Assembly (NCBI RefSeq): GCF_021531595.1
Contig: NZ_JADYUD010000015.1
Coordinates: forward strand, 1-48,668
From: Fusobacterium perfoetens
Lineage (GTDB): Bacteria; Fusobacteriota; Fusobacteriia; Fusobacteriales; Fusobacteriaceae
Length of the DNA stretch: 48,668 bases
Direction: 5' to 3'
In this document: positions 1 through 48,668 of the stretch, one piece after another
How positions within the stretch are numbered: the stretch's first letter is position 1
Layout: every line of letters starts with the position of its first letter
Notes under the pieces: model-generated
What the model was told of the DNA's origin: nothing
What the model saw: only the letters and a program-made list of their open reading frames with translations
The model's database searches: none
Made by a program: the position numbers and the translations under genes

Positions 1-24
1 TCCTGTTTCTCACGGACAAGATGT

Positions 25-53
25 ATAATACCACAATATCTGAAATCCGTCAA
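25..53 (-). promoter_or_regulatory. Promoter reading out of the left edge of the window
   Basis: On the minus strand there is a -35 TTGACG (48-53), a 17-nt spacer and a -10 TATTAT (25-30). It points away from dacA, so it should drive a gene lying left of the window. That gene cannot be seen. Confidence 0.6.
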
Positions 54-202
54 CAACTTTTTTGAAAAAATATTAAAAATTTTTATTTTATTTTTACAAA
101 ATTTAAACTATCCTTTACAAATCAATATTTTGTTTATATAAAATATTTTAAAAATTTTTTCTTAATATTTTATAAAAATACTAAAATTTTTTAATTTTTC
201 TA

Positions 203-1330
203 TCATATGTTAAAAATATTACCTGCTTTTTCTATATTTTCTTTAATGATTAAATTTCCCTCATCAACTAATTTACCATTGATATAAAGTTCATATTTAC
301 CAATTTCCTGCCCTTCATAAAGTGGGGCTTTTACATAATCTTTTCTATAAGTAATAAATCTTATATCTGTACTGTCTTTTGCTATATCTGAATAGTTTTT
401 ATCTGGATATAATTCTGCTTTTTTCACTGCTCCATTTAATATTTCTATTTCATCTACAGGAATATCTACATTTAAAAATTCCACAACTTTATATTCTTCA
501 TGGAAAGTTTTTAGTTCTTCTACAATTTTTTTGTCTCTTATTTCTTCAGTAGGAGCTCCTAAAACAACAACTATAGAATTTATATTATCAAGATTACTTG
601 CAACTGCTATATTATACCAATTATCAAGATGCCCTGTTTTTATTCCATAAATTCCTTCTTTTCCTAAGAGCTTATTTCTGTTATAAATTTTATTTTTACC
701 AGAGTAAATTAAAGTATCTTCTTTTTGGGAAGCCATTTTTATATATTCTGGATATTTTAAAGCCGCCAGAGAAAGTTTATACACTCCCAGAGCACTTCCA
801 ACATCTTGTCCTCTTCCTGTCATGTGAGGCGGAAGACCTGTTGGTGTGTTATAGTCTATATCCCTTCCGAAACCTAATTCTTCAGCTTTCTTATTCATCA
901 TGGCAACAAATGTATCAATATCTCCTCCAACAAGCTTAGCAAGCCCATAAGCAGCGTTATTAGCTGAATGAAGTGCGGTTGCTTTAATAAGATCTTCAAC
1001 TAATATTTTTGTTCCTTCTTTCATCCATATTCTGCTTCCACCCATCTGCGCCATTGTTTTATCTACTGTCACTTTATCTGTTAATTTTATTCTTCCCTCT
1101 TCTAAAGCATCATAAGTAAGCATAAGAGTCATTACTTTAGTCACTGATGCAAGGGGAAGCATTTCATTTTCATTTTCTAAATAAAATATATTTCCTTTTG
1201 CATCTCCTAGAACAAAAGACCTGCATAAAGATTTTTCTTCTTGAATATTTTCTTCTGTTATTATTTCTTCTGCAAAAATATTAAAATTAAATACCAGAGC
1301 TAAAATTATAAGCAAAATTTTTTTCAGCAA
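203..1330 (-). CDS. D-alanyl-D-alanine carboxypeptidase, peptidase family S11 (DacA/PBP5-like)
   Basis: Penicillin-binding protein that trims the terminal D-Ala from peptidoglycan pentapeptides on the outer face of the membrane. The three signature motifs of the serine acyl-transferase fold are visible: SVTK at about residues 62-65 (catalytic Ser and Lys), SAN at 122-124 and KTG at 231-233. The N-terminus is a Lys-Lys followed by a hydrophobic stretch ending near FAEE, a cleavable signal peptide. The C-terminal third is a beta-rich PBP5_C-like domain; no obvious C-terminal amphipathic anchor is seen. The frame is open from a TTG at 1345, but GAGGGGG (1343-1337) sits six bases before the TTG at 1330, so 1330 is the better start, giving 375 aa. 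It is a single-gene unit after the nifSU terminator. The exact paralogue (DacA, DacB or DacF) cannot be decided. Confidence 0.92.
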   Translation of the reverse strand: MLKKILLIILALVFNFNIFAEEIITEENIQEEKSLCRSFVLGDAKGNIFYLENENEMLPLASVTKVMTLMLTYDALEEGRIKLTDKVTVDKTMAQMGGSRIWMKEGTKILVEDLIKATALHSANNAAYGLAKLVGGDIDTFVAMMNKKAEELGFGRDIDYNTPTGLPPHMTGRGQDVGSALGVYKLSLAALKYPEYIKMASQKEDTLIYSGKNKIYNRNKLLGKEGIYGIKTGHLDNWYNIAVASNLDNINSIVVVLGAPTEEIRDKKIVEELKTFHEEYKVVEFLNVDIPVDEIEILNGAVKKAELYPDKNYSDIAKDSTDIRFITYRKDYVKAPLYEGQEIGKYELYINGKLVDEGNLIIKENIEKAGNIFNI

Positions 1331-1364
1331 GTTATTCCCCCTCAAAAACTTTTTATACCACTAG

Positions 1365-1393
1365 ATTATATCCGTTTTTCCAAAAAAAAGAAA
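1365..1393 (-). promoter_or_regulatory. Possible promoter of the D,D-carboxypeptidase gene
   Basis: A perfect -10 TATAAT lies at 1370-1365 on the minus strand, about 35 nt before the TTG start. The only -35 at 17-nt spacing is the poor TTTCTT, which overlaps the T-run of the preceding terminator. The -10 is convincing; the -35 is weak. Confidence 0.4.
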
Positions 1394-1413
1394 GGGCTTT
1401 TAACTGCCCTTTC
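1381..1413 (-). terminator. Intrinsic terminator of nifS-nifU
   Basis: An 8-bp perfect stem (GAAAGGGC, 1413-1406, pairing with GCCCTTTC, 1397-1390) has an 8-nt loop and is followed on the minus strand by eight T residues. It lies about 20 nt past the nifU stop. Confidence 0.9.
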
Positions 1414-1435
1414 CTAAATATATTTTCTTTTTTAA

Positions 1436-1810
1436 CTATTTTTGTTTTTTAGATAAGTAATCTTCTATAGCAGCTTTAACTGCTTCTTCAGCAAGCACTG
1501 AGCAGTGCATTTTTACTGGTGGAAGACCATCAAGAGCTTCAGCAACTACTTTATTTGTAATTTTTAATGCTTCATGAATATCTTTCCCTATAATCATTTC
1601 TGTTGAAATTGATGATGTTGCTATTGCTGATGCACATCCAAATGTTCTAAATTTAACATCAGTTATAATATCGTTATCTATTTTTAGGAATATTTCCATT
1701 ATATCTCCACAAGATGGGTTTCCTATTTTTCCGTATCCATCTGGATTTTCTATTACTCCCATGTTTCTAGGATTCATAAAGTGATCCATTACTTTTTCTG
1801 AATATTGCAT
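1436..1810 (-). CDS. nifU: Iron-sulfur cluster assembly scaffold NifU/IscU-like
   Basis: Small scaffold on which NifS-derived sulfur and iron are assembled into [2Fe-2S]/[4Fe-4S] clusters before transfer to apoproteins in the cytosol. The three scaffold cysteines are present at residues 34 (NPSCGD), 59 (FGCASA) and 103 (MHCSVL), with the conserved Asp at 36. The LPPVK motif at about 96-100, which Hsp70 co-chaperones recognise in IscU, is intact. At 124 aa it is the IscU-only form, lacking the central ferredoxin and C-terminal Nfu domains of full-length nitrogenase NifU. It follows nifS after 33 nt and is closed by a terminator. No hscA/hscB or fdx is nearby, so this is a minimal two-gene ISC system, common in anaerobes. 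The protein is IscU-like in length, so the symbol iscU would also be defensible. Confidence 0.93.
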   Translation of the reverse strand: MQYSEKVMDHFMNPRNMGVIENPDGYGKIGNPSCGDIMEIFLKIDNDIITDVKFRTFGCASAIATSSISTEMIIGKDIHEALKITNKVVAEALDGLPPVKMHCSVLAEEAVKAAIEDYLSKKQK

Positions 1811-1843
1811 TATTTATTTTCCTCCCTGTTTTTTAAACAAATA

Positions 1844-3010
1844 TTATCTATTAAATTCATTCCAAAGTGGTGACATCATTCTAAGTTTTCCTATAACTTC
1901 TGTCACAGCTTCTATTGTATAATCTATTTCTTCTTTTGTATTATATTTTCCAAGACTGAATCTTATTGTACCATGAGCAAATTCTTCAGGAATTCCCATA
2001 GCAAGAAGTACATGTGATGCCTGAAGTTCATCAGATGAACATGCAGATCCTGAACTTACTGCTATTCCCTTCATACTAAGTGAAAGAAGAATTGATTCTC
2101 CCTCTACATATTTGAAAGTTACACTTGAAGTTCCAGGAAGTCTAGGAACATTTTTACCATTGATTACTATTTCAGGTATTCTTTTTAAAATTTCCTCTTC
2201 AAAATAATCTCTTAAAGCCCCTACTCTTTTATTTTCTTCTTCTCTTTCAGCATAAGCTTTTTCTAAGGCTTTAGCCATACCAACTATAAGAGGAGTATTA
2301 GTTGTTCCTGGTCTTAATTTTCTTTCTTGACCTCCACCTGTAATAACTTTTCCAAGTCTCACACCATTTCTTACATATAATGCTCCTACTCCTTTTGGTC
2401 CATAGAATTTATGAGCAGTAAATACAAGAAGGTCTATTCCCATTCCTTTAGGATCAATAGGAAGTTTTCCCATAGACTGAACTGCATCTACATGGAATAA
2501 AATCTTATTTTCCTTAGCTATTTTTCCTATTTCTTCTATAGGCTGTATTACACCTGTTTCATTATTTGCATGCATTACTGAAATAAGGATTGTTTCATCT
2601 TTAATTGCTGACTTAAGTTGCTCTAAATCTACAACTCCATTTTCGTCAACATTTAAAACTGTTATTTCATATCCCTCTTTTTCTAAATCTTTGCATGTAT
2701 TTCTTACACCAGGGTGTTCTATTGAACTTACAATTATATGTTTTCCTCTGTTTTTATATGCTCTAGCAACTCCTCTTATTGCAAGGTTATCTCCTTCAGT
2801 TCCAGAACCAGTAAATATTATTTCTTCAGGAATAACTCCTAAAAGATCAGCTATTACTTTTCTAGATTCTGATACTGCTTTTCCTGTTTCTCTTCCAAAT
2901 AAGTGAAGACTGAATGCATTTCCATATTCTTCTTTAAAGAAAGGTATCATAGCATTAAAAGCATCATCATCAAGTCTTGTTGTTGCATTGTTATCTAAAT
3001 ATATTTTCAT
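1844..3010 (-). CDS. nifS: Cysteine desulfurase NifS/IscS
   Basis: PLP enzyme (aminotransferase class V) that converts L-cysteine to alanine and leaves a persulfide for Fe-S cluster assembly on the adjacent NifU. The N-terminal NNATT motif (about residues 7-11), the HANNETG block with the cofactor-stacking His at about 147, and the Schiff-base Lys at about 201 in TAHKFYG are all present. The catalytic Cys at about 324 sits in the long SSGSACSS loop typical of group I NifS/IscS enzymes. The frame is open from a TTG at 3028, but that codon overlaps the GGGAG ribosome-binding site; the ATG at 3010 gives the usual MKIYLDNNATT start and 388 aa. It is the first gene of the nifS-nifU operon and has a strong promoter directly upstream. 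No IscR-like regulator is present. Confidence 0.94.
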   Translation of the reverse strand: MKIYLDNNATTRLDDDAFNAMIPFFKEEYGNAFSLHLFGRETGKAVSESRKVIADLLGVIPEEIIFTGSGTEGDNLAIRGVARAYKNRGKHIIVSSIEHPGVRNTCKDLEKEGYEITVLNVDENGVVDLEQLKSAIKDETILISVMHANNETGVIQPIEEIGKIAKENKILFHVDAVQSMGKLPIDPKGMGIDLLVFTAHKFYGPKGVGALYVRNGVRLGKVITGGGQERKLRPGTTNTPLIVGMAKALEKAYAEREEENKRVGALRDYFEEEILKRIPEIVINGKNVPRLPGTSSVTFKYVEGESILLSLSMKGIAVSSGSACSSDELQASHVLLAMGIPEEFAHGTIRFSLGKYNTKEEIDYTIEAVTEVIGKLRMMSPLWNEFNR

Positions 3011-3051
3011 TTTTAAATCAGCTCCCAAGAATTAATTTCTTTCCCATCTAT

Positions 3052-3080
3052 TTTATACCATTCTTTATTTATTATGTCAA
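3052..3080 (-). promoter_or_regulatory. Promoter of nifS-nifU
   Basis: Minus-strand TTGACA (3080-3075), 17-nt spacer, TATAAA (3057-3052), about 40 nt upstream of the nifS ATG. Near-consensus sigma-70 promoter. Confidence 0.85.
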
Positions 3081-3165
3081 GAATTATTATTTATATTTAT
3101 CAAATTTTTTCAAAGGTTTCTAGCCTAAAAAATATAATAATCATATAAATATATAAAAAATTAAT

Positions 3166-3816
3166 TTATTTTTTTATAGACTTAGAATAATATCTGCATG
3201 CTTCTTTTATTTCACATTCCTGGCATTGAGGACGCCTTGCAATACATTTATCTCTTCCCTGAAGAATTATGTAGTGAGAAAAATCTATCCAACTTTTTTT
3301 AGGAACTATTTTCATTAAATCTCTTTCTATTTTTACAGGATCTGTTTCTTCTGTAAGACCTAAAAGATTAGTAATTCTTTTTACATGAGTATCAACAGTT
3401 ATACCGTCTGCTAAACCCCATATCTCTCCTCTGACAACATTTGCTGTCTTTCTTCCTACTCCTCCAAGCTCTAAAAGTTTATCCATCTCTTTTGGAAGTT
3501 CTCCATTATATTTTTCAAGCAGCTGCCTTGCTGCTTTCTGAATATTTTTTGCTTTATTTTTATAAAAACCTGTACTCTTTATAAGTTCTTCTATTTCTGA
3601 AAGATCCATAGTTGCAAACTGCTCTGGTGTATTTATCTTATCTTCACGGAACATTTTTTCTGTAACTATATTTACACGCTTGTCTGTGCATTGGGCAGAA
3701 AGAATTACTGCCACAAGAAGTTCAAAAGGAGTTTCAAAATTTAAAGCACATTTAGGTTTTCCAAATTTTTCTTCCAATTTCTGTAAAACATATTTTACTT
3801 TTTCTTTTTTTGTCAT
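3166..3816 (-). CDS. nth: Endonuclease III (DNA glycosylase/AP lyase)
   Basis: Base-excision repair glycosylase that removes oxidised pyrimidines and nicks at abasic sites. The helix-hairpin-helix is LGGVGRKTANVV with the Schiff-base Lys at about residue 123; the catalytic Asp is at about 142 (VDTHVKR). The C-terminal [4Fe-4S] loop follows the exact C-x6-C-x2-C-x5-C spacing at about 191, 198, 201 and 207. Length 216 aa is normal. The frame extends to a TTG at 3828, but GGGAGGA lies inside that extension and points to the ATG at 3816. It is apparently transcribed alone: a long palindrome lies upstream and AT-rich DNA without a clear terminator lies downstream. Confidence 0.95.
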   Translation of the reverse strand: MTKKEKVKYVLQKLEEKFGKPKCALNFETPFELLVAVILSAQCTDKRVNIVTEKMFREDKINTPEQFATMDLSEIEELIKSTGFYKNKAKNIQKAARQLLEKYNGELPKEMDKLLELGGVGRKTANVVRGEIWGLADGITVDTHVKRITNLLGLTEETDPVKIERDLMKIVPKKSWIDFSHYIILQGRDKCIARRPQCQECEIKEACRYYSKSIKK

Positions 3817-3874
3817 CTTTCCTCCCAATCTCTCCTATTTTTTCTTAATATAAAAATAAAAGTATTTAAAACAA

Positions 3875-4009
3875 CCCTGCCTTAAAAAATATTTCTATTA
3901 ATTTTGTTTTCAAAGCTAAAATTCATAAACTCAGGCTTTGCCCTCAAACATATGAATTTTTTACGCTTTGTTCACTGCATTAATAATGAAATATTTTTTA
4001 CCAGCAGGG
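3875..4009. repeat. Long imperfect palindrome, about 135 bp, possibly MITE-like
   Basis: The ends CCCTGC (3875-3880) and GCAGGG (4004-4009) are inverted. Inside them TTAAAAAATATTT (left) matches AAATATTTTTTA (right), then TATTAAT matches ATTAATA, CAAAGC matches GCTTTG, and ATTCATA (3921-3927) matches TATGAAT (3951-3957), so the element folds into one long hairpin with small internal mismatches. There is no reading frame inside. It could be a non-autonomous transposable element or the DNA of a structured transcript from the nth upstream region. No second copy occurs in the window. Confidence 0.6.
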
Positions 4010-4026
4010 CAATTTTCTTTTGATTT

Positions 4027-4052
4027 CTTTTCTTTATTTACACAAAGAAAAG
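4027..4052. other. Small inverted repeat downstream of the acetyltransferase gene
   Basis: CTTTTCTTT (4027-4035) and AAAGAAAAG (4044-4052) form a 9-bp stem with an 8-nt loop. No T-run follows it on the minus strand, so it is not a standard terminator of the acetyltransferase gene, although it sits about 15 nt past its stop. Confidence 0.4.
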
Positions 4053-4067
4053 GAATGTAATATTTTA

Positions 4068-4532
4068 TTATAATGTTTTTACAAAAAGCAGATGTTCAAT
4101 TCCTTTATAGTTTTCAACTCCTTCATATTGAAAACCAAGATTTTTAAAAGCATTTATTGAAACCTCATTTTCTTCAAGAATATATGCCAATACAACAACT
4201 ACTTCAGGTTTTTCATGCTGAAGTTCTTCTATACTAAGTGTTAATATTCCATGACTATATCCTTGCTCTCTTATATCTTTCACAAGATATATATTTATAA
4301 CTGCACATTCTCCATCAAGTTCAAATTTTACACATCCTAAAAATTTTCCTGTTTCTGTGCTTGTTATTGTATATAAAAGATAAGCATCTGAATGTATCAA
4401 AAATTTATACCATCTTTCATGAGCTTTCCATTGTTCCTCATAATCATTACAGTATTTTTTTACATAATCAAGATGTATATGGTTATATATCTCTTCAATA
4501 TCGCTTTCTGTCGTTTCTCTTAAAAGAATCAA
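4068..4532 (-). CDS. GNAT-family N-acetyltransferase
   Basis: Small cytoplasmic acyl-CoA-dependent acetyltransferase of unknown substrate. The N-terminus (LLRETTESD) is the usual first beta strand of RimJ/RimL-like GNATs. The region around residues 85-105 (DIREQGYSHGIL) sits where the acetyl-CoA-binding motif A should be, although the classic Q/RxxGxG/A is only partly kept. The C-terminus NAFKNLGFQYEG is the typical motif B. The frame opens with GTG at 4541, but AGGTG overlaps that codon and lies about 8 nt before TTG at 4532, so TTG at 4532 is preferred (154 aa). Its substrate cannot be inferred from its neighbours. Confidence 0.75.
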   Translation of the reverse strand: MILLRETTESDIEEIYNHIHLDYVKKYCNDYEEQWKAHERWYKFLIHSDAYLLYTITSTETGKFLGCVKFELDGECAVINIYLVKDIREQGYSHGILTLSIEELQHEKPEVVVVLAYILEENEVSINAFKNLGFQYEGVENYKGIEHLLFVKTL

Positions 4533-4588
4533 AAAAATCACCTGTTAATTTTATTATTGATTATATACATATTAAACTAAAATGTCTT

Positions 4589-5809
4589 TTATTTTAAAAC
4601 TATTCTATGGAATTTCTTTTTACCCATTTTTACAAGAGCTTCTCCATCTTTGAAAGATTCCTCATTAATAGTATATCCTATGTCAGTTACTTTATCTCCA
4701 TTTAAAGACATACCATTTTGTTGAATAAGTCTTCTTCCTTCACTCTTAGTTTTTAAAACTTCTTGTTCTGTTAGATAATCTATAAGATTTATACCAAAAT
4801 TATCTTGACTAAATTCTGTTGTAGGAAGATTAGATACATCTCCTCCTGTACCAAACGCTCCTTCTGCTGCAGCTTTAGCCTTGTCTGCTTCTTCTGTTCC
4901 ATGAATCATTTTAGTTATTTCATAAGCTAAAACAACTTTTGCTTTATTGATTTCAGCATCTTTTAAGGCTCCTAGTCTTCTTACTTCATCCATAGGAATA
5001 AATGTTAAAAGAGCAAGACATTTTTCTACATCTTCATCAGCAATATTTCTCCAATATTGATAAAATTCATATGGAGTTGTTTTTGCAGGATCAAGCCATA
5101 ATGCTCCTTTAGCTGTTTTTCCCATTTTCTTTCCTTCACTGTTTGTAAGAAGAGTACAAGTCATTCCATATACTGTTTCTTGCTTTTTCTTTCTTACAAG
5201 ATTAATTCCAGCTATAATATTTGACCATTGGTCATCTCCACCAAGTTCCATTTTACAATTGTGTTTTTGATTTAACACATAGAAATCATACCCTTGCATA
5301 AGCATATAGTTAAATTCAAGGAAAGATAATCCTTTTTCCATTCTTGATTTAAAACATTCTGCTGCAAGCATTTTATTAACAGAAAATTCTGCTCCTATAT
5401 CTCTTAAAAAATCTATATAGTTAAGACCTAAAAGCCAATCAGCATTATTTTCAAGGATTGCTTTTCCATCTGAAAAATCTATAAATTTTTCCATTTGTTT
5501 TTTTATGCATGAAACATTATGTGCTATTGTTTCTTTTGTCATCATTGTTCTCATATCTGTTCTTCCACTTGGATCTCCAACCATTGCTGTACCTCCTCCT
5601 ACAAGAGCAATTGGTCTATGTCCAAATTTCTGCATATGTGCCATAAACATCATGGCTATAAAATGCCCAACATGCAGACTGTCTGCTGTAGGGTCAAATC
5701 CTATATAGAAAGTAATTTTTTCTTCTCCTAAAAGTTTCTTTATTGCTTCCTCGTCTGTGAACTGTTTTAAATATCCACGGTCCTTCAGTACATCGTAAAC
5801 ATTTTCCAT
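4589..5809 (-). CDS. tyrS: Tyrosyl-tRNA synthetase
   Basis: Class I aminoacyl-tRNA synthetase that charges tRNA-Tyr. The Rossmann-fold signature is HVGH at residues 46-49 and the KMSKS-type loop is KMGKT at 228-232. The tyrosine-specificity region around residues 165-200 includes YDFYVLNQ and GGDDQWSN. The last 65 residues form an S4 RNA-binding domain. At 406 aa it is full length. A GGGGG-rich ribosome-binding site lies about 10 nt upstream of the ATG. The region between it and the upstream terminator is only about 70 nt, too short for a T-box, so no tRNA-sensing leader is present. Confidence 0.97.
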
Positions 5810-5878
5810 TATTATATCCCCCTATATTATTTTTACATTTTTTATTTTAACATAAAGACAATGCTTTTAAAAGCATTA

Positions 5879-5913
5879 ATAAAACAAAAGCCTGCTGAAT
5901 ATTATCAACAGAC
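5879..5913 (-). terminator. Intrinsic terminator after the CmpB-like/patatin unit
   Basis: GTCTGTTG (5913-5906) pairs with CAGCAGGC (5897-5890) through eight pairs including two G-U, with an 8-nt loop, followed by TTTTGTTTT on the minus strand. It separates tyrS from the upstream genes. Confidence 0.8.
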
Positions 5914-6058
5914 TCTTACCTTTCAACATATTCTTCAGCTTTCTTTTTATTAAATTACTGCACCTTAAAATATGTTTAAAATTTTAAAAATTTTAAACAT
6001 TCTCTATCTGCTGTAATAATATGAAGCTGTTAAAAATACATTGTTTAATGTTATCATT
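5914..6058. other. AT-rich intergenic stretch with a 12-bp perfect inverted repeat
   Basis: ATGTTTAAAATT (5972-5983) and AATTTTAAACAT (5989-6000) are exact inverted repeats around 5 nt. A GGAG-preceded 17-codon frame on the minus strand (6053-6000, starting MITLNN) is visible but has no recognisable product. Nothing else is supported here. Confidence 0.4.
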
Positions 6059-6132
6059 TTATTCTCCAAGATATGTTTTAGTTCTTTTAATTCTAACATT
6101 TTTTTCAATAGTTTTCAATACTTCTGAAAGTT

Positions 6133-6646
6133 TTAAGATTTGTTATTTTTATTAAAATTTCTTGTACGAATATCTTTAAAAATCTTATCACTATATTTAG
6201 TAGATTTCATATCAGGGAATGAAGACATAATTCTTTTTTCAATCCATGAAACTCTATCTTTTACTACAGGATGTATTATCTCAACAACAAATACACAGGC
6301 AAATCCCCATATTATTGAAAATTTCAGACATATATCCTCCTAAATTAAAAGGAACTTCTGAATAATCCCACCATCTGTAATGAAATGCCTTCTCTAAACC
6401 AAATCCTGTAAAAAGTTCTATTGCAGAAGTTAATATTACTGAAACTGCAAAAAATACAAGAAGATTTTTCTTAAAAGGACATATAAAATACATTACAGCT
6501 ACTGCACCAGCACCATAAATTGGACAGTAAGGACCATTAAGGAATCCTCTGTTAATAAATTTTTTTGTATTCAGAGCCGCATAACACACTTCAATACACC
6601 AACCCAAAAAAGAGTAAATTAAAAAATAGCATAAGTATACATACAT
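6133..6646 (-). pseudogene. Frameshifted CmpB-type (putative ABC-transporter type IV, PF06541-like) membrane protein
   Basis: Predicted integral membrane protein of unknown function. The first 112 residues look normal for the family: FLGWCIEV, then NRGFLNGPYCPIYG, a hydrophobic segment, and HYRWWDYSEVPFNLGGY. At about 6328-6333 (TATATG) the frame shifts and the original frame stops at 6281. Reading in the other frame restores the family continuation (CLKFSIIWGFACVF, then IIHPVVKDRV) to a TAA at 6133. Loss of one TA unit from a TATATA run would explain it exactly. The original frame is open again to 6059 (ending KRTKTYLGE), so a second indel near 6140 is possible. GGAGG lies 7 nt before the ATG, and the gene follows the patatin gene by 12 nt. 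A sequencing error or a recoding site are the alternatives to a true pseudogene. Confidence 0.72.
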
Positions 6647-6658
6647 TTTTGACCTCCA

Positions 6659-7528
6659 TTAAACTCTTTTGTGTGTTTCTGCCTCCAATTCATCTTTATA
6701 TTTTTCCCAAAATTTCTCAGTATCTCTCACTGCATTACTATAGATTTTAAGCAATCTATTTTTATCTTTCTCAAATCTTTCTATTTCTATTGGCTTATCA
6801 GGAGCTATTACAAATGCTTTTCCTTCTCTCTCCATTTCTTTTATAAAATCAAGAGTATCATTATATATTTGATGACGCATTTTTAAAAGCTCTACCATCT
6901 TTGGATATTTTCTAAAAACAAAACTATAAATTGGTTTTGCTGGTGTAGGTTTCTTTTTATAATTCCTATCTCTTGTAAGAACTACTATAACCTTATCACA
7001 CCCATCCTCAAAAGCTTTTTTTATAGGAATTGGATCTGCTGTTCCTCCATCAAGATATTTTTTTCCTTTGTAGTTCACTATGGGAGCTGCCATTGGAATA
7101 GAAGCTGAAGCTTGAAGGAGTATATTCTTATCTTCTTTTACAAGAGCTTCTTTCCCATAATATTCCTCCTTTCCTGTTTCTACATTTGTTACTCCCACTC
7201 TGTAATCACATTTGCATCTGAAAAAAGTATCATGATCAAATATTTCAAGTTTTTCTGGTATTTCTTTAAAAAGAAAGTCCATTCCAAAAAGAGAACCCGT
7301 TTTTATATAATTTGAAATGCTTAGATATCTTTTGTCTCCTATATAATTTATTATAGTTCTCTTTGCTCTATCTTTCTGACCTGAAATATATGAAACACCA
7401 TTTGAAGCTCCTGCAGAAACTCCTATAAGATAATCTGCAAGATAATTATAATTCAAAAGTGTATCAAGAACTCCTACAGTATAAATTCCTCTCATACCTC
7501 CGCCTTCAAGTACAAGACCTATTTTCAT
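6659..7528 (-). CDS. Patatin-like phospholipase family protein
   Basis: Predicted serine lipid acyl hydrolase with a Ser-Asp dyad. The oxyanion loop GGGMRG is at residues 9-14, the nucleophile elbow GVSAG at 36-40 (Ser38), and the catalytic Asp at about 160 in the DGG motif. No signal peptide or outer-membrane beta domain is seen, so this 289-aa protein is the short, cytoplasmic type of the RssA/YjjU kind, not a secreted type V autotransporter. AAGGAG lies 8 nt before the ATG. It is the first gene of a two-gene unit with the frameshifted membrane gene downstream, which may alter membrane lipids together; that link is inference from spacing only. Confidence 0.9.
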   Translation of the reverse strand: MKIGLVLEGGGMRGIYTVGVLDTLLNYNYLADYLIGVSAGASNGVSYISGQKDRAKRTIINYIGDKRYLSISNYIKTGSLFGMDFLFKEIPEKLEIFDHDTFFRCKCDYRVGVTNVETGKEEYYGKEALVKEDKNILLQASASIPMAAPIVNYKGKKYLDGGTADPIPIKKAFEDGCDKVIVVLTRDRNYKKKPTPAKPIYSFVFRKYPKMVELLKMRHQIYNDTLDFIKEMEREGKAFVIAPDKPIEIERFEKDKNRLLKIYSNAVRDTEKFWEKYKDELEAETHKRV

Positions 7529-7564
7529 AATTCTCTCCTTAAAAAATATTGATTTGCTGTATAT

Positions 7565-7593
7565 ATAATAGCACTTACTCTATGGCTTTTCAA
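7565..7593 (-). promoter_or_regulatory. Promoter of the patatin-like gene
   Basis: TTGAAA (7593-7588), 17-nt spacer ending in TGC (extended -10), TATTAT (7570-7565), about 40 nt upstream of the patatin ATG and just beyond the secY terminator. Confidence 0.75.
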
Positions 7594-7610
7594 ATTTTTA
7601 TAAATATAAC

Positions 7611-7648
7611 AAAAAAGATAACACAGAAAATACTGTGTTATCTTTTTT
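7611..7648 (-). terminator. Intrinsic terminator of the S10-spc operon
   Basis: A 16-bp perfect stem (AAAAAAGATAACACAG pairing with its complement) with a 6-nt loop. It starts at the secY stop codon and ends in a T-run on the minus strand. It is symmetric enough to work in both directions. Confidence 0.95.
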
Positions 7649-8927
7649 ATAGAAATCCTTTGTATTCTTTCATTACTAAGTGGGCATCTATTTGCTGAAC
7701 TGTATCTAGTGCAACCCCTACAACAATTATTATTCCTGTTCCCCCAAAGAAAACTGGAAGTCCTGCTGCTGTAAAGACTATTATAGGAAGTATACAGATT
7801 GCTGCAAGGAAGATTGCTCCTCCCCAAGTTATCCTTGTAACAACTCCCTCTAGATATTCAACTGTTTCTAATCCTGGTCTTATACCAGGAATAGTTCCAC
7901 CACTCTGTTTTAAGTTATCAGCAACTTTTTCTGGATCAAACATAATAGATGTATAGAAAAATGAGAAGAATATAATTATTAAAGCATAAAGCACCATGTA
8001 AACAGGATGTTTACTGTCAAAGAATAAAACTAAATAATCTCTGAACGGGAATGTTGCAGGTAATGATCTTATAAGCAATGATGGTATCATCATCATTACT
8101 GATGCAAAGATTACAGGCATTACTCCTGCAGTATTAAGTTTTAAAGGAATATAGGAATTTTGAGCCATTCCTCCTCTTCCACCAAATCCTTTTCCAACAT
8201 AGTGAACAGGGATTTTTCTTTGACCAAGCTGGAATAAAACTATTCCACCTACAACTACAACAGCTGCTGCTGCAACTGCTAGAAGTATAGGTATTAAAAA
8301 TTTACTTTCTTTCATTATCTGCATAGTCTGAACTATGTTTGACGGACCTCTTGAAATAACATTTAAGAATATTAAAAGAGAAACTCCGTTTCCTATTCCG
8401 TTAACTGATATCTGTTCTCCAACCCACATAAGGAACACTGTTCCTGCTGTTAAGATTGTGATTGTAACCAACATGAATCTTAATCCAGGATCGATTACTA
8501 ATCCAGAAGATGTAAGCCACACACATACCCCAATACCCTGCATAATCGCAATAAGGATTGTCACATATCTCGTCCACTGACTTATTTTAGCTCTTCCTGA
8601 TTCTCCCTCTTTTTGAATTTCTTCAATTTTCGGAATAATAACAGCAAGTAAACTAAATACAATAGACGCATTGATATATGGAACAATTCCTAATGCAAAT
8701 ATAGATATTCTCTGGAAGGCTCCTCCCGAAAACATATTGATAAACCCTAAAAGGTCGTTCTGAGCTGTCATTGCTGACAGTCTTTCAATATCAATTCCTG
8801 GAGCAGGGATATAAGTCCCCACTCTAGCAACTAGGAACATCAACAAGGTAAAAACGATTCTAGCTTTTAATTCAGGAATCTTCATGATTCCTCTTAGTTT
8901 AGCGTTAAAGCTTTCCATTAAAGTCAA
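7647..8927 (-). CDS. secY: Preprotein translocase subunit SecY
   Basis: Ten-helix channel protein of the Sec translocon in the inner membrane, partner of SecE and SecG. Recognisable blocks are the N-terminal RVGTYIPAPGID (about residues 35-46), the plug and TM2 region GGAFQRISIFALGI, the cytosolic loop GIGNGVSLLIF, and the C-terminal region from IPGIRPG through TxYLExVVTRITWGGA. It is 426 aa, full length. GAGGTG is 7 nt before the TTG at 8927; an in-frame ATG at 8918 is 16 nt away and less likely. It is the last gene of the ribosomal operon; the adk-map-infA-rpmJ-rpsM genes that often follow are not here. Confidence 0.96.
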   Translation of the reverse strand: MTLMESFNAKLRGIMKIPELKARIVFTLLMFLVARVGTYIPAPGIDIERLSAMTAQNDLLGFINMFSGGAFQRISIFALGIVPYINASIVFSLLAVIIPKIEEIQKEGESGRAKISQWTRYVTILIAIMQGIGVCVWLTSSGLVIDPGLRFMLVTITILTAGTVFLMWVGEQISVNGIGNGVSLLIFLNVISRGPSNIVQTMQIMKESKFLIPILLAVAAAAVVVVGGIVLFQLGQRKIPVHYVGKGFGGRGGMAQNSYIPLKLNTAGVMPVIFASVMMMIPSLLIRSLPATFPFRDYLVLFFDSKHPVYMVLYALIIIFFSFFYTSIMFDPEKVADNLKQSGGTIPGIRPGLETVEYLEGVVTRITWGGAIFLAAICILPIIVFTAAGLPVFFGGTGIIIVVGVALDTVQQIDAHLVMKEYKGFL

Positions 8928-8955
8928 AGTTTTTCACCTCGCTTATAATCAATAA

Positions 8956-9435
8956 TTACTTATTGTTTTTAGCTACATCAGCAAAAGTTTTAACCTCAAT
9001 GATTTCTACTGAACCACCTTTTTCTTCAATTGCTTTTTGAGCACTTTTAGAAACTTTGTGAGCTTCTACTGAAATTTTCTTTTCTAAGTTTCCGTTTCCA
9101 AGAACTTTTAATCCATCTAGTAATTTACTTACTAATCCAGTTTCTAATAAAAGTTCAGGAGTAACAACTGTACCTTCTTCAAATCTATTTAATACATCTA
9201 AATTAATAATAGCGTATTCTTTCTTGAATGGATAGTTGCTGAATCCTCTTTTTGGAGTTCTTCTGATGATAGGCATTTGTCCACCTTCAAAACCAGGTTT
9301 AGTTCCTCCACCAGCTCTTGATTTTTGACCGTTGCTTCCTTTACCAGCAGTTTTTCCTAATCCTGAAGATTCTCCTCTTCCAACTCTTTTTCTAGCTTTT
9401 CTTGGTACAGAAGGTTTTAATTCATTTAATTCCAT
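8956..9435 (-). CDS. rplO: 50S ribosomal protein L15
   Basis: Large-subunit protein that binds 23S rRNA near the base of the central protuberance. The basic Gly-rich N-terminus ([18 protein letters not shown], then GFEGGQMP) is diagnostic; the C-terminal globular domain includes GLKVLGNG. The 159-aa length is slightly long for the family because of the Lys/Asn-rich tail. Its GGAGGTG ribosome-binding site lies inside the end of rpmD, only 4 nt separate the genes, and translation is probably coupled. Confidence 0.97.
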
Positions 9436-9439
9436 GTTA

Positions 9440-9622
9440 CTATTGCACCTCCTCTACATCAAGCAGGTAAGAAACTTGAGCAATTTTTCCCATTAATTCT
9501 GGAGTTGCTTCATGTTCTACCACGCTATTCATCTTCTTAAGCCCTAGCGACTTTACAGTAGCTATATGGTTAGGCTTTCTTCCTATTATACTTTTTGCAA
9601 GTCTTATTCTAACCTTTGCCAT
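9440..9622 (-). CDS. rpmD: 50S ribosomal protein L30
   Basis: 60-aa bacterial-type L30. The N-terminal strand ([17 protein letters not shown]) and the [12 protein letters not shown] block identify it. It binds helices of 23S rRNA at the subunit back. It lies 13 nt after rpsE, in its normal place between rpsE and rplO. Some bacteria lack this gene. Confidence 0.96.
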
Positions 9623-9635
9623 TTCTTCAAACCTC

Positions 9636-10139
9636 CTAGCTTAAGATTTCCTTAACAGTTTTTCCTCTTAATTCTGCTACTTCTTCAGCAGTTCTTAATC
9701 CTCTTAAGCCTTCAATAGTAGCTTTTGCAACGTTATGTTTGTTTTTAGATCCTTTAATTTTAGTTAAGATGTTATGAACTCCTACTAATTCAAGGATTTC
9801 TCTGCATGAAGAACCAGAAATTACCCCAGTACCTTCGTATGCAGGTGCCATCCATATAGATGTTGCTCCCCATTTTCCAACAGTTTCGTGAGGAATTGTT
9901 CTTCCTTTAAGAGAAACATCTATCATGTTTTTCTTAGCAGCAGCAACAGCTTTTCTGATTGCATCAGGAACACCGTTAGCTTTTCCTAAACCAATTCCTA
10001 CTTTTCCTTCTTTATTTCCAACAGCAGCTAAAACAGAAAAAGATATAGTTCTTCCTCCTTTAGTTGTCTTAGATACTCTAGAAATTTTTAATAATTTTTC
10101 TGCAAATTCTTTTTCTTCTCTATCCATTAACTTAGACAA
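9636..10139 (-). CDS. rpsE: 30S ribosomal protein S5
   Basis: Small-subunit protein at the mRNA entry side, important for decoding accuracy. The dsRBD-like N-terminal domain ([19 protein letters not shown]) and the [15 protein letters not shown] block are typical, followed by the conserved C-terminal motif region [18 protein letters not shown]. It is 167 aa. AGGAGG lies 7 nt upstream of the TTG at 10139; the in-frame ATG four codons later is too far, so TTG is the start. Confidence 0.97.
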
Positions 10140-10164
10140 GTGAAATCCTCCTCTCTAAAAGAAA

Positions 10165-10533
10165 TTAGAAGTTTAATCCGTTTTCTCTTGCTGATTCTGC
10201 AAGAGCGGCAACTCTTCCTGTATAAATGTATCCTGATCTGTCAAATACGACATTTTTTATTTCTTTTGCTACAGCTCTTTCTGCTAATAGTTTTCCAACT
10301 AATTTAGCTGCTTCTACATTTCCACCGTTTGCGATTTGAGCTTTTAACTCTTTATCAACAGTTGATGCAGAAACTAAAGTTACTCCGTTAACATCATCTA
10401 TTAACTGAGCAAACATATTAGTGTTTGATCTATATATAGAAAGTCTTGGTCTTTCAGCTGTACCAGAAATTTTAGTTCTGATTGATAAGTGTTTTCTATC
10501 TCTAACAGCTTGTCTATTTACCTTTTTAAACAA
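10165..10533 (-). CDS. rplR: 50S ribosomal protein L18
   Basis: 5S rRNA-binding protein of the central protuberance, partner of L5. The motifs [20 protein letters not shown] and the C-terminal [17 protein letters not shown] are diagnostic. At 122 aa it is complete. AAGGAGGT lies 7 nt before a TTG start codon at 10533. It stands between rplF and rpsE as in nearly all bacteria. Confidence 0.97.
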
Positions 10534-10561
10534 CTCACTTACCTCCTTTTTGAGCTATATC

Positions 10562-11095
10562 CTACGATTTTTTACCTTCTTTTCTTCTTATTACTTCATC
10601 AGCATATTTAACTCCTTTTCCTTTATAAGGCTCTGGAGCTCTCTTAGATCTGATGATAGCAGCTACTTGACCAACAACATCTTTCTCAATTCCTTCTACT
10701 ATGATAGTAGTATTTTTCTCAACTGCGAAAGTGATGTTAGGAACTTCATCAATAATAACTGGATGAGAATATCCTAAAGCTAATTCTAATCCTTTACCTT
10801 TTAATGCTGCTCTGTATCCAACCCCTACTAGGTTAAGAACTTTTTTGAACCCTTCACTTACACCAACAACCATGTTATGGATAAGTGCTCTTGTAGTTCC
10901 ATGTAAAGCTCTCATTTCTATTGAATCATTTGGTCTAGTAACAACTACATGACCATCTTCTAAAGCTATTGTTAAATTTTTGTTAAATTCTTTTGTTAAA
11001 GTACCTTTAGGCCCTTTTACAGTAACTTTATGACCGTCAACTGTAACAGTAACCCCAGCAGGTACCACTATAGGTTTTTTACCTATTCTTGACAT
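10562..11095 (-). CDS. rplF: 50S ribosomal protein L6
   Basis: Protein of the factor-binding region near the sarcin-ricin loop. The N-terminus [17 protein letters not shown] and the C-terminal [10 protein letters not shown]-like block (here [16 protein letters not shown]) are characteristic. Two L6 alpha/beta domains fill the 177 aa. The ATG is preceded by AGGAGGTG. Confidence 0.98.
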
Positions 11096-11119
11096 TTAAT
11101 GGACACCTCCTAGTTTATT

Positions 11120-11515
11120 TTACCATACGAATGCAAGGATTTCTCCACCTACATTTTCTTTTCTTGCTACTCTATCAGTAACAATTCCTTTTGATGTAGA
11201 TACGATAGCAATCCCAAGACCTGAAAGTACTCTTGGTAATTCGTCTACTGGTGCGTAAACTCTTCTACCTGGTTTAGATATTCTCTTTAATCCTTTGATT
11301 ACTCTTTCTTTTCCTGCATATTTTAAGTAAACTCTTATATTTTTTACGTTACCATCAGTTATAACTTTATAGTTAGCGATATAACCTTCTTCTTTTAAAA
11401 TCTTAGCTATTGTAAGTTTTAAGTTTGAATAAGGAACATCAACTTTCTCATGCATAACTGCGTTAGCATTTCTTATTCTTGTCAACATATCTGCGATTGG
11501 ATCTGTTAAAAACAT
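11120..11515 (-). CDS. rpsH: 30S ribosomal protein S8
   Basis: Binds the central domain of 16S rRNA early in 30S assembly; in enterobacteria it also represses the spc operon. The N-terminal [14 protein letters not shown] and the C-terminal [19 protein letters not shown], ending in FVW, identify it; it is 131 aa. Whether it autoregulates here cannot be told; no S8-like target helix was recognised near rplE. Confidence 0.97.
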
Positions 11516-11554
11516 TTACTATAATCCTCCTTCCATATCAATAAAACGTGCTTT

Positions 11555-11842
11555 CTACCAAGATGATTTTTTAACACCAGGTATAACTCCAGCACCTGCT
11601 AATTGTCTGAATTTTACTCTAGACATTCCGAATTCTCTCATGAATCCTCTTGGTCTTCCGTCTAATTGACATCTGTTTCTTTTTCTTACTGGTGATGAGT
11701 TAGCTGGAAGTTTAGTTAATTCAAACATAGCTTCTTGATCTCCCTCAAGCACTCTTTTCTTTAATTCAGCTCTTTTAGCTGCATATTTATCACAAAGTTC
11801 CGCTCTTTTTATATCTCTAGCGATCATTGACTTTTTAGCCAT
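11555..11842 (-). CDS. rpsN: 30S ribosomal protein S14, zinc-independent long form
   Basis: Head protein of the small subunit. At 95 aa and without the paired CxxC motifs of the short zinc-binding S14, it is the long C-minus type; its two Cys (CDKY and RNRCQL) are not spaced as a zinc ribbon. The C-terminal [17 protein letters not shown] is diagnostic. Being zinc-free, it needs no zinc-starvation paralogue in the operon. Confidence 0.97.
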
Positions 11843-11862
11843 TAATTCTCCTCCTCTAACTA

Positions 11863-12414
11863 TTACTTTTTAAAAGGCATTCCGAAAGCCTTAAGTAAAG
11901 CTCTTCCTTCTTCATCTGTTCTAGCAGAAGATACTATTGTGATAGACATACCTTGTAGTTTATCTACTTTATCGAATTCAATTTCAGGGAAAACTAATTG
12001 ATCTCTTAATCCTAAAGAGTAGTTTCCTCTTCCGTCAAATGAGTTTGAAGGAACTCCTTCAAAATCTCTTACTCTTGGAAGAACTACATTTACTAATCTA
12101 TCTAGAAAATCATACATTCTTTCTTTTCTTAAAGTAACTTTTGCTCCGATTGGCATTCCTTCTCTTAATTTGAATCCAGCCTCTGACTTCTTAGCTTTTC
12201 TTACTAATGGTTTTTGTCCAGTGATGATACCTAAATCGTTCATCGCTGCATCTATTAATTTCGCGTTTTGAGTAGCTTCTCCAACTCCCATATTAACGAT
12301 AATTTTTTCTAATGTTGGACATTCCATGATATTCTTTAAATCTAATTCTTTCATTAGATTTTCTCTTATAACTTCATCAAATAATTTGTGATATCTAGAA
12401 ACGTATTTAGACAC
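11863..12414 (-). CDS. rplE: 50S ribosomal protein L5
   Basis: 5S rRNA-binding protein contacting the P-site tRNA. The motifs [34 protein letters not shown] and the C-terminal [15 protein letters not shown] are diagnostic. It is 183 aa. The start is GTG at 12414 with GGAGG 9 nt upstream; no ATG lies before the conserved N-terminal helix. Confidence 0.97.
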
Positions 12415-12432
12415 TTACGTTATCCTCCTCTC

Positions 12433-12774
12433 TTATAGAACTTCTCCAGACACTTTTGAGTATCTAACTTTTTTACCATCCACTACTTTGTATCCAACTC
12501 TTGTTGGTTTTCCAGCTTTCGCATCAAAAAGCATTACTTTTGATGAGAATATTGGAGCAGGTTTAGTTACAACTCCACCTTGTGGGTTTGTCTGAGATGG
12601 TTTCATGTTTTTAGTAACTACATTTACATCTTCTACAACTATTTTTCCTTTTTTAGGGAATACTTTTAAAACTTTACCAGTTTTACCTTTATCTTTACCA
12701 GAAATTACATATACTGTATCTCCTGTCTTCACATGAAGTGATGCAGGAACGAATTTAATTTTAGGTTTAGCCAC
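12433..12774 (-). CDS. rplX: 50S ribosomal protein L24
   Basis: Assembly-initiator protein near the exit tunnel. It has a KOW motif at about residues 15-45 ([20 protein letters not shown]) and the [17 protein letters not shown] block. It is 113 aa. The start codon is GTG at 12774, preceded by GGAGG at 7 nt. It sits between rplN and rplE as expected. Confidence 0.96.
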
Positions 12775-12790
12775 TTCTTAGCCTCCTCTC

Positions 12791-13159
12791 TTAGATTACT
12801 TCTGGAGCTAGAGAAACTATTTTCATAAAGTTTTTAGCTCTTAGCTCTCTTGCAACAGGCCCGAATATTCTTGTTGCCTTTGGTTCATTATTGTTATTAA
12901 TTATAACACCAGCGTTATCATCAAATTTTATATATGATCCGTCTTCTCTTCTTAATTCTTTTCTTGTTCTTACAATAACTGCTTTAACTACGTCACCTTT
13001 CTTAACGTTTCCACCAGGTATTGCTTCCTTTACTGAGCATACAACTATGTCCCCGATTTTTCCAAATCTTTTTTTAGTTCCACCAAGAACTCTTATGATC
13101 ATTAATTTTTTTGCACCTGAGTTGTCTGCAACGTTAAGGATAGTTTGTTGTTGTACCAT
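12791..13159 (-). CDS. rplN: 50S ribosomal protein L14
   Basis: Subunit-interface protein that contacts the 30S subunit and is the docking site of RsfS. The motif region [19 protein letters not shown] and the C-terminal [24 protein letters not shown] are diagnostic; 122 aa is the standard length. The start is ATG with AAGGAGG upstream. Confidence 0.98.
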
Positions 13160-13192
13160 TAAAATATCCTCCTTCCAAAATTATATTGGATT

Positions 13193-13444
13193 TTATTTAG
13201 CTCTTTCTAATACTTCAACTAATCTCCATCTTTTATCTCTAGATAAAGGTCTAGTTTCCATTATTCTTACTCTATCTCCAACTTGAGCTACATTGTTTTC
13301 ATCATGAGCTTTAAACTTTGTTGTCTTTTTAACTCTTTTTTTGTAAATAGGATGTAAATCCATTGTAGCTATTGAAACAACTATAGTTTTTTCCATTTTA
13401 TCAGAAACAACTATACCTTCTCTTACTTTTCTATCGTTTCTCAA
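13193..13444 (-). CDS. rpsQ: 30S ribosomal protein S17
   Basis: OB-fold primary 16S rRNA-binding protein. The motif [11 protein letters not shown] and the block [20 protein letters not shown] identify it; it is 83 aa. The start is TTG at 13444 with GGAGGT 8 nt upstream. It is in its usual place between rpmC and rplN. Confidence 0.96.
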
Positions 13445-13485
13445 GATTTTGACCTCCTCTTCTTAAGAATCATCTCTAAAATATA

Positions 13486-13668
13486 TTATCTTTCATTTAA
13501 AATTGTGTTCATTCTTGCAATTTCTCTTCTAACTTCTCTGATCTTAGCAGTGTTAGTTAATTGTCCTAATGAAAGTTGAAATTTTAGGTTGAATAATTCT
13601 TCTTTAAGTTCTTTGCACTTAACTACTAAGTCTTCAGTAGACATTTCTCTTATATCCTTAGCTTTCAT
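13486..13668 (-). CDS. rpmC: 50S ribosomal protein L29
   Basis: Small helical-hairpin protein beside the polypeptide exit tunnel, part of the trigger-factor/SRP docking site. The pattern with [20 protein letters not shown] and the C-terminal [14 protein letters not shown] is typical. It is 60 aa. The ATG overlaps the rplP stop by one base (TAATG), so the two are translationally coupled. Confidence 0.95.
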
Positions 13669-14090
13669 TATTTATCACCGCCATTCTCTCTTTTTACTAT
13701 CTTACATCTGATAGGAAGTTTCATAGAAGCTTTTCTTAAAGCTGCCATAGCTAGTTCTTCACTAACTTGAGAAACTTCAAACATTATTCTTCCAGGTTTA
13801 ACTACGCAAACCCAACCTTCTACTGCCCCTTTACCTTTACCCATTCTCACTCCAGCTGGTCTAGATGTGATTGGTTTATCAGGGAATATTCTTATGAATG
13901 TTTTTCCTTCTCTTTTGAATGTTCTGTTGATTCCGATTCTGCATGATTCTATTTGTCTGTTAGTAATCCATGCAGGTTCAAGAGCTTGAAGTCCGTAGTC
14001 ACCGAATGCTACTGTATTTCCTCTTTGAGCAGAACCTTTCATTCTTCCTCTAAACATTTTTCTATGTTTTGTTCTTTTTGGCATTAACAT
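13668..14090 (-). CDS. rplP: 50S ribosomal protein L16
   Basis: Protein near the A-site and peptidyl transferase centre, needed for late 50S assembly. The N-terminus [15 protein letters not shown], the [16 protein letters not shown]-like block and the [12 protein letters not shown] motif are diagnostic; it is 140 aa. The start at 14090 keeps the family's MLxPKR form and has GGAGGGG 10 nt upstream; a second ATG at 14084 is less well placed. Confidence 0.97.
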
Positions 14091-14092
14091 GA

Positions 14093-14749
14093 TTACGCTT
14101 CCCCTCCTTCTTTCTTAGTTGGAAGTACTTCACCATTAAATATCCATACTTTAATTCCTAATGCTCCATAAGTTGTATGAGCTGTTGCTGTTGCATAATC
14201 GATGTCAGCTCTTAGTGTATGTAAAGGAACTTTTCCTTCAACAACCCACTCAGATCTAGCGATTTCTGCACCATTAAGTCTTCCAGAAACCATAACTTTA
14301 ATTCCTTTAGCTCCAGATTTCATAGCTCTCATAACTGCTTGGTTTACTGCTCTTTTATAAGCAACCCTTCTTTCAATTCCACCAGCAATATTTTCTGCTA
14401 CTAATACTGCATCTTTATTAAAGTTTTTAACTTCTTGAACTTTAACTAATACTTTTTTACCAGTTAAAGCTTCTAATTTAGTTCTTAATTCTTCTATTTC
14501 AGCACCTTTTCTTCCGATAACAATTCCAGCTTTAGCAGCATGAACTATTACTACTACATGTGAAGGTGATGTTCTTTCTATATTTACTTTAGATATTCCA
14601 GCATGGAAATAAGTTTTCTTAACAAACTCTCTGATTTTTACATCTTCATGGAAGTACTTAGCGTATTCCTTTTTGTCTGCATACCAGTTAGAGTCCCAAG
14701 ATCTTGTAATTCCAAGTCTTAATCCTCTAGGGTCTACTTTTTGTCCCAC
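14093..14749 (-). CDS. rpsC: 30S ribosomal protein S3
   Basis: Head protein at the mRNA entry channel with helicase-associated activity. The N-terminus [15 protein letters not shown] and a KH domain with the GRKG loop at about residues 78-81 are visible; the C-terminal S3 domain includes [14 protein letters not shown]. It is 218 aa. The start is GTG with GGAGG 7 nt upstream. It is only 2 nt from rplP. Confidence 0.98.
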
Positions 14750-14771
14750 AGTTTTACCTCCTTAACTAATT

Positions 14772-15104
14772 CTACTTTTCAGATACTCCCACGATAACAT
14801 GAGCTGTTGGTTTTCTTATGATGTCTGCTCTTCCCATTGCTCTTGGGCTTATTCTCTTAAGAGCTGGACCATCGTTTATCATGATAGTAGATATAACTAA
14901 TTTTTCGTCATCTAATTTTGCGTTATGTGTAGCATTAGCTATAGCTGATGCTAATGTTTTCTTTATAATTCTAGCTGCTTTCTTATTTGTATATTCTAAA
15001 ATATCAAGAGCTTCTAGAGCTGATTTTCCTCTCACTAAGTCAGCTACTAATCTAGCTTTTCTTGGAGACATTCTCACGAATCTAGTACTTGCTTTAACTT
15101 CCAC
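14772..15104 (-). CDS. rplV: 50S ribosomal protein L22
   Basis: Globular domain plus a long beta-hairpin that lines the exit tunnel; macrolide resistance mutations in other species map to that hairpin. RFVRMSPRKARLVADLVRG at the N-terminus and the hairpin tip region PALKRISPRAMGRAD identify it. It is 110 aa, without insertions in the tunnel loop. The start is GTG at 15104 with GGAGG upstream. Confidence 0.97.
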   Translation of the reverse strand: MEVKASTRFVRMSPRKARLVADLVRGKSALEALDILEYTNKKAARIIKKTLASAIANATHNAKLDDEKLVISTIMINDGPALKRISPRAMGRADIIRKPTAHVIVGVSEK

Positions 15105-15157
15105 TAGTTTCTCCTCCTTTTCTTAATTATATTTATCTAAAATATTATTAATTTTTA

Positions 15158-15430
15158 TTATTTTTTACCAGTTTTTGTATGTCCGTGGTAAGTTCTTGTA
15201 GGTGCAAACTCACCTAATTTGTGTCCTACCATTTGTTCAGTTACATATACAGGTATATGTTTTTTCCCGTTGTAAACTCCAAAAGTTAATCCTATGAAGT
15301 TAGGGAATATAGTTGATCTTCTTGACCAAGTCTTAATAACTGCTTTTAAGTTGTTAGCAGCTACTGCTTCTTCAACTTTTTTCATTAAGTGATGGTCGCA
15401 GAAAGGTCCTTTTCTAAGTGATCTAGCCAT
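15158..15430 (-). CDS. rpsS: 30S ribosomal protein S19
   Basis: Head protein that contacts the A-site and the intersubunit bridge. The blocks [35 protein letters not shown] and [16 protein letters not shown] are diagnostic; it is 90 aa. It lies 24 nt after rplB. Confidence 0.98.
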
Positions 15431-15454
15431 TGCCTATTAAACCTCCTCTCGAAA

Positions 15455-16285
15455 TTACTTGTCGTTTCTTCTTCTTACTATAAACTTATCAGATGTTTTT
15501 CTTCCTCTTGTTTTAACACCAAGTGCTGGTTTACCCCAAGGAGTTAATGGGCTCTTTCTTCCTACTGGAGCTTTACCTTCTCCTCCTCCGTGAGGGTGAT
15601 CACAAGGGTTCATTGCAGATCCTCTAACATGAGGTCTTTTTCCCATAAGTCTATTTCTTCCAGCTTTTCCGATTGACACTAGGCTGTGCTCTGCGTTTCC
15701 TACTTCACCGATTGTAGCTGTACATTCTCCGTGAATTAGTCTTAATTCTCCTGATGGTAATTCAACGTGACAGTAAGTTCCTTCTTTAGCAACAAGTCTT
15801 GCTGCAGTTCCAGCAGATCTTACTAATTGTCCACCTTTTCCTCTTTGAAGTTCAATGTTGTGAATTTGTGTTCCAACAGGCATTTCTTTTAATTTAAGAG
15901 CGTTTCCAACTTTAATTTCTGCGTTAGAACCGTTCATTACAACATCTCCAACTTTTAATCCTTTAGGTGCTAAGATATATGCTTTAGCTCCGTCAGCATA
16001 ATGTAAAAGAGCGATGTTTGCTGTTCTGTTAGGGTCGTACTCAATAGTAACAACTCTTGCAGGTATATCTAATTTGTTTCTTTTGAAATCTATAATTCTG
16101 TAAAGTCTTTTATGACCTTTTTGTCTATTAACATTTGTTCTGTGCCCGTAGTTATCTCTACCGTAAGCAGATTTTAAAGGTACAGTTAAAGACTTTTCAG
16201 GTCTTACCTTACTTAATTCAGGTACAACAAGTCTTGACATATGTCTAACTCCGTCACTTGTTGGTCTCATTTTCTTTATAGCCAT
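15455..16285 (-). CDS. rplB: 50S ribosomal protein L2
   Basis: Universal protein close to the peptidyl transferase centre and needed for subunit association. The N-terminal KPTSPG-type start is shortened here ([15 protein letters not shown]). The RNA-binding domain contains [19 protein letters not shown], and the functionally important His lies in the C-terminal [18 protein letters not shown] stretch. It is 276 aa. The ATG has GGAGG upstream. Confidence 0.98.
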
Positions 16286-16340
16286 TTGTAATAACCTCCA
16301 AATTTTCTATTAGACCTATAACTATCTTTAGCCGTTTTTA

Positions 16341-16625
16341 TTATACTTCTTTGAAATATGAAATTGTTCCTGAAGCTAATTCTACGATTGCTTTCTTTTT
16401 AGCTTGAGTTTTGTATAATTTCATACCATGTCTTTTTGTTACAGGTTTGATGTTTACTGTTGCAACGCTTGCAACTTTAACGTTGAATATTTCTTCTACT
16501 GCTTTTTTAATCTCTATTTTGTTAGCTTTTCTATTTACTTCAAAAGTGTATTTATTGTTGTTTCTTCTAAGTAATTCAGTTTTTTCAGTAATTAGAGGCT
16601 TTCTGATGATCTCATAAGCTGTCAT
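16341..16625 (-). CDS. rplW: 50S ribosomal protein L23
   Basis: Exit-tunnel protein that docks trigger factor and SRP. The motifs YEIIRKPLITEKT and FEVNRKANKIEIKKAVEEIF are diagnostic; it is 94 aa. Its ATG overlaps the last base of the rplD stop codon, so the pair is translationally coupled. Confidence 0.97.
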   Translation of the reverse strand: MTAYEIIRKPLITEKTELLRRNNNKYTFEVNRKANKIEIKKAVEEIFNVKVASVATVNIKPVTKRHGMKLYKTQAKKKAIVELASGTISYFKEV

Positions 16626-17257
16626 TATCCAAGCACCTCCTCAATTGTAGCTAATGCTTCTTTAGTAATGATAACTTTATTTTGTTTTAGTAACCAGTAA
16701 ATTCCTAATTCGTTAGGTTGGAATACAACTGCGTTCTCTAAGTTTCTAGCTGATAAGAATAAGTTGTAATCACCTTGTTCTGTTAAGTCATTTACTACAA
16801 ACATTTGTTTTGTGTTAGCTTCTAAAGCTTTTGTTAATGCAACTATAGTTTTAGTTTTTGGAGTTTCCATCATTCCATCTAATACAACAATTTCTCCAGC
16901 AGCAACTTTTGCAGATAATGCAGATTTAAGTGCTAATACTCTTGTCTTTTTGTTTACTTTTTTCTCGTAACTTCTAGGGCTTGGTCCAAATACAACTCCT
17001 CCACCTACCATGTGAGGTGCTCTTATTGTACCTTGTCTAGCTCTACCAGTTCCTTTTTGTTTAAATGGCTTTCTTCCTCCGCCTCTAACCATAGATCTAG
17101 TCTTAGTAGATGCACTTCCTTGTCTAGCTGCAGCTAATTCTGCTACAAGAACTTCGTGTAAAACAACTTTATTAGGTTCTATACCAAATATTGCGTCGTT
17201 TACTTCAACAGTTCCAGTTTGTGCTCCTGCTAAGTTATATATGTTTAAAACCGCCAT
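16625..17257 (-). CDS. rplD: 50S ribosomal protein L4
   Basis: Protein with a long tunnel-lining loop; in E. coli it represses the S10 operon by acting on its leader. The loop region at about residues 45-100 contains [20 protein letters not shown], then [13 protein letters not shown], with the expected arginines. It is 210 aa. Autoregulation here is possible, and a structured spacer before rplC is described separately, but no direct similarity to the E. coli leader is seen. Confidence 0.97.
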
Positions 17258-17287
17258 TTTTTTCCTCCTTCCGTTCTACTAACCTTA

Positions 17288-17914
17288 TTATTTTTTTATA
17301 GCTGGTCTTACAACAAGGTAACCGTTTTTAGCTCCAGGTACTGCACCTTTTATTAAGATTACATTGTTTTCAACATCTAATTTAACTACTTTTAAGTTTT
17401 GAACTGTTACAGTAGCATTTCCATATTGTCCAGCCATTCTTAATCCTTTTAATACTTTTCCAGGCCATGAAGATTGTCCGATAGATCCTCCAAGTCTGTG
17501 GTTTCTTGAAACCCCGTGAGACGCTCTGTTTCCACCGAAGTTATGTCTTTTCATAACCCCTGATGTTCCTTTACCTTTTGAAGTTCCTGTAATATCTACG
17601 AACTCAACACCATTTAGAACATCAACTTTAATTTCTTGTCCTAACTCATATCCTTCAACTGAGTCAACTTTTAGTTCTTTAACAAATCTTAATGGTTTTA
17701 CACCAGCTTTATTAAAGATACCCATCATTGGTTTAGTAGAATTTTTTTCTTTTTTCTCATCAAAACCAAGTTGTAATGCTGTATAACCTTCACCTTCTAC
17801 TGTTTTCTTTTGTAAAACAAAGTTTGGTCCAGCTTCTACAACTGTTACTGGAACGAACTTTCCATCTTCAAAGATTTGAGTCATTCCGATTTTTTTTCCT
17901 AGAATTCCTAACAT
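17288..17914 (-). CDS. rplC: 50S ribosomal protein L3
   Basis: Early-assembly protein whose central extension reaches the peptidyl transferase centre. The motifs LGKKIGMTQIFED, the extension with RASHGVSRNHRLGG and GQSSWPGKVLKGLRMAGQYG are typical, including the conserved glutamine that is methylated in some bacteria. It is 208 aa. GGAGG lies 7 nt before the ATG. Unlike in most S10 operons, 170 nt separate it from rpsJ. Confidence 0.98.
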   Translation of the reverse strand: MLGILGKKIGMTQIFEDGKFVPVTVVEAGPNFVLQKKTVEGEGYTALQLGFDEKKEKNSTKPMMGIFNKAGVKPLRFVKELKVDSVEGYELGQEIKVDVLNGVEFVDITGTSKGKGTSGVMKRHNFGGNRASHGVSRNHRLGGSIGQSSWPGKVLKGLRMAGQYGNATVTVQNLKVVKLDVENNVILIKGAVPGAKNGYLVVRPAIKK

Positions 17915-17943
17915 TTGTTATAACCTCCATCAAATAATATATT

Positions 17944-18053
17944 GGTTGACAACTTGACCTCGTGGTTCTATGAACCTGCTTTAAAAAAAGCGTCAACTTG
18001 TATTATTCTGTAAGGATAATTTGATTTCAACCTTAATTTAAATTTTCAAATTA
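17944..18053 (-). promoter_or_regulatory. Structured rpsJ-rplC spacer, candidate cis-regulatory RNA
   Basis: On the minus-strand transcript an outer helix joins 18001-17992 with 17958-17949 (nine of ten pairs). It encloses two hairpins: 17991-17978 (GCTTT/AAAGC) and 17976-17964 (GGTTC/GAACC around ATA). Together they make a compact three-way junction ending about 35 nt before the rplC ATG. A further 8-bp stem (TAATTTGA/TCAAATTA) joins 18053-18046 with 18024-18017. GGTTGA (18032-18027) could alternatively pair with TCAACC (17949-17944), which suggests two competing folds. No open frame or promoter was recognised here. Confidence 0.55.
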
Positions 18054-18084
18054 CCCGAGAATCAGCCATTTTTGTGTTTTTAAA

Positions 18085-18396
18085 CTACGCTTGTTTAATC
18101 TCGATTCCAACACCAGCTGGTAAGTTAACCGCTGTTAAAGATGATATTGTTTTTTGAGTAGAGTTTTTGATTTCCACCATTCTTCTGTGAATTCTCATTT
18201 CAAACTGCTCTCTTGAATCTTTGTTAACATGTACTGATCTTAATACAGTGTATTTTTTAATCTTAGTTGGTAGTGGCATAGGACCAGCTATTTCTGCTCC
18301 AGATTTTTCTGCAACTTCAGCTATCTTCTTTGCTGATTGATCTAGTAACATATGATCGTAAGCTTTCAAGTAGATTCTTAATTTATTAGAAGCCAT
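18085..18396 (-). CDS. rpsJ: 30S ribosomal protein S10
   Basis: Head protein; outside the ribosome it is NusE, a partner of NusB in antitermination. The motifs [21 protein letters not shown] and [22 protein letters not shown], then [10 protein letters not shown], are diagnostic; it is 103 aa. It is the first gene of the operon. AAAGGAGGT lies 7 nt before the ATG, and a hairpin stands in the 5' leader. Confidence 0.98.
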
Positions 18397-18428
18397 TTAT
18401 ACACCTCCTTTAATTAATTTTTTAATTT

Positions 18429-18448
18429 AAAGGATATTAACATCCTTT
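18429..18448 (-). promoter_or_regulatory. Leader hairpin upstream of rpsJ
   Basis: AAAGGAT/ATCCTTT, a 7-bp perfect stem with a 6-nt loop, in the short 5' leader between the promoter and the rpsJ ribosome-binding site. No T-run follows, so it is not a terminator. It may stabilise or modulate the leader. Confidence 0.45.
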
Positions 18449-18461
18449 GTACACCTTGAGA

Positions 18462-18489
18462 ATTATATCATAAATCCCAGTATTTGCAA
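18462..18489 (-). promoter_or_regulatory. Promoter of the S10-spc operon
   Basis: TTGCAA (18489-18484), 16-nt spacer ending in TGA (extended -10), perfect TATAAT (18467-18462), about 65 nt before the rpsJ ATG. The remaining DNA from 18490 to 18660 is very AT-rich with A/T tracts suited to an UP element; no gene is seen in it. Confidence 0.85.
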
Positions 18490-18660
18490 AGCTTTTTTTT
18501 GATTTTTTGCAAAAAATTTTTTTTGATTTTTATTTGTTAGAAAATTATTTTATTTTTACATATTTCTTACACATTTTATATAAAAATTTATCTTTTTAAA
18601 TCTCTTCATTATTATATATGAAAAAATTCATAACAAAATTTTATATTATGATCCTATAAA

Positions 18661-18706
18661 ATATAAAAGCCATATTGACCTTTTCAAATCAATATGGCTT
18701 TATATA
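18661..18706 (-). terminator. Intrinsic terminator of the rnf operon
   Basis: A 13-bp perfect stem (AAAGCCATATTGA with its complement; arms 18666-18678 and 18689-18701) and a 10-nt loop, followed on the minus strand by TTTATATTTTAT. It lies about 40 nt past the rnfB stop. Confidence 0.88.
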
Positions 18707-18743
18707 AAATTAATTTACTTTATTTAGCCCTATCCTAGAAAAA

Positions 18744-19736
18744 TTATTTTACTTCTTCCATTTCAATAGCTTTCTTAGGACATTTAGAAGCACAAATTCC
18801 ACATCCTACACATTTTGCAAGATCAACTTTGTGTTTTTCTTTTAATGCACCTTCAATTGCTGATACAGGACAGTTCTTAGCACAGATTGTACATCCTATA
18901 CATTTATCTTCATGAATAACTGCTTTTTTAGGAACTACAAGACTGTTTATTGCTTTAGTAGGACATTTAGTTGCACACAATCCACATTGAATACATTTAG
19001 CTGGATCTATTTTAGCTAAATTGTTTTCAACTGTTATTGCACCTACAGGACATGCTTTTGCACACATTCCACATCCTATACAAGCTGTTTTACAATTCTT
19101 TCTTGCATCTGCACCTTTGTCTTTAGAAGAGCAAAGAACATTTACTTTCTGTGGTTGAGGAAGCATTGCTATTACAAGTTTAGGACATGCTTTTGCACAT
19201 GCTCCACAAGCAACACATTTATCTTCATCTATATGAGCTATTCCGTCAACAATAGATATTGCACCTACAGGACATACTTTTATACAGTCTCCTTTTCCAA
19301 GACAAGCATAAGAACATGCTTTTTCCCCTGAAGCATATATATTCATAGAAGCACATGTTGTGATGTTTCCTCTGAAATTATATTTTTCTGCTGCATTTTC
19401 ATGTTTTCCTTGGCAAAGAACTCTTGCAACAATTCTTGGCCCATCTGACACTTCTGCAGTCATTCCCATTATTTCACAAATTTTATCTGCTACAGCTTTT
19501 CCACCTGGAGCACACATATTAGGTTTTGCACCTTTATTTACAACTGCATCAGCATATCCTCCACATCCTGGGAATCCACATCCTCCACAGTTAGCACCAG
19601 GAAGACATCCTGTTATTGCTGATACTCTTTCATCAACTTTAACCTCAAATTTTTTAGAGGCAAAAGCTAAGAATAATCCCATAGCTAATCCTGTTAATCC
19701 AAGAATAACTACAGCTATTAATATTTCACTTCCCAT
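18744..19736 (-). CDS. rnfB: Ion-translocating oxidoreductase complex subunit B, multi-ferredoxin form
   Basis: Peripheral electron-entry subunit of the Rnf complex (ferredoxin:NAD+ oxidoreductase), thought to accept electrons from reduced ferredoxin. An N-terminal membrane helix (about residues 5-27) is followed by the ARC [4Fe-4S] domain with Cys at about 44, 50, 53 and 58 (GANCGGCGFPGCGGYA). Six more cysteine-rich CP motifs follow, of the CxxCxxCxxxCP kind or close to it, so the protein can hold up to seven [4Fe-4S] clusters, far more than enterobacterial RnfB. The frame extends upstream to 19772, but GGAGG lies 6 nt before the ATG at 19736, which gives the usual hydrophobic start (330 aa). 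It overlaps nothing after trimming and is the last gene of rnfCDGEAB. Confidence 0.95.
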   Translation of the reverse strand: MGSEILIAVVILGLTGLAMGLFLAFASKKFEVKVDERVSAITGCLPGANCGGCGFPGCGGYADAVVNKGAKPNMCAPGGKAVADKICEIMGMTAEVSDGPRIVARVLCQGKHENAAEKYNFRGNITTCASMNIYASGEKACSYACLGKGDCIKVCPVGAISIVDGIAHIDEDKCVACGACAKACPKLVIAMLPQPQKVNVLCSSKDKGADARKNCKTACIGCGMCAKACPVGAITVENNLAKIDPAKCIQCGLCATKCPTKAINSLVVPKKAVIHEDKCIGCTICAKNCPVSAIEGALKEKHKVDLAKCVGCGICASKCPKKAIEMEEVK

Positions 19737-19752
19737 AATAACCTCCAAAAAT

Positions 19753-20337
19753 TTATATTTGCATTCCGGCAAATCCCATGAATGCTAAAGCTAGACAAGT
19801 TGCTGAAATAAATGCTATTGGTACACCTTGGAAAGGCTTAGGAATATCAGAATATTCTATTCTTTCTCTTACACCAGCAAGTAAAATAAGTGCTAATGTA
19901 AATCCTACAGCAGCTCCAATACCATTTACAATTGTTTCTATAAAGTTATATCCTTCTTGAATGTTTAAGATTGCAACTCCAAGTACAACACAGTTTGTTG
20001 TAATAAGAGGAAGATAAACTCCAAGAGCATTGTAAAGATTTGGTGACATTTTTTGAATTGCCATTTCAACAAATTGAACTAATGAAGCTATTATTAAAAT
20101 GAACATTATTGTTTGTAAATATTCAAGACCGAATGGAACAAGCATATATTGATATATTAACCAAGTAACAGCAGATGCTATTGATATAACGAATATAATT
20201 GCCATTCCCATTCCGATAGATGATTCAACTTTTTTAGAAACTCCCATGTATGGACAAATTCCAAGAACTCTACCGAAAACATAGTTTTGAATAAAGATTG
20301 AAGTTATAATTATACTAAATAATTTTGCTAAATCCAC
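19753..20337 (-). CDS. rnfA: Ion-translocating oxidoreductase complex subunit A
   Basis: Integral membrane subunit (about six helices) of Rnf, paired pseudo-symmetrically with RnfE and homologous to NqrE. The signatures are IIITSIFIQNYVFGRVLGICP at about residues 9-29, with the intramembrane Cys, and LPLITTNCVVLGVAIL at about 109-124, with the second conserved Cys; these two Cys are thought to bind an intramembrane iron centre. It is 194 aa. The start is GTG with GGAGG 9 nt upstream. Four nt separate it from rnfE. Confidence 0.96.
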   Translation of the reverse strand: MDLAKLFSIIITSIFIQNYVFGRVLGICPYMGVSKKVESSIGMGMAIIFVISIASAVTWLIYQYMLVPFGLEYLQTIMFILIIASLVQFVEMAIQKMSPNLYNALGVYLPLITTNCVVLGVAILNIQEGYNFIETIVNGIGAAVGFTLALILLAGVRERIEYSDIPKPFQGVPIAFISATCLALAFMGFAGMQI

Positions 20338-20341
20338 TTAA

Positions 20342-20944
20342 CTATACCTCCTTCTTTTGTTTTAGGTAATTTTGGAATGCAATAACACAAGCTATTGTAA
20401 GGAATCCACCTGGTGGTAATATAAATATTAATGCAGGTTGCCAGTTTGCAGGAGTTATAACTATATTGAATATAGTTCCATTTCCTAAAACTTCTCTGAT
20501 CATTCCAAGAACAGTAAGAGCAAGTGTAAATCCAAGTCCTGATCCAATACCATCAAACATTGAATCTATTACACTATTTTTAGAAGCAAAGCTTTCTGCT
20601 CTTCCTAAAACTATACAGTTAACAACTATTAGAGGTATATATAACCCTAATACTTTATAAATGTCAGGAGTATAAGCCTCCATTAACATTTGAACAATTG
20701 TAACAAGAGAAGCTATAATCATAATGAAAGCAGGTATTCTTACTTTATCAGGAATAACTTTCTTGAATACAGATATTAATATATTTGAGAACACAAGAAC
20801 TGCTGTAGTAGCAAGTCCCATTGACATTCCGTTTATTGCAGAACTTGATGTTCCAAGTGTAGGACAAAGTCCTAATAAAAGTACTAGAACAGGGTTTTCC
20901 TTAAATATACCGTTTAAAACGATTCCCATTTTACTTTTTGCCAT
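20342..20944 (-). CDS. rnfE: Ion-translocating oxidoreductase complex subunit E
   Basis: Membrane subunit homologous to RnfA/NqrD. The diagnostic stretch FKENPVLVLLLGLCPTLGTSS (about residues 14-34) holds the first conserved Cys, and IPLIVVNCIVLGRAESFAS (about 107-125) the second. It has about six membrane helices in 200 aa. Its ATG overlaps the rnfG stop by one base. Confidence 0.96.
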   Translation of the reverse strand: MAKSKMGIVLNGIFKENPVLVLLLGLCPTLGTSSSAINGMSMGLATTAVLVFSNILISVFKKVIPDKVRIPAFIMIIASLVTIVQMLMEAYTPDIYKVLGLYIPLIVVNCIVLGRAESFASKNSVIDSMFDGIGSGLGFTLALTVLGMIREVLGNGTIFNIVITPANWQPALIFILPPGGFLTIACVIAFQNYLKQKKEV

Positions 20945-21480
20945 TATTTACTCACCCCGTTTTCAAAAGCTGATAAAGCTCTTTGAATTCCAGTATAAAC
21001 AGCTGTAGGAGATACTGTAGCACCAGCAAATGCATCAGCTGCTTTTGTAAATTCATAAGATTTATCTTTTCCTATCCAGTGTTTTTGCCATTCTTCACCA
21101 GAAATTTTAGCTCCTAATCCTGGAGTTTCTTGGTGATTCATTATGCTTAATCCTGTAATTTTTCCATCAAGACCTACTCCAAGAGAGAAGTCTATATTTG
21201 CTGCATAACCACCTTGGCTTACAACAACAACATATCCAACTGTATTTCCATTTTCATCTAAACCAGGTATGAATTTTAAATCATCAGCCATAACTGCTTT
21301 AGATTCGTCAAATGATTTTGCTAAAGGCACAACTGCTGTTCTAGCTGCGTTTTCAGCTTTAACTTTATTGTCTGCTATAACTCCTCTAGTCATTCCGTTT
21401 ACACCTGCAAGAAGTCCGGCACAAACAGCTGCGATTGCTAAAAGGACAGATCCATAATGTATAAATCTATTTCTTTCCAT
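20944..21480 (-). CDS. rnfG: Ion-translocating oxidoreductase complex subunit G (flavoprotein)
   Basis: Subunit anchored by one N-terminal helix (about residues 11-30), with a periplasmic FMN-binding domain. The covalent flavin site is the Thr at about 155 in FAGATVSPTA, the SGAT-type motif attached by ApbE; the upstream block HQETPGLGAKI is family-typical. It is 178 aa. No apbE is in the window, so the flavin transferase must be encoded elsewhere. It overlaps rnfD by 14 nt and rnfE by 1 nt. Confidence 0.95.
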   Translation of the reverse strand: MERNRFIHYGSVLLAIAAVCAGLLAGVNGMTRGVIADNKVKAENAARTAVVPLAKSFDESKAVMADDLKFIPGLDENGNTVGYVVVVSQGGYAANIDFSLGVGLDGKITGLSIMNHQETPGLGAKISGEEWQKHWIGKDKSYEFTKAADAFAGATVSPTAVYTGIQRALSAFENGVSK

Positions 21481-22408
21481 CAGCTTTCACCTCCCCGAAT
21501 TTCTTAGGCATTGTGTATCTGTTGATTAAAGGTGTAACACCATTCATTATTAATATAGAGAAAGCTGTTCCTTCAGGATATCCACCTTTCATTCTGATAA
21601 GAGCAATAAGAGCTCCTATACCAAAAGCATAGATAATTTTTCCTTTTGGAGTCACTGGGCTTGTAACCATATCTGTTGCCATGAAGAATGCTCCAAGCAT
21701 AAGTCCTCCAGAAAGAACATGCATTAATGGATCTCTTCCTGCTATTCCTGTAAGAATAGCTACAGTAGCTATAATAATTACAGGCATTTTCCAATCTATT
21801 TGTTTTTTATAGATTAGATAAGCTCCACCGATAAGAAGTGCTATTGCTGAAGTTTCTCCAAGACATCCACCCATTTGTCCGATTAAAGCTTGAGCATATG
21901 GATTTCCTTCTCTTATTAAAATTTCAGGTACTCCTCTTTTCATAGCGTCAAGCATTGTAGCTCCTGCCATTCCATCAAGGGTAAATGATGTGATAGCTAC
22001 AGGCCATGAAGCTTGAACAAATGCTCTTCCTACTAATGCAGGGTTAAATACATTTTGTCCTAACCCTCCGAATAACATTTTTCCTAAAGCAATAGATACT
22101 ATTGCACCTATTGCAACATATTGTAAAGACATTCCAACAGGAATTACGAATGCAAAAAGAAGTCCTGTTACAATCGCACTTCCATCATGAAGTGTACATT
22201 CAACTTTTCTTATTTTGTTAAATACTAATTCTGTAAGCATACAGAATATAACTGAAACAGCTGTAACTATTAAAGCTCTAGTTTTAAATACATAAACTGC
22301 CATTAAAAGTGCTGGCACTAAAGCAATAATTACATCATACATTACTTTGTCAACTGTTTCTGATGTTCTTATGTGAGGTGATGGCCCCATATTATATACT
22401 TTTGACAC
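21467..22408 (-). CDS. rnfD: Ion-translocating oxidoreductase complex subunit D (flavoprotein)
   Basis: Integral membrane subunit with about nine helices carrying covalent FMN, homologous to NqrB, and a main candidate for the ion-conducting part of the complex. The blocks MGPSPHIRTSETV at the N-terminus and GGLGQNVFNPALVGRAF at about 114-130 are typical; the flavin-bearing Thr is at about 151 in MAGATMLDA. It is 313 aa. The start codon is GTG at 22408 with GGAGG upstream. Confidence 0.96.
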   Translation of the reverse strand: MSKVYNMGPSPHIRTSETVDKVMYDVIIALVPALLMAVYVFKTRALIVTAVSVIFCMLTELVFNKIRKVECTLHDGSAIVTGLLFAFVIPVGMSLQYVAIGAIVSIALGKMLFGGLGQNVFNPALVGRAFVQASWPVAITSFTLDGMAGATMLDAMKRGVPEILIREGNPYAQALIGQMGGCLGETSAIALLIGGAYLIYKKQIDWKMPVIIIATVAILTGIAGRDPLMHVLSGGLMLGAFFMATDMVTSPVTPKGKIIYAFGIGALIALIRMKGGYPEGTAFSILIMNGVTPLINRYTMPKKFGEVKADGKK

Positions 22409-22436
22409 TTTTGTTCCTCCTATCTCCTAAAGAATT

Positions 22437-23744
22437 TTATTTCATCGCTCTTAACTTAGCTTTTCCAATTTTTATAGCTTCAGTTAATGGTCTGTTTGCT
22501 GGGCAGATATATGCACATGAACCGCATTCTATACAGTCCATTAGATTATATTTTGGTAATTCTTCCCAGTTTTCTTTTACTGCAAGTCTTGCATACATAA
22601 ATGGTACTAAATGCATTGGACATACATCAACACATTTTCCACAACTTATACATGCTTGAGGTTTACAGTAATTAGTTTCCTCTTTAGTTAGTGCTAAAAG
22701 TCCACCTGTTCCTTTTATTACTGGAACTTCTTCTGTGAATTGTGCCATACCCATCATAGGTCCACCCATAACAAGTTTATCAACTGCATCTCTGTCTACT
22801 CCACAATATTCAAGTAGTTCAGAGAAAGGTGTTCCTATTACTACTTTTAAGTTTTTAGGCTGTTTTATAGCCTTTCCTGAAACAGTTACTATTTTTTCAA
22901 TTAATGGTTCTCCATGAACTATTCCTCTATAAATAGCTGCTGCTGTTCCTGTGTTTTGAACAACTACTCCAACAGATGCAGGAAGTTTTCCTGAAGGTAC
23001 TTCTCTGTCTAAAACTGCTTTTATAAGTTGTTTTTCTCCTCCTTGAGGATATTTTGTGTGAAGAGGCATAACTTCTATTCCTGTTCCTTCACATGCTTTT
23101 TTCATACTTGCAATAGCTTCAGGTTTGTTTTCTTCTATACCAATTACGGCAGTTTCAACACCTAAAATCTTTTTAATGATTTTTATTCCTTCTACTATTG
23201 ATTGAGGATCTTCAAGCATAAGTCTGTTGTCTGAATTCAGATAAGGCTCACACTCTGCTCCGTTAAGAACTAAAGTATCAATTTTAGTATCTTTCGGAGG
23301 ATTTAATTTGATGTGTGTAGGGAAACTTGCTCCCCCTATTCCAACTATCCCCTTTTCTCTGATTAGTTTTAGTAAATCTTCAACTGATGCTTCTTGCCAG
23401 TTTTCGATTTTCTCAAGTTCACACCATTCATCGTTTCCGTCATTTTCAATGACTACTGTGTTGGCTTTTCCCATAAGAGGAAATACACGCTGTTCTATTC
23501 TTTTTACTGTTCCGCTCACTGGTGAGTGAATAGTAGTAGACATAAATGCCTGAGAATCGGCAATTTTCTGTCCCTTAAGAACTTTGTCTCCAACTTTTAC
23601 AATCGGGTCTAACGGAGCTCCGATGTGTTGTTGTAATGGTATATATACCATTTTTGGTGATGCCATTTTTTCTGTTGCCATTTCAGCTGTTTGGGCTTTG
23701 TTATCAGGTGGATGAACTCCGCCTCTGAATCCAAAAAACTTCAT
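22437..23744 (-). CDS. rnfC: Ion-translocating oxidoreductase complex subunit C
   Basis: Peripheral NADH/FMN-binding subunit of Rnf that delivers electrons to or from NAD+. The N-terminal GGVHPPDNK block, a Rossmann-like NADH site (GIVGIGGASFPTHIKL at about residues 132-147) and an SLBB domain are followed by two ferredoxin-type [4Fe-4S] motifs, with Cys at about 365, 368, 371, 375 and 404, 407, 410, 414. It is 435 aa. It is the first gene of rnfCDGEAB and stands 92 nt from its promoter region. The gene order is that of clostridial and fusobacterial Rnf operons, in contrast to rnfABCDGE of proteobacteria. Confidence 0.97.
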   Translation of the reverse strand: MKFFGFRGGVHPPDNKAQTAEMATEKMASPKMVYIPLQQHIGAPLDPIVKVGDKVLKGQKIADSQAFMSTTIHSPVSGTVKRIEQRVFPLMGKANTVVIENDGNDEWCELEKIENWQEASVEDLLKLIREKGIVGIGGASFPTHIKLNPPKDTKIDTLVLNGAECEPYLNSDNRLMLEDPQSIVEGIKIIKKILGVETAVIGIEENKPEAIASMKKACEGTGIEVMPLHTKYPQGGEKQLIKAVLDREVPSGKLPASVGVVVQNTGTAAAIYRGIVHGEPLIEKIVTVSGKAIKQPKNLKVVIGTPFSELLEYCGVDRDAVDKLVMGGPMMGMAQFTEEVPVIKGTGGLLALTKEETNYCKPQACISCGKCVDVCPMHLVPFMYARLAVKENWEELPKYNLMDCIECGSCAYICPANRPLTEAIKIGKAKLRAMK

Positions 23745-23790
23745 ACAAACTCTCCTTCCTTAAACTATATTTAATTTTAAATAAATATAT

Positions 23791-23838
23791 AAACTTTTCT
23801 TCACATTAAAGTTTATCACAATTATTTATTTTTAACAA
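23791..23838 (-). promoter_or_regulatory. Promoter of rnfCDGEAB with an inverted repeat over the -10
   Basis: TTGTTA (23838-23833), 17-nt spacer ending in TGA (extended -10), TAAACT (23815-23810). AAACTTT (23814-23808) and its complement (23797-23791) form an inverted repeat with a 10-nt gap that covers the -10 and the expected start site. This could be an operator or an early transcript hairpin. Confidence 0.6.
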
Positions 23839-23867
23839 TATCTTTTTCGGACTTACCGACCTTTTTT

Positions 23868-24437
23868 TTAGCATTTTTTATTATAAAGTTGCATTATTTT
23901 TTCGATTTTTTCTCCTTCTAAAAGAGCTAAAACCATTTTTGAAGAATTTTTTATTCCTTCTTTTACATCTTCTTCATCTTCTTTAGAAAAACGGCCAAGA
24001 ACAAATCCAACAGTTTTATCCTTACCTCCACTGGCTCCTATTCCAAATTTTATTCTTAAAAATTTTTCTCCAACATGAGATATTATAGATTTTATTCCAT
24101 TATGTCCTCCTGCACTTCCCTTTTCTCTTATTCTAAGTTTCCCTACAGGAAGAGACATATCATCATAAATAACTATCATCTCTGTTTCAGGATCAATTTT
24201 ATAAAAATTTAAAACCTGAATTATTGAATCTCCACTTAAATTCATAAAAGTTTGAGGCTTTAAAAGAAGAATTTTTTCTCCTCTGTAATTTCCTTCCCCC
24301 ATTAATCCTTTAAACTTTTCTTTAAAATCATATATTTTTAATTCTTCTGCCAGCTTATCTATAACCATAAACCCCAGATTATGTCTTGTGTTTTCATACT
24401 CTTTGCCCGGATTTCCCAGTCCTACTATTAATTTCAT
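23868..24437 (-). CDS. pth: Peptidyl-tRNA hydrolase
   Basis: Releases tRNA from peptidyl-tRNA that drops off the ribosome. The catalytic region GLGNPGKEYENTRHNLGF has the essential His at about residue 20; KPQTFMNLSG at about 60-69 and the DDMSLPVGKLRIREKGSAGGHNG block (catalytic Asp at about 92-93) are intact. It is 189 aa. It is preceded by a possible promoter (TTGCAC at 24494-24489, 18 nt, TATAAA at 24470-24465). No convincing terminator separates it from the rnf promoter. Confidence 0.96.
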   Translation of the reverse strand: MKLIVGLGNPGKEYENTRHNLGFMVIDKLAEELKIYDFKEKFKGLMGEGNYRGEKILLLKPQTFMNLSGDSIIQVLNFYKIDPETEMIVIYDDMSLPVGKLRIREKGSAGGHNGIKSIISHVGEKFLRIKFGIGASGGKDKTVGFVLGRFSKEDEEDVKEGIKNSSKMVLALLEGEKIEKIMQLYNKKC

Positions 24438-24492
24438 TAATTATGTTTCTCCAATTCTATTTCTTTTATAAATTTTTATCTCTGCATAGTGC

Positions 24493-24520
24493 AAAAGGCT
24501 GATTTTTTAATCAGCCTTTT
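24493..24520 (-). terminator. Intrinsic terminator after the serine ammonia-lyase gene
   Basis: A 12-bp perfect stem (AAAAGGCTGATT with its complement), 4-nt loop, ending in TTTTGC on the minus strand and in TTTTAATTATTTT on the plus strand. It lies 19 nt past the sdaA stop, and the -35 of pth appears to overlap it. Confidence 0.88.
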
Positions 24521-24538
24521 AATTATTTTCTAATAGTC

Positions 24539-25744
24539 TTAGCAGTTTGCACAAAAATGTTTTGCAAGTCCACCAAGAGATGTTTCTCTATATTCTTCTT
24601 TCATGTCTCTTCCAGTTTCACCCATTGTTATTACAACTTCGTCGAAAGATACACTGTGTTGTCCGTCAGTATAAAGTGCATAGTTTGCAGTATCAAGTGC
24701 TTTTGCTGCTGCAGACGCATTTCTTTCTATACAAGGAATTTGCACATATCCTCCAATAGGGTCACATGTAAGTCCAAGATTATGCTCAAGAGCCATTTCA
24801 GCTGCATATTCTATCTGCTCAATTGTTCCTCCCATTAAAAATGCTGCCATTCCTGCTGCCATTGCACAAGCTGTTCCAACTTCTGCTTGACATCCAGCTT
24901 CTGCACCAGATATACTTGCATTTTCTTTTACAATATTTCCTATAAGTCCTGCTACTGCAAGAGCTTTTACTACTTCTTTATCCTCTAACTTGAAAGCTTC
25001 TTTTAAAGTATAAAGTGTTCCTGGAATAACTCCTGCTGCTCCACATGTTGGAGCTGTAACAACTCTTCCTCCTCCTGCATTTTCTTCAGACACAGCAAGT
25101 GTATAGGCAAAAAGTTTACCTCTGAACTGTCTTACTTTTCCTTCTGATCTTGATCTTCTATAGAAAGTTTGAGCTCTTCTTTTAAGTCCTATACTTCCAG
25201 GAAGGACTCCATCTTTTGCTATTCCTCTCTCTACAGCTTCTTCCATAGCTTTCCATATTTCAAGAAGGAAGTTCTCAATGTCATCATCTTCATATTGAGT
25301 TACATATTCCCACAACTCTTTCTTATTCTCTTTACACCATTCCATTATATCATCCATTTTTTTCAATGGATAAACTGTTGAGGCAGAATATCTATCCTGA
25401 CCTTCTTCTACAATTGTTCCTCCTCCTACAGAAAATACTAGCCAACTTTTAATTTCATTTCCATCTTTGTCATAAGCAAAAAATTTCATTCCGTTTGTGT
25501 GGAATGGATGAACCACTTCAGGCTTCCATATTATCTCTGTTTTAACAGGCTCCAATGTTTTTTCAATTATCCAGTCTGTCAGATGTCCTTTTCCAGTAAG
25601 GGCAAGAGAACCATAAAGTTCAACCTTATAAGATGCTGCATGAGGTGTTTCACCTTTAAATCTTCTTGCTGCTCTTTCAGGTCCCATTGTATGAGAACTT
25701 GAAGGTCCATTACCAATCTTAAATAACTCTTTTAACGAATCCAT
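24539..25744 (-). CDS. sdaA: L-serine ammonia-lyase, iron-sulfur dependent, single chain
   Basis: Converts L-serine to pyruvate and ammonia with an oxygen-sensitive [4Fe-4S] cluster, a main entry point of serine into fermentation. The N-terminal beta domain begins with GNGPSSSHTMGPERAA; the alpha domain has GAEAGCQAEVGTACAMAAGM, then LTCDPIGGYVQIPCIERNA, and these hold the three cluster cysteines. The chain ends CANC. At 401 aa it is the fused single-chain type, slightly shorter than E. coli SdaA. AAGGAGG is 5 nt before the ATG. It follows pheT by 61 nt with a possible own -10 (TATAAT at 25775-25770). Pyruvate:ferredoxin oxidoreductase working downstream of it would supply reduced ferredoxin for Rnf; that link is inference. 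Confidence 0.94.
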   Translation of the reverse strand: MDSLKELFKIGNGPSSSHTMGPERAARRFKGETPHAASYKVELYGSLALTGKGHLTDWIIEKTLEPVKTEIIWKPEVVHPFHTNGMKFFAYDKDGNEIKSWLVFSVGGGTIVEEGQDRYSASTVYPLKKMDDIMEWCKENKKELWEYVTQYEDDDIENFLLEIWKAMEEAVERGIAKDGVLPGSIGLKRRAQTFYRRSRSEGKVRQFRGKLFAYTLAVSEENAGGGRVVTAPTCGAAGVIPGTLYTLKEAFKLEDKEVVKALAVAGLIGNIVKENASISGAEAGCQAEVGTACAMAAGMAAFLMGGTIEQIEYAAEMALEHNLGLTCDPIGGYVQIPCIERNASAAAKALDTANYALYTDGQHSVSFDEVVITMGETGRDMKEEYRETSLGGLAKHFCANC

Positions 25745-25805
25745 TTTTCCTCCTTAACAATATAATCACATTATACTTTTATTTTTTATTCAGAAAAAAT
25801 TCACA

Positions 25806-28190
25806 CTACTGTCTGATTTCTCCTGCAAATTTTGTTCTTATTATATTAAGTACCTTATCAATAACTTTATTAATATCTTCTTCGTTTAAAGTTCCTACTT
25901 TATTTCTTAAAGTCAGACTGATTGCGACTGATTTTTTACCAGCTTCTATATGCTCTCCTTTATAAATATCAAAAAGTTCTATTGTTTCTATAAAGTCAGA
26001 ACTTTTCTTAAGCATATCTATCATATCCCCTACAAGAACACTGTCATCTAAAACAACTGCAAGGTCTCTTGTTACTTCAGGATATTTTACAATTCTCTCA
26101 TATTTAAATTTTTTGCTGATATACTGTTTAAGTAATGTTAAGTTTATTTCAGCTACATAAGCTCTTTCTTTTGTAATATCCATTTTTTCTGCTAAGTCTG
26201 GATGAATTTCTCCAAATGTTCCAACTACTATCTTACCAATTTTTATATCAGCAGCTCTTCCTGGATGGAAATTAGGATTACTTGTTCTTTCAAGCTTATA
26301 TCTTTTTGCTCCTACAAGTTCCATATATTCTTCTACATATCCTTTAAGCATATAGAAGTCATATGCTTCAGGTTTAGAATTCCATAATGTTTTGTGATCT
26401 CTTCCGCAAATACCAATAGCTACATGAATATCTTCCTGAGCAAGTTCATCAGCTTTTTTGAACACTTTTGATGTTTCAAATATTTTTATAGAATCTTGAT
26501 TTCTGTTAAGATTTTCTCTAATATTAGTTAAAATACTATAAATAAGAGAAGGTCTCATCATGCTCATTGTTTCTGCTATAGGATTTTTTATCATTATTAC
26601 TTCATCTTCTATATGAAGAATATCTCTTACAGATTTATCTATAAAACTATAATTTATAACTTCCTGTAATCCTATTTTTGAAAGTATTTCTTTTGATTCA
26701 TCCATAAGTCTTATAGGTTCAGCTTTTATTCCTGCTTTTATATTTTCAACAGGCATTTTATTTTCTATGTTTTCAAATCCATACATTCTTATAATTTCTT
26801 CATAAAGATCTGCACTTCTTGTTAAATCTTGTCTATAGCTAGGAGGAATTACAACTGCTGTTTCCTGACCTATAGATTTCATTTCAAGACCTAAGTTAGT
26901 AAGAATTCTTGCTACTTCCTGAGCATCTATATCTTTACCCATAAATCTTCTGAATTTTTTAATATCTAAAGGAATTTCAATTTTTGTAAATTTAACAGGA
27001 TAAACATCTTTTGCTTTTCCTACTATATTTCCTTCTGCTATTTCATAAATTATGCTTGTAACTCTATCTAAAACTTCAGGAACATTTTCTATATCTGTTC
27101 CTCTTTCATTTCTGTATCCAGATTCACTTGTTATTCCTAATTTCTTTCCTGTTTTTCTTATATTTTCAGGTGTAAAGTATGCAACTTCTATGAATATATC
27201 TTTAGTTTCATTAGTAATTCCACTGTCAAGACCTCCCATAACCCCTGCTATTGACATAGGTTTTTCTGAGTCTGCTATTACTAATTCTCCATCAAGCTCA
27301 AGTTCATCTCCCATAAGAGTAACAAGCTTTTCACCTTTCTTAGCTGCTCTTACTACAATTGTCATATCTTTTATCTTACTTAAGTCATAAGTATGAATTG
27401 GCTGATTATATTCAAACATTACAAAGTTTGTAGCATCTACAATATTATTTACAGGATTTAATCCCATAGCTCTTATTTTTCTCTTAAGCCATTCTGGAGA
27501 TTCTTTTACTGTAACATTTCTCATTACTCTTCCTGCAAATCTTTTGCATCTTTCTTTATCTTCTATTTCTATTCTTACATTATTTGCAACATCTTCAAGA
27601 GTTTCAAAAACATCAAATGAAGGATATTTTACTTTTCTTCCATAATAAGCAGCTATTTCTCTTGCTATACCTATATGAGAAAGACAGTCAGGTCTATTAG
27701 GAGTAATTTCAAGTTCAAATATTACATCATTAAGTTTTGCATATTTTCTATATTCTTCACCTACAGGTGCATCTTCTGGAAGAATAACAACTCCATCTGA
27801 ATTATTTCCAATTCCAAGTTCTACTTCAGAGCAAATCATTCCATATGATTCAATTCCTCTGATTTTACTTTTAGTTATTTTTATATCTCCAGGAAGGACT
27901 GCTCCTACCTTTGAAACAATTACTTTATCACCAAGTCTGTGATTTGGAGCTCCACACACTATTTGAAGAGGCTCTTCTTCACCAATATCAACTTTTGTTA
28001 AAGTAAGTTTTTCTGCATTTGGATGTTTTCCATATTCAACAATTTGCCCTATTACTACATTATCAAGATTTTTACCTTGCACTGTTATAGCTTCAACTTC
28101 CTGACCAATCATAGTCAAAGCATTTTCAAGCTCTTTTACATCTTCTTTTATATCTACATATTCCTTAAGCCATTCTAATGAAATTAACAT
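25806..28190 (-). CDS. pheT: Phenylalanyl-tRNA synthetase beta subunit
   Basis: Large subunit of the alpha2-beta2 enzyme that charges tRNA-Phe and edits mischarged tyrosine. It has an N-terminal EMAP/tRNA-binding OB domain (about residues 40-150), the B3/B4 editing domain (about 200-380), B5 (about 400-470), a catalytic-like core, and a C-terminal anticodon-binding FDX-ACB domain (RYPEVTRDLAVVL-like block near 700, here KYPEVTRDLAVVLDD). The open frame begins with GTG at 28202, which overlaps the AGGAG site; ATG at 28190 gives the conserved MLISLEWLKEYVDI start (794 aa). It is 16 nt after pheS. Confidence 0.97.
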   Translation of the reverse strand: MLISLEWLKEYVDIKEDVKELENALTMIGQEVEAITVQGKNLDNVVIGQIVEYGKHPNAEKLTLTKVDIGEEEPLQIVCGAPNHRLGDKVIVSKVGAVLPGDIKITKSKIRGIESYGMICSEVELGIGNNSDGVVILPEDAPVGEEYRKYAKLNDVIFELEITPNRPDCLSHIGIAREIAAYYGRKVKYPSFDVFETLEDVANNVRIEIEDKERCKRFAGRVMRNVTVKESPEWLKRKIRAMGLNPVNNIVDATNFVMFEYNQPIHTYDLSKIKDMTIVVRAAKKGEKLVTLMGDELELDGELVIADSEKPMSIAGVMGGLDSGITNETKDIFIEVAYFTPENIRKTGKKLGITSESGYRNERGTDIENVPEVLDRVTSIIYEIAEGNIVGKAKDVYPVKFTKIEIPLDIKKFRRFMGKDIDAQEVARILTNLGLEMKSIGQETAVVIPPSYRQDLTRSADLYEEIIRMYGFENIENKMPVENIKAGIKAEPIRLMDESKEILSKIGLQEVINYSFIDKSVRDILHIEDEVIMIKNPIAETMSMMRPSLIYSILTNIRENLNRNQDSIKIFETSKVFKKADELAQEDIHVAIGICGRDHKTLWNSKPEAYDFYMLKGYVEEYMELVGAKRYKLERTSNPNFHPGRAADIKIGKIVVGTFGEIHPDLAEKMDITKERAYVAEINLTLLKQYISKKFKYERIVKYPEVTRDLAVVLDDSVLVGDMIDMLKKSSDFIETIELFDIYKGEHIEAGKKSVAISLTLRNKVGTLNEEDINKVIDKVLNIIRTKFAGEIRQ

Positions 28191-28206
28191 TTTTCTTTCC
28201 ACGCTC

Positions 28207-29226
28207 CTACTTAAATTGTTTTAAAAATCTCATATCATTTTCAAAGAATGCTCTTAAATCATCTATTCCATGTCTAAGCATAGTGATTCTTTCTATACCC
28301 ATTCCAAATGCAAATCCTGATACTTCATCAGCTTTATATCCAACAGCTTCAAGTACAGCAGGGTCTACCATTCCGCATCCCATGATTTCAAGCCATCCGC
28401 TTCCTTTACATACTCTACATCCTTTTCCTTTACAGATAACACATTCAACATCCATCTCTGCACTTGGTTCAGTAAATGGGAAGAAGTGAGGTCTGAATCT
28501 TACTCTTGTTCCTTCTCCAAAGATTTTTGCAATAAATTCTGTAAGAATTGCTTTAAGATTTGCAAAGGAAATATTTTCTCCTATCATAAGCCCTTCAATC
28601 TGATGGAACATTGGTGTATGAGATACATCATAGTCTGGTCTGTATACTTTACCTGGACAAACCATTCTAAAAGGTGGTTTATGCTCTAACATATATCTTA
28701 TTTGAACTGCTGATGTCTGAGTTCTAAGAACTACATCATCTGATATATAGAAAGTATCTGTTATATCTCTTGATGGATGTGATTCAGGAATGTTAAGCAT
28801 ATCAAAGTTATATTTTACATATTCAACTTCAGGTCCATCAGCAACATCAAATCCCATATCCATAAATGTTGTTTTTAAAAGTTCTGATGTTTCAGTTATA
28901 GGATGAATTCCTCCCTGAGTTGTTTTCTTTCCTGAAAGTGTAATATCAATCACTTCTTCTTTAAGCTGTTTTGCTTTAAGCTCTTTTGTAATTTCTATTT
29001 TTTTACCTTCAAGCATATCTGTTATTTCATTTCTTACTTCATTAAGAAGTTGTCCAATAACAGGTCTTTCTTCTGCAGACAGATTTTTCATTCCTTTAGA
29101 AATTTCAGTCAACTGACCTTTTTTTCCTAAAAATTTAACTCTTAAATCTTCTACTTCTTGAAGAGTTGAAGAATTCAGAATTTCTTGTCTTGCTTCATTT
29201 TTTAGTAAAGATAATTTATCTTTCAT
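28207..29226 (-). CDS. pheS: Phenylalanyl-tRNA synthetase alpha subunit
   Basis: Catalytic subunit. An N-terminal coiled-coil arm (about residues 1-90) is followed by the class II core: motif 2 region LRTQTSAVQIRYM with FRMVCPGKVYRPDYDVSHTPMFHQIEG, and motif 3 GFAFGMGIERITMLRHGI near the C-terminus. GGGAGGA identifies ATG at 29226 as the start (339 aa) instead of the upstream GTG at 29238. A four-Cys patch (CVICKGKGCRVCKGSG) occupies about residues 265-280, as in many PheS enzymes. Confidence 0.97.
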   Translation of the reverse strand: MKDKLSLLKNEARQEILNSSTLQEVEDLRVKFLGKKGQLTEISKGMKNLSAEERPVIGQLLNEVRNEITDMLEGKKIEITKELKAKQLKEEVIDITLSGKKTTQGGIHPITETSELLKTTFMDMGFDVADGPEVEYVKYNFDMLNIPESHPSRDITDTFYISDDVVLRTQTSAVQIRYMLEHKPPFRMVCPGKVYRPDYDVSHTPMFHQIEGLMIGENISFANLKAILTEFIAKIFGEGTRVRFRPHFFPFTEPSAEMDVECVICKGKGCRVCKGSGWLEIMGCGMVDPAVLEAVGYKADEVSGFAFGMGIERITMLRHGIDDLRAFFENDMRFLKQFK

Positions 29227-29243
29227 TTTTCCTCCCACTAAAA

Positions 29244-29738
29244 TTAATCCAAATTTTTATGTGTAAATTTTATTTTTTTATCTTTTTCTATTTCTATAAC
29301 TCCGTAGCTGTTATTAAGTATCGCTCCCGGATTAAACAGAGTTATAACTTTATCTTCATCACTGCCATTACGGCGTGTGAAAGTATCTACGCAATCCGGA
29401 TTGTGGGTATGACCAAAGACAATAATATCTGCTTTCTCCTCATATCCTTTTTCCTCTATATGCGAATAGTCCCTTTTAACTCCATAAATATGACCATGAG
29501 TCAGAAAGATTCTTACTCCTTCTAACTCAACAGTCATTTCATCTTTTGTTTTATAATCATCATAGTCACAATTTCCCCGAACAATAAAAAATTTTATTTC
29601 CGGAAAAATAAGTTCCATCTCTAAAGCATCTCCTGAGCAATCTCCTGAGAACAATACAACATCAGGCTTTTCCCATTTACATGCCTTATAAAATCTTTCA
29701 AAACACCCATGAGTGTCTGATACAGCTAATATTTTCAT
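29244..29738 (-). CDS. YfcE-type metallophosphoesterase
   Basis: Calcineurin-like phosphodiesterase. All five metal-binding motifs are present in order: SDTHG at residues 7-11, GDCSGD at about 32, RGNCD at about 54, LTHGH at about 78 and FGHTHNPD at about 107. It is 164 aa, the MJ0936/YfcE subfamily size. The substrate is unknown; family members hydrolyse bis-p-nitrophenyl phosphate in vitro. It sits 17 nt upstream of pheS, so co-transcription with the Phe-tRNA synthetase is likely, without an obvious functional link. Confidence 0.9.
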   Translation of the reverse strand: MKILAVSDTHGCFERFYKACKWEKPDVVLFSGDCSGDALEMELIFPEIKFFIVRGNCDYDDYKTKDEMTVELEGVRIFLTHGHIYGVKRDYSHIEEKGYEEKADIIVFGHTHNPDCVDTFTRRNGSDEDKVITLFNPGAILNNSYGVIEIEKDKKIKFTHKNLD

Positions 29739-29781
29739 AAGCTACCTGTCCTGTATTTATTAAACTGAAATTTATACTTTT

Positions 29782-30579
29782 TTAAGCTATAAACAGAGTT
29801 GTTTCTACATCCTCCATTATTTTTACACCTATTTTTTTAGTTATTTTTTCAAACATGTAAGAATTACTTAAGTTACCCATAATAAGAATATCTTCTTCCT
29901 TACATATCTTCAAGAATTCATCTGAATCAGCTTTCATTATTTGTTTAGAAACAAGTTTTATTCCTTTTCCTTTTATAAATTCATTCAAATAATTTTCATG
30001 AACTTCATCATCGTCATGGTCATGCTGTTGAGGATCTATAAGCTCAAGTGATGTAATTTCATCCACATGAGTAAAAATATTTATGAATCTTTGGAAACTC
30101 TTATTTACTTTTGTTCCATCGTCATTTGAAATTGCCACTTTATCAAGCTTTAAAACTTTATCTCTCACAACTATAATAGGCTTAAAGAAACGCTTTAAAA
30201 TAGCAATTAAATCTTCAGAAAATTTATCTTCTTTCTCTATAAGAAGAATATCTGATTTTTTTAATTCCTCTATTACAATTTCAGGAGTTATACCAAATTT
30301 TACTTCAAGTTCAGCATCAACACCTCTTTCTGCTAATTGTTCTTTTATATTTGCAATTTCATGTTCCTCATAACGATTCCATTCTTCATTTATTCCTGCA
30401 ATCATAGGTTCAAGCATTATTCCATCAACTGCATTTGGAAGAAATTCCTTTTTTCTCACATCTCTTACATGAAGAGGTCTGATTGAAAAGCCAAAATTAT
30501 CTCTTAAATAAATAGCACTATCAATAAGATTTTCTCTATTATAACCATTCCCTAATACTAAAAGTACATTTCTTTCCAT
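29782..30579 (-). CDS. Universal-stress-protein-like tandem protein of unknown function
   Basis: I do not recognise a named family with certainty. The 265-aa protein looks like two UspA-type alpha/beta halves: residues 1-130 (NVLLVLGNGYNRENLIDSAI and a strand followed by LLIEKEDKFSED, typical of Usp beta4-alpha4) and 135-265 (LDKVAISNDDGTKVNKSFQR, then ILIMGN). The GxxG-x9-GS/T nucleotide loop of ATP-binding Usps is not evident. A His/Asp-rich linker (HDHDDDEVHE, about residues 185-195) joins or interrupts the second half and could bind metal. The frame extends to GTG at 30588, but AAGGA lies 10 nt before ATG at 30579. It follows gyrA by 17 nt. Confidence 0.55.
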   Translation of the reverse strand: MERNVLLVLGNGYNRENLIDSAIYLRDNFGFSIRPLHVRDVRKKEFLPNAVDGIMLEPMIAGINEEWNRYEEHEIANIKEQLAERGVDAELEVKFGITPEIVIEELKKSDILLIEKEDKFSEDLIAILKRFFKPIIVVRDKVLKLDKVAISNDDGTKVNKSFQRFINIFTHVDEITSLELIDPQQHDHDDDEVHENYLNEFIKGKGIKLVSKQIMKADSDEFLKICKEEDILIMGNLSNSYMFEKITKKIGVKIMEDVETTLFIA

Positions 30580-30596
30580 AAACACCACGTCCTTTT

Positions 30597-33200
30597 TTAG
30601 TTTTCGTCTGAGTCATCTAGTTCCTGCTCACTTTCATACTGCATCTGCTCCTCATCTTCGCTTTCAAAAGTGTTCAGGTATTTATTTTCAAAATCGTCAT
30701 TTTCAGATGATTTTTTATTGGTATTTTCTGTTTTATCTATTTCTTCACTTTTATCATCGGAAAGTATTTTTTCTTCATCTTTTTCATTTTTTACTTTTGC
30801 TATCGCCACAACCTTTTCATCATCTGAAGTTCTCATTATTTTAACTCCCTGAGCTGCTCTTCCATAAACAGAAACGGACTCTACAGGTGTTCTTATAACT
30901 ACTCCTGACGAAGTAATTGCCATAAGTTCTTCATCTTCTCTTACTGGTTTAACTTCTACAATATTTCCAGTTTTGTCACTGCATTTAAGGTTTATTACAC
31001 CTTTTCCACCTCTTCCTTGAAGTGGATATTCATTTACTCTTGTTCTCTTACCAAATCCATTTTCTGTTACAGTAAGAATTGTTTCTTCATCTCCATTTTT
31101 TATAAGAAGTCCTGATACAACACTATCTCCATGTCTTAATGTAATACCTTTTACCCCAGTGGCATTTCTTGACATGCTTCTTACTTCATTTGTTCTTATT
31201 CTTATAGAATATCCATGTTTAGTTGCTATAAATAACTGGTCATCTTCAGAAGTTACTACACCTACAAATATTAAATCATCATCTTCTCTTAATTTTACAG
31301 CTTTTAATCCTCCACTATGAATATTCTGGAATTCCATAAGATTTGTTTTCTTAACAGTTCCGTCTTGAGTAAGGAACAGAATTTCTTTATTTCTTGTAAA
31401 TTCTCTTATTTTTATAGTAAATCTTACTTTCTCATCTTCTTGAAGTTTTATGATATTTTCAATAAGTTTTCCTCTTGCTTGTTTAGAACTTTCAGGAATT
31501 TGATAAGCTTTAAGATTAAATACTCTTCCTTTGCTTGTAAATATCATCATGCTATCAAGTGTTGACATAACTTCCATGTCTTGTACAAAGTCGTCTTCAA
31601 CTGTATGCTGTGTTGATACTCCTTTTCCACCTCTCTTCTGAGATTTATACTTATCAAGTTCTATTCTTTTTACATAACCTTTATTTGTTATAGTAATTAA
31701 GACTTTTTCATCTTTTATAAGATCTTCCATATCAATATCAAGTCTTTCATCTTCTATACTTGTTCTTCTAGAATCATTATATTTTTCCTTTAATTCAGAA
31801 AGTTCTTTTTTCATTATCTCATATATTTTATTTTCATCAGCAAGAATAGCTTTCAGTTCTCTTATTTTTATTTCAAGTTCCTGAAACTCTTGTTCTATTT
31901 TTTCTCTTTCAAGACCTGTAAGTCTTTGAAGTTTCATATCCATAATAGCTTTTGCCTGAATTTCTGAAAAAGCATATCTTTCTATTAAAGCATCCTTAGC
32001 TTCATTTCCATCTTTTGATGCTCTTATTAGTTCTATAATTCTATCTATATTTTCTAAAGCTATTCTGAATCCTTGTAAAATATGATCTCTTTTTTCAGCT
32101 TTATCTAAATCATATTTTGTTCTTCTTGTAATAACTTCAAATCTATGTTTCATATATTCTTCTAATACTTGTTTTAATGTAAGTATCTTAGGAACATTAT
32201 TTACAAGAGCAAGCATTATAATTCCAAATGTACTTTGAAGATCTGTATATTTATATAATTTATTAAGAACAAGTTCAGGTTCTTCACCTCTCTTAAGTTC
32301 TATTACTATTCTTATACCTTCTCTATCAGATTCGTCTCTTAAATCAGAAATTCCTGTAAGTTTCTTTTCTCTTACTAAAGCTACTATTCTTTCAATAAGA
32401 GCAGATTTATTAAGTTGATAAGGTATTTCTTTTACAACAAGAGAAACTCTTCCTGTTTTTGATTCTTCTACTTCTATTCTTCCTCTTACTCTAATTCTTC
32501 CTCTTCCTGTTGCATATGCTTCTCTTATACCTTTTGTACCATCTATTATTCCTCCTGTAGGAAAATCAGGACCTGGAATATATTCCATCAGTTCATCTGT
32601 TGTTATATCTCTGTTATCTATAAGAGCAAGAGTTCCATCAACTAACTCTCCTAAATTATGAGGAGGAATATTAGTTGCCATACCTACTGCAATCCCTGTA
32701 GATCCATTAAGAAGAAGATTTGGAAGTTTTGCAGGAAGTACAACTGGCTCATCAAGAGAATCATCAAAGTTTTTTCTAAAATCTATTGTATCTTTATCAA
32801 TATCCTCTAAAAGCTCTCCTGTTATTTTTTTCATTCTAGCTTCTGTATATCTCATGGCAGCTGCAGAATCTCCGTCAATAGAACCAAAGTTTCCATGACC
32901 GTCTACAAGTTCATATCTGTAGTTAAATTCCTGTGCCATTCTTACCATTGTATTATAAACTGCTGTATCTCCGTGAGGGTGATACTTACCAAGTACTTCC
33001 CCTACGATTCTGGCAGATTTTTTATATGCTTTATCATAAGTCATTCCCATTTCATTCATGGCAAATAATATTCTTCTGTGAACAGGTTTTAAACCATCTC
33101 TTACATCTGGAAGTGCTCTGCTTACTATAACACTCATGGAGTAATCCAGATAAGATTGTTTCATTTCCTCTTCTATATATCTGTTAATTATATTAGACAT
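30597..33200 (-). CDS. gyrA: DNA gyrase subunit A
   Basis: Breakage-reunion subunit of gyrase. The catalytic Tyr is at about residue 118 in RYTEARM. The GyrA box in the C-terminal beta-pinwheel is QKRGGKG, needed for DNA wrapping, so this is gyrase and not ParC. The quinolone-determining region reads HGDTAVYN, with Thr79 and Asn83 where E. coli has Ser83 and Asp87. After the pinwheel there is a long acidic tail (about 65 residues, rich in Asp, Glu, Ser and Asn). GGGAGGA fixes the start at ATG 33200 (867 aa), not the TTG at 33221. It is 62 nt after gyrB. Confidence 0.97.
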
Positions 33201-33262
33201 TCTTTCATTTCCTCCCGACAATATATATTATTAATGTTCATATACATTTTTTTCATTAATAA

Positions 33263-35170
33263 CTATATATCTAAGTTTTTAACAAATTGTGCTCCATCTT
33301 CAATAAACTGTCTTCTTGGTTCTACTTTATCTCCCATAAGTTTATCAAAAATCATATCAGCTTCTCTTGCATCATCAACTTTAACCTGATAGAAAGTTCT
33401 TGTATCAGGATCCATTGTTGTTTCCCAAAGCTGTTCAGGATTCATCTCTCCTAAACCTTTATATCTTTGAAGAACATATTTTTTATTTTCTCCTTCAAGA
33501 TTATCTACAATAAATTTAAGCTGTTTATCATCATAAGCATACTGCACTGTTCTTCCAGTTGCTATTTTATATAAAGGTGGCTGTGCTATATAGATGTTTC
33601 CATTATGAAGAAGCTCAACCATGTATCTATAGAAGAATGTCAAAAGAAGAGTTCTTATATGAGCACCATCTACATCGGCGTCAGTCATAAGGATTATTTT
33701 TCCATATCTTAATTTAGATATATCAAAATTATCTCCCATTCCTGCTCCAAATGCTGTTATCATAGCTCTTATTTCAGCATTTTCAAGTGCTTTGTGAAGA
33801 CCTGCTTTTTCTACATTCAGAATTTTTCCTCTTAAAGGAAGTATTGCCTGGAATCTTCTGTCTCTTCCTTGTTTTGCTGATCCTCCTGCTGAATCTCCCT
33901 CAACTATATAAATTTCACATTCATCAGGATTTTTTGATGAACAATCTGCAAGTTTTCCTGGAAGAGAACCAACTTCAAGAGCTGATTTTCTAAGTACAAG
34001 TTCTCTTGCTTTTTGAGCAGCTTCTCTCGCTCTTTTAGAATTTAAAACTTTATCTATTATTATTTTAGTGTCACCAGGAGTATCTTCTAAAAACATTTTA
34101 AGCTGTGTTCCAACTATATTTGACACTATTCCTGTCACTTCAGAGTTTCCAAGTTTAGTTTTTGTTTGTCCTTCAAACTGAGGCTGTGCAATCTTTATTG
34201 AAACAATTGCAGAAAGTCCTTCTCTTATATCAGATCCTTGAAGTTTTCCATCTTTATCTTTTAAGAATCCTTGAGACTTTCCTACATCATTTATAACTCT
34301 TGTAAGAGCAGTTCTGAAACCACTTACATGAGTTCCTCCTTCAATAGTATGAATATTATTAACAAAAGAATAAATATTTTCTCTTTGGTTTGTATTATAA
34401 ATCATAACAGCTTCTACAACAATTCCATCAGCTTCCCCTGACATATATATGGGTTCTTTTATAAGAGCTGTATTATCTTTCTCTACATCTTTTATATAAT
34501 CAATGATTCCACCATCAAATTTAAGATCTGCTACAACTTCAGGATTTTTTCTTTTATCTGTAAGAATTATTCTAAGTCCTTTATTTAAATATGCAAGTTC
34601 TTTTAATCTTGTATCAAGAGTTTCAAAGTTATATATAAGAGTTTCAAAAATTTCATAATCAGCTTTAAATCTTACTTTTGTTCCTGTAACAGTTGTTTCT
34701 CCTATAGTTTTTACTGGTTCAACAGGAATTCCTCTGTTATATTTCTGATACCATACTTTCCCATCTCTTTGAACTTCAACTTCAAGCCATTCTGAAAGAG
34801 CATTAACAACTGATACCCCTACTCCATGAAGTCCTCCTGAAACTTTATAGTTATCATTTTCAAATTTTCCACCAGCATGAAGAACTGTAAGAACTATTTC
34901 AAGTGCTGATTTTCCATACTTAGGGTGAATTCCAGTAGGAATTCCTCTACCATTGTCTATAACTTCAATTATATTGTCAGGAAGTACATTAACAATTATT
35001 TTGTCACAGTATCCGGCAAGTGCCTCATCTATAGAGTTATCAACTATCTCCCACACAAGATGGTGAAGTCCTCTTTCTGATGTTGTTCCAATATACATTC
35101 CTGGTCTTTTTCTAACTGCTTCAAGTCCTTCCAAGACCGTAATGTTTTCTGCTTGATAATTATTACTCAT
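33263..35170 (-). CDS. gyrB: DNA gyrase subunit B
   Basis: ATPase subunit of gyrase. The GHKL ATP site is visible ([13 protein letters not shown] at about residues 41-53, DNGRGIP at about 72-78, [14 protein letters not shown] at about 112-125). The TOPRIM domain includes the [15 protein letters not shown] block at about 425 and the metal-binding [12 protein letters not shown] at about 500. The C-terminal [15 protein letters not shown] is diagnostic. At 635 aa it lacks the insert found in proteobacterial GyrB. It stands between the DciA-like gene and gyrA. Confidence 0.98.
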
Positions 35171-35264
35171 TATTTTACATACCCTCCAAAAATATTCTTA
35201 TTCAGAATTTCACAAACAAGATTTTCACATTAAAAACCTTAAAAATTTATCTCAATTCAATTTT

Positions 35265-35810
35265 TTAATACCTGTTTATAGTGAGATTTTCTTTTTCTCC
35301 TCTGCATTTAGAACATAATTTTTCATTTCCCAAAAATATACTTCCGCAACTTAAACATTTTTTATATCCTTTTTCAAGAAGAAATTTTTCTCTTTTTTTA
35401 GCAAGTCCTGCAAGATATTTTATACTTTCTTCTATTGACATATCTTTTGTCTTGTATTCTATAATTTTTTCTTCTTTAGCTTCAGGAACTTCAAGAGTTT
35501 CTCCTCTTTTAAGTTTCTCTTCTAAATCTATTTTTCTCACTCTATATTTTATATCAACAACATATTCTCCTTTAAGAAGCCTGTTGATTTTTTCAATGTA
35601 TTTATCTTTCTTCATATTCATAGCATGGAGAAAGATAGAATTTTCTACAGCAGTATAAAGTATTCCATCTTTTATACCAAGAGGTTCTGATTTTATTCCG
35701 AGTTCTCCTGCTATAGAAGGCCATGCTCCCTTAATAATAGATATACGGAGTGTATTACTTCTTGAAACTGCATCTTCTATCATTCTTTTTACACTAATTA
35801 TCCCGTTCAT
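35265..35810 (-). CDS. DciA-like (DUF721) protein with C-terminal zinc ribbon
   Basis: DUF721 proteins such as DciA are replicative helicase loaders/operators in bacteria that lack DnaC or DnaI. The N-terminal DUF721 core is residues about 1-95: the helix up to IIKGAWPSIAGELGIKSEPL, the strand GILYTAVENSIFLHAM and the helix IEKINRLLKGEYVVDIKYRV. A charged linker follows, then a four-Cys zinc ribbon at the C-terminus: C152-x2-C155 and C166-x2-C169. The location between recF and gyrB fits the DUF721 context in many genomes. Its ATG lies 16 nt inside the end of recF. Function as a helicase loader is inference from family and context. Confidence 0.8.
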   Translation of the reverse strand: MNGIISVKRMIEDAVSRSNTLRISIIKGAWPSIAGELGIKSEPLGIKDGILYTAVENSIFLHAMNMKKDKYIEKINRLLKGEYVVDIKYRVRKIDLEEKLKRGETLEVPEAKEEKIIEYKTKDMSIEESIKYLAGLAKKREKFLLEKGYKKCLSCGSIFLGNEKLCSKCRGEKENLTINRY

Positions 35811-36885
35811 AAACCTCTCCTTTTTCTACAAAGAAGTTTTTTGATTCTATATTCAAAAGGTCTGTTGAAGTGATTATTACCTGTATATCTCTCTTATTAA
35901 GATAATTTATTATACTCTCTTTTCTTATAGAATCAAAGTATGAAGATACATCATCTATAAGAAAAACTGGATTTTCTCTTTTTTCTTTAAGAACCATATC
36001 TATCTCAGAAAGTTTCAGCGAAAATATGATTGACTTTTTTTCTCCCTGTGAAGAAAAAGACTTTGCTTCTCTTCCATCTAAAAGAAAAAGAAAGTCATCT
36101 TTTTGAGGACCTACCATAGAATAGCCATATTTCAATTCTTTTGAAAATTCTCTTGTTATATCTTCTCTTAATTTTTCTTCAAGCTCTGTAAGAGTATATT
36201 TTTTTATATCTCCCATTTCTGAATGATATACAAGATTAAGTTCTTTTTTGCTGTCAAAAAGTTTTCTATAATTAAGATTTAAAATAATGGAAATATTTTT
36301 TACATATTCAAGTCTTTTTTTTATAACTTTTGCCCCATATTTTATAAACTCATCTTCATATATAGAAAACATAGGATCTTTATGCTCTCTGTTTTTTAAA
36401 TACTTATTTCTAATTTTCAAAAGTTTTGTGTACTGTTTAAGATTTTGAAAATATTCATGGCTGCTCTGTGCTATCTCGCTGTCAAAGAACTTTCTTCTAA
36501 CGCCAGGCGACCCTACTATCAGTTCAATATCTTCTGGAATAAATGACACAACATTCACTTTTCCATAGTATTCATCATAAGGTATCCTTTTTTTATTAAG
36601 CCTGTATTCTTTTTTACTGCTATCTATTTTTACTGAGATATTTTTATCGCTCAGTTTATCTTCATATTCTAAAAAGCATCCTGTTTTTAATTTCCCATAT
36701 TTTATAAGATCTGCATTTTTAGAAGTCCGAAAACTTTTTCCAGTTGCTCCAAAATAAACGGCTTCTATTATACTTGTTTTACCTTGTCCATTTTTTCCAA
36801 GGAATAAATTTATCTTAGGAGAAAATTTTATATTTCTGTCTGATAAGTTTCTGAAATTTATATAATTTATCTCTAAGATTTTCAA
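35794..36885 (-). CDS. recF: DNA replication and repair protein RecF
   Basis: SMC-like ATPase that helps RecOR load RecA at gaps. Walker A GKNGQGKT is at about residues 30-37, followed by SIIEAVYFGATGKSFR; the signature block FSSQGEKKSIIFSLKL is at about 280-295, and Walker B FLIDDVSSYFD follows. It is about 363 aa. The open frame starts with GTG at 36894, which overlaps the GAGGTG site; TTG at 36885, 8 nt after GAGG, gives the normal MKILEINYINFRNL start. It lies 14 nt after yaaA and overlaps the DciA-like gene. Confidence 0.96.
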   Translation of the reverse strand: MKILEINYINFRNLSDRNIKFSPKINLFLGKNGQGKTSIIEAVYFGATGKSFRTSKNADLIKYGKLKTGCFLEYEDKLSDKNISVKIDSSKKEYRLNKKRIPYDEYYGKVNVVSFIPEDIELIVGSPGVRRKFFDSEIAQSSHEYFQNLKQYTKLLKIRNKYLKNREHKDPMFSIYEDEFIKYGAKVIKKRLEYVKNISIILNLNYRKLFDSKKELNLVYHSEMGDIKKYTLTELEEKLREDITREFSKELKYGYSMVGPQKDDFLFLLDGREAKSFSSQGEKKSIIFSLKLSEIDMVLKEKRENPVFLIDDVSSYFDSIRKESIINYLNKRDIQVIITSTDLLNIESKNFFVEKGEVYERDN

Positions 36886-36899
36886 GTTTTCCACCTCAA

Positions 36900-37106
36900 T
36901 TATTCTACTTGGTAAGTTTTTCCTGCTGCTTCTACTATATCACCTGCACGAAGCTTTTTCCCGCGTCTTTCTTCTACTTCTCCGTTAACTTTTACTTCAC
37001 CTGCTAAAATCATATCTTTAGCATCTACTCCACTTTCTGCTGTTCCTGTCCATTTCAAAAACTGGTCAAGTTTTATATACTCAGTTTGTATCTTTATTTT
37101 TTCCAT
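36900..37106 (-). CDS. yaaA: S4-domain RNA-binding protein YaaA/RlbA
   Basis: A 68-aa protein consisting of one S4 RNA-binding domain: IKLDQFLKWTG at the N-terminus, GVDAKDMILAGEVKVNGE in the centre and GKKLRAGDIVEAAG at the end. In B. subtilis and relatives this gene lies between dnaN and recF. Here it is the first gene of the unit, preceded by a promoter and not by dnaN. AGGAG is 8 nt before ATG 37106; the GTG at 37112 is too close to it. Confidence 0.9.
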   Translation of the reverse strand: MEKIKIQTEYIKLDQFLKWTGTAESGVDAKDMILAGEVKVNGEVEERRGKKLRAGDIVEAAGKTYQVE

Positions 37107-37153
37107 CTGCACATCTCCTGTTTTTTGGTCACACTTATTAGATTATAATATAT

Positions 37154-37182
37154 ATTTTAGCACAAATCTTCTTATATGTCAT
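37154..37182 (-). promoter_or_regulatory. Promoter of yaaA-recF-dciA-gyrBA
   Basis: ATGACA (37182-37177), 17-nt spacer ending in TGC (extended -10), TAAAAT (37159-37154), about 48 nt before yaaA. A second possible -10 TATAAT lies a few bases downstream (37148-37143). Confidence 0.65.
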
Positions 37183-37260
37183 TAAAGTTTAAAGCAAAGT
37201 CAGCATTTTTAACCTATACTTAACACAAAAAAATTTATAAAACCTTTTCTATTTTTCCAT

Positions 37261-37289
37261 TTGACAACTTCCATATATTGCAGTATAAA
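37261..37289 (+). promoter_or_regulatory. Promoter of the HutP-like gene
   Basis: TTGACA (37261-37266), 17-nt spacer, TATAAA (37284-37289), about 49 nt before the ATG. It diverges from the yaaA promoter in the same 230-nt intergenic region. Confidence 0.88.
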
Positions 37290-37337
37290 ATAATGTACAC
37301 CTTTTTTATTAAAAATAATTTTTCGGAGGAAAATACA

Positions 37338-37760
37338 ATGGAATACAAAAGTAAAGATATAGCAAGAGCTGCAATAATGCTTGCAATGTCTACCCGTGAA
37401 GAAGAAATGGAACTTAAAGAGAGTTATAAAAAAACTGGAATAAAAAGTGCTGCTGTTGATATAGGAGGAGATATTATTCAGTCTATTTCAAAAATTCTTG
37501 AAAGAACATTGGTAGCTTCAAAAAGAAATGGAATTGTAAAAGATTCTCATGTTTATGATGGAGCTATAACTGGAGCAACAAGAGAAGCCATAGCACAAGT
37601 AATGAATAAAGCTGCAGGATTTAATATTGGAGGAAAAATAGGAATTGCAAGATACAGAGAACACCTTTCTGTATGTATTTTTCTTACAATAGGAATGTTC
37701 CGTTTAGATGATGTTGTAATAGGTCTTGGACACAGAGCAATTCCTGTTGATGAAAATTAA
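37338..37760 (+). CDS. HutP-family RNA-binding regulator
   Basis: HutP of B. subtilis is a hexameric RNA-binding protein that binds L-histidine and Mg2+, then UAG-type triplets, to control transcription termination in the hut leader. This 140-aa protein has the family's features: the SHVYDGAITGATREAI segment at about residues 72-87 resembles the SHALYHATMEALHGVTRGQ region of HutP, and the C-terminal VVIGLGHRAIP resembles its FGVGINHI end. Compared from memory, only one of the two metal-ligand His of that helix seems kept, and the third His position looks like Asp, so ligand specificity may differ. GGAGG lies 8 nt before ATG 37338; the open frame upstream to 37278 contains the promoter and is not translated. 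A leader with UAG repeats starts about 50 nt after its stop. Confidence 0.8.
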   Translation: MEYKSKDIARAAIMLAMSTREEEMELKESYKKTGIKSAAVDIGGDIIQSISKILERTLVASKRNGIVKDSHVYDGAITGATREAIAQVMNKAAGFNIGGKIGIARYREHLSVCIFLTIGMFRLDDVVIGLGHRAIPVDEN

Positions 37761-37778
37761 AATTTCTTAATTTTTTAA

Positions 37779-37807
37779 TTGACAAAAGAATAGGATTGGT
37801 ATATAAT
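37779..37807 (+). promoter_or_regulatory. Consensus promoter of the TrpX-type transporter operon
   Basis: TTGACA (37779-37784), exactly 17 nt, TATAAT (37802-37807): a perfect sigma-70 consensus. The expected start site is about 37814, which leaves a leader of about 200 nt before the first start codon. Confidence 0.93.
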
Positions 37808-37813
37808 CGCTCT

Positions 37814-37961
37814 AACAGTAGTACCACAAAAGTGGAAATGTAGAATAGTAGAAGTTTTAAAAGTAAAAAATTTGTAGAATTGTAGAATAGTAGGAAAAAT
37901 AATATAATATTTGTTACAGTACATAAATTTTAGATGTATTGTATTTATTTATATAATAACT
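37814..37961 (+). promoter_or_regulatory. UAG-repeat leader, putative binding site of the HutP-like protein
   Basis: TAG triplets lie at 37819, 37841, 37846, 37849 (cluster 1) and 37875, 37883, 37888, 37891 (cluster 2), plus 37931. The 13-mer TGTAGAATAGTAG occurs exactly twice (37839-37851 and 37882-37894). In cluster 2 the triplets at 37875, 37883 and 37891 have an 8-nt period. A 5' hairpin CCAC-AAAA-GTGG (37824-37835) follows the start site. A 10-bp hairpin joins 37915-37924 with 37934-37943 around a loop that ends in TAG. GTAAAAA (37863-37869), between the clusters, could pair with TTTTTAC in the 5' arm of the terminator, a weak candidate antiterminator. Confidence 0.75.
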
Positions 37962-37998
37962 GCCTTTTTACAATTCGTAAAAAGGCTTTTTTATTTTT
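37962..37998 (+). terminator. Leader terminator (attenuator) upstream of the transporter genes
   Basis: A 10-bp perfect stem GCCTTTTTAC/GTAAAAAGGC with loop AATTC and a TTTTTTATTTTT tail. It lies between the promoter and the first transporter gene, with no gene to end upstream on this transcript, so it must act as a conditional attenuator. Confidence 0.92.
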
Positions 37999-38017
37999 AA
38001 AACAAAAGGGGGAAAAA

Positions 38018-38995
38018 ATGAGAAACTTAAAAAGTAGAACAGTAGGATTTGTAGCCACAACATTACTAACAGCAGGAATCTTTCTTATGCAGTGCACACC
38101 TTTAAAAGCAGCAGAAAGATTTGTAATAGGAATAAGTCAATTTGCAGAACATCCTGCACTTGACGAAGTAAGAAGAGGTTTTGAAGATGAACTTAAAGCT
38201 CAGGGTATAGAAACTGACATTATTTATAAAAATGCTCAAGGTGATACAGGAGTAGCAGGAATCATTGCACAAAAATTTGCAGCAGATAAAGTTGATTTAA
38301 TTTTCGGTATAGCAACAATTTCTGCACAAACTGCTAAACAAGCAACTGATACCATACCTGTACTTTTCAGTGCAGTTACAGATCCAGTTCATTCTCAGCT
38401 TGTTAATTCAATGGAAAATGTAGGAGGAAATGTTACAGGAACAACTGATGCCAGTCCAATGGACAAACAACTTGCTCTTTTCAAACAGCTTGATTCAAAT
38501 ATTAAAAAAATAGGAATTATATACAATACAAGTGAATCAAACTCTGAAATTCAAGTTGCTCAGGCAAAAGAAATTGCCGAGTCTCTTGGAATGGAAATTA
38601 TAGCTGTTGGAGTCAATAATATAAATGATATTCCTCAGGCTGTAAATTCCCTAGCTTCAAAAGCTGATGCTTTGTATGCTGTCACAGATAATATTGTAGC
38701 TTCAGCTGCAGGACTTATAGCTAAATCAACAATTGAAAGAAAAATTCTTTCAATAGCTGCAGAGGAAGGACCTGTTAAAGGCGGACTTCTTATGACTGAT
38801 GGACTTAGTTACTATGAACTAGGAAAACAAACAGGAGCTATGGCAAAAAAAATCCTTATTGATAAAGTTTCTCCTAAGGATATGCCTGTTGAAAGTTTAA
38901 AAAATACAACAAAAATAGTTAATGAAAATACAATGAAAAAATTAAAATTAGATAAAGAAAATCCAGCTTTTGAAGGAGCCATATTTATAAAATAA
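38018..38995 (+). CDS. ABC transporter substrate-binding protein, ABC_sub_bind (TrpX) type
   Basis: Captures the substrate outside the inner membrane for the importer encoded downstream. The fold is a periplasmic-binding protein of the PF04392 kind: FVIGISQFAEHPALDEVRRG, then VDLIFGIATISAQTAKQAT, VLFSAVTDPVHSQLV and KIGIIYNTSESNSEIQ. The streptococcal TrpXYZ tryptophan transporter has this architecture; tyrosine and other amino acids are also possible. The signal peptide (about residues 1-31) has a Cys at 26 preceded by LMQ, a poor lipobox, with an alternative signal peptidase I site near KAA, so anchoring is uncertain. AAGGGGG lies 8 nt before ATG 38018 (325 aa); the open frame to 37934 runs through the terminator and is not translated. 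Confidence 0.88.
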   Translation: MRNLKSRTVGFVATTLLTAGIFLMQCTPLKAAERFVIGISQFAEHPALDEVRRGFEDELKAQGIETDIIYKNAQGDTGVAGIIAQKFAADKVDLIFGIATISAQTAKQATDTIPVLFSAVTDPVHSQLVNSMENVGGNVTGTTDASPMDKQLALFKQLDSNIKKIGIIYNTSESNSEIQVAQAKEIAESLGMEIIAVGVNNINDIPQAVNSLASKADALYAVTDNIVASAAGLIAKSTIERKILSIAAEEGPVKGGLLMTDGLSYYELGKQTGAMAKKILIDKVSPKDMPVESLKNTTKIVNENTMKKLKLDKENPAFEGAIFIK

Positions 38996-39021
38996 AATCT
39001 ACAAAAACAAGGAGCTTAATT

Positions 39022-39867
39022 ATGAATTCACTTATCACTATATCTGTTGAACAAGGACTTATATTTGCCGTTCTTGCAATGGGAGTATTTATAACATATA
39101 AAATATTAGATTTTCCAGATATGTCTGTTGAAGGAACTTTCCCTTTAGGAGCATTTATATTTGCAAAATTTGCAACTGCAGGAATAAATCCCATTTCAAG
39201 CACACTTCTTGCTTTTGCTTTTGGTTCTCTTGCAGGAATTATTACATATTTTCTTCATATTAAAATGAGAATAGCATCTCTTCTTGCAGGAATCCTTACA
39301 ATGACAATACTTTATTCAATAAATCTTAGAATAAATGGAAAAGCAAATATACCTCTTTATAATAATGGTTCTGTTTTTGACTATGGAAATAAAATTCTTG
39401 TTCTTATAGTGATAGTTCTTATAATAAAATTTCTTATGGATTTGTTTTTAAAAACAGAGATAGGATATCTCCTTATAGCAACAGGAGACAACGAAACACT
39501 TGTTAAATCTCTTGGAGTTAGCTGTGATAAATTTAAACTTTTAGGACTTGTTCTTTCAAATGGAATTGTTTCAGTAAGTGGAGCTTTAATGGCTCAGTCT
39601 CAAGGATTTTCAGATATTAATATGGGAACATCTATAATTGTTTCTGCTCTTGCTTCTATAATAATAGGAGATACAATATTAAAAAAATCAAACAGAATAA
39701 AAGGAACTACCAGAGCAATTCTTGGAGCTATAAGCTATAAACTTATCGGAGGGCTTGCTATAGATTTAGGTTTTGCACCTACAGACTTAAAAGCCATAAG
39801 TGCACTAATTGTAATTGTATTCATAGGATACAATAATATGTCATTTTTAAATTTTAAAAAAAGATAA
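39022..39867 (+). CDS. ABC transporter permease, branched-chain-type (TrpY-like)
   Basis: Integral membrane permease (BPD_transp_2 type), about eight helices in 281 aa. The stretch KILDFPDMSVEGTFPLGAFI near residues 27-46 and the region GVSCDKFKLLGLVLSNGIVS-like near 165 are typical of the permeases that accompany ABC_sub_bind receptors. The motif with GALMAQSQGFSDINMGTSII lies near 190-210. AAGGAG is 8 nt before the ATG. It lies 26 nt after the receptor gene and 14 nt before the ATPase gene, so the three genes form one operon. Confidence 0.9.
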   Translation: MNSLITISVEQGLIFAVLAMGVFITYKILDFPDMSVEGTFPLGAFIFAKFATAGINPISSTLLAFAFGSLAGIITYFLHIKMRIASLLAGILTMTILYSINLRINGKANIPLYNNGSVFDYGNKILVLIVIVLIIKFLMDLFLKTEIGYLLIATGDNETLVKSLGVSCDKFKLLGLVLSNGIVSVSGALMAQSQGFSDINMGTSIIVSALASIIIGDTILKKSNRIKGTTRAILGAISYKLIGGLAIDLGFAPTDLKAISALIVIVFIGYNNMSFLNFKKR

Positions 39868-39881
39868 AAAGGAGTATTAAT

Positions 39882-40658
39882 ATGCTGACAATAAAAAATC
39901 TTAAAAAAAGTTTTAATGAAGGTACAGAAAATGAAGTAAATATTTTTAATGGTTTTAATCTTGAAGTTAAAGAAAGTGAATTTGTAGCTGTACTTGGTTC
40001 TAACGGATGCGGAAAAAGTACTCTTTTTAATCTTATCAGCGGTTCTCTTAAGGATAATGGAGGAAATATTATTTTAGGAGGTACTGATATAAGTAAAATG
40101 AAAGAAGAAGAAAGAGCTGCTAAAATAGGAAAAGTTCATCAAGATCCTTCAAAAGGAGTTTCTCCTTCTCTTACTATTTTAGAAAATCTTTCACTGGCTG
40201 CTAAAAAAAGTGAAAAATTTTCTCTTAGAAAACTTATAAAAAAAGATAATATTAGTAAATTTACAGAACTTTTAAAAGAACTTGACTTAGGACTTGAAAA
40301 TAAATTAAATACTCAAGTAAAATTTCTTTCAGGAGGACAAAGACAAGCTCTTTCACTTATTATGGCAACTTTAAAAAAACCAGAACTTCTTCTTCTTGAT
40401 GAACATACAGCTGCCCTTGATCCTAAAACTTCTAAAATGATAATGGTAAAAACAAAGCAGCTTATTGATAAACAAAACATTACAGCTATGATGATTTCAC
40501 ACAACTTAAGAGATGCTGTTAAATACTCTGATAGAATAATCATGCTTGATAAAGGAAGAGTTATTCTGGATGTAAAAAGCAAAGATATAACTGAAGGAGA
40601 ACTTTCAAAGGTTTACACTGCAAAAATGAACAGAGATATAAAAGTTATGGCAAGTTAA
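39882..40658 (+). CDS. ABC transporter ATP-binding protein (TrpZ-like)
   Basis: Cytoplasmic ATPase of the importer. Walker A GSNGCGKST at residues 39-47, the Q-loop region KVHQDPSKGVSPSLTI at about 84-99, signature LSGGQRQ at 149-155, Walker B LLLLDE at about 169-174 and the H-loop MMISHNL at about 204-210 are all intact. It is 258 aa. It closes the operon and is followed by an intrinsic terminator. Confidence 0.94.
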   Translation: MLTIKNLKKSFNEGTENEVNIFNGFNLEVKESEFVAVLGSNGCGKSTLFNLISGSLKDNGGNIILGGTDISKMKEEERAAKIGKVHQDPSKGVSPSLTILENLSLAAKKSEKFSLRKLIKKDNISKFTELLKELDLGLENKLNTQVKFLSGGQRQALSLIMATLKKPELLLLDEHTAALDPKTSKMIMVKTKQLIDKQNITAMMISHNLRDAVKYSDRIIMLDKGRVILDVKSKDITEGELSKVYTAKMNRDIKVMAS

Positions 40659-40691
40659 TTTTTTATAATATAAAAGTTAATTTTTATAAAA

Positions 40692-40733
40692 GACTGAGGC
40701 AAGATTGAAATAAATTATGCTCAGCCTTTTTTT
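40692..40733 (+). terminator. Terminator of the TrpX-type transporter operon
   Basis: GACTGAG (40692-40698) pairs with CTCAGCC (40720-40726) with one mismatch, around a long loop, followed by seven T. A moderate stem but a clear T-run, 34 nt past the ATPase stop. Confidence 0.7.
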
Positions 40734-40757
40734 ATTTTATAACTCTTTTTTCAAATA

Positions 40758-40786
40758 TTGTTTTTTAGCTTTAAAAATTATATAAT
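40758..40786 (+). promoter_or_regulatory. Possible promoter of the DUF21/CBS gene
   Basis: TTGTTT (40758-40763), 17-nt spacer, TATAAT (40781-40786), about 84 nt upstream of the ATG. Confidence 0.55.
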
Positions 40787-40869
40787 AATATAGTACTAAT
40801 TCAGTCTTTTTTAAGTTGTATTTATTAGTTATAAAATTTCTTAATTTTTAACTAATATAGGAGGAAAAT

Positions 40870-42201
40870 ATGCATAATTCGGAAACTGATATTTTTTTAA
40901 GAATATTTTTAATTATATTACTTATTGTATTAAGTGTTTTTCTTGCTATCAGTGAAATTTCTTTGGCTTCAGCAAGAAAAATGAAACTTCAGATAATGAA
41001 AGAAAAAGGAAATAAAAATGCTGAAAAAGTTTTAGAAGTTCAAGAAACTTCTGGAAATTTCTTTGCTGCTGTACAAATTGGAACAAATGCTATTGCCATA
41101 CTTGCAGGTATTCTAGGAGAAAATATCCTTACTCCTTTTATAAAACCTGCTGTAATATCATGGTTTTCTGTATCTCCATATAGAGCAGAAACTATTTGTT
41201 CTTTAATTTCCTTTATATTTATTACAAGCCTTTTTATAGAATTTGCTGACCTTATTCCAAGAAGGCTTGCAATGGCTGCTCCTGAAAAAGCTGCTGTATC
41301 TATTATTAAACCTATGCTTTTTCTGATTTACCTTTTCAGACCTTTTATCATTTTCTTTGACAGCATAGCTTCTTTCATTTTCAGAATTTTAAAAATAGAG
41401 CAAAATAGAAATGATGAAATTACATATGATGATATCTTTGCTATAGTTGATGAAGGGGCAGAAACAGGAGTTATTCAAAAGAAAGAACATTCTCTTATTG
41501 AAAATGTTTTTGAACTTGACACAAGATGGGTCTCTTCAATTATGACATATAGAAATGACATAATCTATTTCACAGTTGATGAAGCTGAAGAGAGTATTAA
41601 AGAAAAAATAAGTACATATCCTCATTCAAAATTTCTTATCTGTAAAGATGACATTGATTCTGTAATAGGATATGTGGATTCTAAAAATATTCTTCCAAGA
41701 ATACTTAATAGTGAACTTAAAAGTCTTAATGATATAAAAGATATAACTAATACAAATCTTTTAATTCTTCCTAATACCCTTACAATTTCCGAAGCTTTGG
41801 ATAAGTTCAATGAAGCTAGAGAAGATTTTGCTGTCATTCTAAATGAATACGGCCATGTTGTAGGACTTGTAACTTTCTATGATGTTGTAAATACTCTTAT
41901 GGGAGATGTTGTTTATCAAGATCAGGACGAGCAGCAAATTATAGCAAGGGGAGAAGGATCGTGGCTTATTGATGGGGTTACATCTGTAGAAGATGTAAAA
42001 AAAGTTCTAGGTATTGAAAAATTACCTGAAGAAGATACTTATGAAACTATTGCTGGTTTCATGATGTTTATGCTTAAAAGTATTCCCAAAAAAGCTGCTA
42101 AAGTTGAATTTGAAAATTATACTTTTGAAGTTGTTGATGTTGATAATTTCAAAATTGATCAACTTTTGGTTACAAAAAAAGAAAGAAAAACTGAAGAATA
42201 A
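40870..42201 (+). CDS. Hemolysin-family/CNNM-type protein: DUF21 + CBS pair + CorC_HlyC domain
   Basis: Membrane protein of the CorB/YhdP class, implicated in Mg2+ or Co2+ efflux. The N-terminal DUF21 domain (about residues 1-180) has about four membrane helices and the conserved AISEISLASARKMKLQIM stretch. Two CBS domains follow (about 205-330: MTYRNDIIYF, then VIGYVDSKNIL, and EDFAVILNEYGHVVGLVT). The C-terminal CorC_HlyC domain (about 350-435) begins GEGSWLIDGVTSVEDV. It is 443 aa, and AGGAGG is 5 nt before the ATG. The old name hemolysin C has weak experimental support; ion transport or its regulation is the likelier role. Confidence 0.9.
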   Translation: MHNSETDIFLRIFLIILLIVLSVFLAISEISLASARKMKLQIMKEKGNKNAEKVLEVQETSGNFFAAVQIGTNAIAILAGILGENILTPFIKPAVISWFSVSPYRAETICSLISFIFITSLFIEFADLIPRRLAMAAPEKAAVSIIKPMLFLIYLFRPFIIFFDSIASFIFRILKIEQNRNDEITYDDIFAIVDEGAETGVIQKKEHSLIENVFELDTRWVSSIMTYRNDIIYFTVDEAEESIKEKISTYPHSKFLICKDDIDSVIGYVDSKNILPRILNSELKSLNDIKDITNTNLLILPNTLTISEALDKFNEAREDFAVILNEYGHVVGLVTFYDVVNTLMGDVVYQDQDEQQIIARGEGSWLIDGVTSVEDVKKVLGIEKLPEEDTYETIAGFMMFMLKSIPKKAAKVEFENYTFEVVDVDNFKIDQLLVTKKERKTEE

Positions 42202-42203
42202 AA

Positions 42204-42230
42204 AAAAGGGGGTAAAAATCCCCTTTTCTT
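42204..42230 (+). terminator. Terminator between convergent genes
   Basis: AAAAGGGG/CCCCTTTT stem with a TAAAAAT-type loop directly after the TAA at 42201, ending in TTTTCTTATATCTTTTT. It can also serve the convergent flavoprotein gene on the minus strand, whose stop is at 42229. Confidence 0.75.
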
Positions 42231-42771
42231 ATATCTTTTTCCAAAGATTTTTAAGTTCCTCTACTTTTTCTATATCTCTTGCAAGATCTCCAACTGCCCA
42301 AGCTGAAATTTTTTCATCAATAATCAAATCCCAGTTTAAATATTCACATATACATTGAAACTGACCATTTATAAGTTCATATTCTCTGTCTGAAAGTTCT
42401 GCTTCTCCAACAGCGATTATTCCTATTTTTTTCTTAAGTTTATTAAGGCTTTCACCTTTACAGTATATTCTGTCTATTACAGCTTTAATTTGTGAAGTTA
42501 TTCCCCACCAATAAACAGGAGAACCAAATATAACTACATCAGCTTCATATATTTTTTCAGCTAAAATTCTTCCATCATCTTCTATAACACAAATCCCATT
42601 TGTTTTTTTGCAGCTTTCACAAGCCATACAACCTTTCACATTATATTTGGATACATCTATAAGTTCAACATCATGCTCACAATTTTCTACTATACCTTCT
42701 GCAGCTGCTTTAAGAGCTGTTTTAGTATTCCCATTTATTCTGGGACTTCCGTTTAAAAGCAATACTTTCAT
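42229..42771 (-). CDS. Flavodoxin-fold NAD(P)H reductase / iron-sulfur flavoprotein-like
   Basis: Predicted FMN-binding reductase. The phosphate-binding N-terminus LLLNGSPRINGNTKTAL (about residues 4-20) and the block VVIFGSPVYWWGITSQIKAVIDR (about 83-105) are typical of the NADPH-dependent FMN reductase family. Between them GCMACESCKKTNGIC (about 48-62) holds four Cys, the compact cysteine motif seen in iron-sulfur flavoproteins of anaerobes, so a [4Fe-4S] cluster is possible. It is 180 aa. GAGG lies 8 nt before ATG 42771; the GTG at 42780 overlaps that site. The electron acceptor is unknown. Confidence 0.82.
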   Translation of the reverse strand: MKVLLLNGSPRINGNTKTALKAAAEGIVENCEHDVELIDVSKYNVKGCMACESCKKTNGICVIEDDGRILAEKIYEADVVIFGSPVYWWGITSQIKAVIDRIYCKGESLNKLKKKIGIIAVGEAELSDREYELINGQFQCICEYLNWDLIIDEKISAWAVGDLARDIEKVEELKNLWKKI

Positions 42772-42863
42772 CTTAAACACCTCACTGTTTTTATTTCATG
42801 TTCTGCTTTTTTATTATTTTATATTTGTTTTTTTATTTCAATTTGAAATAATCTTTTAAACTA

Positions 42864-43757
42864 TCATTCACCATTTTTCAATAGTTCATAAGCTCCTAAA
42901 AGAACTGGAACATTTAAAATATTTAAATTTCTTTCAAGAAGAACCCCTTCTCTACTTGGATATTTAAATCCATAGCTAGCTTTTATACATTGAGTAACAA
43001 ACTGCATAGCTCTGTCTATTGCAACTGGAAGACTATCTCCTTGTAAAAGACTTCCAATAAGAACACTTGTATAAGCATCTCCAGTTCCAGGATATGAAAC
43101 AGGTATATATTTACATGATACTTTCCAAAAAACATCATCTTCTTTATTATAAGCTATTACACTCATATTTTTTTCAAATTCATTAACTTTTTCATCTGGA
43201 ACACTTGTTATTATAACTATTTTAGGTCCCATTTCAGCTATTCTTACAAGCCATTCTTTTACCTCTTGTTCTGTTGTAACTTCTTTATATTCTTCACCAA
43301 GAAGAAAAGCTGCTTCTGTGAAATTTGGAGTTATAATATCAGCTTTTGAAACGAGTTTTCTCATTTCAGTTACCATTTCTTGCCCCATTGTTCCATAAAG
43401 AGAACCATTATCTCCAAGAACAGGATCCACAACAACAAGATTATCTTTATGACCAAAATGATCTACAAAATCAGAAACTATTTTTATTTGTCTTGGGGAA
43501 CCTAAAAATCCTGAATATATACAATCAAATTCTAGATTAAGTTTTTTCCAGTGAGCAATATGCTCTTCCATATAATCTGTAAGATCTATAAAACTATATC
43601 CTGTAAAATTACTTGTATGAGTTGAAAGAATTGCTGTAGGCACAGGACAAACCTGTATTCCCATTGTTGATAATATTGGAATTACAGTTGTAAGTGATGC
43701 TCTTCCAAATCCTGATAAATCATGTATTGCTGCTACTTTTTTTATTAGTTTGCTCAT
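42864..43757 (-). CDS. pdxY: Pyridoxal/pyridoxamine kinase
   Basis: Ribokinase-fold kinase that phosphorylates pyridoxal or pyridoxamine in vitamin B6 salvage. The N-terminus VAAIHDLSGFGRASLTTVIP and the substrate loop ILSTHTSNFTGYSF (about residues 42-55) are typical of the PdxY/pyridoxamine kinase clade. The anion hole and catalytic Asp are in YPGTGDAYTS at about residue 222. It is 297 aa; the exact substrate preference is not decided. It is next to the PdxR-like regulator on the same strand, 56 nt downstream of it, which supports a B6 role and co-transcription. Confidence 0.88.
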   Translation of the reverse strand: MSKLIKKVAAIHDLSGFGRASLTTVIPILSTMGIQVCPVPTAILSTHTSNFTGYSFIDLTDYMEEHIAHWKKLNLEFDCIYSGFLGSPRQIKIVSDFVDHFGHKDNLVVVDPVLGDNGSLYGTMGQEMVTEMRKLVSKADIITPNFTEAAFLLGEEYKEVTTEQEVKEWLVRIAEMGPKIVIITSVPDEKVNEFEKNMSVIAYNKEDDVFWKVSCKYIPVSYPGTGDAYTSVLIGSLLQGDSLPVAIDRAMQFVTQCIKASYGFKYPSREGVLLERNLNILNVPVLLGAYELLKNGE

Positions 43758-43813
43758 CTGTGTTCCTCTCCTAATTTAATTCTGATTTTCTTTTTATGAT
43801 GATATTATATTAC

Positions 43814-45241
43814 TTATTCAGGGTGTTTGCAATGAATTAAAATATCCTTTATTACATCTATACCTCTTTTTATTTCTTCCAGCTCACCTGATACAAATGT
43901 AAGTCTTACTTTACATTCAGCTCTCTTATCATTATAAAATACACTTCCTGGAAGCACTGCCACTCCTCTTTCACGGCATTTTTTATAGAACTTTTCTCCA
44001 TCAATATGTTCTGCCAAAAGTACCCAAATGAAAAAACCTCCTGCAGGTACATGCATAATTTGAAGATAAGGAACTTCTTTTAAAAGATTCAGCATATAGT
44101 TATATTTTTCCTTAAAAACACTTTTTATATCTGAAATATGTTTTTCAAGATATCCATCTTTTATAAAATACTCTAAAATTTTCTGATTAAGTCCTGATGT
44201 TGTTGTATCAAGACTATATTTTACAAGAACAGCTTTCTCCATAAAACTTCTTGGAGCAACCATAAGGGCTGTCCCTATTCCAGGCATTATAGTCTTAGAG
44301 TATGTCCTTATATAAATAACTCTTTCATGCCCAGTTTTATCAAAACTTTTAAGAGTGCTCGGTCTTTCTCCTTCATAATAAAATTCTGAAAATGTATCAT
44401 CTTCAATAATATAAAAATCATACTTTACTGCAAGTTCAAGAAGTTTTTTCTTTTTTTCTTCACTCCATTTAATTCCTGTTGGATTTTGAAAATTAAAAAC
44501 TTCATAAACAAGATTTATCTTTTCTGTTTTTAAAAATTTTTCAAATTCTTCCATATCCCAACCATCATTTTTTAAATCAAACCCCTTTACTCTGCACAAA
44601 TTTGTAAAAAGGTTAAGAGCATTTGGATATGAAGGATCTGAAAGAGCTATTGTAAGACCTGTTTTTGAATGAAAAAGATTCAGTATTATATCAAGAGCCT
44701 GCTGTGTTCCTGAAGTTATAAGAATATCGTCTTCAGTTACAAAAATATCATCTTTTTCAAGTTCTTCCGAAAGAACAACTCTTAAACTCTCAAGCCCCTG
44801 TACATTCTGATATTCAAATATTTCAGGCCCGTACTCTTCAATTATTTGTTTTCCTAATTCTTTATAAACAGAAGCAGGAAAATATTCTGCTGTTGGAGTA
44901 CCATTTGAAAAATTTATAATGTCTTTTGATTTCTCTTGTCCATATCTGAAATTTTCCAAAATAGGATGAACTTTTGTATCAAGAGTAAAGTCAGAACCCT
45001 TTTTTATAAAACATCCTTTTCCAGGTATTTTTTCTATAAAACCATTTTGCTCTAAAAGATTATAAGACTGAAGAACTGTATTCATATTTACTTTATATTT
45101 CATAGCTGTTTGTCTTACTGAAGGCAGTTTAGAACCTGCTGAAAGTTTCCCTGCATCTATTTCACTTTTAAAAATTTTATAAAGCTGAAGATAATATTTT
45201 TCATCAGATGTTTTACTGAACAGTACATTTTCTTTTAACAT
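43814..45241 (-). CDS. MocR/PdxR-type PLP-dependent transcription regulator
   Basis: Fusion of a GntR-type winged helix (about residues 15-80: GSKLPSVRQTAMKYKVNMNT, then GFIEKIPGKGCFI) and a fold type I aminotransferase domain (about 110-475). The Schiff-base Lys is at about 316 (IRTYSKTIMPG), the pyridine-ring Asp region at about 281-282 (IIEDDTF) and the NPTG motif at about 253-256. MocR proteins use the aminotransferase domain as a PLP sensor. Together with the following pyridoxal kinase gene this looks like PdxR controlling B6 salvage. It is 475 aa, and AAGGAG precedes the ATG. It is divergent from nhaC, so it may also influence that gene. Confidence 0.9.
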   Translation of the reverse strand: MLKENVLFSKTSDEKYYLQLYKIFKSEIDAGKLSAGSKLPSVRQTAMKYKVNMNTVLQSYNLLEQNGFIEKIPGKGCFIKKGSDFTLDTKVHPILENFRYGQEKSKDIINFSNGTPTAEYFPASVYKELGKQIIEEYGPEIFEYQNVQGLESLRVVLSEELEKDDIFVTEDDILITSGTQQALDIILNLFHSKTGLTIALSDPSYPNALNLFTNLCRVKGFDLKNDGWDMEEFEKFLKTEKINLVYEVFNFQNPTGIKWSEEKKKKLLELAVKYDFYIIEDDTFSEFYYEGERPSTLKSFDKTGHERVIYIRTYSKTIMPGIGTALMVAPRSFMEKAVLVKYSLDTTTSGLNQKILEYFIKDGYLEKHISDIKSVFKEKYNYMLNLLKEVPYLQIMHVPAGGFFIWVLLAEHIDGEKFYKKCRERGVAVLPGSVFYNDKRAECKVRLTFVSGELEEIKRGIDVIKDILIHCKHPE

Positions 45242-45273
45242 CGCTTTTCTCCTTTTTTTACACTCTGTTCCAT

Positions 45274-45291
45274 AACACTTTTAACAGTGTT
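45274..45291. promoter_or_regulatory. Candidate operator between the MocR-type gene and nhaC
   Basis: AACACT (45274-45279) and AGTGTT (45286-45291) form a perfect 6-bp inverted repeat around 6 nt, just upstream of the nhaC -35 and 33 nt from the regulator ATG. TATCACACA is also repeated directly at 45361-45369 and 45410-45418, with TGTGAT inverted at 45331-45336. Confidence 0.45.
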
Positions 45292-45294
45292 TTA

Positions 45295-45323
45295 TTGACC
45301 AATTTATTTTTATACTCTAAAAT
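45295..45323 (+). promoter_or_regulatory. Promoter of nhaC
   Basis: TTGACC (45295-45300), 17-nt spacer, TAAAAT (45318-45323), which leaves a leader of about 110 nt before the ATG. Confidence 0.75.
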
Positions 45324-45440
45324 CTTATAATGTGATTATTAATTGAACTATTTTATATTATATCACACATAAAAATAAAATAAAAATCAGTTTTGCTAAA
45401 AACTATTTTTATCACACAATACATCAGGAGGACTCAATAC

Positions 45441-46829
45441 ATGACTAGTGTTAAACCAAGTTTTAAAGGACTTATTCCTTTTATTGTTTTTATTCTTGTA
45501 TATCTTGGAGCCGGGATATTCTTTGAAATAAGAGGTGTAGAAATGGCTTTCTATCAACTTCCTTCACCGGTTGCCATAATGTGCGGTGTAATTGCAGCTT
45601 TTCTTCTTTTCAAAGGTACTATAACTGAAAAATTTGAAACTTTTATAAGCGGATGCGGACATTCTGATATTATAATTATGTGTATTATATATCTTCTTGC
45701 TGGTGCATTTGCTGGAGTTTCAAAAGCTATGGGAGGAGTGGAATCTACGGCTAACCTTGGACTTACTTTTATACCACCACAATATATAACTGCAGGAATA
45801 TTTATTATTACAAGTTTTATTTCTACAGCTACAGGAACATCAGTAGGTGCCATTGTTGCTATTGCTCCAATAGCTCTTGAACTTTCTTCAAAAGCTAATG
45901 TTCCCCTTGCAATAATCTTATCAGCTGTAATGAGCGGATCTATGTTTGGGGATGACCTTTCTATGATTTCAGATACAACTATAGCTGCTACAAGAACTCA
46001 GGGATGTCTTATGAAAGACAAATTTAAGGCAAATATAAGTATTGCAATTCCAGCTGCTCTTGCTGCTCTTGCTCTTTTCCTTGTATTTGGAAAACCTGAA
46101 ACTATTGTTGCTGCACAATATTATGACTACAATATTATAAAAATTCTTCCATATATTTTTGTTCTTGTACTTTCTCTTGCAGGAATAAATGTATTTATAG
46201 TTCTTACAGGAGGAATTATTTTCTCTGGTATAATTGGAATAATGACTGATTCTTTTACTTTTATACAATTTACAAAAGAAATTTATACAGGATTTGTAAA
46301 TATGAATGAAATATTCATCCTTTCTCTTCTTACTGGAGGTCTTGCAACTATGGTTACAAAAGCTGGAGGAGTAGAATGGATTCTGCATAAAATTCAAAAA
46401 ATGATAACAGGAAAAAAATCAGCACAATTTGGAATAGGTATCCTTGTTGCTCTTACTGACTTTGCTGTTGCAAATAATACTGTTGCTATTATCATCAACG
46501 GTTCTATTGCTAAAAAAATATCAGAAGAACACAAACTTGATAACAGAAGAATAGCAGGTATTCTTGGAATATTCTCATGTATTGCTCAAGGAATTATACC
46601 TTATGGAGCTCAGATGCTTATCCTTATAGGATTTACAAAAGGAGCTGTAACACCTTTTGAAGTAATTCCACTTCTTTGGTATCAACAAATTCTTTTAGTA
46701 CTTACATGCATCTCTGTGTTTATTCCATTCTATAAAAGATTTCTTCCTGATGAAAGCAATAAAAAACAGGAAGATGAAATCTTTGAAAACAACTCTCTTT
46801 TTGAAATGGAAAGAGAAGTTGCTGAATAA
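45441..46829 (+). CDS. nhaC: NhaC-type Na+/H+ antiporter
   Basis: Polytopic inner-membrane protein of the NhaC family, about 11-12 helices in 463 aa. Landmarks are the ATGTSVGAIVAIAPIALELS segment at about residues 131-150, followed by SAVMSGSMFGDDLSMISDTT, whose acidic residues (GDDLSMISD) are the family signature for ion binding, and the region DFAVANNTVAIIINGSIAK near 345. GGAGG lies 9 nt before ATG 45441; the open frame upstream to 45393 is leader. Na+/H+ exchange fits with an ion-pumping Rnf elsewhere in the window, but amino-acid/H+ exchange by family members is an alternative. Confidence 0.87.
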   Translation: MTSVKPSFKGLIPFIVFILVYLGAGIFFEIRGVEMAFYQLPSPVAIMCGVIAAFLLFKGTITEKFETFISGCGHSDIIIMCIIYLLAGAFAGVSKAMGGVESTANLGLTFIPPQYITAGIFIITSFISTATGTSVGAIVAIAPIALELSSKANVPLAIILSAVMSGSMFGDDLSMISDTTIAATRTQGCLMKDKFKANISIAIPAALAALALFLVFGKPETIVAAQYYDYNIIKILPYIFVLVLSLAGINVFIVLTGGIIFSGIIGIMTDSFTFIQFTKEIYTGFVNMNEIFILSLLTGGLATMVTKAGGVEWILHKIQKMITGKKSAQFGIGILVALTDFAVANNTVAIIINGSIAKKISEEHKLDNRRIAGILGIFSCIAQGIIPYGAQMLILIGFTKGAVTPFEVIPLLWYQQILLVLTCISVFIPFYKRFLPDESNKKQEDEIFENNSLFEMEREVAE

Positions 46830-46860
46830 GCCCTTTACCCATAAAAATATATTAAAAGCA

Positions 46861-46900
46861 GAAAGGATAATCCGTTATCAGATTATCCTTTTCTGTTTTT
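46861..46900. terminator. Bidirectional terminator between nhaC and the MATE gene
   Basis: An 11-bp perfect stem AAAGGATAATC (46862-46872) / GATTATCCTTT (46881-46891) with an 8-nt loop. T-rich DNA follows on the plus strand (TCTGTTTTTAT), and CTGCTTTTAATATATTTTT on the minus strand. Confidence 0.88.
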
Positions 46901-46909
46901 ATGCCTATT

Positions 46910-48250
46910 TTACCTTTCAACAAAACGGCGTTTAAGATATAAATAACATCCTATAAGAATTAACGAAGTAAGAAACCAACTTATAGGATAAGAAAAATAA
47001 AGGACCACAAGACTATGATATTCTTTGAAAACTGTAAGAATCCATACAACTCTAAATATACATGCCCCTATAAGAACAACTACTGTTGGAAGAATAGAAT
47101 ATCCCATTCCTCTCAAAATACTTGCTCCCACATCCATTATTCCACATAATGGATAACTTACTGCAACTATTCCTAAACGAACTGCTCCATAAGATATAGC
47201 CTCCTCTGTGGAAATACATATTTTAAGAAGCTTATCTGCAAAAATATATGTTCCTCCTCCAAAAATAAGACCAGTAACTACTGACATTATAAGAGAAGAA
47301 GTAAATATCTTTCCTATTCTGCTGTATTTTCTTGCTCCCATATTCTGACTTGTAAAATTAAGTGTTGTCTGATAAATTGCAAGAATTGAAGTATCAACAA
47401 ACCCTTCAAGAGTTACAGCAGCTGTATTTCCTGCCATCACAACTGAACCAAAAGAATTGACTGAAGACTGAATAAGTACATTTGATATATTGAAAAATAC
47501 CCCTTGAATTCCTGCAGGAAGCCCTACTTTAAGCATCTCTTTAAAAAATTTCTTATGAATTTTTATTCTTTTTATATCAAGATGAAGGAAACCATCTGTT
47601 TTTATTAAAATTCTCATAACCATAAAGGCTGAGATTGTTTCAGAAACAATAGTTGCAAGTGCTACTCCAGCAACACTTAAATTCATTCCAACTACAAAGA
47701 TAAGATTTAAAAATATATTTATCATTCCAGCACCTGCAAGAATATACAAAGGACGCCTTGTATCTCCTGCTGCTCTTAAAACAGAAGCTCCAAAATTATA
47801 AAGCATCATAGAAGGCATACCAAGAAAATATATTCTCATATAAAGTGTAGAAAGTTTTATTACATCATCAGGTGTTCCCATAAGTTTTAATATAGGTGGT
47901 GAAAGTAGTACTCCTATAAATAACATTATAACTCCAGACCACAAAGCAACAGCTATTGCTGTATGAACACTTTTTCTCACAGCAGATTTATGTTTTGCTC
48001 CATAATTCCTTCCTACAATGACACTAGCCCCCAAAGAAACTCCTATAACAAGATTTAGAAGAAGATTTATCAGGGAGCTGGTTGATCCTACTGCTGCAAG
48101 TGCATGCTCTCCAGAAAATTTTCCAACCACAATTATATCAGCAGCATTAAAAAAAAGCTGCAGAATACCTGAACATATTAAAGGTACAGTAAAAACAAGC
48201 ATACGACGGAACAAAGGTCCGCTGCACATATCCATTTCATAGCTTTTCAT
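46910..48250 (-). CDS. MATE-family multidrug efflux transporter
   Basis: Twelve-helix cation/drug antiporter (MatE repeated twice) in the inner membrane. The N-terminal block PLFRRMLVFTVPLICSGILQLFFN with AADIIVVGKFSGEHALAAVG, and the mirrored second half with LPAGIQGVFFNISNVLIQSSVNSFG, are diagnostic. It is 446 aa. The ATG at 48250 has AAGGGGA 7 nt upstream; an upstream ATG at 48271 would put seven extra residues over that site. The substrate is unknown. A TTGACA lies further upstream (48344-48339), but its -10 (GAAAAT) is weak. Confidence 0.93.
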   Translation of the reverse strand: MKSYEMDMCSGPLFRRMLVFTVPLICSGILQLFFNAADIIVVGKFSGEHALAAVGSTSSLINLLLNLVIGVSLGASVIVGRNYGAKHKSAVRKSVHTAIAVALWSGVIMLFIGVLLSPPILKLMGTPDDVIKLSTLYMRIYFLGMPSMMLYNFGASVLRAAGDTRRPLYILAGAGMINIFLNLIFVVGMNLSVAGVALATIVSETISAFMVMRILIKTDGFLHLDIKRIKIHKKFFKEMLKVGLPAGIQGVFFNISNVLIQSSVNSFGSVVMAGNTAAVTLEGFVDTSILAIYQTTLNFTSQNMGARKYSRIGKIFTSSLIMSVVTGLIFGGGTYIFADKLLKICISTEEAISYGAVRLGIVAVSYPLCGIMDVGASILRGMGYSILPTVVVLIGACIFRVVWILTVFKEYHSLVVLYFSYPISWFLTSLILIGCYLYLKRRFVER

Positions 48251-48360
48251 AATGAATTCCCCTTTTACCATAAAATAATAAAATCTTTATTTCTTCATCT
48301 ATATTGTAATCCTATTTTCTCATTTTTATTTTCTTTGTCAATATATTTTTAAAAAATTTG

Positions 48361-48394
48361 GGCGAAAAAAAAACTCCCTGAAATCAGAGAGTTT
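48361..48394 (-). terminator. Terminator of tRNA-Gln
   Basis: On the minus strand AAACTCTCTG/CAGGGAGTTT forms a 10-bp stem with one G-U pair around a 4-nt loop and is followed by TTTTTTTCG. It lies 10 nt after the tRNA 3' end. Confidence 0.9.
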
Positions 48395-48404
48395 AAATTC
48401 TTGT

Positions 48405-48479
48405 TGGCTGGGGCGGCTGGATTCGAACCAACGCATAACGGAGTCAAAGTCCGTTGCCTTACCGCTTGGCGACGCCCCA
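48405..48479 (-). tRNA. tRNA-Gln (anticodon TTG)
   Basis: The cloverleaf is complete: acceptor TGGGGCG/CGCCCCA, a D arm with AAGCGGTAAGGC, anticodon stem ACGGA/TCCGT with loop CTTTGAC (anticodon TTG, reading CAA and CAG), and a T arm with GGTTCGAATCC. The discriminator is G and the 3' CCA is encoded. It is 75 nt with CCA. It is transcribed alone from its own promoter and terminator. Confidence 0.97.
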
Positions 48480-48490
48480 ATAACAAAAGG

Positions 48491-48519
48491 ATTTTATCAT
48501 AATTTTTTTTCTTTGTCAA
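48491..48519 (-). promoter_or_regulatory. Promoter of tRNA-Gln
   Basis: TTGACA (48519-48514), 17-nt spacer ending in TGA (extended -10), TAAAAT (48496-48491). Its start site should be a few nt before the tRNA. Confidence 0.9.
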
Positions 48520-48591
48520 CAATAAAAAAAGAAAAATTTTTTAAATATTCATTTTTCTTATATAAACAGAAGTGATAGAAAAATTATATAT

Positions 48592-48642
48592 AAAAAAAGC
48601 TGAGTAACATTTTAAAAAAAATGTTTTACTCAGCTCTCTTTT
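48592..48642. terminator. Strong bidirectional terminator near the right edge
   Basis: AGCTGAGTAA (48598-48607) and TTACTCAGCT (48626-48635) pair perfectly, and CATTTT/AAAATG extends the stem inside after a 2-nt bulge. T-runs follow on both strands (CTCTTTTTTG on plus, TTTTTTTATATA on minus). It probably ends a gene lying right of the window. Confidence 0.85.
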
Positions 48643-48668
48643 TTGTATAATATAGTCACCACAACAAT

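Follow-up and report, generated by a model that had tools for sequence, protein, structure and literature searches.

A conserved RNA element between rpsJ and rplC of Fusobacteriota, a candidate translational operator for ribosomal-protein genes

The DNA analyzed here is a 48,668-nt stretch of a Fusobacterium perfoetens contig (NZ_JADYUD010000015.1), referred to below as the window. Its minus strand carries a series of genes that, judging by the translations, we take to be the S10 operon: rpsJ, a spacer, rplC and then the genes for L4, L23, L2, S19, L22, S3 and L16. The gene coordinates give a spacer of 170 nt, exactly the length named in the original prediction, which had also held that this gap is short in most S10 operons; the median was indeed 36.5 nt in 60 junctions from two other phyla. 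Together with 20 further nt, the spacer reached a fold z of -2.12, and 4 of 200 shuffles folded equally well. The 110-nt interval singled out originally (17944-18053) folded better than its shuffles (z = -3.42, 1 of 200 equally good), but it omits the 3' half of the outer helix and the Shine-Dalgarno sequence of the element described here.

The rpsJ 5' regions of the collected loci (L001-L090) were also inspected. A promoter-like TTGCAA..TATAAT lies 5' of rpsJ in the window (18397-18500, minus) and is common to Fusobacteriaceae, whose rpsJ has a brief 5' UTR, often with a short hairpin; no long S10-type leader was seen 5' of rpsJ in the Fusobacteriaceae of this set. Many Leptotrichiaceae-type genomes have rpsJ after the end of a tuf-like gene, with spacers from about 20 nt upward. 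Upstream of the rpsJ promoter, the window holds a terminator-like hairpin of 16 pairs (18701-18666, minus), 3' of a gene ending at 18744.

Of 98 Fusobacteriota genomes, 90 had an rplC match and 8 had none; the rpsJ–rplC spacer was extracted from all 90. The family names Fusobacteriaceae and Leptotrichiaceae-type are inferred names for the family groups f1 and f4. Although spacer length ranged from 9 to 202 nt, a core was present in 89 of the 90 junctions, spread over five of six families. It always has the same order: an A/U-rich 5' strand comes first, followed by UACAAGUUG or something very similar, an insert, CAACCAAUAUAU or something very similar, and finally the Shine-Dalgarno sequence; UAUAAGUUG or UAUACGUUG replaces UACAAGUUG in three spacers. 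The apical insert varies from 2 to 120 nt over all genomes, and the compact Leptotrichiaceae forms are mostly 45-60 nt long. The sole junction without the element belongs to a genome of about 0.8 Mb from another family, with a 9-nt spacer (L090, G001). In one spacer (L055, G046) the first letters nearly repeat the 3' part of the element (TATTATTTGATAAAGGTAAAA versus TATTATTTGATGGAGGT), which looks like a duplication of the rplC initiation region.

Two alignments were used for the analysis of pairing. A1 holds 36 compact members from five families, two spacers with very long inserts (L065 and L071) being omitted; A2 holds 49 of the 55 Fusobacteriaceae spacers, the near-identical L016, L027, L028, L029, L040 and L052 being omitted. 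On both alignments RNAalifold chose the same two helices, an outer helix P1 and an inner helix P2, separated by an internal loop CAA / CAAUA (Table 1). P1 reads CUUARUA/UAUUAAG in most Leptotrichiaceae-type genomes and GAAUAAUA/UAUUAUUU in Fusobacteriaceae; its inner part is common to the families and its outer pairs are compensated between them. In three loci (L056, L059, L087) the aligned cores place P1 in another register, where AUAUA could pair with UAUAU. The P2 consensus is GUUGRC/GUCAAC, and the letters of the internal loop are kept as firmly as the helices.

Covariation was judged by shuffles, slides and tree counts. In A1, 96.9% of cells were paired, compared to at most 58.9% in slid controls, and changes on both sides were seen in 4 pairs and 18 cells, whereas shuffles gave 1.4 and 3.5; by number of pair types, A1 did not exceed its shuffles (reached in 192 of 500). 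The A2 helices hardly vary: 99.9% of P1 and P2 cells were paired, and only one pair had changes on both sides. Over the 89 genomes P2 was canonical in 532 of 534 cells, and on a quick tree of S10 and L3 its six pairs required at least 1, 0, 0, 3, 15 and 12 changes, about 31 in total. P1 and P2 with their internal loop are thus the conserved structure, supported by covariation. Covariation among relatives, on which the original prediction had been staked beforehand, was found, but for a pairing other than the one proposed.

Table 1. Features of the rpsJ–rplC junction in window coordinates (A1, alignment of compact members; R1, covariance model built on A1).
Feature	Position	Strand	Basis
rplC (L3), gene directly 3' of the element	17288-17914	minus	
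rplC Shine-Dalgarno GGAGG	17924-17928	minus	sequence; kept in aligned relatives
Core RNA element	17924-18013	minus	R1 match, 47.3 bits, E 1.0e-6; sequence outside the R1 training set
P1 outer helix, 3' strand UAUUAUUU	17932-17939	minus	both RNAalifold alignments
Conserved internal loop, 3' side CAAUA	17940-17944	minus	invariant in the 36 rows of A1
P2 inner helix, 3' strand GUCAAC	17945-17950	minus	RNAalifold and pair counts
P2 apical insert, 41 nt in the window	17951-17991	minus	two small hairpins inside (17978-17991 and 17964-17976)
P2 inner helix, 5' strand GUUGAC	17992-17997	minus	RNAalifold and pair counts
Conserved internal loop, 5' side CAA	17998-18000	minus	nearly invariant across families
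P1 outer helix, 5' strand GAAUAAUA	18001-18008	minus	both RNAalifold alignments
CUU segment, can pair with Shine-Dalgarno GAG (17925-17927)	18012-18014	minus	Fusobacteriaceae; RNAalifold
Upstream accessory stem GGGUAAUUUGA/UCAAAUUAUCC	18014-18056	minus	most Fusobacteriaceae
rpsJ (S10), gene directly 5' of the element	18085-18396	minus	

Fusobacteriaceae add further parts to this core, so that the full element in the window spans about 17924-18056 (minus). Within the apical insert of the window lie a motif of Fusobacteriaceae, GAACCACGAGG (17958-17968), and the greater part of a second CAAGUUG copy. The pairing of CUU with the GAG of the Shine-Dalgarno sequence is canonical in 49 of 49 Fusobacteriaceae rows; it is mostly invariant and hence gains little support from covariation. 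The upstream stem had a mean z of -1.9 over 55 Fusobacteriaceae spacers, 30 of them below -2. Compensatory changes in this stem could be read from the spacers L008, L011 and L043, and it is missing or different in L042, L044, L045 and L055.

To search for the element elsewhere, the covariance model R1 (57 positions, 13 pairs) was built on A1. Over the 98 Fusobacteriota genomes, 87 had one match each at E <= 7e-4, all directly before rplC, and the best match away from this site reached only E 0.043. These 87 comprise the 36 training members and 51 genomes outside the training set; all 51 are Fusobacteriaceae, the window included, and match at the rplC site. In the window genome the core match was the only one at E <= 1. 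R1 was weak on L065, with its 100-nt insert (E 0.12), and missed L071, with an insert of 120 nt. Two other phyla supplied 60 loci with rpsJ and rplC, 30 from each phylum's 116 matched genomes (119 and 120 genomes searched), and the best R1 value on these was E 1.1. A further R1 search of 398 genomes from one other phylum gave no match at E 0.01, which shows little, since few candidates were scored per genome.

An exact-pattern scan of 84,980 species genomes gave 16 matches, 9 of which were Fusobacteriota at rpsJ–rplC; the pattern, being exact, recovered only some of the Leptotrichiaceae already known and the scan is therefore not a census. The other 7 matches lay in loci without an rpsJ or rplC match, mostly inside long open frames, and R1 on the genomes concerned gave E 0.099 at best. 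Rfam 15 had no match at the element at gathering score in the window, where it found one tRNA only, and none in L001, L008, L044, L056, L060, L064, L069 and L087. Among the mostly short rpsJ–rplC spacers of another phylum, four (L128, L138, L148, L150) measure 100-124 nt and could hold unrelated leaders. Four spacers from the phylum of genome G100 (L159, L169, L172, L179) are 90-105 nt long, start similarly and have a common 3' end, GCGAAAGAGAGAGGATCTGGAATG or close to it; their letters suggest that they hold a conserved element of their own lineage.

Ribosomal proteins that control their own message often, though not necessarily, bind an RNA resembling their rRNA site, as S8 does, and likeness to 23S rRNA was examined here. 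A scan of 23S rRNA with the internal-loop signature gave 6-7 for the real sequence and 6-8 for shuffles. Mimicry of the L3 region in domain VI, through AUAGGUUGG..CCAAUACUAAU of Fusobacteriaceae 23S rRNA (presumably helix H99), was rejected because Leptotrichiaceae-type 23S rRNA has other letters there while the leaders of this group are unchanged. The motif GAACCACGAGG was likewise tried as a mimic of a domain I hairpin at about 375-399 in E. coli numbering, which we take to be H21; 7-10 nt were common, not beyond chance. The compact inserts of L044, L045 and L055 have ACACGAGGAA in common with the loop of a domain I hairpin (E. coli ~382-391). This 10-nt match, seen in three compact spacers, also arises in about 4% of the shuffled versions of that insert and is not beyond chance alone.

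The core adjoins the rplC Shine-Dalgarno sequence. Since the letters of the internal loop are as fixed as the helices, a ligand is indicated rather than a plain stem, and the position of the element, its conserved unpaired letters, its single copy per genome and its contact with the Shine-Dalgarno sequence together favor a trans-acting ligand that controls the translation of rplC. The simplest candidate would be a protein encoded by the same message. We postulate that the spacer RNA is a phylum-wide cis-acting element and that it probably, though by no means certainly, acts as an autogenous translational operator for rplC and the following genes. A large-subunit protein encoded in the operon, once in excess over free rRNA, would bind the conserved internal loop and the flanking helices and clamp P1 beside, or partly over, the rplC Shine-Dalgarno sequence. 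Initiation at rplC would be lowered, and that of the following genes with it through translational coupling, while rpsJ would be translated from its own upstream start.

Hiding of the Shine-Dalgarno sequence by folding alone was considered as well and rejected. Of 89 genomes, only 50 had a predicted accessibility below that of a control whose 5' part was shuffled, and in Leptotrichiaceae-type genomes the predicted mean even lay above the shuffled control (0.73 versus 0.66). As accessibility is not lowered beyond shuffles, a block would have to come from a bound ligand or from effects outside the fold program. The likeliest ligands, almost level with each other, may be L4, by analogy with its role as a regulator of S10 operons elsewhere, and L3, the product of the first gene under the proposed control; either choice is tentative. 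Both belong to the proteins with which assembly of the large subunit begins, as described in PMC10931766.

The original prediction had seen a three-way junction closed by a 10-bp helix, ACAAGUUGAC/GUCAAGUUGU, with one G-G mismatch, two small hairpins and an upstream stem, and the sequence contains all of these, as does the minimum-energy fold predicted for it. A conserved, covarying RNA directly before the rplC ribosome-binding site in 89 of 90 junctions agrees with the leader proposed there, but the three-way junction is not its conserved form: over 49 Fusobacteriaceae spacers the nine pairs were formed in 85.7% of cells, compared to 85.5% in shuffles, and the covariation score of the helix was reached by 67 of 500 shuffles. 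A competing helix GGUUGA/UCAACC, also proposed, fared no better, its upstream GGUUGA being present in only a few spacers of the same genus. For the full spacer of the window, the ACAAGUUGAC/GUCAAGUUGU fold was predicted at -37.1 kcal/mol, versus -34.5 with P1 and P2 enforced, a gap of 2.6; for the core the values were -20.6 and -19.8 (0.8 apart), and P1 stays in both folds. Modeling thus suggests that in some Fusobacteriaceae the spacer may also adopt the ACAAGUUGAC/GUCAAGUUGU fold. A bistable switch in this family, in which ACAAGUUGAC/GUCAAGUUGU and P2 would compete for a common 5' strand and the choice between them would fall to a ligand, would agree with these small energy differences, with a second GUUG copy that is invariant in 49 of 49 A2 rows and with the predicted P2 probability, which averages only 0.48 in Fusobacteriaceae, compared to 0.90 in Leptotrichiaceae-type genomes, and is 0.25 in the window. 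Yet all nine pairs of the alternative helix are present in just 18 of 49 rows, with covariation no better than in shuffles, and the other families lack the helix although they retain the core, Leptotrichiaceae-type spacers being without its 3' strand. We regard such a switch as improbable.

A stem between two cistrons might also work without any ligand, by setting ribosome passage or re-initiation from rpsJ to rplC. The 5' strand of P1 begins a few nt from the rpsJ stop codon in Leptotrichiaceae-type genomes, inside the expected footprint of a ribosome terminating there, so that terminating ribosomes could open P1, and rpsJ and rplC are known to be translationally coupled in E. coli (PMC12548453, citing Lindahl 1989). 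However, most Fusobacteriaceae have the same core even though their rpsJ stop is situated a good way upstream and separated from P1 by a stem, and coupling alone leaves the fixed internal-loop letters unexplained, which makes this reading unlikely. We consider it quite unlikely that the RNA mainly serves mRNA processing or stability, with an RNase cut near the stem separating the rpsJ message from the rplC-rplD part: a structured, A/U-rich, single-copy intercistronic RNA with an extra stem just upstream in most Fusobacteriaceae would suit this role, but strict conservation up to the Shine-Dalgarno sequence and a helix ending there fit control of initiation better. An internal promoter or other DNA-level site for rplC is very improbable. 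No internal promoter is conserved in the spacer; the one promoter-like match (18030-18002, minus, 10/12) has a first hexamer, TTGAAA, that is not kept in relatives, the conserved letters track RNA pairing and not promoter spacing, and rpsJ itself is preceded by a clear promoter-like site (18489-18462). A small molecule or ion could fit into a conserved internal loop flanked by two helices, but an element that occurs only before rplC, once per genome and without an Rfam match, is hardly credible as a riboswitch.

The autogenous operator for rplC hence remains the reading that we prefer. A more specific version, in which the RNA would be the first L3-based autogenous regulator, act between rpsJ and rplC and exist in Fusobacteriaceae as a two-state RNA with competing GUUG copies, is doubtful. 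If L3 were the regulator, control of the S10 operon would lie between rpsJ and rplC and not before rpsJ, and the small-subunit protein S10 would thereby escape feedback on large-subunit genes; L3 is, in addition, absent from the ligands in Table 1 of Eckert and Weinberg 2020 (PMC7247131). If L4 were the ligand, it would act through a different RNA and at a different place than in E. coli. In either case an operon that is among the best conserved in bacteria would gain a phylum-wide regulatory RNA, and the compact Leptotrichiaceae forms ease binding and structure work.

Our searches of the open-access literature gave no description of the rpsJ–rplC element. It lies consistently upstream of a ribosomal-protein gene (89 of 90 junctions, always rplC) and has a structure supported by covariation, as ribosomal-protein leaders do. 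Among the 20 new leaders in Table 1 of PMC7247131, Fusobacteria appear only with an S4 leader before rpsM; rpsJ–rplC of Fusobacteria is not in that table. On this evidence, drawn from sequence comparison and that table, the element is a new ribosomal-protein leader candidate. The S4 leader comes from the same bacterial group (Fusobacteriales) and is listed there as controlling rpsM, rpsK, rpsD, rpoA and rplQ, with S4 as ligand. In contrast to its placement at rpsM, rpsK and rpsD, strong R1 matches were found only before rplC. S10 leaders of Firmicutes and Clostridia are placed before rpsJ. By name, they belong to the same operon as the present element (PMC7247131). An L4 leader before rplC is given in Table 1 of that paper only for Archaeoglobi, where it is predicted before rplC, rplD, rplW and rplB; it is archaeal, a borderline candidate to its authors and comparable to our element by position. 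The S10 leader of E. coli serves the same gene set, including L3 and L4, but it lies in a long 5' UTR upstream of rpsJ, bound by L4 and acting also by attenuation with NusA (PMC10931766), whereas the element described here follows rpsJ. Operators between cistrons are established for ribosomal proteins of E. coli, namely for S7 between rpsL and rpsG in the str operon and for S8 at rplE in the spc operon (PMC10931766). These sites belong to other operons, and the S8 site resembles its own rRNA site, a likeness not seen in the rplC element; as in the arrangement proposed here, however, the operator lies in a polycistronic ribosomal-protein message before a later cistron, and the genes downstream are coupled to it (PMC10931766).

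Follow-up and report, generated by a model that had tools for sequence, protein, structure and literature searches.

What reads the closely spaced UAG triplets found in Fusobacterium perfoetens between a gene of the HutP family and an ABC importer of three genes, and with what effect on the genes behind them? The window (the whole 48,668-nt stretch of DNA analysed here) carries these triplets in a leader in which the 13-nt sequence TGTAGAATAGTAG occurs as two exact copies, at 37839-37851 and 37881-37893 (all window features described below are on the forward strand). The original prediction had recognized this exact repeat with its UAGs, but placed the second copy one nucleotide too far downstream (37882-37894, 43 nt apart), the actual start-to-start distance being 42 nt. 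In the explanation that we consider likely, the UAG repeats are the sites of the HutP-like protein encoded immediately upstream, and the liganded protein would terminate transcription within the leader and repress tyrosine genes; the physical binding, the identity of the ligand and the sign of regulation are the parts that we infer.

The UAG clusters and their genomic setting

The TAG triplets start at 37841, 37846 and 37849, and again at 37875, 37883, 37888 and 37891. They form cluster I (TGTAGAATAGTAG, 37839-37851), which has three UAGs and is found, with variation, in 11 of 11 leaders, and cluster II (TGTAGAATTGTAGAATAGTAGG, 37873-37894), which has four near-invariant UAGs; the two clusters, both proposed sites of the HutP-like protein, are separated by 23 nt. 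The spacers of 0, 2 and 5 nt are those originally described, and the additional TAG noted at 37875 is indeed found there. A near copy of the repeat with one mismatch (TGTAGAATTGTAG, 37873-37885) overlaps the second exact copy. A possible cluster III (TAGAACAGTAGGATTTGTAG, 38035-38054) lies within the first codons of the binding-protein ORF, and similar clusters were also found in G078 and G036, with weaker ones elsewhere.

Apart from T runs, TGTAGAATAGTAG is the sole exact close 13-nt repeat (within 112 nt) across the 48.7-kb window, and the seven TAGs in 37841-37893 exceed those of any other 55-nt stretch on either strand, the next separate stretch having five. Since the ten TAGs of the whole intergenic region are only marginally above the mean of 5.9 in mononucleotide shuffles (P about 0.06), and the four window matches obtained with two mismatches allowed are unremarkable (18 of 100 shuffles), the decisive evidence is conservation in relatives and not the TAG count. 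A chance repeat in AT-rich intergenic DNA would be in keeping with so modest an excess over shuffles, but can practically be dismissed, as it is already refuted by the conservation of the repeat in 11 homologous leaders and its recurrence at further gene classes. The original prediction had staked itself on conservation in close relatives, and the cores are strongly conserved in those that bear HutP.

The gene upstream of the array (37338-37760) encodes a protein of 140 residues that matches the HutP family PF09021 with 157.8 bits against a curated cut-off of 25 (profile positions 1-128, E 2.1 × 10−46). Its sequence similarity to Bacillus subtilis HutP is low: plain phmmer against the PDB sequences gave no match, a profile search of the same sequences gave a weak HutP match, and hhalign of the family profile with B. 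subtilis HutP was likewise weak (E 0.045, probability 1%). A fold model was therefore required. The AlphaFold2 model, built on a three-sequence alignment, has a pLDDT of 86.3 and a HutP fold, and all ten PDB matches at E ≤ 0.001 in the fold search are HutP (1vea, TM 0.78).

Downstream of this gene is a perfect sigma-70 promoter (TTGACA-17 nt-TATAAT, 12/12, 37779-37807), both hexamers of which are invariant in seven aligned leaders, with an inferred transcription start near 37814 and a leader of about 204 nt. The leader ends in an intrinsic terminator, GCCTTTTTAC-AATTC-GTAAAAAGGC-TTTTTT (37962-37992), which is conserved in all leaders and shows a G-C to A-U exchange at the base of its stem. The importer genes that follow encode a substrate-binding protein of predicted tyrosine specificity (TyrX, 38018-38995; PF04392, E 2 × 10−68), a permease (39022-39867; PF02653, E 4 × 10−23) and an ATPase (39882-40658; PF00005, E 9 × 10−30).

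Among the seven species of its genus examined, hutP was found in the window species only, and the window binding protein shares 86% identity with its counterpart in G078, a genome from another genus. From these two observations, the hutP-importer cassette (37338-40658) may have been acquired horizontally. A leader peptide was also considered and rejected, since judging from the sequence the UAGs stop all reading frames.

Competing helices in the leader

Computation shows a terminator and a pairing that competes with it. In the predicted fold of the full-length window leader (MFE z-score −5.2), cluster II pairs with the terminator 5′ arm. The 5′ arm of this antiterminator (37877-37894) overlaps cluster II and pairs with 37960-37976, which by both the fold and the duplex prediction serves as the antiterminator 3′ arm and also as the terminator 5′ arm. 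The duplex, consisting of 11 bp, an internal loop and 3-4 bp, is predicted in all 11 importer leaders, and in each of them is stronger than the terminator hairpin (−11.1 to −15.1 versus −8.8 to −13.0 kcal/mol) in a thermodynamic competition of helices that ignores co-transcriptional kinetics.

When all leader UAGs were computationally forced to be unpaired, a 9-bp terminator stem formed in 11 of 11 leaders. In G074, blocking cluster II alone led cluster I to pair instead, and blocking all leader UAGs gave the terminator; the NhaC-type leaders of G074 and G075 behaved in the same way under UAG blocking. For the NhaC leader of G077 the terminator is already present in the free MFE structure, as it is for a truncated window leader.

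The UAG letters are also retained where base pairing does not call for them. At a G-U pair the G of a UAG is G in 14 of 14 sequences, whereas non-UAG purines facing U vary between A and G, and another UAG keeps its U and A inside the internal loop, where pairing is impossible. Such retention beyond pairing is the trace that a dual constraint, pairing plus protein recognition, would be expected to leave.

Co-occurrence with HutP and an eight-nucleotide register

A HutP match is present in 52 of the 96 genomes from the order. Genome sizes and gene content suggest that this order is Fusobacteriales, and they also underlie genus labels such as Leptotrichia-like. The core TAG-N2-TAGTAG was found upstream of importer homologues in 30 of 45 HutP-positive genomes and in none of 22 HutP-negative ones (Fisher P 4 × 10−8), an association that is partly confounded and whose P value is inflated by shared descent. 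Usually a single importer paralogue per genome bears the core. In the window species hutP and the array are linked and could have come together; the functional link is argued from the fact that the core at the importer is retained across genera where hutP is unlinked, namely in the Leptotrichia-like group, G036 and G078. The reading of the site as a HutP one, put forward originally, thus gains support both from the adjoining HutP-family gene and from the way in which the arrays track HutP in the 96 genomes.

Two arrangements recur at the importers. Family f1 has the order hutP, promoter, array, terminator and importer; most of its species keep hutP linked, whereas in G036 and G078 it is unlinked. 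Family f4 has the core directly against the importer Shine-Dalgarno sequence, as in TAGTAGGATAGTAGGAGGAAACAAATG; its g21 species carry an adjacent hutP, and its other genera carry the gene elsewhere in the genome. The strict core is absent upstream of the importer homologue in a further 15 HutP-positive genomes, three of which have looser variants.

The extended pattern GTAG-N4-GTAG-N4-GTAG, searched in the 96 whole genomes, occurs in 22 of 52 HutP-positive and 2 of 44 HutP-negative ones (P 1 × 10−5), with 35 sites in 24 genomes and a reversed control that is nearly empty save for one genome. The short patterns TAGRANAGTAGG and TAGNANAGTAG did no better genome-wide than their reversed controls and are not taken as evidence. 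The genomes of Phascolarctobacterium and Christensenella, which have HutP relatives, contain no period-8 GTAG array. HutP is also present, with no recognized array at the importer or at DAHP synthase, in L298-L301 and in genera g5, g11, g12 and g14.

An undescribed riboswitch or tRNA-sensing leader, in which the antiterminator and terminator would be switched by RNA only and the co-occurrence with HutP would be historical, is very unlikely. The competing helices are well conserved, as such a switch would have them, but leaders of the Shine-Dalgarno type carry the UAG core without a terminator-type leader, the core tracks hutP even when the two are unlinked, and the UAG letters are conserved beyond pairing. 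Nor did scanning against Rfam, with either the whole window or just the leader, return anything other than a tRNA and one sub-threshold chance match; for T-boxes in particular there was no match, whether at the gathering threshold or at E ≤ 1.

In canonical HutP sites the triplet spacer is 4 nt, a period of 7. Here UAG pairs at a distance of 8 number 112 against 3.6 expected, and at a distance of 7 there are none, in regions that were partly chosen by period-8 patterns; in ten attenuation leaders that were not so chosen, the counts are 33 at period 8 and 0 at period 7. In G071 the in-between UAG is missing but three UAGs remain at period 8, and in G056 the middle triplet is CAG. These variants and the pair counts suggest that the essential register is the 8-nt period, and the view that the spacing differs from that of both HutP and TRAP sites is borne out.

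Effector, sign of regulation and wider regulon

The ligands of the binding protein's closest solved relatives are tyrosine (for CD0873), phenylalanine and tryptophan (PMC6816091). Glu249 and Tyr265 of the window protein match the tyrosine-specificity residues Glu263 and Tyr279 of Clostridioides difficile CD0873, and Glu and Tyr are found at these sites in all readable UAG-controlled binding proteins. Among unregulated paralogues, the first specificity position is mostly occupied by Ile, Val, Thr, Asn or Asp; exceptions include G057 and G025, as well as the second tandem gene of Leptotrichia-like operons. The importer thus probably takes up tyrosine, as far as pocket residues can tell. DAHP synthase had no match in the window species, consistent with a dependence on uptake.

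Related arrays precede other genes as well. GTAG arrays stand before DAHP synthase in G008, G021, G040, G046, G055, G085, G086, G091 and G093, and at several of these loci prephenate dehydrogenase TyrA and AroB or EPSP synthase-like genes follow; most Leptotrichia-like genomes have UAG arrays upstream of DAHP synthase, in some of which one UAG is replaced by CAG. An identical attenuator design precedes an NhaC-family transporter in G074, G075 and G077. Arrays also precede an AGCS amino acid symporter in G029, G036, G070, G071, G073 and G078, and this is the sole target found in G029 and G073, which have HutP and no close importer homologue. With the Glu/Tyr pocket residues and TyrA among the targets, tyrosine is the simplest and most likely choice of effector, although it could possibly be another aromatic amino acid.

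The same repression circuit responding to L-histidine or another non-aromatic compound is unlikely. HutP itself binds histidine (PMC7430163), and the present family has invariant residues of its own in His131-Arg132; the targets, however, are aromatic or tyrosine genes. His73, His77 and His138 of HutP are residues that we take to coordinate the metal. The first two align with invariant Gly74 and Gly78 in two independent alignments, both weak by score, and the third falls outside the tool alignment, an ungapped extension by hand giving Val126. HutP's histidine and Mg residues thus appear not to be conserved in the HutP-like protein.

With tyrosine as the effector, the proposed mechanism would run as follows. 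Transcription would begin near 37814, and without effector cluster II would pair with the terminator 5′ arm, so that the importer genes would be transcribed. When the effector is plentiful, the liganded protein would hold the UAGs of clusters I and II single-stranded, the terminator would form and uptake would be shut down. Translation may be repressed as well, through cluster III close to the start codon. Importer mRNAs of the second family would instead have their Shine-Dalgarno region covered by this protein, and the DAHP synthase-TyrA operons, the NhaC-family transporter and the AGCS symporter would come under the same control through their related arrays. The 23-nt gap between the clusters resembles the approximately 20 nt between two clusters of three NAG triplets in HutP RNA (PMC7430163), which makes it possible that the two faces of a hexamer bind the two clusters.

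Because cluster II is the antiterminator 5′ arm, and because the f4 core abuts the Shine-Dalgarno sequence, binding should repress, so that the sign is probably inverted relative to B. subtilis HutP; end-product repression also fits genes of uptake and synthesis. Classical antitermination, in which the liganded protein on the UAG clusters would promote read-through, shares with the B. subtilis system the protein family, the fold and two clusters some 20 nt apart (PMC7430163), but we regard it as unlikely. Binding to a cluster that itself forms the antiterminator should favour the terminator, a core at the Shine-Dalgarno sequence does not suit read-through, and it would be senseless for excess tyrosine to induce its own synthesis through DAHP synthase and TyrA.

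The proposed system therefore resembles the hut operon of B. subtilis in its protein family, predicted fold, leader with an intrinsic terminator and two triplet clusters, here with three and four UAGs, but differs from it in the period, the histidine and metal residues, the predicted repression in place of antitermination, and targets in aromatic uptake and synthesis instead of histidine degradation. Its logic and its aromatic amino acid genes recall attenuation of the B. subtilis trp operon, where TRAP holds (G/U)AG triplets single-stranded, blocks the antiterminator and lets the terminator form (PMC3913778); in all 11 leaders the triplet site overlaps the antiterminator, and computational blocking gives the terminator. 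In contrast to the 11 triplets with 2-3-nt spacers of a TRAP site (PMC3913778), each cluster here has three or four, with spacers of 0, 2 and 5 nt and the outer ones 5 nt apart. The protein is unrelated to TRAP, for whose gene (TrpBP, PF02081) the genome has no match. TRAP also has a second mode of action, the covering of a ribosome-binding site, which the proposed Shine-Dalgarno occlusion would share. Homologous aromatic amino acid importers of the TrpX type are likewise under leader control, by T-boxes, for example in Streptococcus suis (PMC9382623), but a T-box is a tRNA-sensing RNA.

In the literature searched, HutP is tied to one operon and one ligand, and there was no report of HutP-like proteins beyond the hut operon, or of HutP being connected to fusobacteria in this way; here, in a different order, the family appears to regulate both the uptake and the synthesis of tyrosine. 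Taken together, we lean cautiously towards an undescribed HutP branch that would sense tyrosine and repress an entire tyrosine regulon, acting by TRAP-like attenuation and Shine-Dalgarno occlusion in an 8-nt register, with ligand, sign and RNA register all changed. If this is true, the branch and TRAP, whose folds are unrelated, have converged on the same regulatory task, and the arrays lend themselves to testing how evenly spaced triplets are read by a protein hexamer.

In G008 (L294) and G086 (L288), whose assemblies are 93% and 88% complete, an array is present at DAHP synthase and no HutP was found. Within the trp operon of G012 (L290), GTAGAATTGTAGGAGGGTAG overlaps the trpD Shine-Dalgarno sequence; a HutP-like protein might have a tryptophan target here, or the overlap may be due to chance.
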